From: Hallella seregens ATCC 51272
GTDB taxonomy: Bacteria > Bacteroidota > Bacteroidia > Bacteroidales > Bacteroidaceae
Direction of reading: 5' to 3'
NCBI RefSeq assembly: GCF_000518545.1
Contig: NZ_KI912453.1
Span: 1 to 64,000, forward strand
DNA length: 64,000 nt
The notes under the pieces are model-generated. The model was not told the origin of the DNA, did no database searches, and was given only the letters and a program-made list of their open reading frames with translations. The translations under genes were made by a program, and so were the position numbers. Positions 1 to 64,000 of this stretch are shown one piece after another; positions within the stretch are counted from its first letter, which is position 1, and the number at the start of each line of letters is the position of its first letter.

Positions 1-154
1 TTTTGGCCAAAAGGGTCAATCATATTATGGCCAAGGTGAGCAATCCTGTTTGGCCAAAAGGGTCAAAGTAGAGTGGCTTTTCCACTTGTGGATATTCAAG
101 AGATAACTTCGTTCTTCGGTCTGCTGAAAATCAAACATCAATAATATCAAAAGA
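1..154. repeat. Direct repeats at left edge, possible IS end
   Basis: An 18-bp sequence, TTTGGCCAAAAGGGTCAA, occurs at 2-19 and again at 49-66, and a third GGCCAA core lies between them at 29-34. Each copy contains the palindrome TTTGGCCAAA. Closely spaced multiple terminal repeats of this kind are known at IS21-family ends, so this may be the right end of such an element whose body lies left of the window. No transposase is visible here, so the assignment is inference only. Confidence 0.35.
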
Positions 155-517
155 ATGAAACCGAGAAAGATATACGCATGTTGGATTTATGTGAGTGATT
201 TGCAGAGATCCAAACAATTTTATCAGGACATGGGCTTTGAGGTCAAACTGATAGATAGAGATTGGATTGAATTTAATTTTGGAGAAACCTCATTTGCCAT
301 TCTTCAAAGACCGGCACACAAAGGTGATGTAGTTGCAAGCAAAACAAGAATTATGTTTGAAATTGATGACATCGAACTTATATATGAGGAATTAAAGAAC
401 AAAGGAGTAAAGACGATCGGAGAAATAAGAACAGAACCTTATGGAAAGTTACTTACCTTTGAAGACCTCGACGGGCATTGGCTGGAATTTTACCAAAGAC
501 TTCCTTTTAGTGATTAA
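155..517 (+). CDS. VOC-fold (glyoxalase/bleomycin-resistance-like) protein
   Basis: A 120-residue protein with the size and pattern of a vicinal oxygen chelate domain: an N-terminal strand ending in WIYVSDLQRSKQFYQ, a hydrophobic strand pattern through residue 55, a central MFEIDDIELIYEEL helix, and the C-terminal LTFEDLDGHWLEFYQ that normally supplies a metal-binding glutamate. Family members are metal-dependent lyases, dioxygenases or drug-binding proteins; the substrate cannot be read from sequence. The gene is AT-rich, unlike the chromosome right of 2.7 kb, and sits beside a truncated integrase, so it is probably cargo of a mobile element. The only reasonable start is ATG 155. Confidence 0.8.
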   Translation: MKPRKIYACWIYVSDLQRSKQFYQDMGFEVKLIDRDWIEFNFGETSFAILQRPAHKGDVVASKTRIMFEIDDIELIYEELKNKGVKTIGEIRTEPYGKLLTFEDLDGHWLEFYQRLPFSD

Positions 518-1253
518 AAGGAATATGAGTATTTGATAATGGCTTTTTGTTACTTTTGAGCCGTCTCAACTCACTGTCAAAAGTAACGAGGTGTTTCTCA
601 TCGGGATTTCTTTGCTCCGTCTGTTCTTCTTGAACGGTTACCTGTTCCATCCTTACTTCAGAATAAATCATCTTGTCTGATTTTATGCGGATTCCAGAGG
701 AGAGGGAGTTGAGTTTCCATTTTCTTTTTACCTGCTTCTCGCATATCCGACCTTTTTTTGCGTCTTTCCGTCGGGTCGGTCGTTTTCGTTTCAGTGGCGT
801 AAAAAGGTAGGGCTTAGGACAAACACAAGGTTTTACGGCGAGAATACTACCTGCAATGAAATGGAAGTGTGGAGATTGTCGTCTAAACGGCTTGCCGCCT
901 CGACCTTTTTTGTCCGTAAAAGCCCAGAACTACCTTTGCCGCTGACAACGAACAACCGATCCCGACATGATATATGGGCATAAGTAGAGGATTTGCAGAC
1001 AGAGAAGCAGGGCGAAAACAGAAAACGCAGCCTTCGGAGACTACATTTATCATAAGAATAGAATACCCGGAAAACAAAAAGCAGCCCCAATGGACAGCTT
1101 TACGAAAATAACTCAGAGAAAATTCTTTTTTCTCACGATATACTCTTATCTTTGCAACAAACAAAGTGGTTCTTTGAAATGGCAAAACAAGGTAGAGTAT
1201 AGAAGCTCGCTGGTTTCCTTATCGTTACCTCCCTTTATTGATAAACAATATAA
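518..1253. other. AT-rich gene-poor remnant of mobile DNA
   Basis: No convincing full gene. On the minus strand a 54-codon frame at 507-671 (starting MIYSEVRMEQVTVQEEQ, with VTFDSELRRLKSNKK near its end) reads like a protein fragment and overlaps the VOC gene end by 11 nt, but its upstream frame closes at once. Longer minus frames at 833-1185 overlap each other and look random. On the plus strand a TATCTTTG box (1147-1154) is followed by a reading frame of only seven codons starting ATGGCAAAACAAGG, as if a gene start had lost its body. The stretch reads as decayed transposon DNA. Confidence 0.5.
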
Positions 1254-2339
1254 TCAGTTGATTATTTGACATTTATAGAATTGCCTATGCTTTGCCATAT
1301 GCGTGGTGAAGGGAAACGAGATACCTGCACGAAGCCGCAGGGCTTTCAGGCAGGTCTGATAGGTCTTATACCCGATGAAAGGAAGCAGCGTACCCCTTTC
1401 ATCGCTGTGGAGCTTCTCCATCAGCCTTATGGCTTCGGGCATCAGTTTGACACGACAAGGCACACCTGTCTTGTGGCGGTTGAACTTCAGCCAAAGGCTA
1501 CCCTCGTCGTCACGCACAAGATGGGACTTGTCCAGTTCCATCAAATCACAATATGCAGCACCTGTATAACAGGCAAAGAGGAAAACATCTCGTGCAGTTT
1601 CCATTTCCTCCTCCAAGTACTCAAAGTTGAGAGCCTTCAATTTGTCTAATGCTTCCTTGTCTAATGCTTTGGGCAGTCTCTTGTCGCCCTTGCTGATTTT
1701 GGCTTTGTCAAACAGAAGTACATCAGCCAATCCCTCACGGTAAGCCAACCTGCATACCGTCTTCAAATGCGTGGCTGCATTATAGAATGTGCTTTCTTGA
1801 AAACCACACTCACCTAAGAAATACTGCCCAAACTCATAGATAAAGTTCTCTGTGAGCTGTGAGAAAGCCAAGTCTGTTACCTTGTACTTCCGTTGAATAA
1901 ACTTCTGCAAATGAATTCGGGTAGAGTGATAGCCGTGTATGGCTCCTTCCTTAATGTCTATACCAACATGGCTTTCCTTCTCCTTAATGAGCATGTCCAG
2001 CCTTTCAATGAGCATGCATCGTGTCTGTACGCTCCCTTGGAACAGCTCTTTCACATCGGCTGCATCAAATGGGCAACCTTTGGATAGCAGAGATTGATAA
2101 GCTGACTGAACAGACAACAACAGATTTTCCAATTTACCGTTTATCTCCACCGCCTCACGACTCTTGCCGTCCATTCTGCTCTCTCGTGGATTCCACAAGT
2201 CGGGGTTGCAGGAGAGTTTACAACTGAACTGCGCAATACTCCTTCCAAGTGTAATACGTCCCATGATGGGAGCCTTGCCCGACTTGTCAAGACCGCTCTT
2301 TTTGAGGTAGAGCAACACCTTCATTTTCTCTTGTTTCAT
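1254..2339 (-). pseudogene. Truncated tyrosine site-specific integrase
   Basis: The 361-residue product follows the Bacteroidota conjugative/mobilizable-element integrase plan: an N-terminal arm-type domain (IMGRITLGRSIAQFSCKL), a SAM-like core-binding domain (about 100-220), then the catalytic domain with the first-arginine region FLFACYTGAAYCDLMELD. It should continue to HxxRH, a second His/Trp and the nucleophilic tyrosine. Instead it ends TTHMAKHRQFYKCQIIN: the R of HxxR is K, and everything after it including the tyrosine is missing. The recombinase should therefore be inactive. A TAACTTTG box inside a 10-bp inverted repeat precedes the ATG. Confidence 0.85.
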
Positions 2340-2340
2340 A

Positions 2341-2380
2341 CGCTTTAATTTTTATGGGCAAAGTTACCCGAATTAAAGCG
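2341..2380 (-). promoter_or_regulatory. Integrase promoter within 10-bp inverted repeat
   Basis: A minus-strand TAACTTTG (2359-2366) matches the Bacteroidota -7 box and lies 20 nt upstream of the integrase ATG. It is bracketed by a perfect inverted repeat, CGCTTTAATT at 2341-2350 and AATTAAAGCG at 2371-2380, a plausible operator for a repressor or for autoregulation by the integrase. The box is seen directly; the regulatory role is inferred. Confidence 0.5.
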
Positions 2381-2437
2381 TTCCTCACTTATGCAGAAAA
2401 CTGCCGACCGCAGCAACAGCCACACGAGCGAAAATAA

Positions 2438-2502
2438 TTCAGTTACCGAACATTACTTCATCGTTACCTATCTCAAAATCAGGTAACACTTTGGTAACTG
2501 AA
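2438..2502. repeat. Nested inverted repeats (GTTACC palindromes)
   Basis: TTCAGTTACC (2438-2447) pairs with GGTAACTGAA (2493-2502), and inside it GTTACCT (2463-2469) pairs with AGGTAAC (2481-2487). The same ATCGTTACCT found at 2460-2469 also occurs at 1221-1230, on the other side of the truncated integrase. The arrangement resembles a recombinase or regulator binding region of the lost element. Confidence 0.5.
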
Positions 2503-2652
2503 CTTCTGCCTAAATCTGCATATTCCTGCCCTATATGAACAGAGCAGTTTTATGCAAATGACTCCGTTCCCTGCTCATTATCAGTCAGTTTACACCAACT
2601 TCGATTTTTCTTCCTTTTCAAGGATTAGTTGCATTCCGAAAAACCGTTTTTC

Positions 2653-2718
2653 GCCACGCGATTACGCCGCCATCGCCACGCGAGAAACGAGCCGTCGCAG
2701 CGCGACAAACGGACAAAC
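2653..2718 (+). repeat. 22-bp tandem repeat array (family B, 3 units)
   Basis: Three units of exactly 22 bp (2653-2674, 2675-2696, 2697-2718), each starting CGCCACGCGA or a close variant. The array lies where the AT-rich mobile region gives way to GC-rich chromosome. Related arrays are at 23787, 39301 and 60658. Confidence 0.6.
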
Positions 2719-2720
2719 GC

Positions 2721-2758
2721 AACAGGGCGAATAGTTTAAGGAAACTATTCGCCCTGTT
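2721..2758. terminator. Strong hairpin downstream of ugd
   Basis: A perfect 17-bp stem, AACAGGGCGAATAGTTT (2721-2737) and its complement (2742-2758), with a 4-nt loop, followed on the plus strand by TTCGG after the closing Ts. It is about 110 bp past the ugd stop and is the likely end of that transcript. Confidence 0.65.
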
Positions 2759-2868
2759 TTCGGACACACACGGGCCGTGCCCTTACAAATCGGCAACACT
2801 TCGGAGTTTTGGCACACACCCGTCGCCCGCCGCGGCGGCAACGGCGGCGGGGCGGCAGAAGGCCGGGT

Positions 2869-4122
2869 TCAGTCGCGACGGAAGATGTCGCGGGTGTAGA
2901 CCTTCTCGCGCACGTCGTCAAGCGCGGGCTCGTAACGGTTGGCAATGATGGCCTGGCTCTGCTGCTTGAAGGCGGCCAGGTCGTTCACCACGCGACTGCC
3001 AAAGAAGGTGGTGCCGTCCTGTAGCGCGGGCTCGTAGATGATGACTTCGGCCCCCTTGGCCTTGATGCGCTTCATCACTCCCTGGATGCTGCTCTGGCGG
3101 AAATTGTCGCTCTGGCTCTTCATCGTGAGCCTGTACACGCCCACGATGCACCGCCGCTCGGCCGCCTCGCTGTAGTCGCCGCGGTTGTAGTAGTCGTAGT
3201 AGCCGGCCTTGTGGAGCACCTGGTCGGCAATGAAGTCCTTGCGCGTGCGGTTGCTCTCCACGATGGCCTGGATGAGGTTTTCGGGCACGTCGGCATAGTT
3301 GGCCAGCAGCTGCTTGGTGTCCTTGGGCAGGCAGTAGCCGCCGTAACCAAAGGAGGGGTTGTTGTAGAACGAGCCGATACGCGGGTCGAGACACACGCCG
3401 CGGATGATGTCCTGCGTGTCGAGTCCCTTCACCTCGGCGTAGGTGTCGAGCTCATTGAAGTAACTCACGCGCAGGGCAAGGTATGTATTGGCAAAGAGCT
3501 TCACGGCCTCGGCCTCGGTGAGCCCCATGAAGAGCGTCTCCACGTCGGGTTTCAGGGCGCCCTCTTTCAGCAGGTCGGCAAACACGTGGGCCGCGCGGTC
3601 GAGGCGTTCGTCGCCGGCGGGCCGGCCGATGATGATGCGGCTGGGGTAGAGATTGTCGTAGAGGGCCTTGCTCTCGCGCAGGAATTCGGGGGCGAAGATG
3701 ATGTTGCGGGAGCCGTACTTGCGCCGCACGGCCTCGGTGTAGCCCACGGGAATGGTGGACTTGATGACCATCACGGCCTCGGGGTTGACGCGCTGCACCA
3801 GCCGGATGACCTCTTCCACGTGCGAGGTGTCGAAGTAGTTCTTCGCCGAGTCGTAGTTGGTCGGGGTGGCAATGACCACGAAGTCGGCCCCGCGGTAGGC
3901 CGCCTCGCCGTCGAGTGTGGCGGTGAGGTCGAGCGTTTTCTCGGCCAGGTATTTCTCGATGTACTCGTCCTGGATGGGCGACCGGCGGCGGTTGAGCATG
4001 TCTACTTTCTCTGCCACCACGTCCACGGCCGTCACCTGGTGGTGCTGGCTCAGCAGGGTGGCGATGCTCAGGCCCACATATCCCGTGCCGGCCACGGCGA
4101 TGCGATATTTCTTTTCCATCAT
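2869..4122 (-). CDS. ugd: UDP-glucose 6-dehydrogenase
   Basis: NAD-dependent oxidation of UDP-glucose to UDP-glucuronate, supplying acidic sugars for capsule or exopolysaccharide. The 417-residue product has the N-terminal Rossmann motif [14 protein letters not shown], the central [20 protein letters not shown] stretch, and the catalytic cysteine in [16 protein letters not shown], followed by the C-terminal UDP-binding domain. Length is normal for the short bacterial class; a related UDP-ManNAc-type dehydrogenase is the main alternative. Two adjacent ATGs (4122, 4119) are possible starts. It is monocistronic, with a TTG-N20-TAATTTTG promoter at 4175-4205 and a hairpin after the stop. The capD-like gene at 61.3 kb suggests the same pathway area. 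Confidence 0.92.
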
Positions 4123-4174
4123 TCGGTTGTTTCTGTTTTCGGTTTGTCGGCCTACCGTTTCTCGGTAAACGCGA

Positions 4175-4205
4175 CAAAATTAGCATTTCTTTCCGACATG
4201 GCCAA
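4175..4205 (-). promoter_or_regulatory. ugd promoter
   Basis: Reading the minus strand, TTG (4203-4205) is followed after exactly 20 bp by TAATTTTG (4175-4182), matching the Bacteroidota -33/-7 consensus. The ugd ATG is about 50 nt downstream. Confidence 0.7.
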
Positions 4206-4349
4206 TCATTTGGCGGCAAATCTGCACCCGGCGCTACCGGGGCGGGCTTCACCGCAGACAGGGTGGGCTTCATCGCAGACGGGGCGCGGCAGACCGCAAA
4301 AACCGTCATTTTTAGCCGCCAAAGGGGCCGTCAAGCCGATTTTAATGCG

Positions 4350-4357
4350 TAACTTTG
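4350..4357 (+). promoter_or_regulatory. -7 box of PBP4-type gene
   Basis: TAACTTTG lies just upstream of the ATG at 4372 and downstream of an alternative in-frame ATG at 4345. Transcription should begin near 4364, which rules out the upstream start and gives a very short leader. Confidence 0.6.
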
Positions 4358-4371
4358 CAAGGAAACAACGC

Positions 4372-5655
4372 ATGCGCAAACAAAAGAACCATATCTTGAA
4401 ACTCACACACACGCTCCGCCCCTGCCTCATGGGGCTGCTGCTTGCCACGCTGCTGGGCTCGTGCAGCAGCGACAATTCCAAGGGCCGCCAGCCGGCCGCC
4501 GACACTTCTTCGCAACATACTCTGCCCGTCGATCCGGCCCTGCGCCGCCGGCTGGCCGACCTGGCCGCCGCCCCGCGCCCGCAGGGCCGGCTGGGCTTCC
4601 ACGTCTACGACCTCACGGCCGACCGCCCCGTCTACGGGCTGAACGAGCGCAAGGCCCTGCCCTCGGCCTCGTGCCTCAAGTTGCTCAGCGGCGTGGCCGG
4701 CCTGCACCTGCTGGGCACGCGCCACCTCTATGCCACCTCCATCTACACGCGCGGACAGATCGTGGGCGACACGCTGCGCGGCGACGTGACGTTCAGGGCC
4801 GGCCTCGACCCGCAGCTCAACGGCCCCGACCTCGGCCAGTTTGCCGCCGCCCTGCGCCGCAAGGGCATCCGCCGCATCGGCGGCCGGCTGCTGCTCGACC
4901 TGCAACTGCACGACCCCGTGCGCAGCGAGGCCCACTGGTACCCGTGGGATCTGAGTTTCTCGCACTACGGACTGCTCTACAAAGGGGCGCCGCGCGTGCA
5001 GAAAGAGCTCACGGCCGCCCTGCGCGCACGGGGCGTCAGCGTGGCCGACAGCCAGGTGGCGCTGGGCCGCACGCCGCGCGGGTCGCACTGCATCTTCCGC
5101 TTCTACCGCTCCGTGGACCGCGTTACAGAGCGCATGTGGAAGCACAGTTCCAACACCCAAGCCACGGCCCTGCTCTACACCATCGGCCATCGCGCCGACC
5201 CCGGGGCCGAGCCCACGGCGGCCGGCGTGGCCTACCTGCGCCGGTTCATGCGCGAGGAGCTGGGACTGCGCGACAGTGCACTCGTCGTGCACGACGGCTG
5301 CGGCCTCTGCACCCACAACCGGCTCTCGCCCGAAGCCCTCACCACCGTGCTGCGCTACGCCTACCGCCACAGGCCCATCTACCGGCTGCTGCTGGCCCAA
5401 CTCTCCATCGCGGGCGTGGACGGCACGCTGCGCCGCGAGCTGGCCGGGCCGAAGACGCGCGGCAAAATCCGCGCCAAGACCGGCACCCTCTCCCACCCCT
5501 ACGGCATCAGCTCGCTGGCCGGATACTGCCGGGGCAGCAACGGCCACCTGCTGGCGTTCGCCATTATGGACAGCGAGATGTCGGTTCTCGACGCCCGCGT
5601 GCTGCAGCGCAAGCTGGGCGAAGCCCTCGTTGCCCGCCCCGAACCCGGCCGCTGA
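4372..5655 (+). CDS. dacB: D-alanyl-D-alanine carboxypeptidase/endopeptidase (PBP4 family) lipoprotein
   Basis: Cleaves peptidoglycan stem peptides in the periplasm (S13 family). The 427-residue product begins with a charged N-terminus and a lipobox, GLLLATLLGSC, so it is probably a lipoprotein. Penicillin-binding motifs occur in order: SxxK in ASCLKLLSG near residue 100, SxN in KHSSNTQATAL, and KTG in IRAKTGTLSHPYG near the end. The inserted domain between SxxK and SxN is typical of PBP4. The frame is open far upstream (to 3211), but that part is antisense to ugd; start 4372 is chosen from the signal peptide and the TAACTTTG box at 4350. Family A repeats follow the stop. Confidence 0.9.
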   Translation: MRKQKNHILKLTHTLRPCLMGLLLATLLGSCSSDNSKGRQPAADTSSQHTLPVDPALRRRLADLAAAPRPQGRLGFHVYDLTADRPVYGLNERKALPSASCLKLLSGVAGLHLLGTRHLYATSIYTRGQIVGDTLRGDVTFRAGLDPQLNGPDLGQFAAALRRKGIRRIGGRLLLDLQLHDPVRSEAHWYPWDLSFSHYGLLYKGAPRVQKELTAALRARGVSVADSQVALGRTPRGSHCIFRFYRSVDRVTERMWKHSSNTQATALLYTIGHRADPGAEPTAAGVAYLRRFMREELGLRDSALVVHDGCGLCTHNRLSPEALTTVLRYAYRHRPIYRLLLAQLSIAGVDGTLRRELAGPKTRGKIRAKTGTLSHPYGISSLAGYCRGSNGHLLAFAIMDSEMSVLDARVLQRKLGEALVARPEPGR

Positions 5656-5670
5656 CAGAGCAACATGAGG

Positions 5671-5893
5671 GGTTTAGACATAGTAACATAATAACAAAAG
5701 GCTGGCGCGGTGGAGTTTAGACATAGTAACATAATAACATATTGGCTGCGCAGTGATTTTTATTCCCCTAATCTCCCCCACCGCGCCAGCCTTTTGTTAT
5801 TATGTTACTATGTCTATAACTATTGCGTTAGCCTATATGTTATTATGTTACTATGTCTAAACCCTACCGCGCCAGCCAATATGTTATTATGTC
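5671..5893. repeat. Family A repeat cluster, locus 1 (5 units)
   Basis: Five ~43-bp units sharing AGACATAGTAACATAATAAC at one end and GGCTGGCGCGGTGG at the other. Plus-strand units are at 5671-5713 and 5714-5756; inverted units at 5778-5820, 5821-5863 and 5864-5893. The variable middle pairs the units: AACAAAAGGC of the first recurs inverted in the third, and AACATATTGGC of the second recurs inverted in the fifth. Located between the PBP4 gene and the TonB receptor gene; no gene fits here. Confidence 0.75.
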
Positions 5894-5997
5894 GGAACAC
5901 CCAAGGATGAAGAAAGAAGAAAATTTTGTCCTGCCGGCATGGGGGTATTTACGGCCCGCCACGTTATAGCGGCAGAAACTTGCACGACACAAGCAAA

Positions 5998-8709
5998 ATG
6001 AATATCTTCAAAATCGGTCTTTCGACCTTGCTTCTCTCTGTCGCCCTGCTGGCAGCGATGCCCGCAGGTGCGCAGGGCAAGCCACACGCCAACACCATCA
6101 AACAGCAGATGGAACAGCTGCACCGGCAACACCAAGTGAACTTTGTCTACGATGCTTCCATCCCTGTGACGCGGGCCTACGACGGCCCGTCGCTCTCGCG
6201 CATGCCGCTGCGCGAGGCCCTGAACACCCTCTTTCGCGGCACCGGCATCGGCTACGAACAGAAAGGCAGCTACGTCATGCTCAAGCCGGCAAGCCCCGAC
6301 AAGCCCCGACAAGCCACTCCCACCGCCTCGCCCACCCCACAAAAGCGAGAGAAAGCACGCCGCTCGCACACCGTGAGCGGCTTTGTGCGCGATGCCGACG
6401 GCGAGACATTGATCAACGCCACCGTCTACGACCACACCACCGGACAGGGCACCATGACCAATGCCTACGGTTTCTTCTCGCTCACCCTGCCCGAGGGACA
6501 GCACCGGCTGCGCTACAGCTACATCGGATTCGAGGACTACGAACAGACCCTTGACCTCACCGCCGACCAGCGGCTCGACGTCAGCCTCAAGGAGAATGCC
6601 CGGCTGGGCGAGGTGGTGGTCACGGGCGACCTCAACTCGCCGCTGCTCAACACGCAGACGGGCAAGCGGTCGCTCTCGCGCCGCGACATCCAGACGGAGT
6701 TCGCCCTGCTGAGCAGTCCCGACGTGGTGAAGACGCTCCAGCGCACCAGCGGCGTGGCCGAGGGCATGGAGCTGGCCAGCGGACTCTACGTGCATGGCGG
6801 CAACAACGACGAGAACCTCTTCCTGCTCGACGGCACGCCGCTCTACCAAATCAACCACACCATGGGCCTGTTCTCGGCTTTCAACACCGACGTGGTGAAG
6901 AACGTAGACTTCTACAAGAGCGGGTTCCCCGCCCGCTACGGCGGCCGCCTGTCGTCGGTCATTGACGTGCGCACCAGCGACGGCGACTTCGAGCACACCC
7001 ACGGCAGCTACCGCATCGGGCTACTCGACGGCAGCTTCCACCTCGAAGGCCCCATCGTCAAGGGCAAGACCTCTTATAATATAGGACTGCGCCGTAGCTG
7101 GATCGACCTGCTCACGCGCCCCGCCTCGGCCATTGCCAGCCGGCTGAACGACGAGGAAAAGATCAGCTTCAACTACTTCTTCCACGACCTCAACGCCAAG
7201 GTCACCCACATTTTCAGCCCCGTCTCGCGCCTGTCGCTGAGCCTTTACTCGGGTCAGGACAAGCTCAACACCAAGGACGACTGGCGCGACACGTACAACT
7301 CCGCCACCAATCGAGACCTCACCAAGAACAAGTTCAGCTGGGGAAACCTCAATGCTGCACTCAACTGGAACCGTATCTTCTCACCCAAACTCTTTGCCAA
7401 CTTCACCGCCGTCTACACCTACAACCACGCCAAACTCCACACGCTCGAGGACGACCGGATGTATCGCGACGACAAGTTGTCGTATGCGTCGCACGACGAA
7501 CACCAGTACCGGTCAACGATTAACGACCTGGGTTATCGCGTGTCGTTCGACTACCGGCCCTCGCCCCACCACCACGTCCGCTTCGGTCACGACTATACCT
7601 GGCACGCGTTCAAGCCGCAGACCCGCACGCAGTACAACTTCTCCAGCGACAGTTCGCAGAAAGGCGACACCCTGCGCACGGACAGCCACAACCGCCACAC
7701 GGCCCACGAGTGGAACGTCTATGCCGAAGACGAGTTCACCATCAACAGCCGCTGGAGCCTCAACGGCGGCGTCAACGCGGCCCTCTTCAGCATTGGCACC
7801 AAGACCTTTGCCACCCTCGACCCGCGCGTAGCCATGAAGTATCAGCCCGCCGAGGCCCTCTCGTTCAAGGCCTCGTTCACCACCATGACGCAGTATGTGC
7901 ACAAGATTTCCAACTCCATCCTCGAGTTGCCCACCGACTACTGGGTGCCCACCACCGAACGGCTGAAGCCCATGCGCTCGTGGCAGGCGGCGGCAGGCGT
8001 CTACGTGCAGCCGGGCCGGCACTGGCTGCTCTCGCTCGAAGGCTACTACAAGCAGAGCCGCCACCTGCTGCAATATGCCAGTTGGTCGAGTCTGGAGCCG
8101 CCCGCAGAGAACTGGGATCTGCTCGTCATGGACGGCCGCGGACGGTTCTACGGCATCGAGCTCGATGCCCGGTACACCACCCACCACCTGGAACTCCAGG
8201 GTGCCTACACCCTCTCATGGAACCAGCGTCGCTACGCCGACTTCTACTCTGACTGGTACAACGACAAGTTCGACAACCGCCACAAGCTGAACCTCACGGC
8301 CCGCTGGAAGCTCACTTCCAAGATTTCGGCTTTCGCCGTCTGGAGCCTGCACAGCGGCAACCGCCTCACCATGCCCACCCAGCTCACCGCCACACCCAAC
8401 GTGCCCGACGGCAGACAGGTGGATTACCGGCAGCTCATCTATGGCGACGAACGCCGCACCATGTGGGTCTACGAGCGTCCCAACAACCTCACGCTCCCCG
8501 CCTACCACCGACTCGACATCGGTTTCGACTTCCACCACACCACCAAACACGGCCACGAGCGCATCTGGAACATCAGTCTTTATAATGTGTATTGCCACCT
8601 GAACTCGCTCTGGACCGAGATACGCCAGCACAAGGACGGGCGCTTCTACATCAAGAACCACGCCTACATTCCCGTCGTGCCCTCGTTCAGCTACACCATC
8701 AAGTTCTGA
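5998..8709 (+). CDS. TonB-dependent receptor with STN signalling domain
   Basis: Outer-membrane active transporter of 903 residues. A signal peptide (about 1-26, ending AMPAGAQG) is followed by an STN domain (about 40-100) used by transducing receptors to contact a FecR partner, a carboxypeptidase-regulatory-like beta domain (HTVSGFVRDADGETLINATVY, about 127-210), the plug (SPDVVKTLQRTSGVAEG, VHGGNNDENLFLLDGTPLY) and a barrel ending in the aromatic SYTIKF. ATG 5998 is chosen because it starts the signal peptide; the frame is open for 24 codons upstream. The next genes encode a DUF4249 lipoprotein and FecR, so this is probably one regulated uptake operon. No SusD partner is present and the substrate is unknown. 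Confidence 0.92.
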   Translation: MNIFKIGLSTLLLSVALLAAMPAGAQGKPHANTIKQQMEQLHRQHQVNFVYDASIPVTRAYDGPSLSRMPLREALNTLFRGTGIGYEQKGSYVMLKPASPDKPRQATPTASPTPQKREKARRSHTVSGFVRDADGETLINATVYDHTTGQGTMTNAYGFFSLTLPEGQHRLRYSYIGFEDYEQTLDLTADQRLDVSLKENARLGEVVVTGDLNSPLLNTQTGKRSLSRRDIQTEFALLSSPDVVKTLQRTSGVAEGMELASGLYVHGGNNDENLFLLDGTPLYQINHTMGLFSAFNTDVVKNVDFYKSGFPARYGGRLSSVIDVRTSDGDFEHTHGSYRIGLLDGSFHLEGPIVKGKTSYNIGLRRSWIDLLTRPASAIASRLNDEEKISFNYFFHDLNAKVTHIFSPVSRLSLSLYSGQDKLNTKDDWRDTYNSATNRDLTKNKFSWGNLNAALNWNRIFSPKLFANFTAVYTYNHAKLHTLEDDRMYRDDKLSYASHDEHQYRSTINDLGYRVSFDYRPSPHHHVRFGHDYTWHAFKPQTRTQYNFSSDSSQKGDTLRTDSHNRHTAHEWNVYAEDEFTINSRWSLNGGVNAALFSIGTKTFATLDPRVAMKYQPAEALSFKASFTTMTQYVHKISNSILELPTDYWVPTTERLKPMRSWQAAAGVYVQPGRHWLLSLEGYYKQSRHLLQYASWSSLEPPAENWDLLVMDGRGRFYGIELDARYTTHHLELQGAYTLSWNQRRYADFYSDWYNDKFDNRHKLNLTARWKLTSKISAFAVWSLHSGNRLTMPTQLTATPNVPDGRQVDYRQLIYGDERRTMWVYERPNNLTLPAYHRLDIGFDFHHTTKHGHERIWNISLYNVYCHLNSLWTEIRQHKDGRFYIKNHAYIPVVPSFSYTIKF

Positions 8710-8791
8710 CGGCGGCCCGCCCGGCCACATCCCCCGGGTGCCGCCACACCGCACCATTCATCCATCACACAACCCTCATCACCCAACCATC

Positions 8792-9871
8792 ATGATCCGA
8801 AAACTCCTCTATATGGCCGCCGTCACCCTGGCCCTCGCCTCGTGCAAGGACGAGGTGACGCTCACTACACTGTCCGACACCCCGCGTCTCGTGGTCTACT
8901 GCATGCCCACCGTGGGCGACACCACCTACATCGGCGTGAGCCGCAGCATCCCCATCAAGGCTTACAACGACTCCGTGAAGGTGACCGTCGTGTCCAATGC
9001 CCGCATCAGCTACAGCGTGGACGGCCGCCAGCTCCAGGCCGAGCCCATGGGCAAGGGCTTCTATCGCGTGGTGGGCCGCCAGCAGGCCGGCGACCGCGTG
9101 AGCCTCAGCGTCGAGGCCGACGGCATGGCTCCTGTGAGTGCCTCCACCGTCATTCCCGACACTGTAGCCGTGGGCAACCTGCAGGTGGCAGAGAACATAC
9201 CCGTCTATATCCCCGACGAGGGCCAGTCGCGCCGCTTCGATCAAGTCATGGCCACGTTCACAGACGACCCTGCCACCCGCTGCTACTACGCCGTGCGGGT
9301 GCGCGTGAAGCACTATCGCGGCAGTGCCACGGGCTATACCGACGGGGGCCACTCCACCTATTACTTCTACGACTACGCCGACTACGTGCAGAAACGCGAC
9401 CAGCTTTCACTCGACTCGGCTCGGGTGGAGTTCCGCGATTCCATCTATACTTACCCCGAGGTGAACACGCAGAGCGAGCCCCTGCTCATGCCGCCCACGG
9501 AGATAGACGACAACTTTGGCTTCTCCAACTCTTTCTACGGCAACCTCTATATCTTCGACGACGCCACCATCAATGGGGCCACTTACACGCTCCATCTGAA
9601 CGTGACCCCTTCCAGTTCGGCATCCTATCATGACCCCGAGACCGGCTACGTCTACTCCTACGACTTTGCCCGCGCCTACCAGGTGGAGCTGCTTCGCATC
9701 ACGCCCGAGTACTATCGGTTCATGCGTTCGCTCAACGAGCTCGACAATAACGAGATGGCACGCAGCGGCCTCTCGCAAATCAGGCCCATGCAGAGCAACG
9801 TCATGGGTGGGCTGGGACTCGTGGGCGGCTGGAACACGGGCCGCACCGGCTGGGTGCTCAAGCGTTCGTAG
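8792..9871 (+). CDS. DUF4249-type outer-membrane lipoprotein
   Basis: A 359-residue lipoprotein with lipobox LALASC (Cys18) followed by an Ig-like/beta-rich region containing RLVVYCMPTVGDTTYIGVSRS and a C-terminal part with GNLYIFDDATINGATYTL and ending in GLVGGWNTGR. This layout matches the Bacteroidota DUF4249 family, commonly encoded directly after a SusC-lacking-SusD TonB receptor and thought to be its surface partner. The start at 8792 gives a clean signal peptide, 82 nt after the receptor stop. Function is inferred from context. Confidence 0.8.
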   Translation: MIRKLLYMAAVTLALASCKDEVTLTTLSDTPRLVVYCMPTVGDTTYIGVSRSIPIKAYNDSVKVTVVSNARISYSVDGRQLQAEPMGKGFYRVVGRQQAGDRVSLSVEADGMAPVSASTVIPDTVAVGNLQVAENIPVYIPDEGQSRRFDQVMATFTDDPATRCYYAVRVRVKHYRGSATGYTDGGHSTYYFYDYADYVQKRDQLSLDSARVEFRDSIYTYPEVNTQSEPLLMPPTEIDDNFGFSNSFYGNLYIFDDATINGATYTLHLNVTPSSSASYHDPETGYVYSYDFARAYQVELLRITPEYYRFMRSLNELDNNEMARSGLSQIRPMQSNVMGGLGLVGGWNTGRTGWVLKRS

Positions 9872-9907
9872 GCCGGCCGCCAGACTCATCTTTCAATCTA
9901 TCATACC

Positions 9908-10696
9908 ATGCACACTGACAACGAACGGCAATTCGTTTTCCGACATTACCTGCCCGGCCGCCTCGACACCCGGGCGGCCCTGCACCGTTTCCACGCGGCC
10001 ACCGGCACCGGCCCCAACCGCCGGCTGCGCCGCTGGGCCGTGGCCGCCGTGCTGCTGGCCCTCGTGACGGGCGGGGCTTGGACGCTCTACGCCCACCGCG
10101 AGGTGACGCTCGGCACACAGCGTCAGGACGTGGCCGAGACCTACACGCTGGCCGATGGCACACGTGTCACCCTCGCCCCCTACTCCACCCTGTCCTATCG
10201 CGGCGACTGCCGCCACGTGCGCATCCGGGGCCGCGCCTATCTGGAGATACGCCACGACCCGCGCCATCCCTTCGTCATCAGCAATGCCGACTACGAGATT
10301 CGCGACATCGGCACACGCCTGCAAGTGGACGAGACCAGCCGCGGCACCACGGTCTACGTGTCCGAGGGCTCCGTGAGCTTTGCCTCCACACGCGGCCGTC
10401 ACCGCGCCATCGTGCTGAGCCGGGGCATGGGTGCCCTGTTGCCCGCGGGCGGTGACAGTCCGCGTCGGCTCCCCGACATCGACGACAACAGCATGGCCTG
10501 GGCCACCGGCCGCTTCCACTTCGACAATACGCCGCTGCCCGAAGTGCTGCACCAGCTCTCGGCCAACTTCCATGTCGCCCTCTCGTGCAGCGACACACAG
10601 AAACGCCTCTCGGGCGACTTCGAGGCCACGCAGCTCGACAGCATTCTGCCCATCATCGAGCAGACGCTCGACGTGACCATAACGCGCAAGCCGTGA
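9908..10696 (+). CDS. FecR-type anti-sigma/signal transducer
   Basis: A 262-residue inner-membrane protein: a cytoplasmic N-terminus of about 45 residues, one membrane segment (WAVAAVLLALVTGGAWTLYA), a periplasmic FecR domain (YTLADGTRVTLAPYSTLSY, FVISNADYEIRDIGTRLQV) and a C-terminal DUF4974 domain (FHFDNTPLPEVLHQLSANFH). FecR proteins hold an ECF sigma factor and receive a signal from the receptor's STN domain. Here the gene is last in the unit and no ECF sigma gene adjoins it, whereas the usual order is sigma-fecR-receptor. The cognate sigma must be elsewhere, or this FecR acts differently. Confidence 0.88.
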   Translation: MHTDNERQFVFRHYLPGRLDTRAALHRFHAATGTGPNRRLRRWAVAAVLLALVTGGAWTLYAHREVTLGTQRQDVAETYTLADGTRVTLAPYSTLSYRGDCRHVRIRGRAYLEIRHDPRHPFVISNADYEIRDIGTRLQVDETSRGTTVYVSEGSVSFASTRGRHRAIVLSRGMGALLPAGGDSPRRLPDIDDNSMAWATGRFHFDNTPLPEVLHQLSANFHVALSCSDTQKRLSGDFEATQLDSILPIIEQTLDVTITRKP

Positions 10697-10710
10697 CCAC
10701 CCCTCCAGAA

Positions 10711-10750
10711 AAAACTGGAGCTGCACCAATAATAGCGCAGCTCCAGTTTT
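10711..10750. terminator. Bidirectional terminator between fecR and bspA units
   Basis: A perfect 14-bp stem, AAAACTGGAGCTGC (10711-10724) with GCAGCTCCAGTTTT (10737-10750), 12-nt loop, with A/T runs on both sides. It serves the convergent fecR (+) and small-peptide (-) transcripts. Confidence 0.85.
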
Positions 10751-10772
10751 CTGTTATGACGTGTGACAGCCC

Positions 10773-10928
10773 TTACCAGGCGCAATTGCCATCTATGGCT
10801 TTGTCGTCGTCGAGATATATATCGACTTCCTCGGTCTTGGTTTCCTTAAAATTGCCACTCATGGCAATCATCTCCAGCGGGCTCATCTGTATCACCTTTA
10901 TCGCTGGTCTTAAATAAATCTTCTTCAT
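10773..10928 (-). CDS. 51-residue companion peptide of BspA-like gene
   Basis: A short frame starting 12 nt after the bspA-like stop and ending just before the shared terminator. The product starts MKKIYLRPAIKVIQMSPLEM, continues IAMSGNFKETKTEEVDIYL and finishes with an Asp/Asn-rich tail ending GNCAW. The N-terminus fits a pattern I recognise in many unannotated small Bacteroidota proteins (MKKxYxxPxIxVxxM...IA.SG) with a variable acidic end. Genomic position, protein-like composition and the terminator support a real gene. Function unknown; possibilities are an exported peptide or a peptide precursor. Confidence 0.65.
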   Translation of the reverse strand: MKKIYLRPAIKVIQMSPLEMIAMSGNFKETKTEEVDIYLDDDKAIDGNCAW

Positions 10929-10940
10929 ACACATGTGTTT

Positions 10941-13900
10941 TTATTTGACATAAACTTTCTTGCCCTTGACAATGTAGACGCCGCTTGGCAGATGGGCTCC
11001 CTCAAGCCTGTCCGCAACCCTGCGTCCATTAAGGTCGTAGACACCCTTGCCAGCCACGTCATCGATGTGCACGCGGTCGATTCCCGTCGGCTCATCGTCG
11101 GTGAAGCGTATCATCAGGCAAGATTTGGAGCCGGCCATGCTGGTGGGCACTTGCAGGTAAGCCTTCTTGGCGGCGACCTCGCCCGTGCCCGAAGCCTTGT
11201 AGAAACCTGCAACACCATTGTTCTCTCCGTAAAGGAAATTGGTGTAGCTCTCTTCGGTGGCAGGCACCACCTTGGCCGTGAGAACCGGCTTCAGCAGGTT
11301 GACGTAGTAAGAGGTTGCCGTTGCATAAGGCACTTTGTAGGTGGCACCCTCTGTTCCCACGAGGAACAATCCGGTGTTTGCCGGCACGACGTCCACCTTT
11401 GAGAGCAGCACCGTGCCATTCCGGTCGAAGCCGCTGGCAATATACGCAGCGAGCCCACTGACTTCCGAGAAGTCCAGGTCGCGGTCACAGCTGAAGGTTG
11501 CCTGGCCATGAGCCATGGTGATGAATTCCTTGGTGGAGTTCCAAGTGGCGGCGACTGTCACATTGCCACTGACGTTGCTGATGGTGTACTTGTTGTCGGC
11601 AATCTGCGATGTCACCTCAATGCCGTTTACAGTGAGGCTGGCGAGTGTAGCATCGGGATCTTCGGCAATGGTCAGCACTACATCCGTACCATGCTCGGGG
11701 GCGTTGTTGTCGGCGGTCACGCCACCACCGGTGATGGTCACGGTGTAGCGGTTGACCTGCCATGTGGCGGTGTAGGACTTGTTGCCGGTGCTGCCCTTGG
11801 CAATGGTGACGCTCATCTGTGCTTCGCCCTCGCCACTGAGTTTCCAACCCTTGAAAGTGTGGCCCACCTTGGTGGGCGCGGCAAGGACGATGTCATCGCT
11901 CTCGATGGTGTATGTGGCGGGATTCTCCGTGGCCACGGTGCCACCGGCGAGGTCGTAGGTCAGCGTGTAACTGATGGGGCCGAAGGTGGCGACGAGCGTC
12001 ACGTACTCCTCGCCCTCGCTGTTGGCGCGGCTCTGGGCTGCGCCGAGGGCGGGCAGCGGCGAGACGGCGTTGCCATTGTCGGTCAAGGCAGTCGGCTCGT
12101 AGCCCGTGTCGGCCGTGAGCGTGTAAGCCACGGCGGCGGCCTTCGGCTGGCGATACTGCGCCGAGCCGTCGGTGGCCGTGGCCTTTTCGTTGGCGATGGT
12201 GCCGTGGGCCGAGGCCGTCAGGGTGACGAGCGTGCTATGGTGACTCATGGTGGTGAACTTCTTCCATATATCCGCGGCTTGATAGACTTCCTTGGTGCCG
12301 CCAGGAACCCACAGCGTGATGTTGCTGTAGTTGCCGCTGCATATATCCTCCGTCTGTTCAATGGGGGTAGTCCATGGTACGTATATGTCCGATACGTCGC
12401 CTGTTCTGGGCATCAGATAGCCCAGCGACGTAACCTTCTCGCCCAATTCCACAACTTTTGCCTGAGCGATGATGCTGTTGGTGAGTTCATCGTTGCGCAC
12501 GATGTTGCGGCCCACGTAGATATGGTCAAGCGCGTAAGCCGGTGTCATGTTCGGGGTGCCGTAGTTGTAGCCGCTGGTTTCAAAGGACAGCTCTGTGTCG
12601 CTGTCGGCGACAACCATCTTTTTCAGGGCTTCATTACGATGGAACACACCTTTGCCAATCTTCTTCAACGAAGCCGGCAAGGTTATCTCCGTGAGTGCCT
12701 TGCAATCGTAAAAGGCGCCGTGGCCTATCTCCTCAAGACCTTCGGCAAGCGTTACGGTGGTCAGCGAGTAGCATTTCTCGAACGTCTCCTGCGGCAGCAC
12801 CTTGAGGCAGGACGGCAGAGACACACTTGTCAGACCAGTTTCTCTGAATGCGGTGGCACCCGCTATATTTACAATACCCTCGCCGATCACGAGTGTCTTG
12901 AGCGTACTTTTACCCCTGGCGAGACTCTCTGGGATAGTGGTCATGTTGCCACCGAGGGTGAGCGTTTCTACGTCGTTGAACATCGACGTGCCCTCGGCAA
13001 ACGTAAGATTGCGGCCTATGTAGAAGTTCTTGCCGGGGATGTTTGCGTTGGCATCGACAGAAAGTTCCGTCTCACTGTCGGAGATGTGAAATCCTTCTAT
13101 TGGGCAGCCATGAAACACGTTTTTGCCCACCGACGTAACTGACGCTGGCAAGATGACGCTGGTAAGGCCACAATTGTAGAACGCCCATTGATCCACAGTG
13201 GTGAGCCCCTCGTGCAGCGTGACGCTTGCAAGACGGGTACATTCTTCGAACATGCTCTCGGAGAGCGTGGCGATGCTTGCGGGAATGTCAATGCCCGTGA
13301 GCGCCGAACAGCCGTAGAAACATGCTTTGCCCACCTCCGTCAGATTGCTGCCAAGGGTCACGCTGGTGAGCTGCTTGCAGTCCTTGAACATATTCTCATG
13401 CAGCTTTGTCACGTGGTTGCCCACGACGAGCGTCTGCACGGTAGGAAAGTCGGCACTTGTCGATCCCTCTATGTTGCGGTCAAGGTTGACTGTTGTGGCG
13501 GGGCAATTTCCAAATACAGCATAGCTGATATGGTCCAGCGAAACGGCGGCATTTCCGCCGCTGAAGGTAATCTCGGCCAAGGCCGTGCAACCGTAGAACG
13601 CGCCTCGACCGATGGATGTCACTGTGGACGGAATGGTGACGGTCGTGAGTTTGGCGTTGCTGCTTTCACCACTCCGCATCCAAAGCAGATAATCGCCTAT
13701 GGTCTCCAACCCCTCGTTGAGGGTGATGGATGCGATGTTTTTACACTCTTCAAAGCAGGACTCGCCGGTGCTGCGCATGCTGGCAGGAAACACCACCGAC
13801 GTGATGTTGGCATTGTACTTGAAACCACTCTCTGCGATAGAGGTGACGCTGTAGCTCACTCCGTCGTTCTCCACCGTGGTGGGGATGACGAGCGCGCCGC

Positions 13901-14048
13901 CGACTTGGCTGTTGGCCTGCTTCACCGATACGGTCTTTGCGTCGGCATCGGTCACGGTGTAGGTAAGGTCACCTGCCGTGAACGTTGTCTGCGCCCAGGC
14001 TGTCGTGGCTGCAACGGCAGACAACAAAAGGAAGAAGATTTTTTTCAT
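10941..14048 (-). CDS. bspA-like: BspA-like leucine-rich-repeat surface protein
   Basis: A 1035-residue secreted protein. A signal peptide (MKKIFFLLLSAVAATTAWAQ) precedes a long run of LRR_5/BspA-type repeats (about 60-600; for example ITLNEGLETIGDYLL, SIGRGAFYGCTALAEI, TEVGKACFYGCSALTGI). Then come InlB-type B repeats (YTLTYDLAGGTV, GHTFKGWKLSGEGE, about 690-790), a further beta domain, and a C-terminal module with GVYDLNGRRV and LPSGVYIVKGKKVYVK resembling type IX secretion sorting domains. BspA proteins bind fibronectin/fibrinogen or other bacteria. The gene is preceded by a leader with direct repeats and by an AraC-type regulator in the same direction, and is followed by a small peptide gene. 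Confidence 0.88.
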   Translation of the reverse strand: MKKIFFLLLSAVAATTAWAQTTFTAGDLTYTVTDADAKTVSVKQANSQVGGALVIPTTVENDGVSYSVTSIAESGFKYNANITSVVFPASMRSTGESCFEECKNIASITLNEGLETIGDYLLWMRSGESSNAKLTTVTIPSTVTSIGRGAFYGCTALAEITFSGGNAAVSLDHISYAVFGNCPATTVNLDRNIEGSTSADFPTVQTLVVGNHVTKLHENMFKDCKQLTSVTLGSNLTEVGKACFYGCSALTGIDIPASIATLSESMFEECTRLASVTLHEGLTTVDQWAFYNCGLTSVILPASVTSVGKNVFHGCPIEGFHISDSETELSVDANANIPGKNFYIGRNLTFAEGTSMFNDVETLTLGGNMTTIPESLARGKSTLKTLVIGEGIVNIAGATAFRETGLTSVSLPSCLKVLPQETFEKCYSLTTVTLAEGLEEIGHGAFYDCKALTEITLPASLKKIGKGVFHRNEALKKMVVADSDTELSFETSGYNYGTPNMTPAYALDHIYVGRNIVRNDELTNSIIAQAKVVELGEKVTSLGYLMPRTGDVSDIYVPWTTPIEQTEDICSGNYSNITLWVPGGTKEVYQAADIWKKFTTMSHHSTLVTLTASAHGTIANEKATATDGSAQYRQPKAAAVAYTLTADTGYEPTALTDNGNAVSPLPALGAAQSRANSEGEEYVTLVATFGPISYTLTYDLAGGTVATENPATYTIESDDIVLAAPTKVGHTFKGWKLSGEGEAQMSVTIAKGSTGNKSYTATWQVNRYTVTITGGGVTADNNAPEHGTDVVLTIAEDPDATLASLTVNGIEVTSQIADNKYTISNVSGNVTVAATWNSTKEFITMAHGQATFSCDRDLDFSEVSGLAAYIASGFDRNGTVLLSKVDVVPANTGLFLVGTEGATYKVPYATATSYYVNLLKPVLTAKVVPATEESYTNFLYGENNGVAGFYKASGTGEVAAKKAYLQVPTSMAGSKSCLMIRFTDDEPTGIDRVHIDDVAGKGVYDLNGRRVADRLEGAHLPSGVYIVKGKKVYVK

Positions 14049-14133
14049 ACGCTTTGGTTTTTTAAATTATTTGAACTTGCACCTTACATTTTATAGGTGC
14101 ACAAGTTACAGCTGTTCGTCTGAACGCGTTTTG

Positions 14134-14170
14134 CATATTCACAAATGTTCGTCCCATATTCACAAAAATA
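14134..14170 (-). promoter_or_regulatory. bspA-like gene promoter with 21-bp-spaced direct repeats
   Basis: Two copies of CATATTCACAAA (14134-14145 and 14155-14166) are exactly 21 bp apart, two helical turns. The second overlaps a minus-strand TATTTTTG box (14163-14170). Such spacing is typical for AraC-family regulators, and an AraC-type gene lies immediately upstream. Confidence 0.5.
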
Positions 14171-14345
14171 CGTTGCAGACGTGCTTTTCTCCCTCGATTC
14201 AAAAAGAAAATTGCGCTATCCTGTGCAAGCATTAAGGTATTGTGTTGTACCGGCAACAAGCACGAAAAAAGCGCGTATGCTTTCCAGTACGCGCTCAAGG
14301 TGATGGTGAATGTGGTTCCGAAGAAAGCTGCCTGGCGGCCATATC

Positions 14346-15515
14346 CTATAAGGCTGCGGCATGGTCTGCGTCCTTATCATAAAGCCGGTAGTTGCGGTAG
14401 AACGTGGAGAGCGAGTTGTAGCCCGACGCCGTGGCTGCCTCGGTCATCGAAATGCCGGGGGTGTCCTTCATCAATTGCATGGCGTAGGCAATGCGGCGGC
14501 GGTTGACCAGTTCGGCGAATGACATGCCCATCTGCTTGTTCACCACCTGATAGACGTATGTGCGGTTGGTGTATGCCATGGCAGCCACGTCGTCGATTTT
14601 CAGGTTGGGCCGTAAAAAAACCTTCTCCTCGTCAAACAGCGCAAGGATGCGTTGGCAGATGGCGTCGCCCCCGGGTGTGGACGCGCCGTTGGACGATTCG
14701 GCACGCATCTCGCCACGCAGTTTCTCCAAGTCCACGATGGAATACGTGCGGTGCAGCCCCACGTAACCGAAAGCAAACAGCAGGCCGGTAAAAAGCAGCG
14801 AGGGAATGGCCAGAGCCGCAGTAGAATCGGCAAAGCAGTGGCGGCCTACAACGTTGAACACCAACGACACGCAGGATATGACGACCACGAGTAGCAAAAC
14901 GTTGCGCACGCTGCGCATGGCCATGTGCTCGGTGTCGGCGAAATACTGCTCGAGGGCCTTGTCGTATTCGCGTAGCCGACGCATGGCTGTCACAAGCACA
15001 TAAACCACGATCAGGGCAAAGACCACCTTGCATGCCACATGGACGCAGGCCTGCCACAACGCCGCCCCTTGAAGTCCGTCCAGACTGTTCCCATAAAGGT
15101 ATGTGTCGAAGAAGACATGAGTCTCTGCCTTTGGCATAAAGGCATACAGAACTCCGACAGCAAGCGCACCCACCGCCGCCGGAGCCAGCAGCCAGTAAAT
15201 GCCGTGCGAGCGATGCGCCACGGAGAGGCGGGTGACGTAGATGAGATAGAGGGGATAGACGGCAAGATTCGCAAAGACATACAGCGTGTCGGTGAGGGGC
15301 AACCATGCCTCGGCGCGCAGAAAAAAGACGTAGTGACCCGCATACAGCATGGCGCTCACGAGCATAAAGCGCAACAGCGACGGCAGTTCGCGCAATCGGC
15401 CACAGCGCAATTCCAGTGCCATGATGGCCGACATCACCAGGCAGGTCAGCATCGGCAGGTTGGCAAGTAATCCTTTCAGCATTTGTTCTAAATCGTCGTG
15501 TATGTTCTTTGCCAT
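14346..15515 (-). CDS. Membrane-anchored AraC-family transcriptional regulator
   Basis: A 389-residue protein with several hydrophobic segments in the N-terminal half (LLANLPMLTCLVMSAIMAL; LLAPAAVGALAVGVLYAFM; VVFALIVVYVLVTAM; VLLLVVVISCVSLVFNVVG; ALAIPSLLFTGLLFAFGYV) and a C-terminal AraC helix-turn-helix pair (KIDDVAAMAYTNRTYVYQVV; GISMTEAATASGYNSLSTFY). It probably senses an envelope signal and acts on nearby genes, with the bspA-like gene as obvious candidate. The start 15515 (MAKNIHDD) places a short tail before the first membrane segment; the frame is open to an ATG at 15605, which would add 30 low-complexity residues. A consensus promoter lies at 15740-15771. Confidence 0.82.
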   Translation of the reverse strand: MAKNIHDDLEQMLKGLLANLPMLTCLVMSAIMALELRCGRLRELPSLLRFMLVSAMLYAGHYVFFLRAEAWLPLTDTLYVFANLAVYPLYLIYVTRLSVAHRSHGIYWLLAPAAVGALAVGVLYAFMPKAETHVFFDTYLYGNSLDGLQGAALWQACVHVACKVVFALIVVYVLVTAMRRLREYDKALEQYFADTEHMAMRSVRNVLLLVVVISCVSLVFNVVGRHCFADSTAALAIPSLLFTGLLFAFGYVGLHRTYSIVDLEKLRGEMRAESSNGASTPGGDAICQRILALFDEEKVFLRPNLKIDDVAAMAYTNRTYVYQVVNKQMGMSFAELVNRRRIAYAMQLMKDTPGISMTEAATASGYNSLSTFYRNYRLYDKDADHAAAL

Positions 15516-15739
15516 CTGGCCACCAGCCTGTGCTGCGCCAGACGGCTCTCTTTCATTCCCTGTGCCTTGTGTTGGCGTGCCATTCCCGTGGTCATGCCAC
15601 TCCATGCCTTGACCCGTACATTTGCCATAATGGGGTAGTGCAAGTTGAACAGTGTCAAGGCCATTCTCCCTTATGATTTAACCTCAGAGGGGAGACACAG
15701 TTTTAATCATGTTTTCCAGATGAGGAGCCTTCTTGGCTT

Positions 15740-15771
15740 CAAAGTTACATCATTTCACACCCACCACCAAA
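15740..15771 (-). promoter_or_regulatory. Promoter of AraC-type gene
   Basis: On the minus strand TTTG (15768-15771), exactly 20 bp, then TAACTTTG (15740-15747): a full Bacteroidota consensus promoter, giving a 5' leader of roughly 130-220 nt depending on the start codon used. Confidence 0.7.
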
Positions 15772-15874
15772 TTTTATGGCCAATTGCTGTGAGATGAGCG
15801 CCCAGTTTGCAAGGGGCATAGTCCACCTCCCACTGATATTACGGTAAGCCAAAGGCTTGTTTCCAGACCATGCC

Positions 15875-16168
15875 TTTGGCGTTTAGTGGCGCCCACGAAA
15901 GTCTCCCGACCTTTCCTTTGGCCTTTAGTGGCGCCCACGAAAGTCTCCCGACCTTTCCTTTGGCCTTTAGTGGCGCCCACGAAAGCCTCCCGGACATTCC
16001 TTTGGCACTTAGTGGGGCCCACGAAAGCCTCCCGGCGTTTCCTTTGGCACTTAGTGGGGCCCACGAAAGCCTCCCGGACATTCCTTTGGCACTTAGTGGG
16101 GCCCACGAAAGCCTCCCGGCGTTTCCTTTGGCCTTTAGTGGCGCCCACGAAAGCCTCCCGGACATTTC
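15875..16168. repeat. 42-bp tandem repeat, seven copies
   Basis: Seven head-to-tail units of exactly 42 bp start at 15875, 15917, 15959, 16001, 16043, 16085 and 16127. Each begins TTTGGC and contains CCCACGAAAG. Two subtypes differ at the TTTAGTGGCGCCC/ACTTAGTGGGGCCC and CGGACATT/CGGCGTTT/CGACCTTT positions. Because 42 is a multiple of three, several frames on both strands are open and encode 14-residue repeats (for example FVGPTKCQRNVREA on the minus strand). The minus frame 15774-16382 runs through tRNA-Tyr, so I do not call a gene. Confidence 0.9.
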
Positions 16169-16232
16169 CTGCATGGATATATTTCCGTGCGGCCCGGCAT
16201 CCTCCCCACACGGCGACCCCACACCAAAGCGC

Positions 16233-16273
16233 CCACAGCCCCGGCTGTCTGTGACGGACTGCCGGGGCTGTGG
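16233..16273. other. GC-rich hairpin between tandem repeat and tRNA-Tyr terminator
   Basis: CCACAGCCCCGGC (16233-16245) pairs perfectly with GCCGGGGCTGTGG (16261-16273), 15-nt loop. No T-run follows on either strand in a useful position; it may back up the adjacent tRNA terminator. Confidence 0.5.
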
Positions 16274-16314
16274 CTAAAAACAGAGCGGGGGTTGCGCCAT
16301 GGCGCAACCCCCGC
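16274..16314 (-). terminator. tRNA-Tyr terminator
   Basis: A perfect 14-bp stem (GCGGGGGTTGCGCC at 16285-16298 and its complement at 16301-16314), followed on the minus strand by a TTTTTA run at 16275-16280. Confidence 0.75.
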
Positions 16315-16321
16315 ATGCGAG

Positions 16322-16404
16322 TGGGTGGTGATGGATTCGAACCACCGAAGGCAAGAGCCAGCAGATTTACAGTCTGCCCCATTTGGCCACTCTGGTAACC
16401 ACCC
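16322..16404 (-). tRNA. tRNA-Tyr (anticodon GTA)
   Basis: Reading the minus strand, the 7-bp acceptor stem GGGTGGT/ACCACCC closes an 83-nt cloverleaf with anticodon loop CTGTAAA (GTA), a long variable arm as expected for tyrosine tRNA, and a T-loop GGTTCGAATCC. CCA is not encoded. A TACCTTTG box lies at 16429-16436 and a terminator at 16274-16314. Confidence 0.95.
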
Positions 16405-16428
16405 GCGGCTTTCCTTGGGAAGCGGGTG

Positions 16429-16436
16429 CAAAGGTA
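16429..16436 (-). promoter_or_regulatory. -7 box of tRNA-Tyr
   Basis: Minus-strand TACCTTTG 25 nt upstream of the tRNA 5' end. Confidence 0.6.
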
Positions 16437-16747
16437 AAGGCTTTCGGCGACAACAGCGAATTATCATCCGAGTTTTTGCATCATTTAACAACTATGAGTG
16501 CCGTGCGGAATCTCCCCTAAAACGCGTCTCTGCACACGGTTTCACGCCGAGGCGCAGAGAAAAGGAGGATGCGCACCATGACTTAGAGAACTTCCAAAAA
16601 CTCCTTTGCTCCGCGCCTCTGCGTGCAATCAACCCGGCACGCACCTCCTTTTCCCTCATCTTCGCGTGCAGCCAACCGTCCGGCAGGCTCCCTGTCTCCG
16701 CGCCTCCGCATGAGAAAGAGGAGGCGCGGGCACTCCGCGAACTCTGA
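16437..16747. other. Intergenic stretch with GGCGCAGAG-type motifs
   Basis: No gene is seen. Copies of a short motif and its complement recur: CGAGGCGCAGAG (about 16543), CGCGCCTCTGCG (about 16613) and CCGCGCCTCCGC (about 16699), together with AAAGGAGG/CTCCTTT flanks. These resemble widely dispersed intergenic repeats of unknown role. A 186-codon plus frame covering the tRNA and this region is random readthrough. Confidence 0.4.
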
Positions 16748-17773
16748 CTACAAGCGCAGCCGCTCGCGGAAGTTGCCGCTTTTGCTGAGATAAGTCATCA
16801 GGGCCAGCACGCTGCCAAAGGCCACGAGCAGCGAAACCACATAGGCCACGCCGGCAAAGGCATCGTAAAGACCGTGGAGCGTGGCGGGGATGGCCAGGGC
16901 CAAGGCATAGAGCGACTTGCGGTAACGGGGGTAGAGATGGGCGAAGCCCACGAAGTAGCCGCAGATGCCGCCCCACAGGGCATGGAGGAAAGGCAGCGAC
17001 GTGAGCCGGGCGATGTTGAGCAGGAACGCCGTGGTGTAGTCGGCCTGCACGTTGACCGTGGTCTGATACTGCACGCCCTCGAACACCCCGAAGGCGATGC
17101 CCGACATGAGTCCATAGTAGACCAGCGTCTGGGGCAGCATGGGTTCGCGGGCCCGCCGCAGCAGGATGAGCAGGGGCAAGAGCTTGACAAACTCCTCGGT
17201 GAGCCCCACGCCGAGCACGTAGCCCACGATGTTGAGCGGAAAACCGGCCTCTGTGAAGATATAGAAGAAGTTGAGCCGGTTGAGCCCCGAAAAGATGATG
17301 AACACGCCCAGTTGGGTGAGAAAGAATACCGACACCGTGGTACGGGGGTTGACCTGCCGCGTGCGGAACAGGTAATAGAAGAAGAGTCCCCAGATGACGG
17401 CGAAGTAGAGCGACACCGCATAGAACACCAAATAGCCGCCGACAGGCAGCAACATCAGCACCGAGAGCGACAGTCCCACCACGGCCAGCACCAGCAATCG
17501 CTTGTCCTGAAGCCAGCGGCGGTGGGCCATGTCGTCCTTGGGGAAGATAAATTCCGAGCCGATGGCCCGCAGTTGCTGCACCAGCGAGCCGCGATCCCTG
17601 ACACGGGGGCGCAGCCCGCTGCGCTCGAGCAGCATGCCCACGGTGGTTTCTTCGCCCGTGGCGGCATCGCGGGCGCGGTCGTGCACCAGCAGTTTGCCTT
17701 CCTCAACATACCGGGCCACCACCTCTTCCGGATAAGGGCCGTAGGTGTGGCGGTTGCGTATCACGTATATCAT
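16748..17773 (-). CDS. PrsW-family intramembrane metalloprotease with GYF-like N-terminus
   Basis: A 341-residue protein. The first ~60 residues (IYVIRNRHTYGPYPEEVVA, RDAATGEETTVGMLL) resemble the GYF_2 domain often fused to bacterial membrane proteins. The rest is a multi-pass membrane domain with PrsW signatures: GLTEEFVKLLPLLILL with the paired glutamates, LPFLHALWGGICGYFVG, and a late histidine in TLHGLYDAFAG. PrsW proteases start regulated proteolysis of anti-sigma factors in firmicutes; the substrate here is unknown. The start 17773 is chosen because the frame upstream (to 17866) reaches past the divergent promoter TACTTTTG at 17825-17832. Confidence 0.85.
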   Translation of the reverse strand: MIYVIRNRHTYGPYPEEVVARYVEEGKLLVHDRARDAATGEETTVGMLLERSGLRPRVRDRGSLVQQLRAIGSEFIFPKDDMAHRRWLQDKRLLVLAVVGLSLSVLMLLPVGGYLVFYAVSLYFAVIWGLFFYYLFRTRQVNPRTTVSVFFLTQLGVFIIFSGLNRLNFFYIFTEAGFPLNIVGYVLGVGLTEEFVKLLPLLILLRRAREPMLPQTLVYYGLMSGIAFGVFEGVQYQTTVNVQADYTTAFLLNIARLTSLPFLHALWGGICGYFVGFAHLYPRYRKSLYALALAIPATLHGLYDAFAGVAYVVSLLVAFGSVLALMTYLSKSGNFRERLRL

Positions 17774-17824
17774 AGCTGTTTGTCGGCCTCGGTGCACGGC
17801 GACATTGCCGGCGCGTAGCCGCGG

Positions 17825-17884
17825 CAAAAGTAAGCATAAATCCGCAAAAAGGGGCCCCGGAACCAAACTTTATTGCTACTTTTG
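17825..17884. promoter_or_regulatory. Divergent promoters for prsW-like gene and ridA
   Basis: TACTTTTG is found on the minus strand at 17825-17832 (toward the PrsW gene) and on the plus strand at 17877-17884 (toward ridA), 44 bp apart and back to back. Confidence 0.65.
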
Positions 17885-17920
17885 CAGCCATCCATTCATT
17901 CTTTAAAACATCAACACACC

Positions 17921-18298
17921 ATGAACGCTATCCACACCGAGCAAGCACCGGCCGCCATCGGCCCTTACAGCCAGGCCATTCACGCCGGCCGGCTGGTCTT
18001 CGTGAGCGGGCAGTTGCCCGTAGACCCTGCCACCGGCACCTTTGCCGAGGGCGGCATCAAGGAGCTCACGCGCCAAAGCCTTACCAATATGAAGCACATT
18101 CTCGAGGCCGAAGGCCTCACCATGGCACAGGTGGTGAAGACCACCGTGTTCCTTGCCGACATGGCCGACTTCGCCGAAATGAACGAGGTCTACGCCCAGT
18201 TCTTCTCGCAGCCGTTCCCGGCCCGCTCGGCCATCGCCGTCAAGACGCTGCCCAAGAACGCCCGCGTCGAGATAGAGTGCATCGCCTCAGAGGATTGA
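17921..18298 (+). CDS. ridA: RidA family enamine/imine deaminase
   Basis: Hydrolyses reactive 2-aminoacrylate-type enamines formed by PLP enzymes. The 125-residue length is typical, and the signatures are all present: AIGPYSQAI near the N-terminus, VFVSGQLPVDPATG, the central NMKHILEAEGLTMAQVVKTTVFL, and PFPARSAIAVKTLPKNARVEIECIA containing the conserved arginine and glutamate. ATG 17921 follows the TACTTTTG promoter by 37 nt. It is a single-gene unit; a 10-bp hairpin (18305-18339) follows the stop. Confidence 0.95.
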   Translation: MNAIHTEQAPAAIGPYSQAIHAGRLVFVSGQLPVDPATGTFAEGGIKELTRQSLTNMKHILEAEGLTMAQVVKTTVFLADMADFAEMNEVYAQFFSQPFPARSAIAVKTLPKNARVEIECIASED

Positions 18299-18340
18299 GC
18301 CAGCGTGCCCTGCACCCACGGCTCCCGGATGCAGGGCACG

Positions 18341-18374
18341 AAAAAGCCCGGCCTCCTTGCGGAGAAACCGGGCT
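18341..18374 (-). terminator. tRNA-Phe terminator
   Basis: On the minus strand AGCCCGG (18374-18368) pairs with CCGGGCT (18351-18345), with an inner CTCC/GGAG pairing, followed by TTTT (18344-18341). Confidence 0.75.
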
Positions 18375-18388
18375 GGTGAAAGGAGGAG

Positions 18389-18461
18389 TGGTGCCTCTTG
18401 GAGTTGAACCAAGGACACATGGATTTTCAGTCCATTGCTCTACCACCTGAGCTAAGGCACC
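18389..18461 (-). tRNA. tRNA-Phe (anticodon GAA)
   Basis: Minus-strand cloverleaf of 73 nt: acceptor GGTGCCT/AGGCACC, D arm TAGCTCAGGTGG, anticodon loop CTGAAAA (GAA) and T-loop GGTTCAACTCC. CCA is not encoded. A TACCTTTG box lies at 18493-18500. Confidence 0.95.
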
Positions 18462-18492
18462 TCTTGCTTGCCATTTCTTGGTTTTGTGAGTG

Positions 18493-18500
18493 CAAAGGTA
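18493..18500 (-). promoter_or_regulatory. -7 box of tRNA-Phe
   Basis: Minus-strand TACCTTTG about 32 nt upstream of the tRNA 5' end. Confidence 0.6.
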
Positions 18501-18717
18501 GACTTTAATATTGAAAGGAAAGAACAATCGGGGGAGAATGTGTTGCGGCTTAATGTTTGTTAACACATTCTCTCCCGTCGGTATTACAGGCGGCCGACGC
18601 ACGACCGCGGGCAACTGCCGGACGCTCTGACGACGACCGTCGGACGCTTCACGGACTACTGCCGGGCACCCCGCCGACGGTTGCCGGGCGGGCGACAAGG
18701 GCTTGCAGCGCGGCGTG

Positions 18718-19830
18718 TCAGCGCAGGGGGTTCCAGCCTTGGGCCGTGATGTCGAACTCCTGGCCGTCGCGGGCGATGAGCCGCGTGCCGAGCGACTCTT
18801 TCGTGATGTAGCCTATCTGCTTGATGCCAAGGCTCTCCAGCTCGTCGAGTTTCGCGTGGTCGCCGATGGGGCAAGTGAAGAGCAGCTCATAATCCTCGCC
18901 TCCGTTCATGGCACAGGTGGTGACGTTCATGTTGAATTCCTCGGCCATGACCGCCGTCTGATAGTCTATCGGGAGCTGCTTTTCATAGATGCGGCAGCCG
19001 CAATGGCTCTGCCGGCAGATGTGGATGAGCTCGGAGCTGAGTCCGTCGGAGATGTCCATCATGGCCGTGGGACGGATGCCCCGTTCGCGCAGCAGGGCCA
19101 CCACGTCGCCGCGTGCCTCGGGCTTGAGCTGGCGTTCGAGCAGGTATTCCTTGCCCGCGAAGTCGGGTTGGAAGTCGGTGAGCCTGGCGCCCTCCTGCTG
19201 CAGATGCCTCACCAGCACGTCGTTGCCGGCTTTCTGCGCCTCGCGAATCTTGCCGTTCAGCTCGTCTATCTGCCGGTAGTACACGGTTTTCTCGCGTTCG
19301 AGCAGCTGCAGGCCCATGTAGGCCGCGCCGAGGTCGCCCGACACACACACGAGATCGGTCTCGCGGGCGCCGCTGCGATACACGATGTCGGCCTTCGGGG
19401 CATCGCCGATACAGGTGATGCTGATGGCCAGGCCAGTGAGCGACGAGGTGGTGTCGCCGCCCACGATGTCGACATTCCACTTGTCGCAGGCCGCCCGCAG
19501 ACCGCGGTAGAAGGCCTCCAAGTCCTCCACCTTGAACCGCTTGCCCAGGGCCAGCGACACCGTCAGCTGGCGCGGCGTGCCGTTCATGGCAAACACGTCG
19601 GAGAGGTTTTCCATGGCCGCCTTGTAGCCGAGTTCCTGCAAAGTGATGTAGGTGAGGTCGAAATGAATGCCCTCCATGAGCATGTCGGTGGTGACAAGCA
19701 CCTCCGTGTCGGGGTAGTGCATCACGGCGCAATCGTCGCCCACGCCCCGAAGCGAGGACTCGTTCTTGAGCTGTATGTCGTTGGTGAGCCGGTCTATGAG
19801 GCCGAACTCACCGAGCTTGGCGATTTCCAT
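18718..19830 (-). CDS. thiL: Thiamine-monophosphate kinase
   Basis: ATP-dependent phosphorylation of thiamine monophosphate to the diphosphate cofactor. The 370-residue protein has the AIR synthase-like fold motifs of ThiL: an N-terminal GEFGLIDRLT, the metal/ATP-binding GVGDDCAV, VTTDMLMEGIHFDL, DIVGGDTTSSLTGL, and the second-half MMDISDGLSSEL. It is longer than the E. coli enzyme because of an insertion around 190-240 (KTVYYRQIDELNGKIREAQ). Last gene of the sppA-lpxK-pnp-thiL operon, 75 nt after the preceding stop. No TPP riboswitch is visible. Confidence 0.93.
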   Translation of the reverse strand: MEIAKLGEFGLIDRLTNDIQLKNESSLRGVGDDCAVMHYPDTEVLVTTDMLMEGIHFDLTYITLQELGYKAAMENLSDVFAMNGTPRQLTVSLALGKRFKVEDLEAFYRGLRAACDKWNVDIVGGDTTSSLTGLAISITCIGDAPKADIVYRSGARETDLVCVSGDLGAAYMGLQLLEREKTVYYRQIDELNGKIREAQKAGNDVLVRHLQQEGARLTDFQPDFAGKEYLLERQLKPEARGDVVALLRERGIRPTAMMDISDGLSSELIHICRQSHCGCRIYEKQLPIDYQTAVMAEEFNMNVTTCAMNGGEDYELLFTCPIGDHAKLDELESLGIKQIGYITKESLGTRLIARDGQEFDITAQGWNPLR

Positions 19831-19905
19831 TCTTGGGAGTTAAAGGAGTAAAGGAGTTAAAGGAGTCAGAAAACACGCCCCAAGGAGACGGTGAAGGCAG
19901 GTTTT

Positions 19906-20715
19906 CTACGCCCTCCTAATCATCTCGCGCATGATTTCCGTCATCTTGGGCTGGGCGGCATTGGCGGCCCGCTGCACGTCTTCGTGGCTCACCTCGGCGG
20001 GCACGTCGAAGCCGCCCAGGTCGGTAATGATGCTGATGCCGAACACTTTGATGCCGCAGTGACAGGCCACGATGACCTCGGGCACGGTCGACATGCCCAC
20101 GGCGTCGCCGCCCATGAGGCGGTACATGCGGTATTCGGCCGGCGTCTCGAACGTGGGGCCCTGCACGCCCACGTACACGCCGTGCTGCAGGCGTATGTTT
20201 TTCTCGGCCGCAATGTCGTCGGCCAGGCTGATGAGTGCGCTGTCGTAGGCCTCGTGCATGTCGGGAAAGCGCGGGCCGGCAGGGAAGTTGGGCCCGTTGA
20301 GCGGGTGCTCGGGGAAGAAGTTGATGTGGTCGGTGATGACCATGAGGTCGCCTATGGAGAAGTCGGGATTCATGCCGCCGGAGGCGTTGCTCACGAAGAG
20401 CGTCTCGATGCCCAGCTCGTGCATCACGCGGATGGGGAACGTAACCTCCTTCATGGAGTAGCCCTCATAGAAGTGGAAACGGCCCTCCATGGCCATGATG
20501 TCCTTGCCGCCGAGCCTGCCAAAGATGAGTTTTCCGGCATGTCCCTCCACCGTAGACACGGGGAAGTTGGGGATTTCCTGATACGGGAACTCGTAGGTAT
20601 CAGTTATCTCTGAAGCTAATTGTCCCAGGCCGGTTCCCAGCACGATGGCCGTCTTGGGGCTTGTCGTCATCCTTTCTCTTAACCAGGATGCTGTTTCTTG
20701 AATTTTTTCGCACAT
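19906..20715 (-). CDS. Purine-nucleoside phosphorylase
   Basis: Cleaves inosine/guanosine with phosphate for purine salvage. The 269-residue protein is of the trimeric PNP type: AIVLGTGLGQLASEI with the phosphate-binding motif near the N-terminus, VEGHAGKLIFGRLGGKDI, MEGRFHFYEGYSM, FVSNASGGMNPDFSIGDLM, the GPTFETPAEYRM purine-binding stretch, and VGMSTVPEVIVA. Its first ~115 nt lie inside the 3' end of lpxK in another frame. The start at 20715 matches the family's usual N-terminus (EKIQETASWLRERM...). Confidence 0.93.
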   Translation of the reverse strand: MCEKIQETASWLRERMTTSPKTAIVLGTGLGQLASEITDTYEFPYQEIPNFPVSTVEGHAGKLIFGRLGGKDIMAMEGRFHFYEGYSMKEVTFPIRVMHELGIETLFVSNASGGMNPDFSIGDLMVITDHINFFPEHPLNGPNFPAGPRFPDMHEAYDSALISLADDIAAEKNIRLQHGVYVGVQGPTFETPAEYRMYRLMGGDAVGMSTVPEVIVACHCGIKVFGISIITDLGGFDVPAEVSHEDVQRAANAAQPKMTEIMREMIRRA

Positions 20716-21772
20716 AGCTTATGATTTTATTGTTGAAGTATTCCTCCTGTCCGAGCATGAAACGCACGCGGATGGGCAGCACGTAGAGGCCGGCACGCAC
20801 CTCGGGGCTGAGCCCGTCAAGCCCCGCAAGACGCGCGGAATCTTTCTCGGTGGTGACGACAACCTTGGGCGAGGGCATGGCGGCGAAGGCGGCATTGAGG
20901 CGTTCCACGTCGCGCCGGCTGAAGAGATGGTGGTCGCCGAAGGCCATGGGCACGACGGAACGGCAGCGTGGCCGCAGGTCGTTGTGCATCTGCTCGGGCG
21001 AGGCTATGCCCGTGAGCAGCAGCACGTGCTTGCCCGCCAACTCCAGCCGCGGCGGGGCCCCGGCATGGACAGGACGGGGCTCGTCGTAGTCGATGCAGGT
21101 GAAGAAGAGCTCCTGGTAGGGGTAGAGGTCCATGGCTTTGGTAAGCACCCGGAACTCCATGGGCTTGAGGTCCTTGGGGCATTTGGTCACGATGACGATG
21201 TCGGCGCGGTTCTTTCCGCGCATGGGCTCGCGCAGATGGCCGGCCGGCAACAGCCGGTCGTAGATGATGAGTCGGTGATAGTCGACGAGCAGGATGTTGA
21301 TGCCGGGCTTGACATAACGGTGCTGAAAGGCGTCGTCGAGCAGGATAACGTCGACGTCGCGCGTCGCCTCGTCGCCCGTGAGACGGTCTATTCCCTCGCA
21401 GCGGCTGCGGTCCACGGCCACGTAGATGCCGGGAAACTTCTGCTTCATCTGGTAGGGCTCGTCGCCGATGTCGGGCATGGGAGTGTCGGGCGAGGCCAGC
21501 ACATAGCCACGGCTCTTGCGCTTGTAGCCACGCGAGAGCACGCCCACGCGCACCACGTCCTTGAGCAGCCGCACGAGGTATTCCACGTGGGGCGTCTTGC
21601 CCGACCCGCCCACGGTGATGTTGCCCACGGAGATAACGGGGATGTCGAAGGCGCGCTGCCGCAGCAGCCCCAGGTCGAAGAGCCGGTTGCGCAGCCCCAC
21701 GCCCAGCCCGTAGAGCCAGCTGAGGGGCAGCAGCCAGTCGTTGATCCTGATGAGGTCGCCTTCGGTACGCAT
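20600..21772 (-). CDS. lpxK: Tetraacyldisaccharide 4'-kinase
   Basis: Adds the 4' phosphate to the lipid A precursor at the inner membrane. The 390-residue protein shows an N-terminal hydrophobic stretch, the P-loop VGNITVGGSGKTPHVEYL, VGVLSRGYKRKSRGYV, and the hallmark LLDDAFQHRYVKPGINILLV. The last ~38 residues (KNSRNSILVKRKDDD onward) are read through the beginning of the downstream purine phosphorylase gene in a different frame, a 116-nt overlap that lengthens LpxK beyond where homologues normally end. It lies 36 nt after sppA in the same operon. Confidence 0.92.
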   Translation of the reverse strand: MRTEGDLIRINDWLLPLSWLYGLGVGLRNRLFDLGLLRQRAFDIPVISVGNITVGGSGKTPHVEYLVRLLKDVVRVGVLSRGYKRKSRGYVLASPDTPMPDIGDEPYQMKQKFPGIYVAVDRSRCEGIDRLTGDEATRDVDVILLDDAFQHRYVKPGINILLVDYHRLIIYDRLLPAGHLREPMRGKNRADIVIVTKCPKDLKPMEFRVLTKAMDLYPYQELFFTCIDYDEPRPVHAGAPPRLELAGKHVLLLTGIASPEQMHNDLRPRCRSVVPMAFGDHHLFSRRDVERLNAAFAAMPSPKVVVTTEKDSARLAGLDGLSPEVRAGLYVLPIRVRFMLGQEEYFNNKIISYVRKNSRNSILVKRKDDDKPQDGHRAGNRPGTISFRDN

Positions 21773-21808
21773 GGTGCAGGGGGTATTATATAATAAGGTG
21801 TAGCCGCC

Positions 21809-23587
21809 CTACCGCGCGCGCAGCAGCAGGGGCATGCGAGCCTGGAGCCACGACTGGCCCTCGGCGGCGCGCATGAGCATGAAGGGTTCGTAGAGGCTGC
21901 CGAGCGTCTGGCGCAGCTGGCCGTCGAGCACGGAGCCGGTGGACGAGCTGCCCTCGTCGAGCAGCTGCTCCCAGAAATCCTTGGGGGCGGGGTAGCCGGC
22001 GGTGTAATAGTCGTCGAGACGGGCCAGCCGGGCCGCCTTGGCCACGGCCTGGTCCACTCCGCCCAGCGCGTCGACGAGTCCCAGTTTGAGCGCGTCGCTG
22101 CCCAGGAACACGTGGCCCTGGGCCCGCTCCTCCACCTGGGCCATGGTCATGCGGCGGCCCTGCGCCACGCGGCTCTTGAAGAGCAGGTAGCCCCGATCCA
22201 CGGCGGCCTGCACGTAGCCGGCCTGTTCGGGCGTCATGGGTTTCACCTCGGAGCCCATCGTGGCGTTGCGGTTGGTCTTCACTTCGTCGTACTTAAAGCC
22301 CAGCAGCCGCGTCATGAGCTCCGAGCGGTCGCGGAGGATGCCGAAGATGCCGATGCTTCCCGTGATGGTGCCGGGCTCGGCAAAGATGTAGTTGGCCCCA
22401 CAGGCCATGTAGTAGCCGCCCGATGCCGCCGCGCCGCCCATGGAGACCACGACGGGCTTCTTGCTGCGCAACTTCCCGATTTGGTGCCACAGTTGCTCGG
22501 AGGCATACGAGCTGCCGCCGCCCGAGTTGATGCGAATCACGACGGCCTTCACCTGGTCGTCGTCGGCCAGCGAGGCCAGGTCGCGGCACACGTCCTTGCC
22601 CACGATGAGGTGACTGGAAGTGAAAAGGCTCTGCGTCGGAACCTCGTCCACGATCTCGCCATAGGCGTAATACACGGCCACCTCGTTGTCGCTGTCGGTG
22701 GTTTCGGGCTCGGGCACGTCGGCCATGTCGGCCACAGTGAGCTGGTTGATGTCGTCGTCGGCCTCCTGTTTCAGCAGTTTGTTCACAAGGGGCTTCACTT
22801 GGTCGTCGTAGACCAGCGCGTCGACCATCTTCAGCCGCACCATGTTCTTGGGGTCCTCGAGCGACACCACGCGGTCGGCATAGGCGTTGAGCGAGTCCAC
22901 GCTGATGCCCCGGCTGCGGCCCACGGCCTGGCAGATGGTGCTCCACCAGCCGCCAAGATAGCGTTCGGTCTGCTGGCGGCTGGGCTCGCTCATGCGGTCT
23001 TCGGTGTAGGTCTCGGTGGCGCTCTTGTACTTGCCACACTTGAACGGCACCATCTTGATGCCAATCTTGGCATAGGCGTCGCGCAGGAAAGTGACCTGCC
23101 CGCCCAGTCCGTGCCAGTCCACGAGGCCCTGCGGGTTCATGTATATCTTGTTGGCGGTGGTGGCCAGATAGTAGCAGAGCTGGGAATACTCCTCGCCGTA
23201 GGCCACGATCCACTTGCCCGACTTGCGGAAATCCATCAGTGCGCCGCGCAGTTCCTCGGCCTGGGCCATGTCGGCATCCAGGTCGCCGGCCTCGATGTAG
23301 ATGCCCTTGATGTCGTCGTTGGCCTTGGCCTTGCGCACGGCGGCGAGCATCTCGCGCAGCCCCTGCGGGCTGTCGCCCGTGAGTTGGTCGCGCAGCGTGC
23401 CCTCAGACTGCTCCGCGAGGGGCCCGTCGAGGGTGAGCACCAGCACCGAGTTGGAGGCCACGCTGCGCGTGCTCGAGGCGGAGGCCACCATGCCCACCAC
23501 GGCCATGATGCCGATGCCGGCCACGACCACACTAAAGAGGAAGAGGCCCACCACGGTGGCGCCCACGTGTTTCAGAAAGTCTTTCAT
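21809..23587 (-). CDS. sppA: Signal peptide peptidase SppA (67 kDa type)
   Basis: Membrane serine protease that degrades cleaved signal peptides. The 592-residue protein has an N-terminal membrane helix (VGATVVGLFLFSVVVAGIGIMAVVGMV) and two tandem S49 domains. The catalytic lysine is expected in PFKCGKYKSATETYT of the first domain and the serine in SMGGAAASGGYYMACGA of the second, followed by GTITGSIGIFGI. The frame runs open to 23812, but ATG 23587 is chosen since the helix starts there and TATATTTG (23627-23634) precedes it. First gene of the operon with lpxK, pnp and thiL. Confidence 0.93.
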   Translation of the reverse strand: MKDFLKHVGATVVGLFLFSVVVAGIGIMAVVGMVASASSTRSVASNSVLVLTLDGPLAEQSEGTLRDQLTGDSPQGLREMLAAVRKAKANDDIKGIYIEAGDLDADMAQAEELRGALMDFRKSGKWIVAYGEEYSQLCYYLATTANKIYMNPQGLVDWHGLGGQVTFLRDAYAKIGIKMVPFKCGKYKSATETYTEDRMSEPSRQQTERYLGGWWSTICQAVGRSRGISVDSLNAYADRVVSLEDPKNMVRLKMVDALVYDDQVKPLVNKLLKQEADDDINQLTVADMADVPEPETTDSDNEVAVYYAYGEIVDEVPTQSLFTSSHLIVGKDVCRDLASLADDDQVKAVVIRINSGGGSSYASEQLWHQIGKLRSKKPVVVSMGGAAASGGYYMACGANYIFAEPGTITGSIGIFGILRDRSELMTRLLGFKYDEVKTNRNATMGSEVKPMTPEQAGYVQAAVDRGYLLFKSRVAQGRRMTMAQVEERAQGHVFLGSDALKLGLVDALGGVDQAVAKAARLARLDDYYTAGYPAPKDFWEQLLDEGSSSTGSVLDGQLRQTLGSLYEPFMLMRAAEGQSWLQARMPLLLRAR

Positions 23588-23626
23588 TCGTTTGTCGTTA
23601 AATCTCTCGTTGGTTGATACAATGTG

Positions 23627-23634
23627 CAAATATA
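23627..23634 (-). promoter_or_regulatory. -7 box of sppA operon
   Basis: Minus-strand TATATTTG about 40 nt upstream of the sppA ATG. Confidence 0.6.
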
Positions 23635-23786
23635 CACGATTTTTCCGAAACTTCCTGCCGTTCTGCTTGGTTTTCTTTGGCAAATTGCTTATTTTTGCCA
23701 CATGAAACGCAGCCCTCGGGCCGCAGGGGCGGCTCCGGGGTGCGGCGGCAGCAGGGCGGCCCTGCGGCCGGGACATCGCCGCCACA

Positions 23787-23918
23787 CCATAATCGCGCAG
23801 CCACCACGCCATAATCGCGCGGTCAAAACGGCGTAATCGCCACGCCGTTACGCCGCAATCGCAGGCCCGTTACGGCGCCATCGCAAGGCCCCCACGCCGC
23901 CATTGCCCGGCCCGCGTC
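23787..23918 (+). repeat. 22-bp tandem repeat array (family B, 6 units)
   Basis: Six units in perfect 22-bp phase starting at 23787, 23809, 23831, 23853, 23875 and 23897. The recurring core is CGNNATCGC followed by CGTTACG or a variant near the unit end. No spacers intervene, so it is not CRISPR. A separate GC hairpin (GGCCGCAGGG about 23719 with CCCTGCGGCC about 23760) precedes the array. No gene is seen in 23635-23995. Confidence 0.75.
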
Positions 23919-23995
23919 GCGACGCCGTGCCGACCCGGGCCGGGCACGCTACCTGAATCCACTCTAAAAACAAACTCATTGATACACCAAACACT

Positions 23996-25372
23996 ATGAA
24001 ACAAATCCTCCTGGGAGCCCTCATGCTCCTCGCCTGCCTGGGCGCAGAGGCCCGGCAGAAACCGCAGCTCTGGCCCGACGGCACCCCCATCGACGCTTGG
24101 TTCGACGACACCACGGCCGTGGACGTGGCCACGCTGGGCCGCCGCTACGTGGTGACCGACTACGGCTGCCGCCCCGACACCCTGCGCGTGCAGACGCGCG
24201 CCCTGCAAGCCGTCATCGACCGCGCCGCGCGCGAGGGCGGCGGCGTGGTGGTGGTGCCGCGCGGAACATTCGTCTCGGGCAGCCTCTACTTCCGCCAGGG
24301 CACCCACCTGCTCGTCGAAGAGGGCGGATGCCTCAAGGGCTCTTCGCGCATCGAGGACTTCGATTTGAAGCAGACGCGCATCGAGGGCGAGACGTGCCGG
24401 TACTACACGGCTCTGGTCAATGCCGACTCCATCGACGGCTTTGTCATGGCCGGGCCCGGCACCATCGACGGCAACGGCTACCACTACTGGCGGCAGTTCT
24501 GGCTGCGGCGCGAGTGGAACCGGCAGTGCACCAACAAGGACGAGCAGCGGCCGCGGCTGGTCTACATCTCGCGCTGCAAGAACGTGACGGTGCAGCAGCT
24601 GCGGCTGCAGAACAGCCCGTTCTGGACCAACCACCTCTACAAATGCGAGCGCGTGAAGTACCTCGGCTGCCACATCTACTCGCCCACAGAGGGCGTGAAA
24701 GGCCCCAGCACCGATGCCATCGACATCGACGTGTGCCGCGACGTGCTCGTCAACGGCTGCTACATGAGCGTGAACGACGACGCCATCGCCCTCAAGGGAG
24801 GCAAGGGAACCTATGCCGACAAGAACCCCGACAACGGGGCCAACCGCAACATCATCGTGCAGAACTGCCGCTACGGCACCGTGCACGGCTGCATGACGCT
24901 GGGCTCGGAGAGCATCGAGAACCGCAATATCATCCTGCGCAACATCGAGGCGGGCAGCGTGAGCCGCGTGCTCTGGCTCAAGATGCGCCCCGACACACCC
25001 CAGCACTATGAATACGTGACGGTGGAAAACGTCACGGGACAGACCAAGTCGTTCCTCGTGGTGCGCCCCTGGACACAGTTCTACAAGCGCGAGGAGCGTG
25101 CCGACATGCCGCTGTCGCGCTGCAACAACATCACCCTGCGCAACGTGAACATGGCGTGCCGCAACTTCTTCGACGTGGGCACGTCGGACAAATACGCGCT
25201 GCGCGACTTCACCTTCGACCGTGTCACCGTCACCGACGAGGCCCGCGCCTTCTCGCCCACGCTCATCCCCGGCACCGTGGTCAGGGGTCTCACCGTCAAC
25301 GGCGAGCGGCTGCCCGACACCCCGGCCGCCGCTGCCAAGACCCCTAAAAACCCTAAAAACACCAAACGCTGA
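23996..25372 (+). CDS. Glycoside hydrolase family 28 (polygalacturonase-like)
   Basis: Probably hydrolyses galacturonan or rhamnogalacturonan linkages in pectin. The 458-residue protein has a signal peptide (MKQILLGALMLLACLGAEA) and a right-handed beta-helix with GH28 features: DYGCRPDTLRVQTRALQAVI at the start, GPGTIDGNGYHYWRQFW, STDAIDIDVC, the catalytic NDDAIALKGG and TVHGCMTLGSE, and SRVLWLKM near the positively charged substrate site. The proline/lysine-rich tail is short and variable. It is first of three genes (GH28, esterase, GH2) on one strand and shares an 18-bp leader motif with the GH2 gene. Confidence 0.9.
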   Translation: MKQILLGALMLLACLGAEARQKPQLWPDGTPIDAWFDDTTAVDVATLGRRYVVTDYGCRPDTLRVQTRALQAVIDRAAREGGGVVVVPRGTFVSGSLYFRQGTHLLVEEGGCLKGSSRIEDFDLKQTRIEGETCRYYTALVNADSIDGFVMAGPGTIDGNGYHYWRQFWLRREWNRQCTNKDEQRPRLVYISRCKNVTVQQLRLQNSPFWTNHLYKCERVKYLGCHIYSPTEGVKGPSTDAIDIDVCRDVLVNGCYMSVNDDAIALKGGKGTYADKNPDNGANRNIIVQNCRYGTVHGCMTLGSESIENRNIILRNIEAGSVSRVLWLKMRPDTPQHYEYVTVENVTGQTKSFLVVRPWTQFYKREERADMPLSRCNNITLRNVNMACRNFFDVGTSDKYALRDFTFDRVTVTDEARAFSPTLIPGTVVRGLTVNGERLPDTPAAAAKTPKNPKNTKR

Positions 25373-25397
25373 ACCCCGACCCCATCACCCATACCCC

Positions 25398-26657
25398 ATG
25401 AAACGACTTCTCCTTTCGGCCCTCTGCCTCGCGGCCACGCTCGCGGCCGGGGCCCAACAGTTCGACTTCGACATGACGCAACCCCAGCCCGCCTACTCCG
25501 ACGCGCGGGGCTACGGCTGGGACATGCTGCAATACGCCCCCGCGCCCACCGCTGCCGAGAGCCGCAACGGGCTGGGCCGCCCGGCCTATTTCTCGGTCAG
25601 GGTGCCCGATGGCAACTACCGCGTCACCCTCACCCTTGGCTCGCGGCGCAAGGCTGCCTTGACCGTGGTGCGCGCCGAGAGCCGCCGCCTCATGGCCGAG
25701 GCCACGCCCACGCGCCGCGGCGAGCTGCGCGAGCTGTGCTTTGTGGTGAACAAGCGGTCGCCCGCCATCGGCGACAACGGGCGCGTGAAGCTCAAGGAGC
25801 GCGAGCGCGACTACCTCGATTGGGACGACCGCCTCACGCTGGAGTTTAACGGCCCCGCCCCAGCCGTGAACCGGCTGCGCATCGAACGCGACACGACGGT
25901 CCGCACCGTCTTCCTCTGCGGCAACTCCACCGTGGTCGATCAAAACATGGAACCGTGGGCCAGCTGGGGGCAGATGATACCGCGATGGTTCGGTCCCGGC
26001 GTGGCCGTTTCCAACCACGCCGAGAGCGGGCTCACGGCCGGCACGTTCCTTGCAGCCAACCGTCTGGACAAGGTGCTGGACATGATGCGGCCCGGCGACT
26101 ACGTGTGCTGCGAGTTCGGACACAACGATCAGAAAGAGCGCGCGGCCGGCTCGGGGGCGTGGTACAACTTCTCGTACAACCTGAAACGCTTCGTCGACCA
26201 GGTGCGCGGCCGGGGCGGGCACCTCGTCTTCCTCACGCCCACGCAACGGCGACGCTTCGAGGGCAGCCGCATCGTCGAGACCCACGGCGACTATCCCGAC
26301 GCCATGCGGGCCGTGGCACGGCGCGAGGGCGTGCCCCTCATCGAGCTGCACGACATGACGCGCACGTTCTTCGAGACCCTGGGCGAGGAAGATTCCAAGC
26401 GCGCACTCGTGCACTATCCGCCCCATACCTTCCCCGGACAAGAGAAAGCACTGGCCGACAACACCCACTTCAATCCCTACGGCGCCTACGAGATTGCCAA
26501 GATGGTGGTCATGGGAATGAAGCAACTCGGGCTGCCCATGGCCTCGCAGCTGCGCCCTGACTGGCACGACTACGACCCCGCACGGCCCGACGACTGGCGG
26601 GCTTTCCGCTGGTACAACGCCCCCGTCTACCAAATCATCAAGCCCGACGGCAACTGA
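25398..26657 (+). CDS. SGNH carbohydrate esterase, CE12-like (rhamnogalacturonan acetylesterase)
   Basis: Removes acetyl groups from pectic rhamnogalacturonan. The 419-residue protein has a signal peptide (KRLLLSALCLAATLAAGAQ), an N-terminal beta domain (FDFDMTQPQPAYSDARGYGW, about 25-165) and an SGNH hydrolase domain with block I VFLCGNSTVVDQ, block III FGHNDQKE and block V DNTHFNPYGAYEIAKM supplying the Asp-His pair. ATG 25398 gives the signal peptide, 25 nt after the GH28 stop. Grouping with GH28 and GH2 supports a pectin role. Confidence 0.88.
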   Translation: MKRLLLSALCLAATLAAGAQQFDFDMTQPQPAYSDARGYGWDMLQYAPAPTAAESRNGLGRPAYFSVRVPDGNYRVTLTLGSRRKAALTVVRAESRRLMAEATPTRRGELRELCFVVNKRSPAIGDNGRVKLKERERDYLDWDDRLTLEFNGPAPAVNRLRIERDTTVRTVFLCGNSTVVDQNMEPWASWGQMIPRWFGPGVAVSNHAESGLTAGTFLAANRLDKVLDMMRPGDYVCCEFGHNDQKERAAGSGAWYNFSYNLKRFVDQVRGRGGHLVFLTPTQRRRFEGSRIVETHGDYPDAMRAVARREGVPLIELHDMTRTFFETLGEEDSKRALVHYPPHTFPGQEKALADNTHFNPYGAYEIAKMVVMGMKQLGLPMASQLRPDWHDYDPARPDDWRAFRWYNAPVYQIIKPDGN

Positions 26658-26760
26658 CGCGGCAACGCCGGGCCCGAAAAGCTGCCGTTACGGGCAGTCC
26701 GGGCCACGGCAAAGCCCTTGTTTGGGCCGCATCATTCACCGTAAACAAACTCACTGAAAC

Positions 26761-29700
26761 ATGCACATCAAACACCTGCTCCTGCTGCTCGTGCTGGCTG
26801 CGGCCGGCCTGGGCACCCGCGCCGCCGGGCGGCAGAAACTCAATTTCAACAGCGGATGGCTGCTCCGGCTGGGCCCCGCCGAGGGGGCCGAGGCCCCCGA
26901 CTACGACGACCACACGTGGCAGCGCGTCACGCTGCCACGTGCCTGGAACGAGGCCGAGGCCTTCCGCCGACCCATCCACCAACTCAGCGACACCACCATG
27001 TGGTACCGCAAGCACTTCCGTCTGCGGGCCGTCGCGGGCCGAAAGTTCTTTGTCGAGTTCGAGGGCGTGCGCTTCGGGGCCGAGGTCTACGTCAACGGGC
27101 ATCGGCTGGGACTCACCGAAAACGGCGTGATGGCCAGCGGATGGGACCTCACGCCCTACGTGCACGAGGGCGAAAACGTCATTGCCGTGTGGGTGGACAG
27201 CTCGTGGCGGTACCACGAACGCTCCTCGGGCAGCCCCTATCAGTGGAACGACCGCAACTTCAACGCCAACTACGGCGGCATCCCCAAGAACGTGTGGCTC
27301 CACGAAACCGACCGCCTTTACCAGACGCTGCCCCTCTACAGCAACCTCCGGACCACGGGTGTCTACATCTATGGAACCGACTACGACATCGCCGGACACG
27401 CCGTGACGCTGCACGCCGAGTCGCAGGTGCGCAACGACGACGACCGTCCACGCTCGTTCACCTACCGCTGCGAGGTGGCCGACAAGGACGGCCGCACCGT
27501 GGCCCGCTTCGGCGGCCGCCGCGTCACCATGCAGCCGGGCGAGACCTGCAACGTCGCCGCCGAGGGACGGCTGACCGGCGCCCACTTCTGGAGCTGGGGC
27601 TACGGCTACCTCTATACCGTCACCACACGCCTCATGGACGACGACGGAACGCCCGTGGACGACCACGTCGTGCGCACCGGATTCCGCAAGACACGCTTCG
27701 CCGAGGGCCGCATCTGGCTCAACGACCGCATCATCATGATGCACGGTTACGCCCAGCGCACGAGCAACGAATGGCCGGGCGTGGGCATGAGTGTGCCGGC
27801 CTGGCTCTCCGACTACAGCAACCGTTTGCAGGTGGAGTCGGGCGGCAACCTGGTGCGGTGGATGCACGTCACGCCCTGGAAACAGGACGTGGAGAGCTGC
27901 GACCGCGTGGGGCTCATCCAGGCCATGCCCGCCGGCGACGCCGAGAAAGACGTGACGGGACGCCGCTGGGAACAGCGCGTGGAGCTCATGCGCGACGCTA
28001 TCATCTACAACCGCAACAACCCGTCCATCCTGTTCTACGAGGGCGGCAACGAGAGCATCTCGCCCGAACACATGGCCGAGCTGCGCCGGCTGCGCGACCG
28101 CTACGACCCACACGGCGGACGGGCCATCGGCAGCCGCGAGATGCTCGACGTGGACGAGGCCGAGTATGGCGGCGAAATGCTCTACGTCAACAAGAGTAAA
28201 GGCAAGCCCTATTGGCAGATGGAATACTACCGTGACGAGGGGCTTCGCAAGTATTGGGACGACTACAGCTACCCCTTCCACCGCGAGGGCGCAGGGCCGC
28301 TCTACCGTGGCGCGCCCGCGCCCGACTACAACCACAACCAGGACCGGCTGGCCTGCGGCATGGTGGAACGCTGGCACGACTACTTCGTGGACCGGCCGGG
28401 CACGGGCCGGCGCGTGAACAGCGGCGGGGCGAAGATTGTGTTTTCGGACACGAACACTCACTTCCGAGGCGAGGCCAACTACCGCACGTCGGGCGTTACA
28501 GACGCCATGCGCATTCCCAAGGACGCGTTCTTCGCCCACCAGGTGATGTGGAACGGATGGGTGACGCCCGAGCACGACGGCACCCACATCATTGGACACT
28601 GGAACTACGAACCGGGCACGGTGAAGCCGGTCTACGTGGTCTCGACCGGCGACGACGTGGAACTGCTCGTCAACGGCCGTAGCATAGGCCACGGCCGACG
28701 CAGCCATGAGTATCTCTTCACCGTGGACAGCGTGGCCTTCGAGCCGGGCCGTCTGGAGGCCGTGAGCCGCCGCGACGGTCGGGTGGTGGCGCGCCACACC
28801 ATCGAGACGGCCGGCCCCGCCGACCATCTGCGGGCCACCGTCATCGGCAATCCCCTCGGATTCAAGGCCGACGGGGCCGACATGGCCCTCGTTCAGGTGG
28901 AAGTGGTCGATGCCGAGGGCCGCCGCTGCCCACTCGACAACCGCATGGTGAACTTCAGTCTCAGCGGCGAGGGCGAGTGGCTGGGCGGCATCGCGCGCCC
29001 CGTCGGCCCCTGCACCAACGACGATGCCGCGGTTCCCGCCCACACGGCTAGCGGCCCGACGACCCGGCCCAACGGCTCCGCCGCCACCGGTCAAGGCCGG
29101 CCGGGACTGCTCGACGGGCCTGCCACCACGTCGGCCTTCGGCAATTACATCCGCGAACTCAGCCTGCCCGTGGAGTGTGGAGTGAACCGAGTGCTCGTGC
29201 GCTCCACCCCAACGCCCGGCGTCATCACCCTCCACGCCCTGGCCGACGGACTGAAACCCGTCACGCTGGAGCTGCACACCACGGCCCTCGACACCCGTGA
29301 GGGCGTGAGTTCCTACAATCCCGGGCTGGCGTTGCCGCTCTGCCTCGACCGCGGCGAGACGCCCGCCACACCGTCATGCCGCGACGTTCGCCGCACGCTC
29401 GACGTGGCCTCGGTGCAGGTGGGCTCCAACGCCGCCGACGCTCTAAAGGCCATTGACGACAACGAGCTGTCGGAATGGAAGAGTGACGGCACGCCCGCCA
29501 ACGCGTGGGCCACGTTCACTCTCGCCCATCCGGCCCGTGTGGACGAGGTGGTGCTCAAGCTCACGGGCTGGCGCAACAAGGTGTATCCGCTCGCCATCTA
29601 CGCCGGCCGGCAGAAGGTGTGGGAGGGCTGGACCTACGCAACACTGGGTTATGTGCACATCGACATCCCGCGGGGCGTGAAGAGCCGCAGCCTCACCATC

Positions 29701-29853
29701 AGGATGCTGGGGCCCAGCCGGGACAGCACGAAGTTCGGAGAAATCAAGGAACTGGCCGGCGGGGCCACGGGAGAACTCGACCGCACCGCATCGGCCAAAG
29801 GCAGGACAGAACTGCGCATCGTCGAAATCGACCTGCTGCAAAAGACAGAATAA
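26761..29853 (+). CDS. Glycoside hydrolase family 2 protein with discoidin-like C-terminus
   Basis: A 1030-residue secreted GH2 enzyme (beta-galactosidase or beta-glucuronidase class). Domains in order: signal peptide (1-21), sugar-binding (WLLRLGPAEGAEAPDYDDHT, MWYRKHFRLRAVAGRKFFVE), Ig-like, then the TIM barrel with the acid/base glutamate E431 in FYEGGNESISPEHM and downstream YWQMEYYRDEG. A bacterial Ig/DUF4982-like region follows (MVNFSLSGEGEWLGG), and the end is a discoidin-like beta sandwich (ALKAIDDNELSEWKSDGTPA...). A rhamnogalacturonan or galactan side-chain substrate is likely from its GH28/CE12 neighbours. No SusC/SusD pair is present in the window. Confidence 0.9.
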   Translation: MHIKHLLLLLVLAAAGLGTRAAGRQKLNFNSGWLLRLGPAEGAEAPDYDDHTWQRVTLPRAWNEAEAFRRPIHQLSDTTMWYRKHFRLRAVAGRKFFVEFEGVRFGAEVYVNGHRLGLTENGVMASGWDLTPYVHEGENVIAVWVDSSWRYHERSSGSPYQWNDRNFNANYGGIPKNVWLHETDRLYQTLPLYSNLRTTGVYIYGTDYDIAGHAVTLHAESQVRNDDDRPRSFTYRCEVADKDGRTVARFGGRRVTMQPGETCNVAAEGRLTGAHFWSWGYGYLYTVTTRLMDDDGTPVDDHVVRTGFRKTRFAEGRIWLNDRIIMMHGYAQRTSNEWPGVGMSVPAWLSDYSNRLQVESGGNLVRWMHVTPWKQDVESCDRVGLIQAMPAGDAEKDVTGRRWEQRVELMRDAIIYNRNNPSILFYEGGNESISPEHMAELRRLRDRYDPHGGRAIGSREMLDVDEAEYGGEMLYVNKSKGKPYWQMEYYRDEGLRKYWDDYSYPFHREGAGPLYRGAPAPDYNHNQDRLACGMVERWHDYFVDRPGTGRRVNSGGAKIVFSDTNTHFRGEANYRTSGVTDAMRIPKDAFFAHQVMWNGWVTPEHDGTHIIGHWNYEPGTVKPVYVVSTGDDVELLVNGRSIGHGRRSHEYLFTVDSVAFEPGRLEAVSRRDGRVVARHTIETAGPADHLRATVIGNPLGFKADGADMALVQVEVVDAEGRRCPLDNRMVNFSLSGEGEWLGGIARPVGPCTNDDAAVPAHTASGPTTRPNGSAATGQGRPGLLDGPATTSAFGNYIRELSLPVECGVNRVLVRSTPTPGVITLHALADGLKPVTLELHTTALDTREGVSSYNPGLALPLCLDRGETPATPSCRDVRRTLDVASVQVGSNAADALKAIDDNELSEWKSDGTPANAWATFTLAHPARVDEVVLKLTGWRNKVYPLAIYAGRQKVWEGWTYATLGYVHIDIPRGVKSRSLTIRMLGPSRDSTKFGEIKELAGGATGELDRTASAKGRTELRIVEIDLLQKTE

Positions 29854-29879
29854 CCTCCCGCCCGGCGGTGGACAAACCA

Positions 29880-30283
29880 ACATGCTGCGGATATGGCTGC
29901 GCGGTGGGTTTAAAGACATAGTAACAGAATAACATATTGGCTACGCGATGAGGGATTAGACAGAACTACATATTAGACATAAGGCTGCGCGGTGGGTATG
30001 AGTTTTGACGTAGGGGTCGGCCTCTGTGTCGGCCCGCATGCCCGTCAGAACATTCATCGAGCAGCACATTCTCATTGCCACGACCCATATACTGCACGGC
30101 CAGTTCCTAATATTCCCATTGTCACGACCCCTGAACGTTTGTTCCAAACGTAGGGCCGGCACAAAGGCCGACCCCTACGTCAAAACTCATACCCACCGCG
30201 CAGCGAACATGTTATTCTGTTACTATGTCTTTAAACCCACCGCGCAGCCTTATGTTTAATATGTTGTTATGTCTAAAAATCAC
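29880..30283. repeat. Family A repeat cluster, locus 2, with 40-bp perfect inverted repeat
   Basis: Between convergent genes. Plus units at about 29880-29905, 29908-29953 and 29955-29996 are followed by inverted units at about 30192-30238 and 30236-30283. The central part carries a perfect 40-bp inverted repeat, 29984-30023 with 30165-30204, extending to 52 bp with two mismatches. It contains GACGTAGGGGTCGGCC. The 117-bp loop holds CATTGCCACGACCC (30073) and CATTGTCACGACCC (30117). No gene fits; short frames here are products of the repeats. Confidence 0.8.
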
Positions 30284-30289
30284 CCTCGG

Positions 30290-31891
30290 TCATCGCAGCG
30301 ACTCGCGGATGAGCTTGATGAGTTTGTCCTCGCCGAGGCCCGAACGCTCGGCTGCCATGCCTACCGTGACACGCTGGAGCATGAGCTTGCCCAGCGGCGA
30401 GTCGAGCATCTTGAACTGCGGAACGGCAGCCACGAGGTTCTTTTTCAGGTTGGGGTAGCGGCCGAAGAGCGTCTTCAGCCGGGTGGAACCTGTAATCTCC
30501 ATGTCGTTCCCGGCGGTGTCTTCGGGGCAGGTGCCCGCGTCTTCAGGGCCAGAGGCAGTGTCGGCGGGGCCCGAAGCAGCAGTGTCGGCGGCCGCCGGAG
30601 CAGGGTCTGGGGCAGTGCCGGCCTCCCCATTGCTCCACGTGAGCAGGGTCTGCGAGCCCTGCATCTCGCGGATGCGGGTGCAGTCCTGCATCATTTCGAG
30701 CACTCCGCGGAAGCGGCCCTCCTTGTCGCGCACGGCCACGTAGACGATGTAGATGAAAAGTCCGGGCTTGTTGATCCAGAACTCCGCCTTGTCCTGCTCG
30801 CCCGAGCGGAACTTCGCGACGATCTCTTTCACCACGTGCACGCTCTTGCGCGGGTGGCAGTTCTCGACCTTTCGGCCGATGACGTTCCTTGAGCGGGGGA
30901 AGATACGGTGGTCGGTGTCCGAGTAGAACTTCACCAATTCGTTCTCGTCGACGAACGAAATATCGACTGGCAGGTGCTGGTAGATGAGGTTCACCTGCTC
31001 CAGCGAGAGCTTGCCGGTGGCCACGTCGAGCAGCTGCGTGTCGCCGCCGGCGGCGTATCCGTACTTGCCCAGCAGGGCCTGCAGGTCGCGGGCAAGGCCG
31101 TCGGGTGCGGGGGCCGCACCGTCGGCCGGGGTCGTGGAGGGGGTGGCGGCAGGTGCGGGAGCCACGGTGATGAAGGCGAAGCCTATCTCCTGGTCGCCGC
31201 TCTTCATGTCGTCGAACTCGGCCGGAGTGATGAGCGCCAGGGCCGTGGGGTAGAGAATGGTCTCCTCTTTCTCCATGAGGTCGCGGCAATGGGCCACGAG
31301 TTCCTGCTGCAGGGCGATGAAATCCTCCTCGGGCGTGTCGCCCGCGAGCAGCTGTTGCGACCGCCGTATCTCGTCGCGCACGATGTCGTCGAAGTTCCAC
31401 ATCGTGGTAGTGGGGCGGTCGAATCCCTTGTGCTCGAGCAGCGGGTAGAGCTGATTCTGCTTGCGGGCGTAGTGTATGGGGTAGAGCTTGAGCCGGTCGT
31501 AGAGCTCGAGCCACTGGTTCTTAATCATCGGATACTGCACCAGATCCTCCACGGCAAGCAGTAGCCGGCGCATCTCTTCGTTCTCGCTGTAGTAGTGAGT
31601 GAGCGGGTGGTCGGCGGGCAACTCCGGGCGGCTGTTGTCCATAAAGCCGTCGAGCAGCTGCATGGTCTTGCGCATATCCACGCGGATGCACTCGTCGGCG
31701 TCGCCGCTTTTGAGGTTCTGCTCCATGTAGGCCAGGTGGTAGGGGCGCAGCCTGCCCACGCGCTCGGCGAGCTGTCGGCGGGCCTCTTCGAGCGTGAGGC
31801 GGCCCGATTCGTACTGTGCTTCTATCTGGTAGAGGGCTTCCATTTTTGCCATCTCAATCTGTGGGAGATGGTCTTTCATGCTGTTTGTCAT
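30290..31891 (-). CDS. DUF438/hemerythrin/PAS/DUF1858 sensor-like protein
   Basis: A cytoplasmic 533-residue protein. An N-terminal DUF438-type region (QIEMAKMEALYQIEAQYESG) is followed by an HHE hemerythrin-like region (LPADHPLTHYYSENEEMRRLL; YPIHYARKQNQLYPLLEHKG; LMEKEETILYPTALALI), a Pro/Ala linker near residues 245-265, a PAS-like domain (YQHLPVDISFVDENELVKFYS, RNVIGRKVENCHPRKSV), a second Ala/Pro linker and a C-terminal DUF1858-type helical module. The architecture suggests sensing of oxygen, nitric oxide or redox state; output is unknown. Start 31891 follows TACCTTTG (31917-31924); the upstream extension to 32002 would precede the promoter. Confidence 0.82.
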   Translation of the reverse strand: MTNSMKDHLPQIEMAKMEALYQIEAQYESGRLTLEEARRQLAERVGRLRPYHLAYMEQNLKSGDADECIRVDMRKTMQLLDGFMDNSRPELPADHPLTHYYSENEEMRRLLLAVEDLVQYPMIKNQWLELYDRLKLYPIHYARKQNQLYPLLEHKGFDRPTTTMWNFDDIVRDEIRRSQQLLAGDTPEEDFIALQQELVAHCRDLMEKEETILYPTALALITPAEFDDMKSGDQEIGFAFITVAPAPAATPSTTPADGAAPAPDGLARDLQALLGKYGYAAGGDTQLLDVATGKLSLEQVNLIYQHLPVDISFVDENELVKFYSDTDHRIFPRSRNVIGRKVENCHPRKSVHVVKEIVAKFRSGEQDKAEFWINKPGLFIYIVYVAVRDKEGRFRGVLEMMQDCTRIREMQGSQTLLTWSNGEAGTAPDPAPAAADTAASGPADTASGPEDAGTCPEDTAGNDMEITGSTRLKTLFGRYPNLKKNLVAAVPQFKMLDSPLGKLMLQRVTVGMAAERSGLGEDKLIKLIRESLR

Positions 31892-31916
31892 GTCTGTAGA
31901 GTTTGGATTCTGCGTA

Positions 31917-31924
31917 CAAAGGTA
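31917..31924 (-). promoter_or_regulatory. -7 box of DUF438 gene
   Basis: Minus-strand TACCTTTG 26 nt upstream of the ATG at 31891. Confidence 0.6.
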
Positions 31925-31983
31925 GGGGTTGCGGGCCTTGCGGACGGGTAACAATTGTGCCCCGACGTGGTTAATTAATGCTA

Positions 31984-32029
31984 AAACCTCAGGGCCCCGC
32001 ATGCAATTACATGCGGGGCCCTGAGGTTT
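31984..32029 (-). terminator. 20-bp perfect hairpin after rny
   Basis: AAACCTCAGGGCCCCGCATG (31984-32003) pairs perfectly with its complement at 32010-32029, 6-nt loop CAATTA, followed on the minus strand by TTAGCATT. It ends the zap-rny transcript just upstream of the next promoter. Confidence 0.8.
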
Positions 32030-32050
32030 CTGCTTGGTTCGGACCGCCGT

Positions 32051-33586
32051 TTACTTGGCGTAGGCCACGGAGCGGGTCTCGCGGATGACGGTGATCTTCA
32101 CCTGTCCGGGGTAGGTCATCTCGTTCTGTATCTTCTCGGCGATCTCGTTGCTCAACTTCGTGCTGTCCTCATCGTTCATCTTATCTGCGCCGACAATGAC
32201 GCGGAGCTCGCGCCCTGCCTGTATGGCGTAGGTCTTGGTAACGCCTGGATAGCTCATGGCGATGGCCTCAAGGTCGTTGAGCCGCTTGATGTAGGCCTCG
32301 ACAATCTCGCGTCGTGCACCGGGCCGTGCGCCCGAAATGGCGTCGCACACCTGTACGATGGGGGCCAGAAGCGTCTGCATCTCCACCTCGTCGTGGTGGG
32401 CTGCGATGGCGTTCACGATGTCGGGCTTCTCCTTGTACTTCTCGGCCATCTTGCCGCCGAGCAGTGCATGGGGCAGTTCGCTCTCCTCGTCGGGCACCTT
32501 TCCGATGTCGTGGAGCAGACCGGCGCGCTTGGCTTTCTTGGGGTTGAGCCCGAGCTCGGCTGCCATGACGGCGCAGAGGTTGGCCGTTTCGCGGGCGTGC
32601 TGCAGCAGGTTCTGCCCGTAGGACGAGCGGTATTTCATCTTGCCGACGATGCGGATAAGGTCGGGGTGCAGACCGTGGATGCCCAGGTCGATGGCCGTGC
32701 GCTTGCCGGTCTCGATGATTTCATTGTCGAGTTGCTTCTTCACTTTGGTCACCACCTCCTCGATGCGGGCGGGATGGATGCGGCCATCGGCCACCAGCTG
32801 GTGCAGGGCGAGGCGGCACACCTCGCGGCGCACGGGGTCGAAAGCCGAGATAACAATGGACTCCGGCGTGTCGTCGACCACGATTTCCACGCCGGCCGCG
32901 GCCTCCAGGGCGCGGATGTTGCGGCCCTCGCGACCTATGATGCGGCCTTTCACCTCGTCGTTGTCAATGTGGAACACGCTCACAGAGTTCTCTATTGCCG
33001 TCTCCGTGGCCACGCGCTGGATGGTCTGTATCACGATTTTGCGGGCCTGTTGGGTGGCGTCGAGCTTGGCCTGGTCCATCATTTCGTTGATGTAGCTGGC
33101 AGCGTCCATCTTGGCTTTGTCCTTCATACTCTCCACGAGTCGGTTCTTGGCCTCCTCCGCACTCAGGCCCGAGAGCTCCTCGAGCTTGGCCCGTTCCTGG
33201 TCCTGCATCTTCTCGAGCTCGGCCTGTCGCGAGGCGAGGAGCTTCTTTTCATTGTCTATTCGCACCTGCTCCTGCTCCACTTCCTGCTTGTGCCGGCCCA
33301 GTTCCTCCTGCCGCTGGTTGAGGGAGATCTCGCGTTGCTTGAGTCGGTTCTCGCTCTGCTGTATCTTCTGGTTGCGCTGCTGCACCTCCTTTTCGAGCTC
33401 GCTCTTCTTGTTCAGAAACTTCTCCTTCACCTCGAGCAGCTTCTTTTCCTTGACCACGTCGGCGTCTTTTTCGGCCGCCGCCATCATCTGCCTATATTTG
33501 CCGGTCATCACATACCGAAAGAGGCCATAGCCTCCAAGGCCTCCGACAACCAGGGCTGTCAGGGCCACAATCGCTGTTGCTATCAT
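32051..33586 (-). CDS. rny: Ribonuclease Y
   Basis: Membrane-anchored endoribonuclease that starts mRNA decay. The 511-residue protein has one N-terminal helix ([23 protein letters not shown]), a long charged coiled coil (about 40-190), a KH RNA-binding domain ([20 protein letters not shown]) and an HD phosphohydrolase domain ([31 protein letters not shown]). Length and order match Rny from Gram-positives and Bacteroidota. It lies 46 nt downstream of zapA and probably in its transcript. Confidence 0.96.
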
Positions 33587-33632
33587 GAATGCTGTATTGT
33601 TAGTTGGTTATTCATATTCTCTTGTTCGCGCG

Positions 33633-33938
33633 TCACTTCTGTGTCAGCTCGGATTCGATTTCGGACGTCAGCTTCGAGAGAATATCATCATAGGGTTTGG
33701 TGTCGTTGCGCAGGAGCTGGCGTTCCAGCCTCAACGCAAGGTCTATCATCGCAAAATAGGTAATCTCCTTGTCGCCTTTCCTGCCTTTGAAGTTGGAAAA
33801 GTAGGCGTTGAGGAGTTCATTGATGAGTTTAGTTCCCCTGCGATACAGTGCTTCCTCGTCACGGGGCACCGTGACGCTGATCTCTGTATCGTAGATATGT
33901 AACCGTATTTTGATTGTATTCGGGTCTGCTTCTGCCAT
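33633..33938 (-). CDS. zapA: Cell division protein ZapA
   Basis: A 101-residue ZapA homologue that bundles FtsZ filaments: beta strand IKIRLHIYDTEISVTVPRDEE, then a helix with LINELLNAYFSNFKGR and KEITYFAMIDLALRLERQLL. An upstream GTG (33956) would overlap the preceding gene's stop; ATG 33938 sits 7 nt after it and starts MAEADPN, so I use it. Cotranscribed with the coiled-coil gene upstream and rny downstream. Confidence 0.88.
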   Translation of the reverse strand: MAEADPNTIKIRLHIYDTEISVTVPRDEEALYRRGTKLINELLNAYFSNFKGRKGDKEITYFAMIDLALRLERQLLRNDTKPYDDILSKLTSEIESELTQK

Positions 33939-33945
33939 CGCGCTG

Positions 33946-34239
33946 TTATTTTTCACTCAGCAGGGTGATGCATTTATTAACGTCTCGAATGAGCTTGGCC
34001 ACTCGTTTCTTGGCCGTTTCCAAGTCGCCGTCGGTCACTTCGAGCATCTTGGCCATCTTGAGCGACGCATAATCGTTACGGGTTTGAGCCAGCTGAGCCT
34101 CCAGTTGCCTGATGCGGCCGTCGCGCTCGTCCACCATAGCGTAGAGCTCTACATTCTCCTGCTTCACCTCGTGATACTGGAGAATCATCTGCCTTACACG
34201 GGTAGCGAACGTGCTGATGAGCTTCTCATTGGCGTCCAT
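33946..34239 (-). CDS. Small coiled-coil protein upstream of zapA
   Basis: A 97-residue protein that is almost all coiled coil (MILQYHEVKQENVELYAMVD, RIRQLEAQLAQTRNDYASLK). Its place directly before zapA and its size suggest a ZapB-like division accessory, but I cannot identify the family with certainty. A TAAATTTG promoter box lies at 34257-34264, making this the first gene of the unit. Confidence 0.75.
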   Translation of the reverse strand: MDANEKLISTFATRVRQMILQYHEVKQENVELYAMVDERDGRIRQLEAQLAQTRNDYASLKMAKMLEVTDGDLETAKKRVAKLIRDVNKCITLLSEK

Positions 34240-34256
34240 GACGATTCAATTTTCTG

Positions 34257-34264
34257 CAAATTTA
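34257..34264 (-). promoter_or_regulatory. -7 box of zap-rny unit
   Basis: Minus-strand TAAATTTG 18-25 nt upstream of the ATG at 34239. Confidence 0.6.
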
Positions 34265-34364
34265 TGTTTTTTCGGCGAGATTTGCAAGCAAAAACGCTGA
34301 AATCTTTACCCCCGGCCTACATTTTGGTACCGCATGCCAAGGGTGCGGCGGCCTGTCCCGGAAC

Positions 34365-35015
34365 CTATCTCTTCTGGCCTTTCCGGGCGGCTTCTTCCTG
34401 TTGCTGCGCGGGGGTGGGCTCTTTCTTGGCCAGCATCACCACCCGATAGGCGAAGTTGGTGACCCACTGCTGCGAGAAGCCCAGCCGCTGGTTGTACTGC
34501 CGTATGCCCATCACCGTCTTGACGGTGCCGGCATCCGAGAAGTTGTTCTTGGTGAAAATGTCGCTCACGGTCTTCTCGGTCATGGTGTAAATCACCTTTC
34601 CGAACATGGCGGGCACGCGGAGCTTGAACTTCATCAGGTTGCCGATGAGCATCATCAAGTCCTGTGAAAAGTTCTGGAACTGCACGAGATACACCTGCGC
34701 ATCCTGCAGTTTCTTGCAGTTTTTGCGGACACTTTGGTCTATCTCCTTGAAGAAGCCGTCGTCCGTGTCGTAGATTTCGTGCATCATTTTCTTGCAGTGC
34801 GCCTTCTCGCCCACACCGAGTTTGTTGTTCTGCGTGGGCACGCGGAGGGTGGTTTTAAACATGCGCAGGTCGGGCAGCATGGCCAGATTGGTGATGCCCA
34901 GCTGGGCAGCCATCGAGGCTTGGAAGTAGACACGCACGAGCGTCATGTAGTCCTGCATGCCACCGGTCTTCTCTTCCAGCTGCTTGTTGCCGAAGATTTT
35001 GGATAGTATTCCCAT
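34365..35015 (-). CDS. Conserved hypothetical protein
   Basis: A 216-residue protein I do not recognise by function. It begins MGILSKIFGNKQLEEKTGGM, is mainly helical, has no signal peptide or membrane segment, and carries GVGEKAHCKKMMHEIYDTDD and TVSDIFTKNNFSDAGTVKTV in the middle. The tail is Gln/Glu/Lys rich. TAATTTTG at 35062-35069 fits as its promoter. It is a single-gene unit between the zap-rny genes and a lipoprotein gene on the other strand. Confidence 0.75.
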   Translation of the reverse strand: MGILSKIFGNKQLEEKTGGMQDYMTLVRVYFQASMAAQLGITNLAMLPDLRMFKTTLRVPTQNNKLGVGEKAHCKKMMHEIYDTDDGFFKEIDQSVRKNCKKLQDAQVYLVQFQNFSQDLMMLIGNLMKFKLRVPAMFGKVIYTMTEKTVSDIFTKNNFSDAGTVKTVMGIRQYNQRLGFSQQWVTNFAYRVVMLAKKEPTPAQQQEEAARKGQKR

Positions 35016-35061
35016 GTTGATTGGTCTGTTATGAAAGGCCGCAGAGGGCCGAATTTACCTG

Positions 35062-35069
35062 CAAAATTA
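35062..35069 (-). promoter_or_regulatory. -7 box of hypothetical gene
   Basis: Minus-strand TAATTTTG about 47 nt upstream of the ATG at 35015. Confidence 0.55.
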
Positions 35070-35216
35070 TAGCTTTTTGCCGAGAAACGCAAGCGAAACC
35101 GCCGAAATCACGCCGCCGGCCCCGCAGTTTGCCCGTTCCGGGAGAAAAGTTTCGCACGCCGTGCAAGGTTTTGCCGGGCCACGCGTTTACCGGATATGAA
35201 CATCGATGCAAGAATC

Positions 35217-35681
35217 ATGAGAACGGCTATGCGCCATGCCGTGGCCCTCGCCGCCCTCTGCTTGCTGTGGAGCTGCGCCTGCCACCGCACGCGAACGGCC
35301 GCTGCAGCCGGCAGCGTGGCCTACAGCGAAGCCCGCCACTACTTCTTCAACAACGACGCGCAACTGCCTTCCAGCCCCGTGGTGACCACGCAGACCGAGT
35401 TCGACCGCCTCTATGGCGCGGCCGCCGTGATGGGTTCCGACGGGCAGCCCACGCCCGTCGACTTTGCGCGGCAGTTTGTCATCGGCATCGTGTTGCCCCT
35501 CACCAACGACTACACCGAGGTGGTGCCCGGACGGCTCACACGCGAGGGCGACACCCTGACGCTGCACTACACGCTGCGCGTGGGCGAGCGCAACATGTCG
35601 TGGACCATGCGTCCCATGGCCCTCGTCGTCGTGGATCGCAGCCAGCTTGCCGCCCGCTGCGTGCTGCAGCAAGACCGATAG
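35217..35681 (+). CDS. Putative lipoprotein, unknown function
   Basis: About 154 residues. The N-terminus (RHAVALAALCLLWSCAC) looks like a lipoprotein signal, though the residue before SC is Trp rather than a small one. The mature part has a beta-rich pattern (YSEARHYFFNNDAQLPSSPVV, FARQFVIGIVLPLTNDYTEV, LTLHYTLRVGERNMSWTMRP). I know no assigned role. In-frame ATGs at 35196, 35217 and 35229 are all usable. A hairpin at 35762-35791 may end the transcript. Confidence 0.65.
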   Translation: MRTAMRHAVALAALCLLWSCACHRTRTAAAAGSVAYSEARHYFFNNDAQLPSSPVVTTQTEFDRLYGAAAVMGSDGQPTPVDFARQFVIGIVLPLTNDYTEVVPGRLTREGDTLTLHYTLRVGERNMSWTMRPMALVVVDRSQLAARCVLQQDR

Positions 35682-35761
35682 ACGAAGGCCGCAGGGCGGC
35701 CCTGCCGCCGCCGCTTCGGCCCCGTCGCCCCCGGGCCGCCGCCCCGCGGCGCAACCAAAAA

Positions 35762-35791
35762 AGCCAGAACTGTCTCCCGACGGTTCTGGCT
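35762..35791 (+). terminator. Hairpin downstream of putative lipoprotein gene
   Basis: AGCCAGAAC (35762-35770) and GTTCTGGCT (35783-35791), followed by CGTTGTTTTC on the plus strand. Confidence 0.6.
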
Positions 35792-35908
35792 CGTTGTTTT
35801 CTTACTAACTTATTATCAACTATTCATTGTTATATACAAAATATGCTGCAAAGATAAGGCTATTCGTTGCAAATCTTGTCGCACGGCGGCGAAAAAGCAA
35901 CGTAAACG

Positions 35909-35940
35909 TTTGCGGGGCTCCGACAATTTGCGTAAATTTG
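35909..35940 (+). promoter_or_regulatory. Promoter of LacI-type gene
   Basis: TTTG (35909-35912), exactly 20 bp, then TAAATTTG (35933-35940): full consensus promoter. Confidence 0.7.
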
Positions 35941-35996
35941 CCGAAAACTGACGGTCAAACCCAATTTTTTCATTGGTCAACCCCACTTTTTCGCCC

Positions 35997-37025
35997 GTGA
36001 AACAGCATCGCACATCCCTCAAAGACCTGGCCGCGGAGCTCGGCGTCAGTATGGCCACGGTGTCGCGCGCGCTTCATGGCAGCCACGAAGTGAGCCAACA
36101 GATGCAGGAACGCGTCAAGGCGCTGGCCCAGGCACGCAACTATCGGCCCAACCCCTTCGCCCAAAGCCTGCGCAAGGAGGCCCCCCGCATCATCGGAGTC
36201 ATCGTTCCCAACCTCGTGACCCACTACTACGCCTCGGTGCTCGACGGCATCGAGGACTACGCTTCACGCAACGGTTACTCCGTGTTTTCGGCCAACAGCC
36301 ACGAGAGCCACGTGCTCGAGGAGCGTGCCGTCGACAATTTTTTCTCGCTCCATGTGGACGGCATCATCGCCTGTCTGGCGCAGGACACCATCGACTACGC
36401 CCACTACGAGATGCTCGCCGAGGCCGACATGCCGCTCGTGTTCTTCGCCCGCACCTGTCTGCCCGACCGTTTTTCGCAGGTGGTGGGCAACGGCGATGTG
36501 GCCGCCTACGACGCCACACGGCACCTCCTCGAGGGCGGCGCGAGGCGCATTGCATTCGTCGGAGGGCCCAACCATCTGGACATGGTGAAGCGGCGCAAGC
36601 ACGGCTACCTGCAGGCCCTGCGCGAGGAGCGCATCCCCATCGACCGCGAGCTCGTGGTGTGCGACAGGATAGATTTCGACGTGGCCCGCCGCGCCACCGT
36701 CGCCCTGCTGCAGCTTCCCGACCGCCCGGATGCCATTCTTGCCTTCAACGACATCCTGACCTACGCCGCCTTCGACGCCATCAAGAGCCTGGGGCTGCGC
36801 ATTCCCGAGGACGTGGCCATCATCGGATTCACCGACGGCGACAACGCCGCCTTTGTCACGCCGACCCTTTCGGCCATCATGGACCAGGCCCACGAGCAGG
36901 GCGTTGCCGCCTGCGAGCTGCTCATCCGGCGCATCCGCGGCGACCGGAAAATCTACAGGAAGATTGTGCCCATGATACTGAAATACCGGGAGAGCAGCGA
37001 GAAAAAGAGAAAGGAGAAGAAGTAG
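35997..37025 (+). CDS. LacI-family transcriptional regulator
   Basis: A 342-residue repressor/activator: an N-terminal helix-turn-helix (TSLKDLAAELGVSMATVSRA) with the hinge RNYRPNPFAQSLRKEAPRII, then a periplasmic-binding-like sensor domain (GVIVPNLVTHYYASVLDGIE; GFTDGDNAAFVTPTLSAIMD). The ligand is unknown. No ATG exists near the start: GTG 35997 gives MKQHRTSLKD, the N-terminus usual for Bacteroidota members, while TTG 35973 is an alternative. The gene is alone between its promoter and a terminator, so its targets are not obvious; the sugar enzymes elsewhere in the window are candidates only. Confidence 0.9.
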   Translation: MKQHRTSLKDLAAELGVSMATVSRALHGSHEVSQQMQERVKALAQARNYRPNPFAQSLRKEAPRIIGVIVPNLVTHYYASVLDGIEDYASRNGYSVFSANSHESHVLEERAVDNFFSLHVDGIIACLAQDTIDYAHYEMLAEADMPLVFFARTCLPDRFSQVVGNGDVAAYDATRHLLEGGARRIAFVGGPNHLDMVKRRKHGYLQALREERIPIDRELVVCDRIDFDVARRATVALLQLPDRPDAILAFNDILTYAAFDAIKSLGLRIPEDVAIIGFTDGDNAAFVTPTLSAIMDQAHEQGVAACELLIRRIRGDRKIYRKIVPMILKYRESSEKKRKEKK

Positions 37026-37062
37026 CATCGCGGCGGCCGGCCATTGCCGCCGTGCCCCGCAG

Positions 37063-37112
37063 ACCGTCCGCCCGGGCCCGGCTATGGCCGTCACTGGGCG
37101 GACGGTTATTTT
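37063..37112 (+). terminator. LacI-gene terminator
   Basis: Perfect 11-bp stem ACCGTCCGCCC (37063-37073) and GGGCGGACGGT (37096-37106), then TATTTTTTG. It overlaps the stop codon of the convergent DUF4230 gene. Confidence 0.8.
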
Positions 37113-37744
37113 TTGCCGTCGCGCGGAGCGAACCTTACGCGCACCTGCGCGAAGCCCATGGCCCGCAACAACTGGCTCATCTGCGCGGAGGCCTGCCGTT
37201 CGGCGCTGGCGATGTTGGCCGGCGTGAGGCAGCGGTCGCGCATGGCCGCCTCGGCGCGGCGCGTCAGCCGGGCGCGGTCGGCCTCGGTCCAGCGGCCGTC
37301 TTCGTAGAAAGAACGCGTGCGGGCCTCGTCGAGAAAACGCTCGTCGAGCAGGCGCACGGGCGGCAACGTCACGCTCACCGTGTCGTGATCCATCCGTATC
37401 CAGCCCTCCTGCGCCTCGCCCAGGTCGATGCCCAGGCGCAGCGTGCCGTAGTAGATGCGGGCCAGACCGTCGTCGCCGAAGAAGCCGTGGCGCACGGTGT
37501 CCACCAGTTCCTCGTCGCTGATGGAGAGAAATTCCCACTCGCCGATGCTGCGTATGCGCTCTATCTGCACGGGCGTGATGTCGATGCGGCTCGTATGCGA
37601 CAGCCCCACATGTGTGCCGCGCAGCCACCAGGCGGCCGCGCCCAGCACGATGGCGACGGTCGTAGCCGTGGCCACTACGGCGATGCGCGTGGTGCGTGTC
37701 GAGGCCCAGAGGGCCCGCAGGAGTTTTCCCGGCAGTGCGGCCAT
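37106..37744 (-). CDS. DUF4230-type membrane protein
   Basis: A 212-residue protein with one N-terminal membrane helix (RIAVVATATTVAIVLGAAAWWL) and a soluble domain with RIRSIGEWEFLSISDEELVD, the GIDLGEAQEGWIRMDHDTVS beta pattern and the C-terminal RAMGFAQVRVRF typical of DUF4230. Function is unknown. It starts 2 nt after the stop of a second DUF4230-like gene, so the two form an operon. The frame is open far upstream (38356), but that part is antisense or shadow of the neighbour. Confidence 0.78.
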   Translation of the reverse strand: MAALPGKLLRALWASTRTTRIAVVATATTVAIVLGAAAWWLRGTHVGLSHTSRIDITPVQIERIRSIGEWEFLSISDEELVDTVRHGFFGDDGLARIYYGTLRLGIDLGEAQEGWIRMDHDTVSVTLPPVRLLDERFLDEARTRSFYEDGRWTEADRARLTRRAEAAMRDRCLTPANIASAERQASAQMSQLLRAMGFAQVRVRFAPRDGKK

Positions 37745-37746
37745 GG

Positions 37747-38418
37747 CTATTCGGTTTTGCGGATGAGGCCCGCGAGGTCGGCGGGCGTGAACTTCTTGCG
37801 GAACGTGACGGTCACATCCTCCGGCCGCCAACCCATTCCGGCCACGATGGGGATAAGCTGGCGGGCCGCGTTCTGACGCGCATTCTCCACGATGCCCAGC
37901 CGTGGCAGCGAGCGGATAATGTCCTCCCGGCCCTGCTGTTGGATGCGTGTCAGTTCCTCGTCGGAGAAGCGGCTGCGCAGCAGCGACACCCTCTGGCGCA
38001 CGGCGTCGTGGTCTATCTGCGTGGCGGTGAGCTCTATCTGCGGGTCGGGCAGCACCAGTTCGATGCGGCGTCCGCGCCGCCGAATGTCGCGCTCCGTCAG
38101 CTGCCCCATGTCCACGTAAGCCTTGACCGTGGCCGTGAGGGGGATAGCCACGCGTCGCTGGCCCACGGGCAGGTTGATCTTGAAACGATGTTGCAGCAGC
38201 GAGCCGCTCAGGGCAAGCGTGTCGCCGAAGGTGACGATCTTGTGCAGTTGGTACTCCGAACTGTAGAGCCGCGAGCACTTCTGTATCTGCATCACCAGTA
38301 TCGGCACGGTGTCTGTGGCCGCCGGCGCGCCCTCCCGGCCGGAGCCGTCGCCACACCGGCTGCAGGCGGTGAGCAGCAGCAGGGCCGGCAGAGCGAGGAG
38401 GAGGAGACGGTGGAACAT
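37747..38418 (-). CDS. DUF4230-type lipoprotein
   Basis: A 223-residue lipoprotein with lipobox LLLLTAC and a soluble domain showing the same plan as its neighbour (KCSRLYSSEYQLHKIVTFGD, VLPDPQIELTATQIDHDAVR, GMGWRPEDVTVTFRKKF). Paired DUF4230 genes, one lipoprotein and one membrane-anchored, suggest partners spanning the periplasm; this is inference. Start 38418 gives the signal sequence and follows TAACTTTG at 38457-38464. Confidence 0.78.
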   Translation of the reverse strand: MFHRLLLLALPALLLLTACSRCGDGSGREGAPAATDTVPILVMQIQKCSRLYSSEYQLHKIVTFGDTLALSGSLLQHRFKINLPVGQRRVAIPLTATVKAYVDMGQLTERDIRRRGRRIELVLPDPQIELTATQIDHDAVRQRVSLLRSRFSDEELTRIQQQGREDIIRSLPRLGIVENARQNAARQLIPIVAGMGWRPEDVTVTFRKKFTPADLAGLIRKTE

Positions 38419-38456
38419 GGGCGGATGGCGGTTTGCGGGTTTGCTTAAATGTGCTG

Positions 38457-38464
38457 CAAAGTTA
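38457..38464 (-). promoter_or_regulatory. -7 box of DUF4230 operon
   Basis: Minus-strand TAACTTTG about 40 nt upstream of the ATG at 38418. Confidence 0.6.
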
Positions 38465-38520
38465 GTAAAAAAACGCAGAATCTTCCGTCGTCGTCCCATT
38501 TTTTAACTCCGGCCGGGCCT

Positions 38521-38642
38521 TTTCGCGGCGCGTGCGGCCTGCCGGGGGAGGAGTGTGCCTTGCACTTTGATGTCCGTACTTTCAGCTTTCGCGGCGCGTG
38601 CAGCCTGAACCGTGCATGCCTTTTTGCCGTTTTCGCGGCCCG
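38521..38642 (+). repeat. Direct repeat of TTTCGCGGCGCGTG
   Basis: A 21-bp sequence starting TTTCGCGGCGCGTG occurs at 38521-38541 and again at 38587-38607 with one mismatch; a partial copy TTTTCGCGGCCCG is near 38630. It lies between divergent promoters (38457 and 38660). Confidence 0.6.
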
Positions 38643-38659
38643 TTTTCAATCTTTTTGCT

Positions 38660-38667
38660 TAACTTTG
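38660..38667 (+). promoter_or_regulatory. -7 box of lipoprotein gene
   Basis: TAACTTTG 36-43 nt upstream of the ATG at 38703. Confidence 0.6.
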
Positions 38668-38702
38668 CACACATCCCGCCTGGGAAACACAACGAAAACG
38701 CA

Positions 38703-39275
38703 ATGAAAAGACTACTCGCAATAGGCCTCATGGGCCTCACCCTCGTCATGGTTTCCTCCTGTGCCAAGAAGAAGACCGACACCATCATCATCACCAAAAA
38801 GCCGGCCCCTGCGGCCCGCAAGCCCACTATCCACAAGATGGGCGACTACACGCAGACGCGCCCCGTGGCGTGGATGGGCAACAAATACACCGTGGAGTCG
38901 AGCCTCGCGGCCGACGACTCGCTGCCCCTGGCCAGCGACGGCGCAACGCGTTACTACGATAACCGCATCCGTCTGCGCATCGTCCGGGCCGACGGCTCCG
39001 AGTTTTTCAGCCGCTCGTTCACCAAGAGTTTCTTCCGCGACTACGTGGACGACGCCAGCTATCGCGACGGCGCCCTGCTGGGCATTGTCTTTGTTCGGGC
39101 CAGCGGCAACCGTCTGCTCTTCGCCGCGAGCGTGGGCAACCCCGACAAGTCGAGCGACGAATACGTGCCCTTGGTGCTGCGCATCGACAACTTCGGCAAC
39201 GTCACCGTGTTCAAAGACACGCGGCTCGACACCGAGTCGGACACGCAGCAAGAAGAGGACGACGACGGGGTGTAG
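38703..39275 (+). CDS. Putative DUF4738-like lipoprotein
   Basis: A 190-residue lipoprotein with lipobox VMVSSC after a short signal, a Lys/Pro-rich spacer, and a beta-rich domain (RPVAWMGNKYTVESSLAADD, RIRLRIVRADGSEFFSRSF, VPLVLRIDNFGNVTVFKD) ending in an acidic tail. It resembles DUF4738 members of Bacteroidales, of unknown role. The signal peptide and the TAACTTTG box at 38660 decide the start at 38703. It is followed by a family B repeat and the restriction-modification genes. Confidence 0.75.
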   Translation: MKRLLAIGLMGLTLVMVSSCAKKKTDTIIITKKPAPAARKPTIHKMGDYTQTRPVAWMGNKYTVESSLAADDSLPLASDGATRYYDNRIRLRIVRADGSEFFSRSFTKSFFRDYVDDASYRDGALLGIVFVRASGNRLLFAASVGNPDKSSDEYVPLVLRIDNFGNVTVFKDTRLDTESDTQQEEDDDGV

Positions 39276-39300
39276 CATGGCGGCCTCCCGGCCCTCGCCC

Positions 39301-39388
39301 TGCGATTGCGCCGTGACGGCCTTGCGTTTGCGCCGTTTTCACGCTGCGATTACGGCGTCATGGCAACGCGTTTACGGCGTGATGATTT
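39301..39388 (-). repeat. 22-bp tandem repeat array (family B, 4 units, inverted)
   Basis: Four units in strict 22-bp phase, 39301, 39323, 39345 and 39367, beginning TGCGATTGCG, TGCGTTTGCG, TGCGATTACG and CGCGTTTACG. This is the complement of the ATCGC core in the other arrays. It ends 14 bp from the dpnA-like stop, at the edge of the restriction-modification block. Confidence 0.7.
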
Positions 39389-39401
39389 GGTGAAGAAGGG
39401 G

Positions 39402-40277
39402 TTATCGTGTGAAAGGCAGATAGCCGCCGCATGGTGTGTCTTCGCAAACAAGGTGGTCAAGGATGCATTCCCGGAGGTCGGGAATGTGCCTGACAAGGTT
39501 GTTTCTGGCCTCCAGCATGTCTATTTCCTCACGTCTTGCCCTGGACATCTGGCAGAACTCTTCCTCCTGCTCTATGCCCGCAAACCGTCGTCCGCAGAGA
39601 TTGGCAGCGATGCCCGTGGTGGAACTGCCGCTGAAAGGGTCAAGTACCCAGTCGCCGGGCTGGGTGGATGCCAGGACGATGCGCGTGAGCAGGCTCAGCG
39701 GTTTCTGGGTAGGATGCTTGCCCTGCGACTTTTCCCACCGGCCGATGGCCGGGAGCCGCCACACATCTGTCATCTGTTTGTCGCCGTTAATATGCTTCAT
39801 CAGTTCGTAGTTGAACCGATGCGGCTTCTTGGGCCACTTGCGTGCCCACACGATGAACTCCGTGGAATGGGTGAAAAAGCGGCATGAGATGTTGACTGGA
39901 GGATTGGTCTTTTGCCACGTTACCACATTCAGAATCTTGTAGCCAAGAGCGGTCAGACTGTTGGCCACGGAGAAGATATTGTGGTACGTCCCGCTAATCC
40001 AGATGGTGCCGTTGTCCGTGAGTTTGTCGCGGCAGAGCCGCAGCCACTCCATGTTGAAAGCCGTCATCTCTTCGGGGGTGCGGCCTTTGTCCCAGTCGCC
40101 CTTGTCCACGCACACCACTTTTCCGCTCTGCAACGAGATGCCCCCGTTGGAGAGAAAGTAGGGCGGGTCGGCAAAAATCATGTCGAATTTAAAGTTGAAC
40201 GCCTTGAGCAATTCAAGGCTGTCGCCTTGGGCCAAGAGAAAATCGCTGGTCCGGGATTTGTAGAATGGGACTATCAT
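39402..40277 (-). CDS. dpnA: DpnA-type DNA adenine methyltransferase (beta class)
   Basis: A second GATC methylase of the DpnII system. In this 291-residue protein motif IV comes first (DMIFADPPYFLSNGGISLQS) and the SAM-binding motif I last (WVLDPFSGSSTTGIAANLCG), the beta-class order. Between them HNIFSVANSLTALGYKILN, WQKTNPPVNISCRFFTHSTE and GKHPTQKP follow pneumococcal DpnA closely. DpnA can methylate single-stranded DNA and protects incoming transforming DNA in Streptococcus; that role here is inference. It is the last gene of the dpnM-dpnB-dpnA unit, 35 nt after the endonuclease stop. The C-terminal tail (about 265-291) is longer than in the pneumococcal enzyme. Confidence 0.92.
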   Translation of the reverse strand: MIVPFYKSRTSDFLLAQGDSLELLKAFNFKFDMIFADPPYFLSNGGISLQSGKVVCVDKGDWDKGRTPEEMTAFNMEWLRLCRDKLTDNGTIWISGTYHNIFSVANSLTALGYKILNVVTWQKTNPPVNISCRFFTHSTEFIVWARKWPKKPHRFNYELMKHINGDKQMTDVWRLPAIGRWEKSQGKHPTQKPLSLLTRIVLASTQPGDWVLDPFSGSSTTGIAANLCGRRFAGIEQEEEFCQMSRARREEIDMLEARNNLVRHIPDLRECILDHLVCEDTPCGGYLPFTR

Positions 40278-40312
40278 AAACGTGTGCAGGCTGGTGTTGT
40301 GGCTGTGTGCCG

Positions 40313-41146
40313 CTATGGGTTGGACGTGGAGAGCTGGCGAATGAAGTCGGCCATGTTGGTCAGATTGTAGATGTGTGGAATGATGCCGTAGGCCTCCTGC
40401 AACTTGTTTCGGGCCGACTTCCAGCCCACACCGTCCGTAATCCAGACAAACTCGAAGCCCGGCACGGCATTGATCTTGGGTGCAATGTCAGAATAGGAAC
40501 GGGCTACTTCGTTCAGTTTGGATCCGCCACTGCTGTAGAAGTTTACCTCGATGAGATAGGTCACAGCCTGGGTTTCGACCACGAAGTCGAATCGTTTCTC
40601 GTCGTCGCCCAGTGCTTTGGTGATGTCGGGCCACTCGCTGGAGTAGACCTCCTGGCGGAAGTTGATGTGGTTTTGTCCTAACAAATCGGCCACCCTCCGT
40701 TCCATCACGTGCCCGCTTCTGTTCTTGCGGGCGTTGGTGTCAAGGCCTGTTTCGATGCCGAACACATAGTCCACGAGGTCCTTAATCACCCCGTCCATGA
40801 AGATACGGGCCAGTCCGGTGCCTTCCAGAAATGCCATAACACCGTCCACGCTCTCAAAGAAACGTTCGACAACCACGCACTGTCCCCGTGCATCCAGCAC
40901 AACTTTCCCGCCTCCGCTGCGCACGGCTATCAGGATGTCCATGACGGCAAAGGCCGACTTGTCGCGCTTCCAGATGGTCTCAACGCTCTTGCGAAGATCC
41001 TTGCTGCCGATGAGACTGTTCAGCATGCAGAGGCTCAATTTGATGTCGTCAACGTTGCGGGCAATCTTCTTGAAGTCGCAGAAGAAGTCCAGCGTCTGGT
41101 TAGTCTCTTGAAGCTGAGACATGAAAAGAGAAAAATCCTTGGCCAT
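40313..41146 (-). CDS. dpnB: Type II restriction endonuclease, DpnII/MboI family (GATC)
   Basis: Cuts unmethylated GATC. The 277-residue protein matches the DpnII plan: an N-terminal helical region (TLDFFCDFKKIARNVDDIKL, LNSLIGSKDLRKSVETIWK), the linker VFGIETGLDTNARKNRSGHV, and the catalytic part KRFDFVVETQAVTYLIEVNF with D and ExN forming the PD-(D/E)XK-like core, then YSSGGSKLNEVARSYSDI and EFVWITDGVGWKSARNKLQE. ATG 41146 is 1 nt after the dpnM stop; an in-frame ATG at 41170 would overlap dpnM and is less likely. It sits between the two methylase genes. Confidence 0.93.
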   Translation of the reverse strand: MAKDFSLFMSQLQETNQTLDFFCDFKKIARNVDDIKLSLCMLNSLIGSKDLRKSVETIWKRDKSAFAVMDILIAVRSGGGKVVLDARGQCVVVERFFESVDGVMAFLEGTGLARIFMDGVIKDLVDYVFGIETGLDTNARKNRSGHVMERRVADLLGQNHINFRQEVYSSEWPDITKALGDDEKRFDFVVETQAVTYLIEVNFYSSGGSKLNEVARSYSDIAPKINAVPGFEFVWITDGVGWKSARNKLQEAYGIIPHIYNLTNMADFIRQLSTSNP

Positions 41147-41147
41147 A

Positions 41148-42107
41148 TTATGCAATGTGATTGGAGACATAGGGAGACGGCCGTCCGAAGGATTCTCCGT
41201 GGGCCATAGCTCTTGTCTGCCGGTAATTGTGGACCAGTATCTCCGTCAGTCTGCCCCTCTTGCTGGGATTGGCATTGACACTGCGCGCGGCCCATACCCT
41301 TTCAATCTGGTATCGGGCGTACAGGATGTCGAAGAAGCCGGTGGTTTCGTCCTGCCCTTTGCTGTCCGAATTGCTGAGCATGAAGTGGAATCCGGCAACG
41401 TCCACCTTGTCGCAGAATAGCTTGAGGCGTATCTGGGCGTCGTCGTTGAATGCTTCTTTGGTGTAGTCGTTGAAGCTGGACGTGTCGCTCAACGGCCGGT
41501 AAGGAGGGTCGAAATAGAACAGCGTGTGTCCTTGGGCAGCCTCGAAAGTTTGCTCAAAGTCGGTATTGCATATCTCCACACGTTGCAAAAGCTGGCTGTC
41601 TTCCCGGATGGTGCCGGCATCGCAGATGGTGGGATGCGCATAGCGGCCGAATGGAACGTTGAAGGCCCCCGACTTGTTCACGCGGTACAGACCGTTGAAG
41701 CAGGTATGGTTCAGGAAGATGAAGCATGCCGTGTTGGCTACGGGAGAGAGGCCTTTTTGGTTGTATCGTGCCCGGATGTCCAGGTAATAGGCCTTGCGTT
41801 CGGCCTCGTCTGGCAAGGCCAGATAGGCCGTTTCGATGGCTTGCAGGGCGGCAATCAGGGCTTCCGGCTCGTCGCGCACGGTGCAATAGCATGTGGAAAG
41901 ATCGGGGTTGATGTCGTTCACGATGGCGCGCCCGATATTGGGATAGCGTTGTAGCATATAGAAAAGCATGGCCCCGCCCCCCACGAAGGGCTCGATGTAC
42001 GTCACGTCGGCCCAGCGGTCAAAGCCCGCCGGAAGCAGCTTGTCCAGTTGCCCGATGAGCTGTCCCTTGCCGCCCACCCACTTGATAAAGGGTTTCGCTT
42101 TTGCCAT
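41148..42107 (-). CDS. dpnM: Dam/DpnM-type GATC adenine methyltransferase (alpha class)
   Basis: Protects double-stranded GATC sites from the cognate endonuclease. The 319-residue protein has motif X KPFIKWVGGKGQLIGQLDKL, SAM motif I YIEPFVGGGAMLFYMLQRY, the target-recognition region FLNHTCFNGLYRVNKSGAFN, and motif IV FYFDPPYRPLSDTSSF, the alpha-class order. First gene of the unit, with TATTTTTG at 42148-42155 as promoter. The block is visibly less GC-rich than its neighbours, consistent with horizontal transfer. Confidence 0.94.
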   Translation of the reverse strand: MAKAKPFIKWVGGKGQLIGQLDKLLPAGFDRWADVTYIEPFVGGGAMLFYMLQRYPNIGRAIVNDINPDLSTCYCTVRDEPEALIAALQAIETAYLALPDEAERKAYYLDIRARYNQKGLSPVANTACFIFLNHTCFNGLYRVNKSGAFNVPFGRYAHPTICDAGTIREDSQLLQRVEICNTDFEQTFEAAQGHTLFYFDPPYRPLSDTSSFNDYTKEAFNDDAQIRLKLFCDKVDVAGFHFMLSNSDSKGQDETTGFFDILYARYQIERVWAARSVNANPSKRGRLTEILVHNYRQTRAMAHGESFGRPSPYVSNHIA

Positions 42108-42321
42108 AAATCTCTTTTGCTCGATGAATCTATATGTTAACAGCCCACAAAAATAGCATTTTTATTTGTGAACCACGCGTTTTCGGCCCAATCATTTATA
42201 GATTTTGTGGGATATTCTAAAAAGATATGGCAGTCTGTCGAGCGTCTCGGAATAAATTCATAATTTTGTTGCGGATGAAGTCCGGGGGCGTTCCCGAATC
42301 TGGATTCCAATCATTTTTCGC
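42108..42321. promoter_or_regulatory. AT-rich divergent promoter region
   Basis: Minus-strand TATTTTTG (42148-42155) faces dpnM; plus-strand TAATTTTG (42261-42268) faces the phosphoesterase gene. No other gene is seen in this 214-bp stretch. Confidence 0.6.
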
Positions 42322-44109
42322 ATGCAAGACATTAAACCGAACAAGATATATTTGGCTGCCACGCTGCTCGTGGTGCTGGCCCTCGCGAGCATGGGCGTGG
42401 TCTCGATGGTGGAACAGGGGCGGCGCAAGGCGGCGCAGGCACGGGCCGACTCCATCGCCCGCCGCGTGGCCCTGGCCGATTCGGCGGCACGCGCCCGCTT
42501 CGTGGCCGACTCGCTGCGCCGCGTGCGCACCCTGGCCGTGGACTCGATACGCGGCACGCTCACCGACTCCACCGGCACGCCGATGCCCGGCGTGGTGGTG
42601 AGCGACAGCTACGAATGCACACTCACCGACTCGATGGGCCGCTACGCTCTGCGCCGCAAGCCCAAGGCGCGCTTTGTTTACTACACCGTTCCGGCCGACT
42701 GCCGCGTGCCCACCCACTCGGACGCCGACCGCACGGCGTGCTGCTACCGGCCGATTGTGGAGGGCGACTCGGTGTACGACTTCACGCTCACCCGCCTGCC
42801 CGGCGGCAAGGAGACGGCCTATCGCATGATCGTCATCGGCGACCCGCAGGTGACCAACGCTTTCAGCCCCTACTATACAGGCCCCGACGACAACCCGGTG
42901 AAGAAGAGCGACGTGGCGCGGTTCACCGACGAGACGATGGCCGACATCCGCCAGACGCTCGCCGAACTGCCCCCGGGCACGCCCGTCTACGGCCTCTCGA
43001 TGGGCGACGACGTGCAGTATTACGGCGGCTACAACGCCTCGCTGGAGCGCCAGATACGCACGGCGCTGGGGTCGGCAGACATGACCGTGTTCTCCGTCAT
43101 CGGCAACCACGACCAGGACGGCAAGCGGGTGTACAAGCAAAAATGGGAGGAAAACTGGGGCCCCACGGACTACAGCTTCGACCGCGGCGAGGAGCACTAC
43201 GTGTGCTTCAACGACTGCAACTTCTACCACGGCAGCCTCTACTACCAGCCCGGAGAGCTCTCAGACGCGCAGATGGAGTGGCTGCGGCAGGACCTGGAGC
43301 TGGCCGACAAGCGCAAAAAGGTGGTGCTCTGCTACCACATCCCCCTCACCTTGGGCAACCGGCCCGCCGAGGGGGCGCAGCCGCTGGGCATCGCGACGGA
43401 GCAGGGCCACTACTCCTCGTCGCGCCTCGGGGAGCTGTTGCAGCTGGTCGACGGCTTCGAGGGCGGCGCGGAACTCTTCTGCGGGCACACCCACTTCGCC
43501 CTCAACCACGAGATTGACTACGAGGGCCGCCACCTCATGGAGCACTGCCACGCGGCGGCCTGCGGCAACATCTGGCAGTCGAACATCAACATCTGCGGCA
43601 CGCCCAACGGCTACTACGTCTACAGTTTCGAGGGCACGGCCCTGGCCAATGCCTATTACAAGGGCACGCGCTGGGAGCGCACGCGGCAGATGTCGCTCTT
43701 CCGCGCCGGCACAAACTTCAACGAAGAGAGCTACGCCGCCGACTGGAACCTGGCGCGTGGGGCGGGCGTGCTGGTGGCCAATGTGTTCAATGCCGACTCG
43801 CGCTGGCGGGTGGTGGCCATGGAAAACGGCGTGGAACACCCCATGACGCGCATCAGTTCGCTGGGCCAGGACGCCTTTGCCACGGGCTATCACCACCGTT
43901 ACAGCCAGTCGGTGAGCTACTGGTTCGTGAGCAAGAAGAACGGCTACCTCATCATGAACCACCTTTATTATTATGTGCCGCGGCGTGCGTCGTCGGTGGT
44001 CTTCGTCAAGGCCGTCGACCCTTACGGCAATACTTATACGGCCAGCAGCACCGACACCGTGACCCAGCCTTTCTTCAACTACGCCCATTTCTATGGCCGC
44101 CAACCGTAG
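42322..44109 (+). CDS. Calcineurin-like metallophosphoesterase, membrane-anchored
   Basis: A 595-residue envelope protein. One N-terminal helix (IYLAATLLVVLALASMGVV) is followed by an Arg/Ala-rich coiled-coil-like spacer (RADSIARRVALADSAARARF), a carboxypeptidase-regulatory-like beta domain (IRGTLTDSTGTPMPGVVVSD) and the metallophosphatase core: VIGDPQVTN, MGDDVQYYGGY, VIGNHDQDG, LCYHIPL and FCGHTHFAL. A C-terminal beta domain follows the core, as in calcineurin-like phosphatases of Bacteroidota. Substrate unknown. The upstream neighbour is the divergent restriction-modification unit; family A repeats follow the stop. Confidence 0.85.
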   Translation: MQDIKPNKIYLAATLLVVLALASMGVVSMVEQGRRKAAQARADSIARRVALADSAARARFVADSLRRVRTLAVDSIRGTLTDSTGTPMPGVVVSDSYECTLTDSMGRYALRRKPKARFVYYTVPADCRVPTHSDADRTACCYRPIVEGDSVYDFTLTRLPGGKETAYRMIVIGDPQVTNAFSPYYTGPDDNPVKKSDVARFTDETMADIRQTLAELPPGTPVYGLSMGDDVQYYGGYNASLERQIRTALGSADMTVFSVIGNHDQDGKRVYKQKWEENWGPTDYSFDRGEEHYVCFNDCNFYHGSLYYQPGELSDAQMEWLRQDLELADKRKKVVLCYHIPLTLGNRPAEGAQPLGIATEQGHYSSSRLGELLQLVDGFEGGAELFCGHTHFALNHEIDYEGRHLMEHCHAAACGNIWQSNINICGTPNGYYVYSFEGTALANAYYKGTRWERTRQMSLFRAGTNFNEESYAADWNLARGAGVLVANVFNADSRWRVVAMENGVEHPMTRISSLGQDAFATGYHHRYSQSVSYWFVSKKNGYLIMNHLYYYVPRRASSVVFVKAVDPYGNTYTASSTDTVTQPFFNYAHFYGRQP

Positions 44110-44127
44110 TTGGGACAGGGCAACAGA

Positions 44128-44425
44128 GAGATAGACATGGTAACATGCTTTGGATGTGGCTGCGCAGTGGGTTTTTAGACAGAACAACATATTGAACATA
44201 AGGCTGGCGCGGTGGGTTTAAAGACATAGTAACAGAATAACAAATAAGCTTCGCGGTGGAAGTTATTCCCTTTGCGAGTAGGGCAGTTGCGGAGCGCAGC
44301 CATGTGTTCAATATGTTGTTATGTCTAAAAACCCACCACGAAGCCTATTTGTTATTCTGTTACTATGTCTAAAAACCCTCTGCGAAGCCACATCCAAAGC
44401 ATGTTGTTTTGTCTGAAACCACGCC
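44128..44425. repeat. Family A repeat cluster, locus 3 (6 units)
   Basis: Between convergent genes. Three plus units (a about 44132-44171, b about 44171-44215, c about 44216-44259) and three inverted units (b' about 44302-44336, c' about 44334-44377, a' about 44378-44420). Each has AGACA...AACA at one end and GC-rich CGCGGTGG at the other. The middles pair exactly: TGCTTTGGATGTGGCT in a and a', ACAACATATTGAACA in b and b', AACAGAATAACAAATA in c and c'. No gene is seen here. Confidence 0.8.
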
Positions 44426-44426
44426 C

Positions 44427-46472
44427 TTACCACCGCCGGAAGAGCTCGAAGCCGAACTTGCAACCGAAGACGCGGCTACCCTGTCCGCTGCCTACAAAGA
44501 CACCGCAGGAGAAGAGGCGGGTGGTGAATCCGTAGCCCAGCTCGACGTAAGGATGCACCGACTTGACGTCGAGCACCGACACATACACGCGCTCCATCTC
44601 CATGTAATGGCCCAGCCAAGGCAGCCAACTGAGCAGCAGCAGCGGACTCTCGTAGGTGGCGTTGGCCCGCACGTAGTAGGCCGAAGTGTTGTAGATGTCG
44701 CTGCGCAGCAGCTCGAACTCGCCGCTCCAGTCGTCGTTCCAGCCGCCGGGGATGTTGTTCTCGCGGAAGTTTTCGTAGTCGAGGAAGTAGCCGCGCGCGT
44801 CCTTGCGCGTGTAGAAGCCCGTGCCCACGCGCATCTGCCACGACTGCAGGCGGTTGAGTCGGTGGATGTATTCACCGTTGAACTCCATGCGCTCGTAGTC
44901 CGTGTTGGAGCCCATGACGCCGCGAATACCTCGGTCGTAGTCGGCCGTGAACACGGCACCCCGCCAGCCCCAGGGCCGGTATTGCAGCTCCACGATGGGG
45001 GCGAACGAGTGGTAGACGCCCGCGCGGCCCAGACGACGGAAGGCTTCGCGGTGGACGGCCTCGCGCCGCTGGAACAGGGTGCCGAGCTGGAAGCCCAGGC
45101 GGTCGGACAGGTTGATGTTGACCATCAGCCGGGTGTCGGTCTGCCGGAACTCGTGGAGCAGCCCGAAATCGGGCAGCCCCAGGCCCGCCGTGTCGGGATA
45201 CTGCCGCTCGATGTCGCGGCGCACGGAGAGCGATCGGATGTGGTTTCCGTTGCCCACCTCGAGCTTGAAGTAGCTGTTGCGTCGCTTATCGAAGTAATAG
45301 TAAAGGGGCAGCCGGAAGTAAAACTGCTTCTGCCTGAAAGCGTAGCCCGCCTTGAGCCGGGTGGAGAGTTCGCTGTTGGGGCCGAACTGATAGCTCATGC
45401 GCAGGTCGAATTTATAGGTGAATCCGCGGTGGTGGTCGTAGCCCATGTAGAGCGGATTGAGGATGGGGTTGAGACGGATGTAGCCCTGATTGTTGATGCC
45501 GAAGTTGCTTTTCACGCGGTTGAGCATGTTGTCGCCGATGATGTCCCACAGGATTTTGCGGGCCAGATTGGGTCGGCGGGCCTCGGGCGGACGGCGGGCG
45601 AGGGCCGAGTCGCGGGCCATGCGGCGGGCGGCCATGGTGCCGTAGAGCGCGAGGGCGTCGTAGTCGAGCGTGTCAGGGCGCACGCGGCACATCAGCTCCA
45701 TGTCGTCCTCGTTGGCGATGGTGTCGGTCAACACGCGGGGCAGGCCGTAGAAAGCCGTGAAGCGGCCGCTCACCTTGCTGCGGATAAAGCGGAAGCGCGT
45801 GCGCAGGTCGCAGCGGGCGGGCAGTAGCGTGCGCCAACCCTCGGCGCCCATTTGTAGGGTGATCCAGAAGTTGACCATGTCGTATTCGCCCGTGAGCGAG
45901 CAACGGATGATGCGCCCCGTGTAGTAGTCCACGAGGGCCTGGCCGCCCACGAGCTGCGTGTTGCGGCGGCGGGGCGTGAAATTGACGCGGGCCGTGCCGT
46001 TGAGCAGAAAGGTGACCCGGTAGCGGTAGAACCGGCGGTTGGCGCGGTGGAAGGGCGAGAGCAGCGCGTTCTCGAAGAGCGTCTCGCCGTAGACGTGGGG
46101 GGTGAGGTAGCGCAGCATCGTGGTCATCGTGCGGTGGCGGCGGGGCACGGTGGTGACGTGCAGCAACTGCTGCGACTCGTAGCGGCCGAAGCTGGGCATG
46201 GTGATGCGGCTGTAGGTCTCGCCCACGTACTGCCGCTGGCCGCTGTGCGCGATGGCATAGACGGTGGGAACGAGCATCAGCGTGGGGTTCTTGCGGTCCA
46301 CGCTGAGGCGGAAGCGCGTGTAGGCATACTCGGCCGTGTCGGCCGCACGGGTGGTGTCGACGGTGGCGGCATAGTCGAAGATGCGGTGCAGCAGGGCCGT
46401 GTCGGGGCGTTCGCGGCCCGCGGCGGCGAGCGTTAGGGCCAGGGCCAGGAGGAGTAGAGACGTGCGTGCCAT
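44427..46472 (-). CDS. DUF5686-like outer-membrane beta-barrel protein
   Basis: A 681-residue secreted protein with a signal peptide (RTSLLLLALALTLAAAG). The first third has the RFYRYRVTFLLNGTARVNFT and LVGGQALVDYYTGRIIRCSL pattern seen in DUF5686-type proteins; from about residue 310 the sequence alternates like barrel strands (LKAGYAFRQKQFYFRLPLYY, ATYESPLLLLSWLPWLG) and ends in Phe-Arg-Arg-Trp, an aromatic C-terminus usual for OMPs. It lacks the N-terminal carboxypeptidase-regulatory domain many relatives have. It lies 13 nt after the ABC-F gene and may be cotranscribed. Function unknown. Confidence 0.72.
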   Translation of the reverse strand: MARTSLLLLALALTLAAAGRERPDTALLHRIFDYAATVDTTRAADTAEYAYTRFRLSVDRKNPTLMLVPTVYAIAHSGQRQYVGETYSRITMPSFGRYESQQLLHVTTVPRRHRTMTTMLRYLTPHVYGETLFENALLSPFHRANRRFYRYRVTFLLNGTARVNFTPRRRNTQLVGGQALVDYYTGRIIRCSLTGEYDMVNFWITLQMGAEGWRTLLPARCDLRTRFRFIRSKVSGRFTAFYGLPRVLTDTIANEDDMELMCRVRPDTLDYDALALYGTMAARRMARDSALARRPPEARRPNLARKILWDIIGDNMLNRVKSNFGINNQGYIRLNPILNPLYMGYDHHRGFTYKFDLRMSYQFGPNSELSTRLKAGYAFRQKQFYFRLPLYYYFDKRRNSYFKLEVGNGNHIRSLSVRRDIERQYPDTAGLGLPDFGLLHEFRQTDTRLMVNINLSDRLGFQLGTLFQRREAVHREAFRRLGRAGVYHSFAPIVELQYRPWGWRGAVFTADYDRGIRGVMGSNTDYERMEFNGEYIHRLNRLQSWQMRVGTGFYTRKDARGYFLDYENFRENNIPGGWNDDWSGEFELLRSDIYNTSAYYVRANATYESPLLLLSWLPWLGHYMEMERVYVSVLDVKSVHPYVELGYGFTTRLFSCGVFVGSGQGSRVFGCKFGFELFRRW

Positions 46473-46485
46473 GCCGTCGGGGTGA

Positions 46486-48291
46486 TTAAGCCAGCTCGTC
46501 GAGCTCCAGCCAGCGCATGCCCTTCTCGTCGAGGGCTTCCTTGACCTGGGGCAGCCTGCGGCTCATGTCGGTGATCTGTTCCACGGTGAGCGTGCCACTG
46601 CAGAGCGCGTCCTCGATTTGCTTCTGCTCGGCCTCGAGGGCCTCGATGTCGCGCGAGAGCTGCTCGTACTCGCGCTTCTCCTTGAACGTCAGCTTGCGGC
46701 GCGCGTCTTGGCAGCGCTCTCTCCGCTCTTCGCCGGCCGGGGCCTTGGAGGGCTTGGGGGCCTTGGCGGCCTCGGCCGCGTCGGCTTGGCTCTGCAGCGC
46801 CTTCCACTCGCGGTACTGCGTGTAATTGCCCGGGAAGTCCTGCACCGCGCCTTCGCCTTGGAACACCAGCAGGTGGTCCACCACCTTGTCCATGAAATAA
46901 CGGTCGTGGCTCACCACGATGACGCAGCCCGGAAAGTCTTGCAGATACTCCTCGAGCACCTGCAGCGTCTGGATGTCGAGGTCGTTGGTGGGTTCGTCGA
47001 GCACCAGAAAGTTGGGGTTGCGCATGAGCACGGTGCACAAGTAGAGCTTGCGCCGCTCGCCTCCGCTGAGTTTATAGATGTAGTTGTGCTGCTGTTCGGG
47101 CTCGAACATGAAGTGGTTGAGGAACTGCGAAGCCGTCATTTTGCGGCCGCCGCCCAGGTCGATGTAGTCGGCAATGTCGGTGACGGCGTCGATCACCCTG
47201 TCGTTTTCGTCGAACTTCATGCCCTCCTGCGAGAAGTATCCGAAGCGCACGGTCTCGCCAATGTCGAAGCGTCCGCCGTCGGGGGGCACGATGCCGAGCA
47301 GCATCTTCACGAAGGTGGACTTGCCCGTGCCGTTGTTTCCCACGATGCCCATCTTCTCGAACCGGGCAAAGTTGTAGTAAAAATTGTCCAGTATCACCTT
47401 GTCGTCGCCACCCGGGTTGTCGAATTTCTTGGACACATACTGGCACTCGAATATCTTCGACCCGATGTAGACGCCGCCCGCCTTGAGCCTCAGCTGCCGG
47501 TCTTCGATGCGCTGCGTGGCCTTGGCCTGCAGCTCGTAGAAGGCCTCCTCGCGGTAGCGCGCCTTGTGCCCGCGGGCCTGGGGCATGCGCCTCATCCACT
47601 CCAGCTCGGTGCGGTAGAGGTTGTTGGCGCGCTGAACCTCGGCCCGCCGGTTGTCAATGCGCTCCTGCCGCTTCTCCAGGTAGTAGCTGTAGTTGCCGCG
47701 GTAGGTGTAGATGGTGTGGTCGTCGAGCTCAAGGATGAGGTTGCACACACGGTCAAGGAAGTAGCGGTCGTGGGTCACCATGAGCAGCGTGAGCGTGGAG
47801 CGCGAGAGGTATCCCTCGAGCCAAACAATCATCTCCAGGTCGAGATGGTTGGTGGGTTCGTCCAAAATGAGGAAGTCGGGTTCGGTTATCAGGGCGTTGG
47901 CCAGGGCCACGCGCTTCTGCTGTCCGCCGCTCAATTCGCGCATGGGCTGGTCGAGTCGGGTGATGTGCAGCTGGGTGAGGATCTGGCGTGCGCGGAGCAC
48001 CCGCTCGGGGTCGCCCCGGTGGTTGAAGCACGCGTCAATGACACTCTCGTCGGGATCGAAGCGTGGAGTCTGGTCGAGATAGCCCATCCGGATGTTGTTG
48101 CGGAAGATGATGGCACCCCCGTCATAGCCCTCGTGGCCGGCGATTATCTCGAGCAAGGTGGACTTTCCCGTGCCGTTTCGCGCCACGAGCCCCACCTTTT
48201 GGCCCTCGCCCACCGAGAAGTTGATACCCTCGAAAAGCACCTGCGCGCCAAAGGTTTTCGTCAGATTCTGTACGTCCAAATAGGGTGCCAT
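46486..48291 (-). CDS. ABC-F family ATPase
   Basis: A ribosome-associated, non-transport ABC protein of 601 residues with two nucleotide-binding domains: Walker A GLVARNGTGKST and GIVGNNGTGKST, signatures ELSGGQQKRVALA and KLSGGERRKLYLC, and Walker B FLILDEPTNHLDLE and FLVLDEPTNDLDIQ. The inter-domain linker (about 225-300) is charged, and the C-terminus is a coiled coil (LTFKEKREYEQLSRDIEALE), as in Uup-type members. Its ATG (48291) shares one base with the engB stop (TGATG), indicating translational coupling; the frame upstream to 48432 is antisense shadow. Whether it gives antibiotic tolerance cannot be told. Confidence 0.92.
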   Translation of the reverse strand: MAPYLDVQNLTKTFGAQVLFEGINFSVGEGQKVGLVARNGTGKSTLLEIIAGHEGYDGGAIIFRNNIRMGYLDQTPRFDPDESVIDACFNHRGDPERVLRARQILTQLHITRLDQPMRELSGGQQKRVALANALITEPDFLILDEPTNHLDLEMIVWLEGYLSRSTLTLLMVTHDRYFLDRVCNLILELDDHTIYTYRGNYSYYLEKRQERIDNRRAEVQRANNLYRTELEWMRRMPQARGHKARYREEAFYELQAKATQRIEDRQLRLKAGGVYIGSKIFECQYVSKKFDNPGGDDKVILDNFYYNFARFEKMGIVGNNGTGKSTFVKMLLGIVPPDGGRFDIGETVRFGYFSQEGMKFDENDRVIDAVTDIADYIDLGGGRKMTASQFLNHFMFEPEQQHNYIYKLSGGERRKLYLCTVLMRNPNFLVLDEPTNDLDIQTLQVLEEYLQDFPGCVIVVSHDRYFMDKVVDHLLVFQGEGAVQDFPGNYTQYREWKALQSQADAAEAAKAPKPSKAPAGEERRERCQDARRKLTFKEKREYEQLSRDIEALEAEQKQIEDALCSGTLTVEQITDMSRRLPQVKEALDEKGMRWLELDELA

Positions 48292-48905
48292 CACATCGTC
48301 TTTGGGTTGCTCACGTCGCGGATGACGCCCTCGATGTAGTCGAGCACCTCGTCGCGGCCGGTCTTCTTCTCCGAACTGGTGATGAAATAAGGCGGCAGCT
48401 CCTCCCAGGTGCTGTGCAGCAACTTCATCCATGCCTCGGCATTGTCGCGCGCCTTGACGCGGCCCAGCTTGTCGGCCTTGGTGAAGATGATGGCAAAGGG
48501 CACGCCGCTGGCCCCCAGCCAGTCCACAAATTCGCGGTCCACGAGCTGCTGCTCGTGGCGCACGTCAACGAGCACAAAGACGCAAGTGAGCTGCTCGCGC
48601 TGCAGCATGTACGAGTGTATCATCCGGTCCAACTGCTGCTGCACGGTCTTGGAACGCTTGGCATAGCCGTAGCCGGGCAGGTCCACGAGGTACCACTCGC
48701 CGTTGATGATGAAGTGATTGATGAGCAGCGTCTTGCCCGGTGTAGCCGAAGTCTTGGCCAATCCCTTGTGATTGCACAGCATATTGATGAGGCTCGACTT
48801 GCCCACATTGCTGCGGCCGATGAATGCGAACTCGGGTTTCGTATCGCCGGGACACTTCGACACCGTCGGGGCGGAGACGACAAATTGTGCTTGCTTGATG
48901 TTCAT
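48291..48905 (-). CDS. engB: Ribosome biogenesis GTP-binding protein YsxC/EngB
   Basis: GTPase needed for late 50S assembly. The 204-residue protein has G1 [17 protein letters not shown]2 around [14 protein letters not shown]3 [12 protein letters not shown]4 TKADKLG and G5 near SSEKKTG. ATG 48905 (MNIKQAQF) is chosen because the TACCTTTG box at 48924-48931 overlaps the alternative start at 48926. First gene of the engB-abcF unit, divergent from ileS. Confidence 0.95.
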
Positions 48906-48923
48906 GGGCTTGCGTTTACGGTG

Positions 48924-48931
48924 CAAAGGTA
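48924..48931 (-). promoter_or_regulatory. -7 box of engB
   Basis: Minus-strand TACCTTTG 19 nt upstream of the ATG at 48905. Confidence 0.65.
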
Positions 48932-48939
48932 GTTAAAAA

Positions 48940-48971
48940 TTTGTAGAATCTATATTTTTTGATTACCTTTG
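48940..48971 (+). promoter_or_regulatory. ileS promoter
   Basis: TTTG (48940-48943), exactly 20 bp, then TACCTTTG (48964-48971): a textbook Bacteroidota promoter, 35 nt before the ATG at 49006. No T-box leader is visible. Confidence 0.75.
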
Positions 48972-49005
48972 CGCAAAATTTTAATCAGGTAAAGAAAGAC
49001 AAATT

Positions 49006-52000
49006 ATGGCTAAGAAGTTTGCCGAACATCAGGGTCTTGACCTCACCCGGACAAACGAAGAAGTGTTGGCAGAATGGAGGAGGAACGACGTCTTCCTCAA
49101 AAGTATAAGCGAACGGGAGGGCTGCCCGCAGTTCATTTTCTTTGAAGGCCCGCCCTCTGCCAACGGACACCCGGGCATTCACCACGTTCTTGCCCGAGCC
49201 ATCAAGGACACATTCAACCGATACAAGACGATGCAGGGCTTCCAGGTGAAGCGCAAAGCCGGCTGGGACACCCACGGACTGCCCGTGGAGCTGGGCGTGG
49301 AAAAGGAGCTTGGAATCACCAAGAAAGATATTGACAACCGCCAGTCGGACAAGTATATCTCCGTGGAGGAGTACAACCGACGCTGCCGCGAGAACGTGAT
49401 GAAGTTCACCGCCGAGTGGCGCGAGCTCACGGAGAAGATGGGTTACTTCGTTGATCTGGACCATCCCTACATCACTTACGACAACAAATACATTGAGACG
49501 CTGTGGTGGCTGCTCAAGCAACTCTACACCAAGGGGCTGCTCTACAAGGGCTATACCATCCAGCCTTACTCGCCCGCAGCCGGCACCGGGCTGTCCAGCC
49601 ACGAGCTGAACCAACCGGGTTGCTACCGTGATGTGAAAGACACGACGGTGACGGCGCAGTTCCTCGTCCGCAATCCCAGGGCTGCCTGGACGCGCCATGG
49701 CCGCCCCTGCTTCGTGGCCTGGACCACCACGCCCTGGACTTTGCCCTCGAACGTGGCCCTCTGCGTGGGCCCGAAAATCGACTACGTGGCCGTCGAGACC
49801 TACAACCTCTACGACGGTTCGCCCGTGACGCTCATCATGGCCGAGGGCCGCGTGAGCGCCTATCTCGACCCCGCACAGGAGTGTCGGGAGGGCCAGCTGC
49901 CGCCCTTCGACAAGGAGAAGAAGCTGTGCCCCTGGCGCATCGTCGACCGTATGAAGGGCGCCGAGCTCGAGGGCATGCACTACGAGCAGCTCATGCCCTG
50001 GGTGAAGGCCTGTGAAAAGACGGGCGACTTCGCCCCCGCTTTCGTCAATGCCTACGCCGAGGCCCACCCCGAGAAGGTGTTCCGGGGCGAAGACGGCCGC
50101 GACAGCTTCGTGGAAATGAACGACGAAGCCTTCCGCATCATCCTCGGAGACTACGTTACCACCGACGACGGTACCGGCATCGTGCACATCGCTCCGACCT
50201 TTGGCGCCGACGACGCCAAGGTGGCACGCGACGCCCATGTGCCCGCCCTCTACATGATTTCTCACCGCGGCGAGACCCGCCCCATGGTGGACTTGCAGGG
50301 CAAATACTATGCCGTCGACGAGCTCGACACCCATTTTGTGGAGCACTGCGTCGCCCTCGAGGCCTACGGACGACACGCCGGCGACTACGTGAAAAACGCC
50401 TACGACCCGCGGTTCAACCCCGACGGAGTGTGGGACTCCAAGGCCTCGGAGAAGGCCGAAGACCTGAATGTGGTGCTCTGTATGGAGATGAAACAGGAGG
50501 GCACGGCATTCAAAATCGAGAAGCATGTACACAGTTATCCCCACTGTTGGCGCACGGACAAGCCCGTGCTCTACTACCCGCTCGACAGCTGGTTCATCCG
50601 CGACACAGCCCGCAAGGAGCGTATGGTGGAGCTCAACAAGACCATCCGCTGGCAGCCGGAATCCACCGGAACGGGCCGCTTCGGCAACTGGCTGGAGAAC
50701 CTGAACGACTGGAACCTCTCGCGGTCGCGCTTCTGGGGCACGCCGCTGCCCATCTGGCGCGACGAAGACCGCCACGAGAAGTGCATCGGTTCGGTGGAGG
50801 AACTCTATGCCGAAATAGAGAAAGCCGTGGGCGCCGGCGTGATGCAGTCCAACCCGCTCAAGGACAAAGGCTTCGTGCCCGGCGACTATTCGCAGGAGAA
50901 TTACGACCGCATCGACCTGCACCGACCCTATATAGACTACATCGTTCTCGTGAGCGACGAGGGCAAACCCATGCGTCGCGAGAGCGATTTGATCGACGTT
51001 TGGTTCGACAGTGGCTCCATGCCCTACGCCCAACAACACTATCCTTTCGAGGGCGAAATCGAAGCCAAGGGGCTGGCTGCAACGGGTCGCACCGAGGCCG
51101 AGTACCGGGCGTCGCTGGTGCACGGCACCTACGAGGGCACGCCGGTGCCGCCCGCTTTCTTCCCCGCCGACTTCATCAACGAGGGCGTCGACCAGACGCG
51201 CGGCTGGTTCTTCACGCTCCATGCCATCGCCACGATGGTGTTCGACTCGGTGGCTTTCCGCAATGTCATCTCCACAGGACTGGTTCTTGATGCCAAGGGC
51301 AACAAGATGAGCAAGCACGTGGGCAACGTCACCGACCCGTTTGAAATGATTGGAAAGTACGGCGCCGACCCCGTAAGGTTCTACATGATGACCAACAGCG
51401 AGCCCTGGGACAACCTGAAATTCGACCCCAACGGCGTGGACGAGGTGCGCCGAAAGTTCTTCGGAACGCTCTACAACACCTACAGCTTCTTCGCCCTCTA
51501 CGCCAACGTGGACGGCTACGACCCCGTTGCGGCACCCGCCGGCGAGGCCCTGACGGAGATCGATCGCTGGATTCTCTCGAGCCTGAATACGCTCGTTGCC
51601 GGCGTGACGCGCGAGTTGGAGAACTACGACCCCACGCGTGCCGGCCGTCTGATCGACGGTTTTGTGAACGACGATCTCAGCAACTGGTACGTGCGGCTCA
51701 ACCGCAAACGCTTCTGGGGCAAGGACATGAGCCCCGACAAGCTCGCCGCCTACAACACGCTTTATACCTGTCTCACCACGGTGGCCAGGCTGTTGGCGCC
51801 GTTCGCCCCGTTCTTTGCCGACCAGCTTTACCACGACCTTGGCGGCCGGATGGCCTCGGTACATCTGGAGCGGTTCCCCGTGGCCGACGCCTCGCTGGTG
51901 GACAGCGGCCTGGAAGAGCGCATGGGCATGGCCCAGAAAATCACGTCGATGGTGCTGGCCCTGCGCCGCAAGGTGAACATCAAGGTGCGCCAGCCGCTGC

Positions 52001-52638
52001 AGCAAATCATGGTGCCCGCCGTCGATGCAGCCCAGCGCGCCCACATCGAGGCCGTGCAGGACCTCATCATGAACGAGGTGAACGTCAAGGAGCTACGCTT
52101 TGCCGAGGGCCAGGGCATCCTGGTGAAGAAAGTGAAATGCAACTTCCGCGTCATGGGAAAGAAGTTCGGCAAGCTCATGAAAGACGTGGCCTCCACCATG
52201 TCCGCCCTGTCGCAGGAAGACATTGCCACGCTCGAACAGACCGGCAGCTACAGCTTCGAGCTGGGCGGCCAGACGGTCTGCGTGGAAGCTGCCGACGTGG
52301 AAATCATCTCCGAAGACATTCCCGGATGGCTCGTGAGCAACGAGGGCAACCTCACCGTGGCCCTCGAAGTGGAGCTCACCGACGAGCTGCGGCAGGAGGG
52401 CATGGCCCGCGAACTCATCAACCGCATCCAGAATCTGCGCAAGGACACGGGGCTGGACATCACCGACCGCATCCGCGTGACGGTGGCTCCCAACGCCCAG
52501 ACCGACGCCGCCGTGGCCTCCTTCGGCGACTATATCAAGGCGCAGGTGCTGGCCGACGAGCTTGCCATCGCCCCCAACGACGGCGAAGAGACCGACTTCG
52601 ACGAGTTCAAGCTCAACATCAAAGTCGAGAAAAACTAA
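49006..52638 (+). CDS. ileS: Isoleucyl-tRNA synthetase
   Basis: Charges tRNA-Ile. The 1210-residue class I enzyme has the HIGH variant [14 protein letters not shown] near residue 50, the KMSKS variant [10 protein letters not shown] near residue 770, the CP1 editing domain between them ([20 protein letters not shown]), and an anticodon-binding domain with [10 protein letters not shown] and [20 protein letters not shown]. Length and motif forms resemble the eukaryote-like IleRS type used by Bacteroidota rather than the E. coli type; such enzymes tend to be less sensitive to mupirocin, which is family knowledge and not seen here. A small dksA-like gene follows. Confidence 0.96.
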   Translation: [1210 protein letters not shown]

Positions 52639-52710
52639 CCCGCAAAAGGCCCGTCCCCGCTGCCCCATCCCCGGGACGCAGGGCCGGGCCTCTGCTTTCA
52701 CATCCCCACC

Positions 52711-53091
52711 ATGGAAACCAAGACACGCTATTCCGACGAGGAGCTCGAAGAGTTCCGCACGATTATCAACGAGAAACTCCGGCTCACGCGCGCCAGCTAC
52801 AGCGACGCCATGCGCCGGCTGATGAATGCCGACAGCAACTCCGACGACGACACGGCCCCCACCTACAAGGTGCTCGAGGAAGGCACACAGGCCATGGAGC
52901 GCGAAAACCTCATCCAAATGGCCCAGCGCCAGCAGAAATTCATCCAAGGACTGGAGGCCGCACTCATCCGCATCGACAAGAAAACTTACGGCATCGATCG
53001 GCTCACGGGGGAGCTCATTCCCAAGGAGAGGCTGCGCGTGGTGCCCCACGCCACACTCAGCGTAGCGTCCAAAAACGCCAGAAAGAAATGA
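52711..53091 (+). CDS. DksA/TraR-family protein without zinc-binding cysteines
   Basis: A 126-residue regulator with a DksA/TraR layout: an N-terminal helical hairpin (YSDEELEEFRTIINEKLRLT) and a C-terminal YGIDRLTGELIPKERLRVVP motif, which in zinc-finger members reads YGxCxxCG...I...RL...P. Here no cysteine remains in the whole protein, so zinc binding is excluded. The fold may be kept and still bind RNA polymerase. Its stop overlaps the lspA start (ATGA), and ileS is 72 nt upstream, so ileS-dksA-lspA is likely one operon. Confidence 0.85.
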   Translation: METKTRYSDEELEEFRTIINEKLRLTRASYSDAMRRLMNADSNSDDDTAPTYKVLEEGTQAMERENLIQMAQRQQKFIQGLEAALIRIDKKTYGIDRLTGELIPKERLRVVPHATLSVASKNARKK

Positions 53092-53774
53092 CGATGAAGA
53101 AGAAAGCAAGGGAGTTTATGACCGACGGCCGCATGGCCTGGCTGCTCGTGGTGGCCATCATCGTCATAGACCAGATTATCAAAATCGAGGTGAAGACCAC
53201 GATGACGCTGGGCGAATCCATCCGCATCACCGACTGGTTCTACATCAATTTCATCGAGAACATCGGCATGGCCTACGGCATGACCTTTGTCAACAAGCTC
53301 CTTTTGAGCGTGACACGGCTCGTGGCCATCGCGGTCATCGGTTGGTATATCCACCGCATGGTGAGGCGCGGGGCCCGCACGCGCTACGTGGTGTTCCTGT
53401 CCTTGATTGTGGCAGGAGCCGCCGGCAACGTCTTCGACTCCATGTTCTACGGGCTCGTTTTCAGTGCCTCCTCACCTTATTATATATCTTACGTGGTGCC
53501 TTTCGGCACCGGCTACTCCAGCTTCCTCATGGGCAAGGTGGTGGATATGTTCTATTTTCCCATCATCCAGACCCAGTGGCCGGCGTGGGTTCCCGTGCTG
53601 GGCGGCGACCCATTCATCTTTTTCTCGCCCGTGTTCAACTTTGCCGACGCCTGCATCACGGTGGGCGTGGTCTGCCTGTTCCTCTTTTGCCGCAAGGACA
53701 TGGAGCTGACGGGGGGCTGGAGAAAGCGGAAGGACGACCCGGCCGCGGCCGGCAACGACGGAGGCAACCCATGA
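53088..53774 (+). CDS. lspA: Lipoprotein signal peptidase (signal peptidase II)
   Basis: Inner-membrane aspartyl protease that cleaves prolipoproteins before the lipidated cysteine. The 228-residue protein has four membrane helices and both catalytic aspartates: AGAAGNVFDSMFYG and FSPVFNFADACITVG. The N-terminal DQIIKIEVKTTM replaces the usual DxxTK. A loop between the two motifs (YYISYVVPFGTGYSSFLMGK) is longer than in E. coli, a Bacteroidota trait. Start ATG 53088 overlaps the preceding stop; ATG 53094 is also possible. The next gene starts in its stop codon. Confidence 0.95.
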   Translation: MTMKKKAREFMTDGRMAWLLVVAIIVIDQIIKIEVKTTMTLGESIRITDWFYINFIENIGMAYGMTFVNKLLLSVTRLVAIAVIGWYIHRMVRRGARTRYVVFLSLIVAGAAGNVFDSMFYGLVFSASSPYYISYVVPFGTGYSSFLMGKVVDMFYFPIIQTQWPAWVPVLGGDPFIFFSPVFNFADACITVGVVCLFLFCRKDMELTGGWRKRKDDPAAAGNDGGNP

Positions 53775-54691
53775 AAACGCTGCTCGTGGCCGCCGTCGCG
53801 GCATGGGTGTGTGTGCTGGCACTGGCCCTCGCGGGCTGCAAGCCCGGCGTGCCGTCCACGTTCATCCAGGAGGACGACATGGAGGATTTGCTCTACGACT
53901 ACCACCTGGCCGACGCCATGGCACGCGACGCCAAAGGCGACTATAACGAGAACATCATGGCCTACCGCGCCGCCGTGTTGCGCAAGTACGGCGTGAGCCA
54001 GGCCGAGTTCGACACGTCGATGGTCTACTACATGCGCCACACCGACCGCCTGCACGCCATCTACGAGCACGTGGCCCAGCGCATGCAGGACGACGCCCGC
54101 GAGCTGGGCTCGTCGTCGGACGACCTTGCAGCCCTCGCGACAACCAGCGCAACGGGCGACACGGCCGACATCTGGAGGGGCGAACGGAGCATTGCCCTCA
54201 TCCCCAACCAGCCCTACAACGTCTACAGCTTCGCCCACACGGCCGACTCCTCGTTCCGCCGCGGCGACGCGTTCATCCTCTCGCTGCAGAGCGACTTCAT
54301 CTTCCAGGACGGCGCGCGCGACGGCGTAGCGGCCCTGGCCGTGGTCTACGCCAACGACAGCGTGGCCTCGCGCGTCGTGCATATCTCCGCGGCCGGTCCC
54401 TTGACACTCACGCTCGACAACCCCGACAGCCTGGCCGTGAAGGCCGTGCGGGGCTTCTTCCTGCTCAACAAGGACAACCAGGCCAACGCCTCCGCCACCA
54501 CGCTCCACCTCATGGCACTAAGCCGCATCCGCCTCTTCCGCTGCCATCCCAAGCCCAAGGCCGCAGCCGCCATGCAGCCGGGAGCGGCCGCGGGGCAGCC
54601 CGCCGACACCATGCCCCGCCCCGACGGCTCCGTGCCCCTGCCGCCGCCCGGGCACACCGGCGCACCGCAACTCCGGCAACCCACGCGATAA
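53771..54691 (+). CDS. DUF4296-type lipoprotein
   Basis: A 306-residue lipoprotein: lipobox ALALAGC, then a helical domain with MEDLLYDYHLADAMARDAKG and YRAAVLRKYGVSQAEFDTSM that matches the DUF4296 family, then a beta-rich part with RSIALIPNQPYNVYSF and a Pro-rich tail. The ATG shares ATGA with the lspA stop, so the two are translationally coupled, a conserved Bacteroidales arrangement. Function unknown. Confidence 0.85.
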   Translation: MKTLLVAAVAAWVCVLALALAGCKPGVPSTFIQEDDMEDLLYDYHLADAMARDAKGDYNENIMAYRAAVLRKYGVSQAEFDTSMVYYMRHTDRLHAIYEHVAQRMQDDARELGSSSDDLAALATTSATGDTADIWRGERSIALIPNQPYNVYSFAHTADSSFRRGDAFILSLQSDFIFQDGARDGVAALAVVYANDSVASRVVHISAAGPLTLTLDNPDSLAVKAVRGFFLLNKDNQANASATTLHLMALSRIRLFRCHPKPKAAAAMQPGAAAGQPADTMPRPDGSVPLPPPGHTGAPQLRQPTR

Positions 54692-54719
54692 CACCCCCAA
54701 ACCCATCAACACATATAGC

Positions 54720-56366
54720 ATGAAAAAACAAATCACACTGGCCCTGCTGCTCCTCGCCGCCGTGGCGGCACCGGCCTGCACCAATTTCATCGTGGGCAAG
54801 AAAGCCTCGGCCGACGGCTCCGTCATCTGCTCCTACAACGCCGACGACTACGGCATGTTCACCGGTCTGTGCCACTATCCCGCCGCCCACCACGCCAAAG
54901 GCGCGATGCGCGACATTGTGAACTGGGACACACACCGGTTCATCGGCCGCATCCCCGAGGCGGCAGAGACCTACAACGTCATCGGCAACATCAACGAATA
55001 CCAGGTCTCCATCGGCGAGACCACCTACGGCGGGCGCGAGGAAATGGTCGATCCCCAGGGCGGAATAGACTACGGTTCGCTCATCTACCTGGGTCTGCAA
55101 CGCTCCAAGACGGCCCGCGAGGCCATCCGCGTGATGACCACACTGGCCGAGACCCACGGCTACTGCTCCGAGGGCGAGACCTTCACCATCTGCGATCCCA
55201 ACGAGGCTTGGGTGATGGAAATGATGGGCAAGGGCCCCGGCTCCAAGGGCGTGGTGTGGGTGGCACAGCGCATTCCCGACAACGCCATCTGCGGACACGC
55301 CAACCAGAGCCGCATCGGCAAGTTCGACATGCGCGACAAAGAAAACGTGATCTACTCCCGCGACGTGGTGAAGTTCGCACGGCAGAAGGGCTGGTTCACG
55401 GGCAAGGACGCCGACTTCAGCTGGAAAGCCGTCTACGCCCGTCCCGACTTTTCGGGCCGGCGCATCTGCGACGCCCGCGTGTGGGCCTTCTTCAACCGCT
55501 TCGCCAAGGGCATGGACCGCTACCTGCCTTGGGTTCTGGGCAAGGACGCAACGGCCGAGGACATGCCCCTCTGGGTGGTGCCCGACCGCAAATTGAGCGT
55601 GCACGACGTGGAGACGGCCATGCGCGACCACTACGAGGGCACGCCCATGGCCATGGACAGTGCCGACATGGGGGGCGGCGTCTGGCAGATGCCCTACCGC
55701 CCCACACCGCTCTTTTTCAACGTGGACGGCAAGAAATACTTCAACGAGCGACCCACGAGCACGCAGCAGACGGCCTTTAGCTACGTGGCCCAGCTGCGCA
55801 GTTGGCTGCCCCGCCAGGTGGGCGGCGTGCTGTGGTTTGGCAACGACGACGGCAACATGGTGGCCTACACGCCCGTCTATTGCGGCAACACCGTGCAACC
55901 CGAGTGCTACAACACGCCCGGCGCCGACGCCCTGACGTTCTCGATGGACAACGCCTACTGGGTGTGCAACTGGGTGAGCAACATGGTCTACCCGCGCTAC
56001 TCGCTGCTCTTCCCCAGCCTCGAAGCCGTGCGCGACTCGCTGGAGCAGAGCTACTTTGCCCAGCAGCCCGAGGTGGAGCAGCGCGCCGCCGCCCTCTGTG
56101 CCACCGACGAGGCCGCGGCCGTGAAGCTGCTCAACGCCTACAGCAACGAGAAAGCCCAGCAGATGCTGGCCCGCTGGAAGCAGCTGGGAACCTATCTCAT
56201 CGTGAAGTTCAACGACATGGCCGTGAAGCCCGAAACGGGCGGAGCCTTCGAGCGCACGCCCGAGGGGCTCGGCGCGGCCGTGAAGCGGCCCGGCTATCCC
56301 GAGGCCTTCCGCAAGAAATTGGTGGAGCAGACGGGCGACCGCTACCGCTGCCCGGAGGGCTTTTAG
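54720..56366 (+). CDS. C69-family dipeptidase (secreted Ntn hydrolase)
   Basis: A 548-residue peptidase. The signal peptide (KKQITLALLLLAAVAAPA) ends immediately before CTNFIVGKKASADGS, so signal cleavage would expose the catalytic N-terminal cysteine (Cys20), as in PepD/C69 enzymes. Supporting motifs are HRFIGRIPEAAETYNVIGNI, NEYQVSIGETTYGGREEM and TFTICDPNEAWVMEMMG. The product probably degrades dipeptides in the periplasm or outside the cell, consistent with peptide-based nutrition in this group. It lies 28 nt after the DUF4296 gene. Confidence 0.92.
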   Translation: MKKQITLALLLLAAVAAPACTNFIVGKKASADGSVICSYNADDYGMFTGLCHYPAAHHAKGAMRDIVNWDTHRFIGRIPEAAETYNVIGNINEYQVSIGETTYGGREEMVDPQGGIDYGSLIYLGLQRSKTAREAIRVMTTLAETHGYCSEGETFTICDPNEAWVMEMMGKGPGSKGVVWVAQRIPDNAICGHANQSRIGKFDMRDKENVIYSRDVVKFARQKGWFTGKDADFSWKAVYARPDFSGRRICDARVWAFFNRFAKGMDRYLPWVLGKDATAEDMPLWVVPDRKLSVHDVETAMRDHYEGTPMAMDSADMGGGVWQMPYRPTPLFFNVDGKKYFNERPTSTQQTAFSYVAQLRSWLPRQVGGVLWFGNDDGNMVAYTPVYCGNTVQPECYNTPGADALTFSMDNAYWVCNWVSNMVYPRYSLLFPSLEAVRDSLEQSYFAQQPEVEQRAAALCATDEAAAVKLLNAYSNEKAQQMLARWKQLGTYLIVKFNDMAVKPETGGAFERTPEGLGAAVKRPGYPEAFRKKLVEQTGDRYRCPEGF

Positions 56367-56377
56367 CCCGCCGGGGC

Positions 56378-56419
56378 AAGGATGCGAAAGGAGGAAAAAA
56401 GGATGTGAAAGGAGGAAAA
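56378..56419 (+). repeat. 21-bp tandem duplication, purine rich
   Basis: Two adjacent copies (56378-56398, 56399-56419) starting AAGGATGCGAAAGGAGG with one mismatch, between the C69 gene stop and the terminator. Confidence 0.7.
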
Positions 56420-56451
56420 GGAAAGGATTGGGGACAGAACCCACACAAGCA

Positions 56452-56481
56452 AAAGGCTTGCCGCGATTGCGGCAAGCCTTT
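56452..56481. terminator. Bidirectional terminator between C69 and yfcE genes
   Basis: Perfect 13-bp stem AAAGGCTTGCCGC (56452-56464) and its complement (56469-56481), loop GATT; A/T at both outer ends. It overlaps the yfcE stop codon. Confidence 0.85.
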
Positions 56482-57028
56482 ATTGGTTGAGGTCGAGCGA
56501 GGCCAGCGGGTTGCCGTCGAGCGTGTACATGGTGACCACGCCGCCGTCCATCACGCCCAGCGTGGGCGGGTTGCCGCCCTTGGGAAAGGTGATGGAGCCG
56601 GTGTTGCAACAGGCAGGGCTGTCGTCGCCCCGGCGCAACTCCCACAGATGGGTGTGGCCCGAAACCACCAGGTCGAAGCGGCCGGGCGGCAATTGGGCCG
56701 GGCCGTAAACGTGGCCGTGGGTGAGCAGCACGCGCCGCCCCTCGTCCACGAGCAGCGCATAGTCGGCCATCATGGGGAAGCGGAGCAGCATCTGATCCAC
56801 CTCGGAGTCGCAGTTGCCGCGCACGGCCACGATGTCGGCGGCCATGTCGTTGAGCAGGGCCGCCACGCCCTGGCCGTCGATGCCCTCGGGAATGCGGTTG
56901 CGCGGGCCGTAATTGATGACATCGCCCAGCAGGAGCAGCATGTCGCACCGCTGCGCGCGGTAGAAGTCGAGGGCGTGCTGCAACCTTGGCAGCGACCCGT
57001 GGATGTCGGAAAGGAGCAGGTATTTCAT
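56480..57028 (-). CDS. yfcE: YfcE-type phosphodiesterase
   Basis: A 182-residue cytoplasmic metallophosphatase with all five motifs of the family: SDIHGSLPRL, LLLLGDVINYG, AVRGNCDSEV, LLTHGHVYG and VSGHTHLWEL. Such enzymes hydrolyse phosphodiesters; the natural substrate is uncertain. It starts 7 nt after the stop of the sigma factor gene and is last in that unit. Confidence 0.93.
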   Translation of the reverse strand: MKYLLLSDIHGSLPRLQHALDFYRAQRCDMLLLLGDVINYGPRNRIPEGIDGQGVAALLNDMAADIVAVRGNCDSEVDQMLLRFPMMADYALLVDEGRRVLLTHGHVYGPAQLPPGRFDLVVSGHTHLWELRRGDDSPACCNTGSITFPKGGNPPTLGVMDGGVVTMYTLDGNPLASLDLNQ

Positions 57029-57035
57029 GGGCGCG

Positions 57036-57761
57036 TCACTGCTTGAGGTAGTCGCGCAGCTCCGTGCTGCGCGTGAGCCGGCACACCCGGCGCACGGCCT
57101 TGTCGCGAATCTGGCGCACGCGCTCGCGCTTGAGCCCCATCTCCCGCCCTATCTCGGCCATGGTGAGGTGGGGCGTGCCGAGGCCGTAGAAGCGTTCCAC
57201 CACCTGCCGTTCGCGCGGCTCGAGGCGGGCCACGAGCTGTTGCAGCTCGGCCAGCAGGGTGCCCTGCTCGAGCTGCCGGTCGGGGTCGGGCGCGTCGGCG
57301 TCGGCAATGATGCGGCCCAGGCTCAGCTCCTGGCTGCCTCCCACGGGTGCGTCGATGGAGAGGGGGTGGCTGCGTTTCTTCTCCAGCCGCGTGTCGGCCA
57401 CGTTGCGCGGCACGCGGTAGAGGCCTCCCTGCTGCTCCACGGCCTGCTCCATGGCCTGGCGAATATAGGGTGCGGCAAAGGCGACGAAGCGTTTGCCCTG
57501 CCGCCCGTCGAACCTGGCGGCGGCGCGAAGCATGCCGATGTTGCCCTCGCTGATGAGGTCTTCGGCGGGCAGTCCGCGGTCTTGATACTGGCGGGCCATC
57601 GCCACCACGAAGGTGAGGTTGGCCGAAACGAGCCGGTCGGTGGCCCGTTGGTCGCCGGCCTGTATGCGGTCGGCGAGCTGCCGCTCCTCCTCGTCGGTGA
57701 GGAGCCGCTGCTGGCCTATCTCGTCGAGATAGGCGTGGAGTGCGTTCTTGTCCTTGTCCAT
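57036..57761 (-). CDS. Short RpoD-like sigma-70 factor lacking region 3
   Basis: A 241-residue sigma factor. Region 1.2 (ALHAYLDEIGQQRLLTDEEE), region 2 (LVSANLTFVVAMARQYQDRG, AEDLISEGNIGMLRAAARFD, FAAPYIRQAMEQAVEQ) and region 4 (LEPRERQVVERFYGLG, TMAEIGREMGLKRERVRQIR) are clear. Between the VPRNVADTRLEKKRSHP segment and the SIDAPVGGSQE linker, the region 3 found in the ~286-residue Bacteroidota housekeeping factor is missing. It is therefore an alternative sigma factor of the group 2 type, with promoter preference unknown. A 66-residue gene precedes it and yfcE follows in one unit. Confidence 0.9.
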   Translation of the reverse strand: MDKDKNALHAYLDEIGQQRLLTDEEERQLADRIQAGDQRATDRLVSANLTFVVAMARQYQDRGLPAEDLISEGNIGMLRAAARFDGRQGKRFVAFAAPYIRQAMEQAVEQQGGLYRVPRNVADTRLEKKRSHPLSIDAPVGGSQELSLGRIIADADAPDPDRQLEQGTLLAELQQLVARLEPRERQVVERFYGLGTPHLTMAEIGREMGLKRERVRQIRDKAVRRVCRLTRSTELRDYLKQ

Positions 57762-57787
57762 GATGTGTGGTTTGCGGGGGCGGGCGT

Positions 57788-57988
57788 TCAGGCCAGGCCC
57801 GATTCGAGCAGCAGCTCGGCCACCTCCTCGGGGGTGTTGAAGTCCATGCCGGCCCTCAGGTCTTCGTTGGTCAGCTCGCCCATGAGCTGCCGGGCCTGCC
57901 GCTCGGTGAGGCGGGGCTGGCCGTCGGGGCCGGTGGTCTGGAGCAGAAGCCGGAGTATGCGGCTGCGGTATTCGGTGATGTCGTCCAT
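57788..57988 (-). CDS. Small conserved-type protein (66 aa) upstream of sigma factor gene
   Basis: The product begins MDDITEYRSRILRLLLQTTG and continues with LTERQARQLMGELTNEDLRA and a helical end, FNTPEEVAELLLESGL. It is soluble and helical; I do not recognise it. Its stop lies 26 nt before the sigma factor start, so it may be a regulator or partner of that factor. ATG 57988 is preferred over the far-upstream 58060, which would lie outside a plausible promoter (a TACCTTTA near 58013). Confidence 0.6.
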   Translation of the reverse strand: MDDITEYRSRILRLLLQTTGPDGQPRLTERQARQLMGELTNEDLRAGMDFNTPEEVAELLLESGLA

Positions 57989-58087
57989 GCGTCGTGGGTT
58001 GATGTTTGCGGGGTAAAGGTACGCATAAAAAACGAAAACGCCCTGCTTTTTAAGCATCATTCACGTGCGGGCCTCGGTTTTTTTACT

Positions 58088-58095
58088 TACTTTTG
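58088..58095 (+). promoter_or_regulatory. -7 box of small gene
   Basis: TACTTTTG 20-27 nt upstream of the ATG at 58115. Confidence 0.6.
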
Positions 58096-58114
58096 CCGGC
58101 AAAAACCCCTACCC

Positions 58115-58366
58115 ATGATTAGCAAGGACAGCATTGAACAGACCTACGCCTTTCTGCACCAGAAGTGGCGCGTCTATGCGCACTCGCCAAGCGCGCGGCA
58201 AAAGGACGAAATCGAGTATGCCATCAGCTCGTATGTGGAGCAGATGAACCCCGCGCTCTACGCCCTTCTGGCCGCGGGCCGGCCCGACTACCTGCTGGCC
58301 CACGCCACCTTTGCCGCCGACATGGCCGAAGCCGTGGAGCGGTTGGAGCGGATGGCGTTGGGATAG
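58115..58366 (+). CDS. Small hypothetical protein (83 aa)
   Basis: The product begins MISKDSIEQTYAFLHQKWRV, is helical (RQKDEIEYAISSYVEQMN) and ends LLAHATFAADMAEAVERLER plus a short tail. No membrane segment or cysteine is present. The start is set by TACTTTTG at 58088-58095; an extended frame from 57767 runs antisense through the neighbouring gene and is rejected. Function unknown. Confidence 0.7.
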   Translation: MISKDSIEQTYAFLHQKWRVYAHSPSARQKDEIEYAISSYVEQMNPALYALLAAGRPDYLLAHATFAADMAEAVERLERMALG

Positions 58367-58404
58367 GTACAGCCGGAGCGGCCCCTGCGGCCGGCCCCGT
58401 CGCC

Positions 58405-60570
58405 TCACTCGAGCAGCAGCACGCGGCTGGCCCAGGCCGTGCCCGTGTCGTGGGTGTAGGGCATTTCGAGGCCGTGCTCCATGAGATAGGTGCCGCTGTA
58501 CTGCCTCCCCTCGCACGCCAGAGGCTTGCGGTCCACGCGGTTCAGCTCGCGCACGGTGTACGTGCGCGCCGGGTCGAGGCCGGCCATGGGGATGCGCGGC
58601 AGGTGCTGGTTGACGAAGGTCTCCGTCTTCCACCAGTACCACACGGCCTTGTCCCTGGCCTCCGTGACATACATCAGCGAGGCCACGCCCTTGTTGTCGT
58701 AGGGGCTCTGCAGCCGATAGATATTGCCCAGCTGCACGATAGGCCGTATCTGCTTGTACTCGCCAATGGCCTTGCGGCAGAGGTCGCGCTCCGCATCGGT
58801 CATGTTGCGGGGCTGTATCTCCATGCCCAGGCGGCCACTCATGGCCACGTCGATGCGGTATTTGAGGGGGATGACGCGGGCCGTCTGGTGGTTGGGGGCG
58901 GCCGAGATGTGCGAAGCCATGGCCATGGCCGGGAAGAAATAGCTGGTGCCCCACTGCATGTAGACGCGCTGCAGGGCGTCGGTGTCGTCGCTTACCCAGA
59001 ACTCGTCGAAGTAGGGCAGCACGCCCCAGTTGGCCCTGGCGCCGCCGCTGGCGCATGCCTGCATCACGAGGTCGGGGTATTTGGCGCGGATGCGCCGGAA
59101 GACGCGCTCCAGTCCGCGGTGGTAAGCGATGTTGAGGTGGCTCTGGTCGGCCATGGGCAGATACTGCGAACCGTGGTTCATCACCGGCATGTTGGCGTCC
59201 CACTTGATGTAGGCGATGTCGGGATGGGCCGTCATGAGCCGGTCGACGACGGAGAAGACGAAGTCCTGCACCTGCGGGTTGCCCAGGTCGAGTACCAGCT
59301 GCGTGCCGCCGCGTCCCGTCACGGCGTCGCGCCGCGGAGCCTTGACAACCCAGTCGGGATGCTTCTCGTAGAGCTCGCTGCGGGTGTTGGTCATCTCGGG
59401 TTCTATCCAGATACCGAACTTCACGCCGTGCCGGCGCGCGTCGCGCAACAGGCCGTCGATGCCCTCGGGCAGCTTCTCACGGTCCACCACCCAGTCGCCC
59501 AGCGCGGTGTCGTCGCGCTTGCGCGGATACTTTTGGCCGAACCATCCGTCGTCCATCACGAAGAGCTCGCCGCCCAGGTCGGCCAGGTCGGCCATCATCT
59601 GGTCCATGCCTTTCTGGTTCACGTCCATGTAGACGCCCTCCCACGAGTTGAGCAGCACCATGCGTTCGCGGTCGCCGTGCATGAGCCGGTACCGGCGCCC
59701 CCACCTGTGGAAGTTGCGGCTCGCGCCCGAAAGGCCCTCGCGCGAGAAGGTGAGGGCCAGGCAGGGCGTGGCGAAGGTCTCGCCGCGGCGCAGGTGGTAC
59801 TCGGAGTTTTGCTCGTCGATGCCGGCCATGAGGTAGTGGTAGTCGCTGTCGTCGGTGATGGCGCGGAGGCGGTAGTTGCCGCTGTAGCACAGGGCGGCGC
59901 CGATGACGCGGCCGCTGTTCTCGCGGGCCTTGCCGTCGAGCGAGAACATCAGCTCGGCGTGGGCGGTGGCCGAGTTGCGCACGCCGTCGCGGTTGGCCAC
60001 CACGATTTCGCCGGGCCGCAGCGGCTCCTCGGCCACGCGCCCCTCGTTGCCCCACGAGCCGTAGAGGTGGCTCATCCACACGTCGCCGCGGCGGATGGGG
60101 AGCGTGGCCGAGGCAAAGCCGGTGAGCGTCACCGTGGCTTTCTCGCCATTGGTGATTTCGGCCCAGGCCTCAATCATGTCCACGTCGGCCAGCGCACGGT
60201 ATTTCAGATCCACGCGCAGGTCGTACACCGGGTCCCTGAGCCGCACGGTGGTGAGGTCGCCCTGCTGCGACGTGCCGGTTACGACGAGCTGCGTGCTCAG
60301 GTTGCCGTCGGCGTGGCGGCAGGCCAGCGCGGCCGGGGCCGGACAGTTGAGGCCGTAGGCCGGGTAGGCGTCCATGCGGCCGCCCCGCGGCACGGGCAGG
60401 GCCCGGCTCTCGGCGTCGCTGAGCCGCGAGCCGAAATAGACATACTCGGGTTGCCGTCCCTCGTCGGCACTGACCACCAGCGAGAGGTTGCGCGTGCAGA
60501 TGTTCAGCCGGTCGGCATGGGCTGCCAGCGAACAAGTCACGGCGAGCGTAGTGAGAAGTTTGCAATACAT
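58405..60570 (-). CDS. Alpha-galactosidase, glycoside hydrolase family 36
   Basis: A 721-residue secreted enzyme with a signal peptide (MYCKLLTTLAVTCSLAAHA), an N-terminal beta super-sandwich (about 20-290) and a TIM barrel. The nucleophile aspartate is in IAYIKWDANMPVM and the acid/base in EFWVSDDTDALQR; MDDGWFGQKYPRKRDD and FGIWIEPEMTN are further GH36 marks. It releases terminal alpha-galactose from raffinose-type sugars or galactomannan. Single gene in its unit, downstream of family B repeats; no transporter adjoins it. Confidence 0.93.
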   Translation of the reverse strand: MYCKLLTTLAVTCSLAAHADRLNICTRNLSLVVSADEGRQPEYVYFGSRLSDAESRALPVPRGGRMDAYPAYGLNCPAPAALACRHADGNLSTQLVVTGTSQQGDLTTVRLRDPVYDLRVDLKYRALADVDMIEAWAEITNGEKATVTLTGFASATLPIRRGDVWMSHLYGSWGNEGRVAEEPLRPGEIVVANRDGVRNSATAHAELMFSLDGKARENSGRVIGAALCYSGNYRLRAITDDSDYHYLMAGIDEQNSEYHLRRGETFATPCLALTFSREGLSGASRNFHRWGRRYRLMHGDRERMVLLNSWEGVYMDVNQKGMDQMMADLADLGGELFVMDDGWFGQKYPRKRDDTALGDWVVDREKLPEGIDGLLRDARRHGVKFGIWIEPEMTNTRSELYEKHPDWVVKAPRRDAVTGRGGTQLVLDLGNPQVQDFVFSVVDRLMTAHPDIAYIKWDANMPVMNHGSQYLPMADQSHLNIAYHRGLERVFRRIRAKYPDLVMQACASGGARANWGVLPYFDEFWVSDDTDALQRVYMQWGTSYFFPAMAMASHISAAPNHQTARVIPLKYRIDVAMSGRLGMEIQPRNMTDAERDLCRKAIGEYKQIRPIVQLGNIYRLQSPYDNKGVASLMYVTEARDKAVWYWWKTETFVNQHLPRIPMAGLDPARTYTVRELNRVDRKPLACEGRQYSGTYLMEHGLEMPYTHDTGTAWASRVLLLE

Positions 60571-60960
60571 ATAGCGTTTAGGTTTAAAATGATTTGTCGT
60601 TGCGCGGCCCGCCGACGGGTGCTGCCGCTGCGGGCGCGGCCCGCGGGCGTTGCCTTCACGCCGCCATCGCCGCGCGTCTACGGTGCCATCGCACGCCCGT
60701 TACGGCGCAATCGCCAGGCCTTTGCGGTGCAATCGCGCGGCCTCAAGGCCGTCATCGCGCAGCCCCGGCGGCGGCAGGGCGTGCGTGCGGCTGGGGCAGG
60801 GGCAAGACTCTGCGGCCGCAAGGCCGACCCACAGCCGGGTCGTGACGGGGCCACCGAGGCGCGGGGCATGGTGCAAAGATAGCCTTTTTTTGTCGCACGG
60901 CCACCCCGCGCGGCTTGTTTTTATGGCCCGGAGACCCTTTGCAAAACTTTTGCCACAACA
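60571..60960. other. GC-rich intergenic stretch
   Basis: No gene is seen. It carries the family B array at 60658-60767 and a mixed GC/AT tail. Long frames crossing it on both strands are extensions of gene-shadow ORFs. Confidence 0.6.
60658..60767 (+). repeat. 22-bp tandem repeat array (family B, 5 units)
   Basis: Five units in strict 22-bp phase starting at 60658, 60680, 60702, 60724 and 60746. Each opens ACGGCGCAATCGC or a variant. No spacers. Confidence 0.75.
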
Positions 60961-60961
60961 A

Positions 60962-61088
60962 AAAACAAAGCCGGCCATCCATCACGGATAGCCGGCTCGT
61001 AAAGTCAGTACTTATTAATGTAAGAAATCTAATAAAATAATATATAAACATGAAACAAAAGACGGCCCTCGCGGGTGGCCTGATTTTC
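60962..61088 (-). ncRNA. Candidate small RNA
   Basis: On the minus strand a TACCTTTG promoter box (61095-61102) predicts transcription from about 61088. About 95 nt later comes a Rho-independent terminator: GCCGGC (60991-60996) with GCCGGC (60970-60975), an inner ATCC/GGAT pairing, then TTTGTTTTTTG. Near the 5' end CCC-GCGA-GGG (61068-61077 region) forms a GNRA-capped hairpin. No convincing reading frame fits: the only ATG gives a sequence that runs through the terminator. Expression data are needed to confirm it. Confidence 0.45.
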
Positions 61089-61262
61089 GACTCACAAAGG
61101 TAAGTAAACTGCCCGGGAAACGAATGTGTGGGCACACAAATTTACACCTTTTTAACGCGCATTCTTGCGGTGGCGGCCCCTGCTGCGCGGGCATCCGGAG
61201 GATGAAAGGCCGGAAAACGCAGATTTAACACTCCGCAATGGTCTTTATCCCGCAAAATGTAG

Positions 61263-61270
61263 TACCTTTG
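61263..61270 (+). promoter_or_regulatory. -7 box of capD-like gene
   Basis: TACCTTTG 75-82 nt upstream of the ATG at 61345. Confidence 0.6.
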
Positions 61271-61344
61271 TCCCGCTTTGCACACACGGTTGCGCAGTGC
61301 ATCCAGTCAGTAAAAAAGATTGTAAGACCATCGACTGAAAACAC

Positions 61345-63279
61345 ATGAGAATATTTCATAAAATAGCCAATTGGTACTTCACCAAGAACGCATTGCCCTA
61401 CTGGACGGTGCTCGCCATCGACTGCCTCATCTGTTACCTCTCCGGAATCCTCGTGTTCTGGCTCTACTACCGCGGGGCCGTCACGCTGGGCAACATCGTT
61501 CTTCTGTCCAAGACCATCCTGATCTACATGTGCTTCAACCTCATCGGGTTCCGCGTGTTCCACACCTACAGCGGCGTCGTGCGCTACTCCTCGTTCGTCG
61601 ACCTGCAGCGCGTGGCCTATGCCATGGCCCTGAGCTGCGCCATCGCCGAGGTAGCCCACTACGGGGTGTACTACCTTGACCTGCACTTCGTGAGACTGGA
61701 AGGGCGGCAGATTTTTCTGATGTACTTCATCGCTACCATCCTCATGTGGGCCGTTCGCATCATTGTAAAGACGCTCTACGACGTGGCCTTCAGCTCGGAT
61801 CGAGGCGTTCGCACCATGGTCTACGGCGCGCGCGAGGGCGGCGTGGCCATGGCCAAGATGATGCGAAACATGAAGCCCTCGCCCTACCAGCTCAAGGGAT
61901 TCATCACCCACGAACCCACGCTCAGGGGGCGCATCATCCTGGGAGTCAAGGTCTACGAGGCCGACGACGGGCTGCCCTCGCTGCTCAAAGCCATGAACAT
62001 CCAAGCCGTGCTCGTGTCGCCGTTGCAGACGGCAAAGTTCCGCGAAGACCAGTCGCTGCAAGATGCTCTCATTGATGCAGGCATCCACATTTACATGATG
62101 CCCGAGTCGCAAGTGTGGCGTCCCGGCGACAAGATGGAGGCGGAACAGCTCAAGGAAATCAACATCGAAGACCTGCTGCCACGCGACCAAATCCAAGTGG
62201 ACATGGACGCCATCGGCGCCATGCTCCGCGACACCCGCGTGATGATTACCGGTGCCGCGGGCAGCATCGGCTCGGAAATGGTGCGCCAGGTGGCCGTCTA
62301 CAAGCCCGCACGGCTCATCCTCATCGACCAGGCCGAGACGCCGCAGCACGACATCCGCCTGATGATGGCCCACGAGCATCCCGACATTCCCTGCGAGACC
62401 ATCGTGGCCAGCATCACCCAGCAGGAGCGCATGGAAGAGATATTCGCCCGCTTCCGTCCTGACTTCCTCTTCCACGCGGCCGCCTACAAGCACGTGCCCA
62501 TGATGGAAGACAACCCCGGAGAGGCTATATATAATAATGTGTACGGCACGAAAGTCATTGCCGATCTCAGCGTGAAATACGGCGTGAGGAAGTTCGTCAT
62601 GATTTCCACCGACAAGGCTGTGAACCCTACCAACGTGATGGGCTGCTCCAAACGTATCTGCGAAATCTACTGCCAGAGTCTCAGCCGGGCCATTGCCGGC
62701 GGCACCGTCAACGACGGCGAGGGGCGCCAAGCCGCCACGCAGTTTGTCACCACACGCTTTGGCAACGTGCTGGGATCGAACGGTTCGGTCATCCCCCTCT
62801 TCGAGAAACAGATCAAAGCCGGCGGTCCCGTCACCGTCACCGACCCCAACATCATCCGCTTCTTCATGCTCATCCCCGAGGCCTGCAAGCTGGTGCTCGA
62901 GGCCGGCACTCACGGACAGGGCGGCCAAATCTTCGTGTTCGACATGGGACAGCCGGTAAAGATAGCCGACCTGGCCCGCCGCATGATACGCCTGAGCGGC
63001 GTGACGGGCGTGAAAATAGAATACACCGGGCTGCGCGCCGGCGAGAAACTCTACGAGGAAATGCTCGCCAACACGGAGGAGACGTTGCCCAGCTTCCACC
63101 CCAAAATACGCATCTCGAAAGTGCGCGAGTACGACTTGGCCGACGTGCAGCGGCAGATGGAGCGGCTCTTTGCCGTGGCCCACAACTTCGACGACATGGA
63201 GATTGTGCACACCATGAAACAGATAGTGCCCGAGTATCACCCCAACAACACGGTCTATTCCGTGCTCGACAAATCCTGA
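61345..63279 (+). CDS. capD: CapD/WbpM-type UDP-sugar 4,6-dehydratase, membrane-bound
   Basis: A 644-residue polysaccharide biosynthesis enzyme. Four membrane helices occupy about 15-140 (for example AIDCLICYLSGILVFWLYYR, IFLMYFIATILMWAVRIIV), followed by a CoA-binding-like Rossmann domain and the SDR catalytic domain: VMITGAAGSIGSEMVRQVA (NAD site), FHAAAYKHVPMMEDNP and MISTDKAVNPTNVMGCSK with the catalytic lysine region. It converts UDP-GlcNAc to a 4-keto-6-deoxy sugar used in capsule or glycan linkage. The adjacent nucleotidyltransferase gene suggests a surface-glycan locus that continues beyond the window. Confidence 0.93.
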   Translation: MRIFHKIANWYFTKNALPYWTVLAIDCLICYLSGILVFWLYYRGAVTLGNIVLLSKTILIYMCFNLIGFRVFHTYSGVVRYSSFVDLQRVAYAMALSCAIAEVAHYGVYYLDLHFVRLEGRQIFLMYFIATILMWAVRIIVKTLYDVAFSSDRGVRTMVYGAREGGVAMAKMMRNMKPSPYQLKGFITHEPTLRGRIILGVKVYEADDGLPSLLKAMNIQAVLVSPLQTAKFREDQSLQDALIDAGIHIYMMPESQVWRPGDKMEAEQLKEINIEDLLPRDQIQVDMDAIGAMLRDTRVMITGAAGSIGSEMVRQVAVYKPARLILIDQAETPQHDIRLMMAHEHPDIPCETIVASITQQERMEEIFARFRPDFLFHAAAYKHVPMMEDNPGEAIYNNVYGTKVIADLSVKYGVRKFVMISTDKAVNPTNVMGCSKRICEIYCQSLSRAIAGGTVNDGEGRQAATQFVTTRFGNVLGSNGSVIPLFEKQIKAGGPVTVTDPNIIRFFMLIPEACKLVLEAGTHGQGGQIFVFDMGQPVKIADLARRMIRLSGVTGVKIEYTGLRAGEKLYEEMLANTEETLPSFHPKIRISKVREYDLADVQRQMERLFAVAHNFDDMEIVHTMKQIVPEYHPNNTVYSVLDKS

Positions 63280-63290
63280 ACACCCGCCCC

Positions 63291-64000
63291 GTGGAAGAGA
63301 AATACAAGCACTACCTGGCTTTCCTGCGGTTTGCCATCGACGAGGAGGCCCCCGTGCCGCCCTGCCTCGGGCAGATAGACTGGAACGATATGCTGAAGTT
63401 TTCACGCAAGCAGGGCATCGTGGGCGTGATGTATCACGGCTTGCGCCGCCTGCCCGCCGACCAGCCCGGCGGGCCCGACAAGTATGTGGCTGCCGCCTGG
63501 TTTGCAGCCGACGGGAAGAATGCCGCCAAGGCCCGACGGGCCGACCGCGACACGGCACTGCTCGTCAGCCGGCTCCACCACGAGGGCCACATCGAGGCAT
63601 GCGTGCTCAAAGGGCAGGGCAACGCCCTGATGTATCCCGACCCACACATGCGGTCGCCGGGCGACGTGGACCTCTGGACCGACCAGGACACCCTCTCGCT
63701 GCTCTGCTTCGTCAAGACCAACGCCCCCCGCGCCGAGATAGGCTACCACCACGTGGACTTCTCGGGATTCACCCGAACGCCGGCCGAAATCCACTTCTTC
63801 CCCTCGTTCATGGGCAACCTGCTCCACGAATACCGGCTGCGATGCTACTTCAACCGCGTACGGGCCGAGCAGTTTGCCCGGCGCGTGAGGCTGCCCGGCG
63901 CGGCGGGAAGCGTCCCCGTGCCCACCGACGACTTCAACCGCATCTTCCAACTGTCGCACATCATGCACCACTTCTTCTTCGAGGGTATAGGTCTGCGGCA
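63291..64000 (+). CDS. Nucleotidyltransferase-family protein, 3' truncated by window end
   Basis: Partial: 236 codons, open to the window edge. It has no ATG; GTG 63291, 11 nt after the capD stop, gives MEEKYKHYLAFLRFAIDEEA. The mark of the family is CVLKGQGNALMYPDPHMRSP followed by GDVDLW, the DxD of nucleotidyltransferases (PF14907 type). Such proteins are common in Bacteroidales exopolysaccharide loci; the substrate is unknown. Assigning it to the capD operon is inference from the small gap. Confidence 0.75.
   Translation, partial: MEEKYKHYLAFLRFAIDEEAPVPPCLGQIDWNDMLKFSRKQGIVGVMYHGLRRLPADQPGGPDKYVAAAWFAADGKNAAKARRADRDTALLVSRLHHEGHIEACVLKGQGNALMYPDPHMRSPGDVDLWTDQDTLSLLCFVKTNAPRAEIGYHHVDFSGFTRTPAEIHFFPSFMGNLLHEYRLRCYFNRVRAEQFARRVRLPGAAGSVPVPTDDFNRIFQLSHIMHHFFFEGIGLR

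What the first reader, a model, noticed from the sequence alone, without database searches (positions are those of the whole stretch)
39402..42107. DpnII-type system with unusual gene order M-R-M and a DpnA-like second methylase
Three genes encode DpnM, DpnII endonuclease and DpnA homologues. In pneumococcus the order is dpnM-dpnA-dpnB; here the endonuclease lies between the methylases. DpnA-type enzymes methylate single-stranded DNA entering by transformation, so its retention hints that this bacterium takes up DNA. The block is less GC-rich than its neighbours.
Basis: partly seen in the sequence, partly recalled or inferred. Interest (0 to 1): 0.6.

Follow-up and report, generated by a model that had tools for sequence, protein, structure and literature searches.

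The report
MboI-type GATC restriction locus, empty slot
The three genes look like a standard bacterial DNA-cutting defence system that recognises GATC, in the gene order usual among this bacterium's relatives; many of those relatives, but not this one, carry an extra, changeable gene between the cutter and the second protective enzyme, often one that looks like another DNA cutter.

Summary
The three genes are real and lie as described, on the minus strand: M1 (41148-42107, Dam/DpnM family), R (40313-41170, or from 41146; DpnII family) and M2 (39402-40277, nearer the LlaDCHI/DpnA-type second methylase than CcrM). The order M-R-M is not unusual: 37 of 38 same-family loci with all three genes on one strand have it, the window included; 1 has M-M-R. 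The block's GC is low beside its neighbours but ordinary for the genome. Competence is not shown: ComEC and DprA are present but near-universal, the pilus ATPase was not found, and M2 goes with the locus in 42 of 46 stretches. GATC is depleted threefold. So the window holds a new member of a known kind (MboI-type). More interesting is the same locus in relatives: in 16 of 40 the R-M2 junction carries a further same-strand gene, nuclease-like in 10 (PD-(D/E)XK-like, MutH-like, DUF6997, HNH, second DpnII) and unknown in 6. Content changes repeatedly on the R tree, though near relatives tend to share it. Some of these genes also stand beside the same methylases where no intact DpnII was found. 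The window's slot is empty (35 bp).

The parts
41148..42107 (-). M1: DpnM/Dam-type (D12 class) GATC adenine-N6 methyltransferase, 319 aa
   Evidence: PF02086 2e-54, TIGR00571 1e-76; best PDB match 2dpm DpnM 4e-49
40313..41170 (-). R: DpnII/MboI-type restriction endonuclease; longest frame 285 aa from ATG 41170; the ATG at 41146 (277 aa), 1 bp after the M1 stop, is the likelier start
   Evidence: PF04556 9e-99; D195, E208 and N210 invariant in the 12 aligned sequences
40278..40312 (-). R-M2 junction, 35 bp: the place where 16 of 40 family loci carry an extra same-strand gene; empty here
39402..40277 (-). M2: DpnA/LlaDCHI-M2-type beta-class adenine methyltransferase, 291 aa
   Evidence: PF01555 9e-57; 54% identical to LlaDCHI M2; separated from CcrM-type proteins by a 100/100 branch

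Best explanation
It is a complete MboI/DpnII-type (Type IIP) restriction-modification operon for GATC. M1 keeps chromosomal GATC sites N6-adenine methylated, R cuts incoming DNA whose GATC sites are unmethylated, and M2 is the second GATC methylase of this family, which probably adds methylation on substrates that M1 serves poorly (single-stranded or newly made DNA). Shown here: gene identity, order, kinship of M2 to the LlaDCHI second methylase, GATC depletion. Inferred from the families: GATC specificity, cutting, and the division of labour of the two methylases.
For: Family matches for all three genes; D195, E208 and N210 of R (taken as catalytic from recall of PD-(D/E)XK enzymes) invariant in 12 aligned sequences, LlaDCHI among them; the same three-gene, same-strand arrangement with overlapping or short junctions in many relatives; GATC observed/expected 0.32 in the window (64 against 199) and 0.33 in five other 20-kb stretches (106 against 318), 0.31 in one RM-plus congener, against 0.64 and 0.59 in two RM-minus congeners (the latter two have only 36-37% GC, so this is suggestive only). 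In Prevotella intermedia the methylase of an M-R pair assigned to this kind was shown to give Gm6ATC (passages of PMC5608340).
Against: No methylation or cleavage data. GTAC and CTAG are also depleted (0.49 and 0.01 in the window), so GATC avoidance is not unique. A P. intermedia second methylase assigned to GATC gave no protection of plasmid DNA in E. coli (passage of PMC5608340), so M2 activity is not a given.
Confidence: 0.88

Rival explanations
1. M2 works like pneumococcal DpnA: it methylates single strands taken up by transformation, and the host is naturally competent.
For: Kinship of M2 to LlaDCHI M2; DpnA methylates ssDNA and protects transforming DNA (passages of PMC3573125); ComEC and DprA in the genome, and HHH_3 proteins; P. 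gingivalis, of the same order by recall, is competent through ComEA/ComEC (passages of PMC11532111).
Against: ComEC and DprA ring in 10 and 11 of 14 control genomes; no T2SSE ATPase found; M2 goes with the locus in 42 of 46 family stretches; no competence-type regulation could be recognised.
Confidence: 0.2
2. M2 is a second dsDNA methylase (backup or hemimethylated-site enzyme) with no link to DNA uptake.
For: M2 is conserved more strongly than R or M1 (54% against 31% and 38% to LlaDCHI) across hosts not known to me as competent; its sister family CcrM acts on hemimethylated dsDNA through an opened bubble (title and start of abstract of PMC6787082, listing).
Against: The P. intermedia second methylase gave no dsDNA protection in E. 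coli (passage).
Confidence: 0.4
3. The block is a recent foreign island, as its lower GC suggests.
For: 8th GC percentile within the window; GC3 0.73 against 0.80-0.90 in five neighbouring genes; of 21 other same-genus genomes listed only 5 have a DpnII match.
Against: 34th percentile of five other stretches of the same genome; the two tRNA genes of the window lie over 20 kb away; GATC depletion outside the block fits long residence. Integrases and flanking repeats were not searched for. No empty site could be compared: the three congeners with a close homologue of the 42322-44109 gene show no homologue of the other neighbours tested.
Confidence: 0.3

Closest known systems
MboI system of Moraxella bovis (mboA-mboB-mboC; recalled, paper not held)
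   Same: two methylases flanking a GATC endonuclease of the DpnII/MboI family; same order
   Different: host phylum; sequences not compared here, no MboI record was fetched
LlaDCHI of Lactococcus plasmid pSRQ700 (L042; that this plasmid carries LlaDCHI is recalled)
   Same: same three gene families; M2 54%, M1 38%, R 31% identical
   Different: order M1-M2-R
DpnII of Streptococcus pneumoniae
   Same: same three families; M1's best PDB match is DpnM
   Different: dpnM-dpnA-dpnB order; dpnA has a competence-induced promoter there (passages of PMC3573125), and nothing comparable was recognised here
P. intermedia Pin25611FII and Pin17FORF7650P (passages of PMC5608340)
   Same: GATC systems in a related genus; in strain 17F M1 and a second GATC-assigned methylase stand where R was lost
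   Different: 25611F has no M2, 17F has no R; no extra gene is described in the passages read

Membership tests
DpnII/MboI (PF04556) Type IIP system | endonuclease of the DpnII family with its conserved residues | tested here: met
   PF04556 E 9e-99; invariant D195, E208, N210 in 12 aligned sequences
DpnII/MboI (PF04556) Type IIP system | linked Dam/DpnM-type methylase | tested here: met
   TIGR00571 over cut-off, 2dpm
DpnII/MboI (PF04556) Type IIP system | host GATC is N6-methylated, unmethylated GATC is cut | not testable with these tools
   only indirect: GATC depletion
DpnA-type second methylase | sequence kinship with the second methylase of M1-M2-R systems rather than CcrM | tested here: met
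   54% to LlaDCHI M2, 53% to staphylococcal and 46% to lactobacillar second methylases, 44% or less to CcrM-like plasmid hits; tree split 100/100; PDLC03371 is the best PADLOC model for window M2, LlaDCHI M2 and S. lugdunensis M2, but third for two CcrM-type proteins. Against: in the PDB search CcrM ranks above the chain named DpnA
DpnA-type second methylase | acts on single-stranded GATC | not testable with these tools
   none
DpnA-type second methylase | competence-regulated expression | not tested
   a sigma-70 consensus scan finds 1 site against 1.4 in shuffles; no competence promoter of Bacteroidota is known to me
CcrM | NCBIfam equivalog cut-off | tested here: not met
   215.7 bits against a cut-off of 830
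Pneumococcal DpnII operon | order M1-M2-R | tested here: not met
   order M1-R-M2

The most novel reading that the evidence does not exclude
In Bacteroidota the M1 + M2 GATC methylases form a constant frame, and the space between R and M2 is a slot into which unrelated nucleases are repeatedly inserted, stacked or exchanged. Because GATC methylation protects any site that contains GATC, a new nuclease needs no methylase of its own, and R itself is dispensable. The window's locus is the bare, empty-slot form of this modular system.
Probability: 0.5. Interest if true: 0.6.

Novelty: new member of a known kind. Interest (0 to 1): 0.4.

Why it matters
For the window itself little changes: a GATC system in the usual order. 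The slot, if it holds up, would offer a simple rule for finding new GATC-protected nucleases (look between DpnII and its second methylase) and an explanation of how restriction systems gain a second cutter without a second methylase. It would also make the role of DpnA-type methylases outside competent streptococci easier to test, since M2 persists in loci where no intact DpnII gene was found.

Tried and rejected
Unusual order: rejected by counts. Foreign island by GC: not supported against other stretches of the genome. Empty-site comparison: the neighbour gene 42322-44109 matches in 7 of 39 other same-genus genomes, closely (59-66%) in 3; those 3 stretches hold no homologue of the other neighbours tested nor of M1, R or M2, so nothing can be said. 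Type IV pilus as a test of competence: T2SSE not found, but this does not refute competence in Bacteroidota. RNA families in the window at gathering score: two tRNAs only. Promoters 1 against 1.4 in shuffles, terminators 5 against 3.9. Slot family C: model good (mean pLDDT 86.6), best PDB match E 0.027; its function is unknown and it may not be a nuclease. Families C, D and H: no Pfam or PADLOC match at E 0.01 in the members searched, in PHROGs one weak match for C (E 0.0017) and none for D or H. Family A: PD-(D/E)XK-like by an invariant P-D...E-V-K and by structural neighbours that are mostly nucleases, best Z 7.0 with BstEII, but the best Foldseek E is 0.0095 and belongs to a viral polymerase with an endonuclease domain, and a Z under 8 can be a common arrangement. 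Literature: two searches aimed at such a slot (20 of 101 papers listed, 6 of 6 listed) showed nothing by title or start of abstract; these papers were not read for it, apart from passages of three of those. The MboI paper was not held; a search for M2.MboI caught MboII instead, as one of the papers showed; a last search did not find it.

Full report
WHAT IS THERE. The window is part of an assembly of 3.27 Mb in 58 contigs. The titled relatives of R at 70% identity or more are Bacteroidales, among them Prevotella dentasini, so the host probably belongs to the Prevotella/Bacteroidaceae group; its species is not known to me. On the minus strand lie M1 (42107-41148), R (41170 or 41146 to 40313) and M2 (40277-39402). 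Pfam, NCBIfam, PADLOC and PDB searches agree on a DpnM/Dam-type methylase, a DpnII-type endonuclease (Pfam and PADLOC only) and a beta-class methylase. No PDB chain matches R below E 0.6.

IS M2 A DPNA-TYPE ENZYME? In PDB the nearest is CcrM (E 1e-53), ahead of a chain named DpnA (5hek, E 2e-31; H. pylori M1.HpyAVI by recall), which by itself would point away from DpnA. Wider comparison points back: among plasmid records (search stopped at 5000) the best hits are the second methylases of GATC systems (LlaDCHI and a relative 54%, staphylococci 53%, lactobacilli 46%), with CcrM-like proteins (my label) at 44% or less; a Neisseria protein at 50% and a broken Campylobacter one at 56% also rank high and were not characterised. 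In a 36-row tree four CcrM-type proteins are split from all others by a 100/100 branch, and the four Bacillota second methylases lie on the other side, in a starred group with a viral row and L064; 14 of 33 inner branches are open. Holding the 31 rows that are neither CcrM-type nor the phage row together is not rejected (p-AU 0.47), which does not by itself show a clade. Single-strand activity is untested.

GENE ORDER. PF04556 was found in 45 of 301 same-family genomes, the window's own among them. I fetched 46 stretches around these matches (one genome, G270, gave two, one cut by a contig end and one broken; a third short fragment in it was not fetched). Of the 38 with all three genes on one strand, 37 are M1-R-M2 (one with two R copies) and 1 is M1-M2-R; of the other 8, three show M1-R only, three R-M2 only, one is a broken locus and one (L075) has its methylases, in pieces, on the other strand. 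In the 80 best loci from the genome collection 74 are M1-R-M2 and 6 lack M1 or M2 within the piece held; this set is the best 80 of at least 573, ranked by similarity to the window's R, and overlaps the first (12 near-identical R sequences were removed before the tree). In the ten plasmid or phage stretches fetched from the R searches (of 20 records with a match), M1-M2-R occurs in 4, M1-R with no M2 found in 4, a fused M1-R in 1, and 1 phage fragment is incomplete.

COMPETENCE. ComEC (PF03772, E 9e-59) and DprA (PF02481, E 2e-67) are present, as are HHH_3 proteins (six matches; one 383-aa frame has three and may be ComEA-like, my label); PF00437 is not found, while it rings in 14 of 14 controls.

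GATC. Observed/expected GATC by a second-order Markov estimate is 0.32 in the window, 0.33 in 100 kb elsewhere, 0.31 in RM-plus G233, 0.64 and 0.59 in RM-minus G005 and G150. Only two genomes of each kind were compared, 100 kb of each congener, and the RM-minus ones have 36-37% GC. GTAC and CTAG are depleted in the own genome as well.

THE SLOT. The distance from R to M2 in the 40 family stretches where M2 follows R on the same strand falls into two classes: 24 at 81 bp or less, one at 203 bp, 15 above 400 bp. Each of the 15 holds a same-strand ORF, or two, that fills the gap, and one of the 24 short ones has a second DpnII gene instead (L074). So 16 of 40 are occupied: 10 by a gene that is nuclease-like (family A 5, F 2, E 1, HNH 1, second DpnII 1) and 6 by one of unknown kind (C 3, D 2, H 1). 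One more locus (L073) has a gene between M1 and R. In the genome-collection set 27 of 76 exceed 400 bp, each with a same-strand ORF of at least 80 aa (in L113 and L175 it fills only part of the gap). From both sets and two viral loci, 56 same-strand ORFs (two antisense ones dropped) gave 50 distinct proteins in 11 clusters. Recognisable: MutH/Sau3AI-like (F, 3 proteins; PF02976 E 9e-21; Sau3AI E 1e-21 and MutH E 2e-17 in PDB), DUF6996/6997 with a PADLOC Type II restriction model (E, 3), a family of about 174 aa with an invariant PD...EVK and a PD-(D/E)XK-like model (A, 14), and a 383-aa protein with HSDR_N similarity below the cut-off in the M1-R position (G, 2). Unrecognised: C (9), D (5), H (2), the small B (9, counting one HNH protein, L089, that joined it), and three singletons, of which one is DndB-like. 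So 3 of 11 clusters look like nucleases, a fourth weakly, and a fifth through one member.

TURNOVER. On a 111-row R tree (quick method, long branches present) the slot content of 105 rows needs at least 35 changes over all states and 24 for occupied/empty (labels assigned by hand, truncated loci left out). Among the occupied loci alone family A changes 9 times, at least 6 by starred branches. Content is not free of descent: all groups together need 18 changes against 24.9 in shuffles, as low in 0 of 200. The window lies in a mixed neighbourhood with A and E carriers, inside a larger starred set that also holds F, G and H.

DO SLOT GENES SHARE THE GATC METHYLASES? Family A was found in 8 of 301 family genomes: six are among the DpnII-positive ones; in the other two it lies between M1 and M2 with R reduced to a short end piece (L254) or with no recognisable R (L255). 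In 3 of 395 genomes across the phylum it is near M2 in all three, with M1 in two, and R is found in none. In viral contigs 4 of 14 copies have M1, M2 or R of this type nearby, 6 lie near distant methylase relatives and 4 near none, so A is not tied to this system alone. Family E (PF22518) was found in 11 of 395 phylum genomes; of 12 stretches examined, 7 have a Dam-type M1 gene directly beside it, 5 (weak or partial E matches) do not, and none has a DpnII match. M2 accompanies E in only 1 of these 12 (L229), so the M1-E pair stands without M2. PF02976 was found in 6 of 390 phylum genomes; of the 6 stretches 1 has M2 nearby (L292), 4 have a nearby frame with a cytosine-methylase motif (a motif from recall), as Sau3AI systems do, and 1 neither. 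This last result, and the fact that Sau3AI is not blocked by adenine methylation (passage), speak against a simple rule that every slot nuclease is stopped by Gm6ATC.

HOW IT WORKS. For the window the best account is the ordinary one (confidence 0.88). For the slot, the proposal is that a standing GATC methylation makes any nuclease whose site contains GATC safe to acquire: the review PMC4081073 (passage) notes that M.MboI, M.DpnII or Dam protects the longer AlwI site as well. This is inference; it rests on neighbourhood, predicted fold and turnover, with no biochemical test and no comparison with other operons.

LITERATURE. Read as passages only: PMC3573125, PMC5608340, PMC4687069, PMC4190342, PMC4081073, PMC11532111, PMC8459023, PMC3990576, PMC10305163. 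Other papers were seen in search listings only. In P. intermedia 17F a published 1.85-kb region with a second GATC-assigned methylase replaces R (passage); whether it also holds a slot gene is not stated in the passages read.

Noticed in passing
L074, L111: Two tandem DpnII genes between M1 and M2 (M-R-R-M); the second R copy is 48-49% identical to the window's R, the first 72-73%.
   Followed up: partly
L257-L262, L229: DUF6996/DUF6997 genes lie directly beside a Dam-type methylase with no DpnII match: perhaps a two-gene restriction system of its own; whether it has been described was not searched.
   Followed up: partly
L038, L081, L089, L100, L107, L146, L147, L158: A conserved small (about 90 aa) protein (phrog_3941, unknown function) recurs at the R-M2 junction, alone or with another gene.
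   Followed up: no
L255, 1195-2730: M1 carries a long C-terminal extension of unknown function in a locus with no recognisable DpnII gene.
   Followed up: no
L047: Staphylococcal plasmid record with M1 and DpnII R in one reading frame.
   Followed up: no
L151, L174, L175, L177: The same M1-R-M2 arrangement in MAGs labelled Akkermansia, Spirochaetaceae and Treponema (M2 in two pieces in L174): transfer between phyla or mis-binned contigs.
   Followed up: no
G000:C2:176561-178359, C1:203978-204736, C1:237160-237744: Four further D12-class methylase matches in the own genome, two of them adjacent, one weak.
   Followed up: no
window, whole: CTAG is almost absent (1 against 99 expected) and GTAC is halved.
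   Followed up: no
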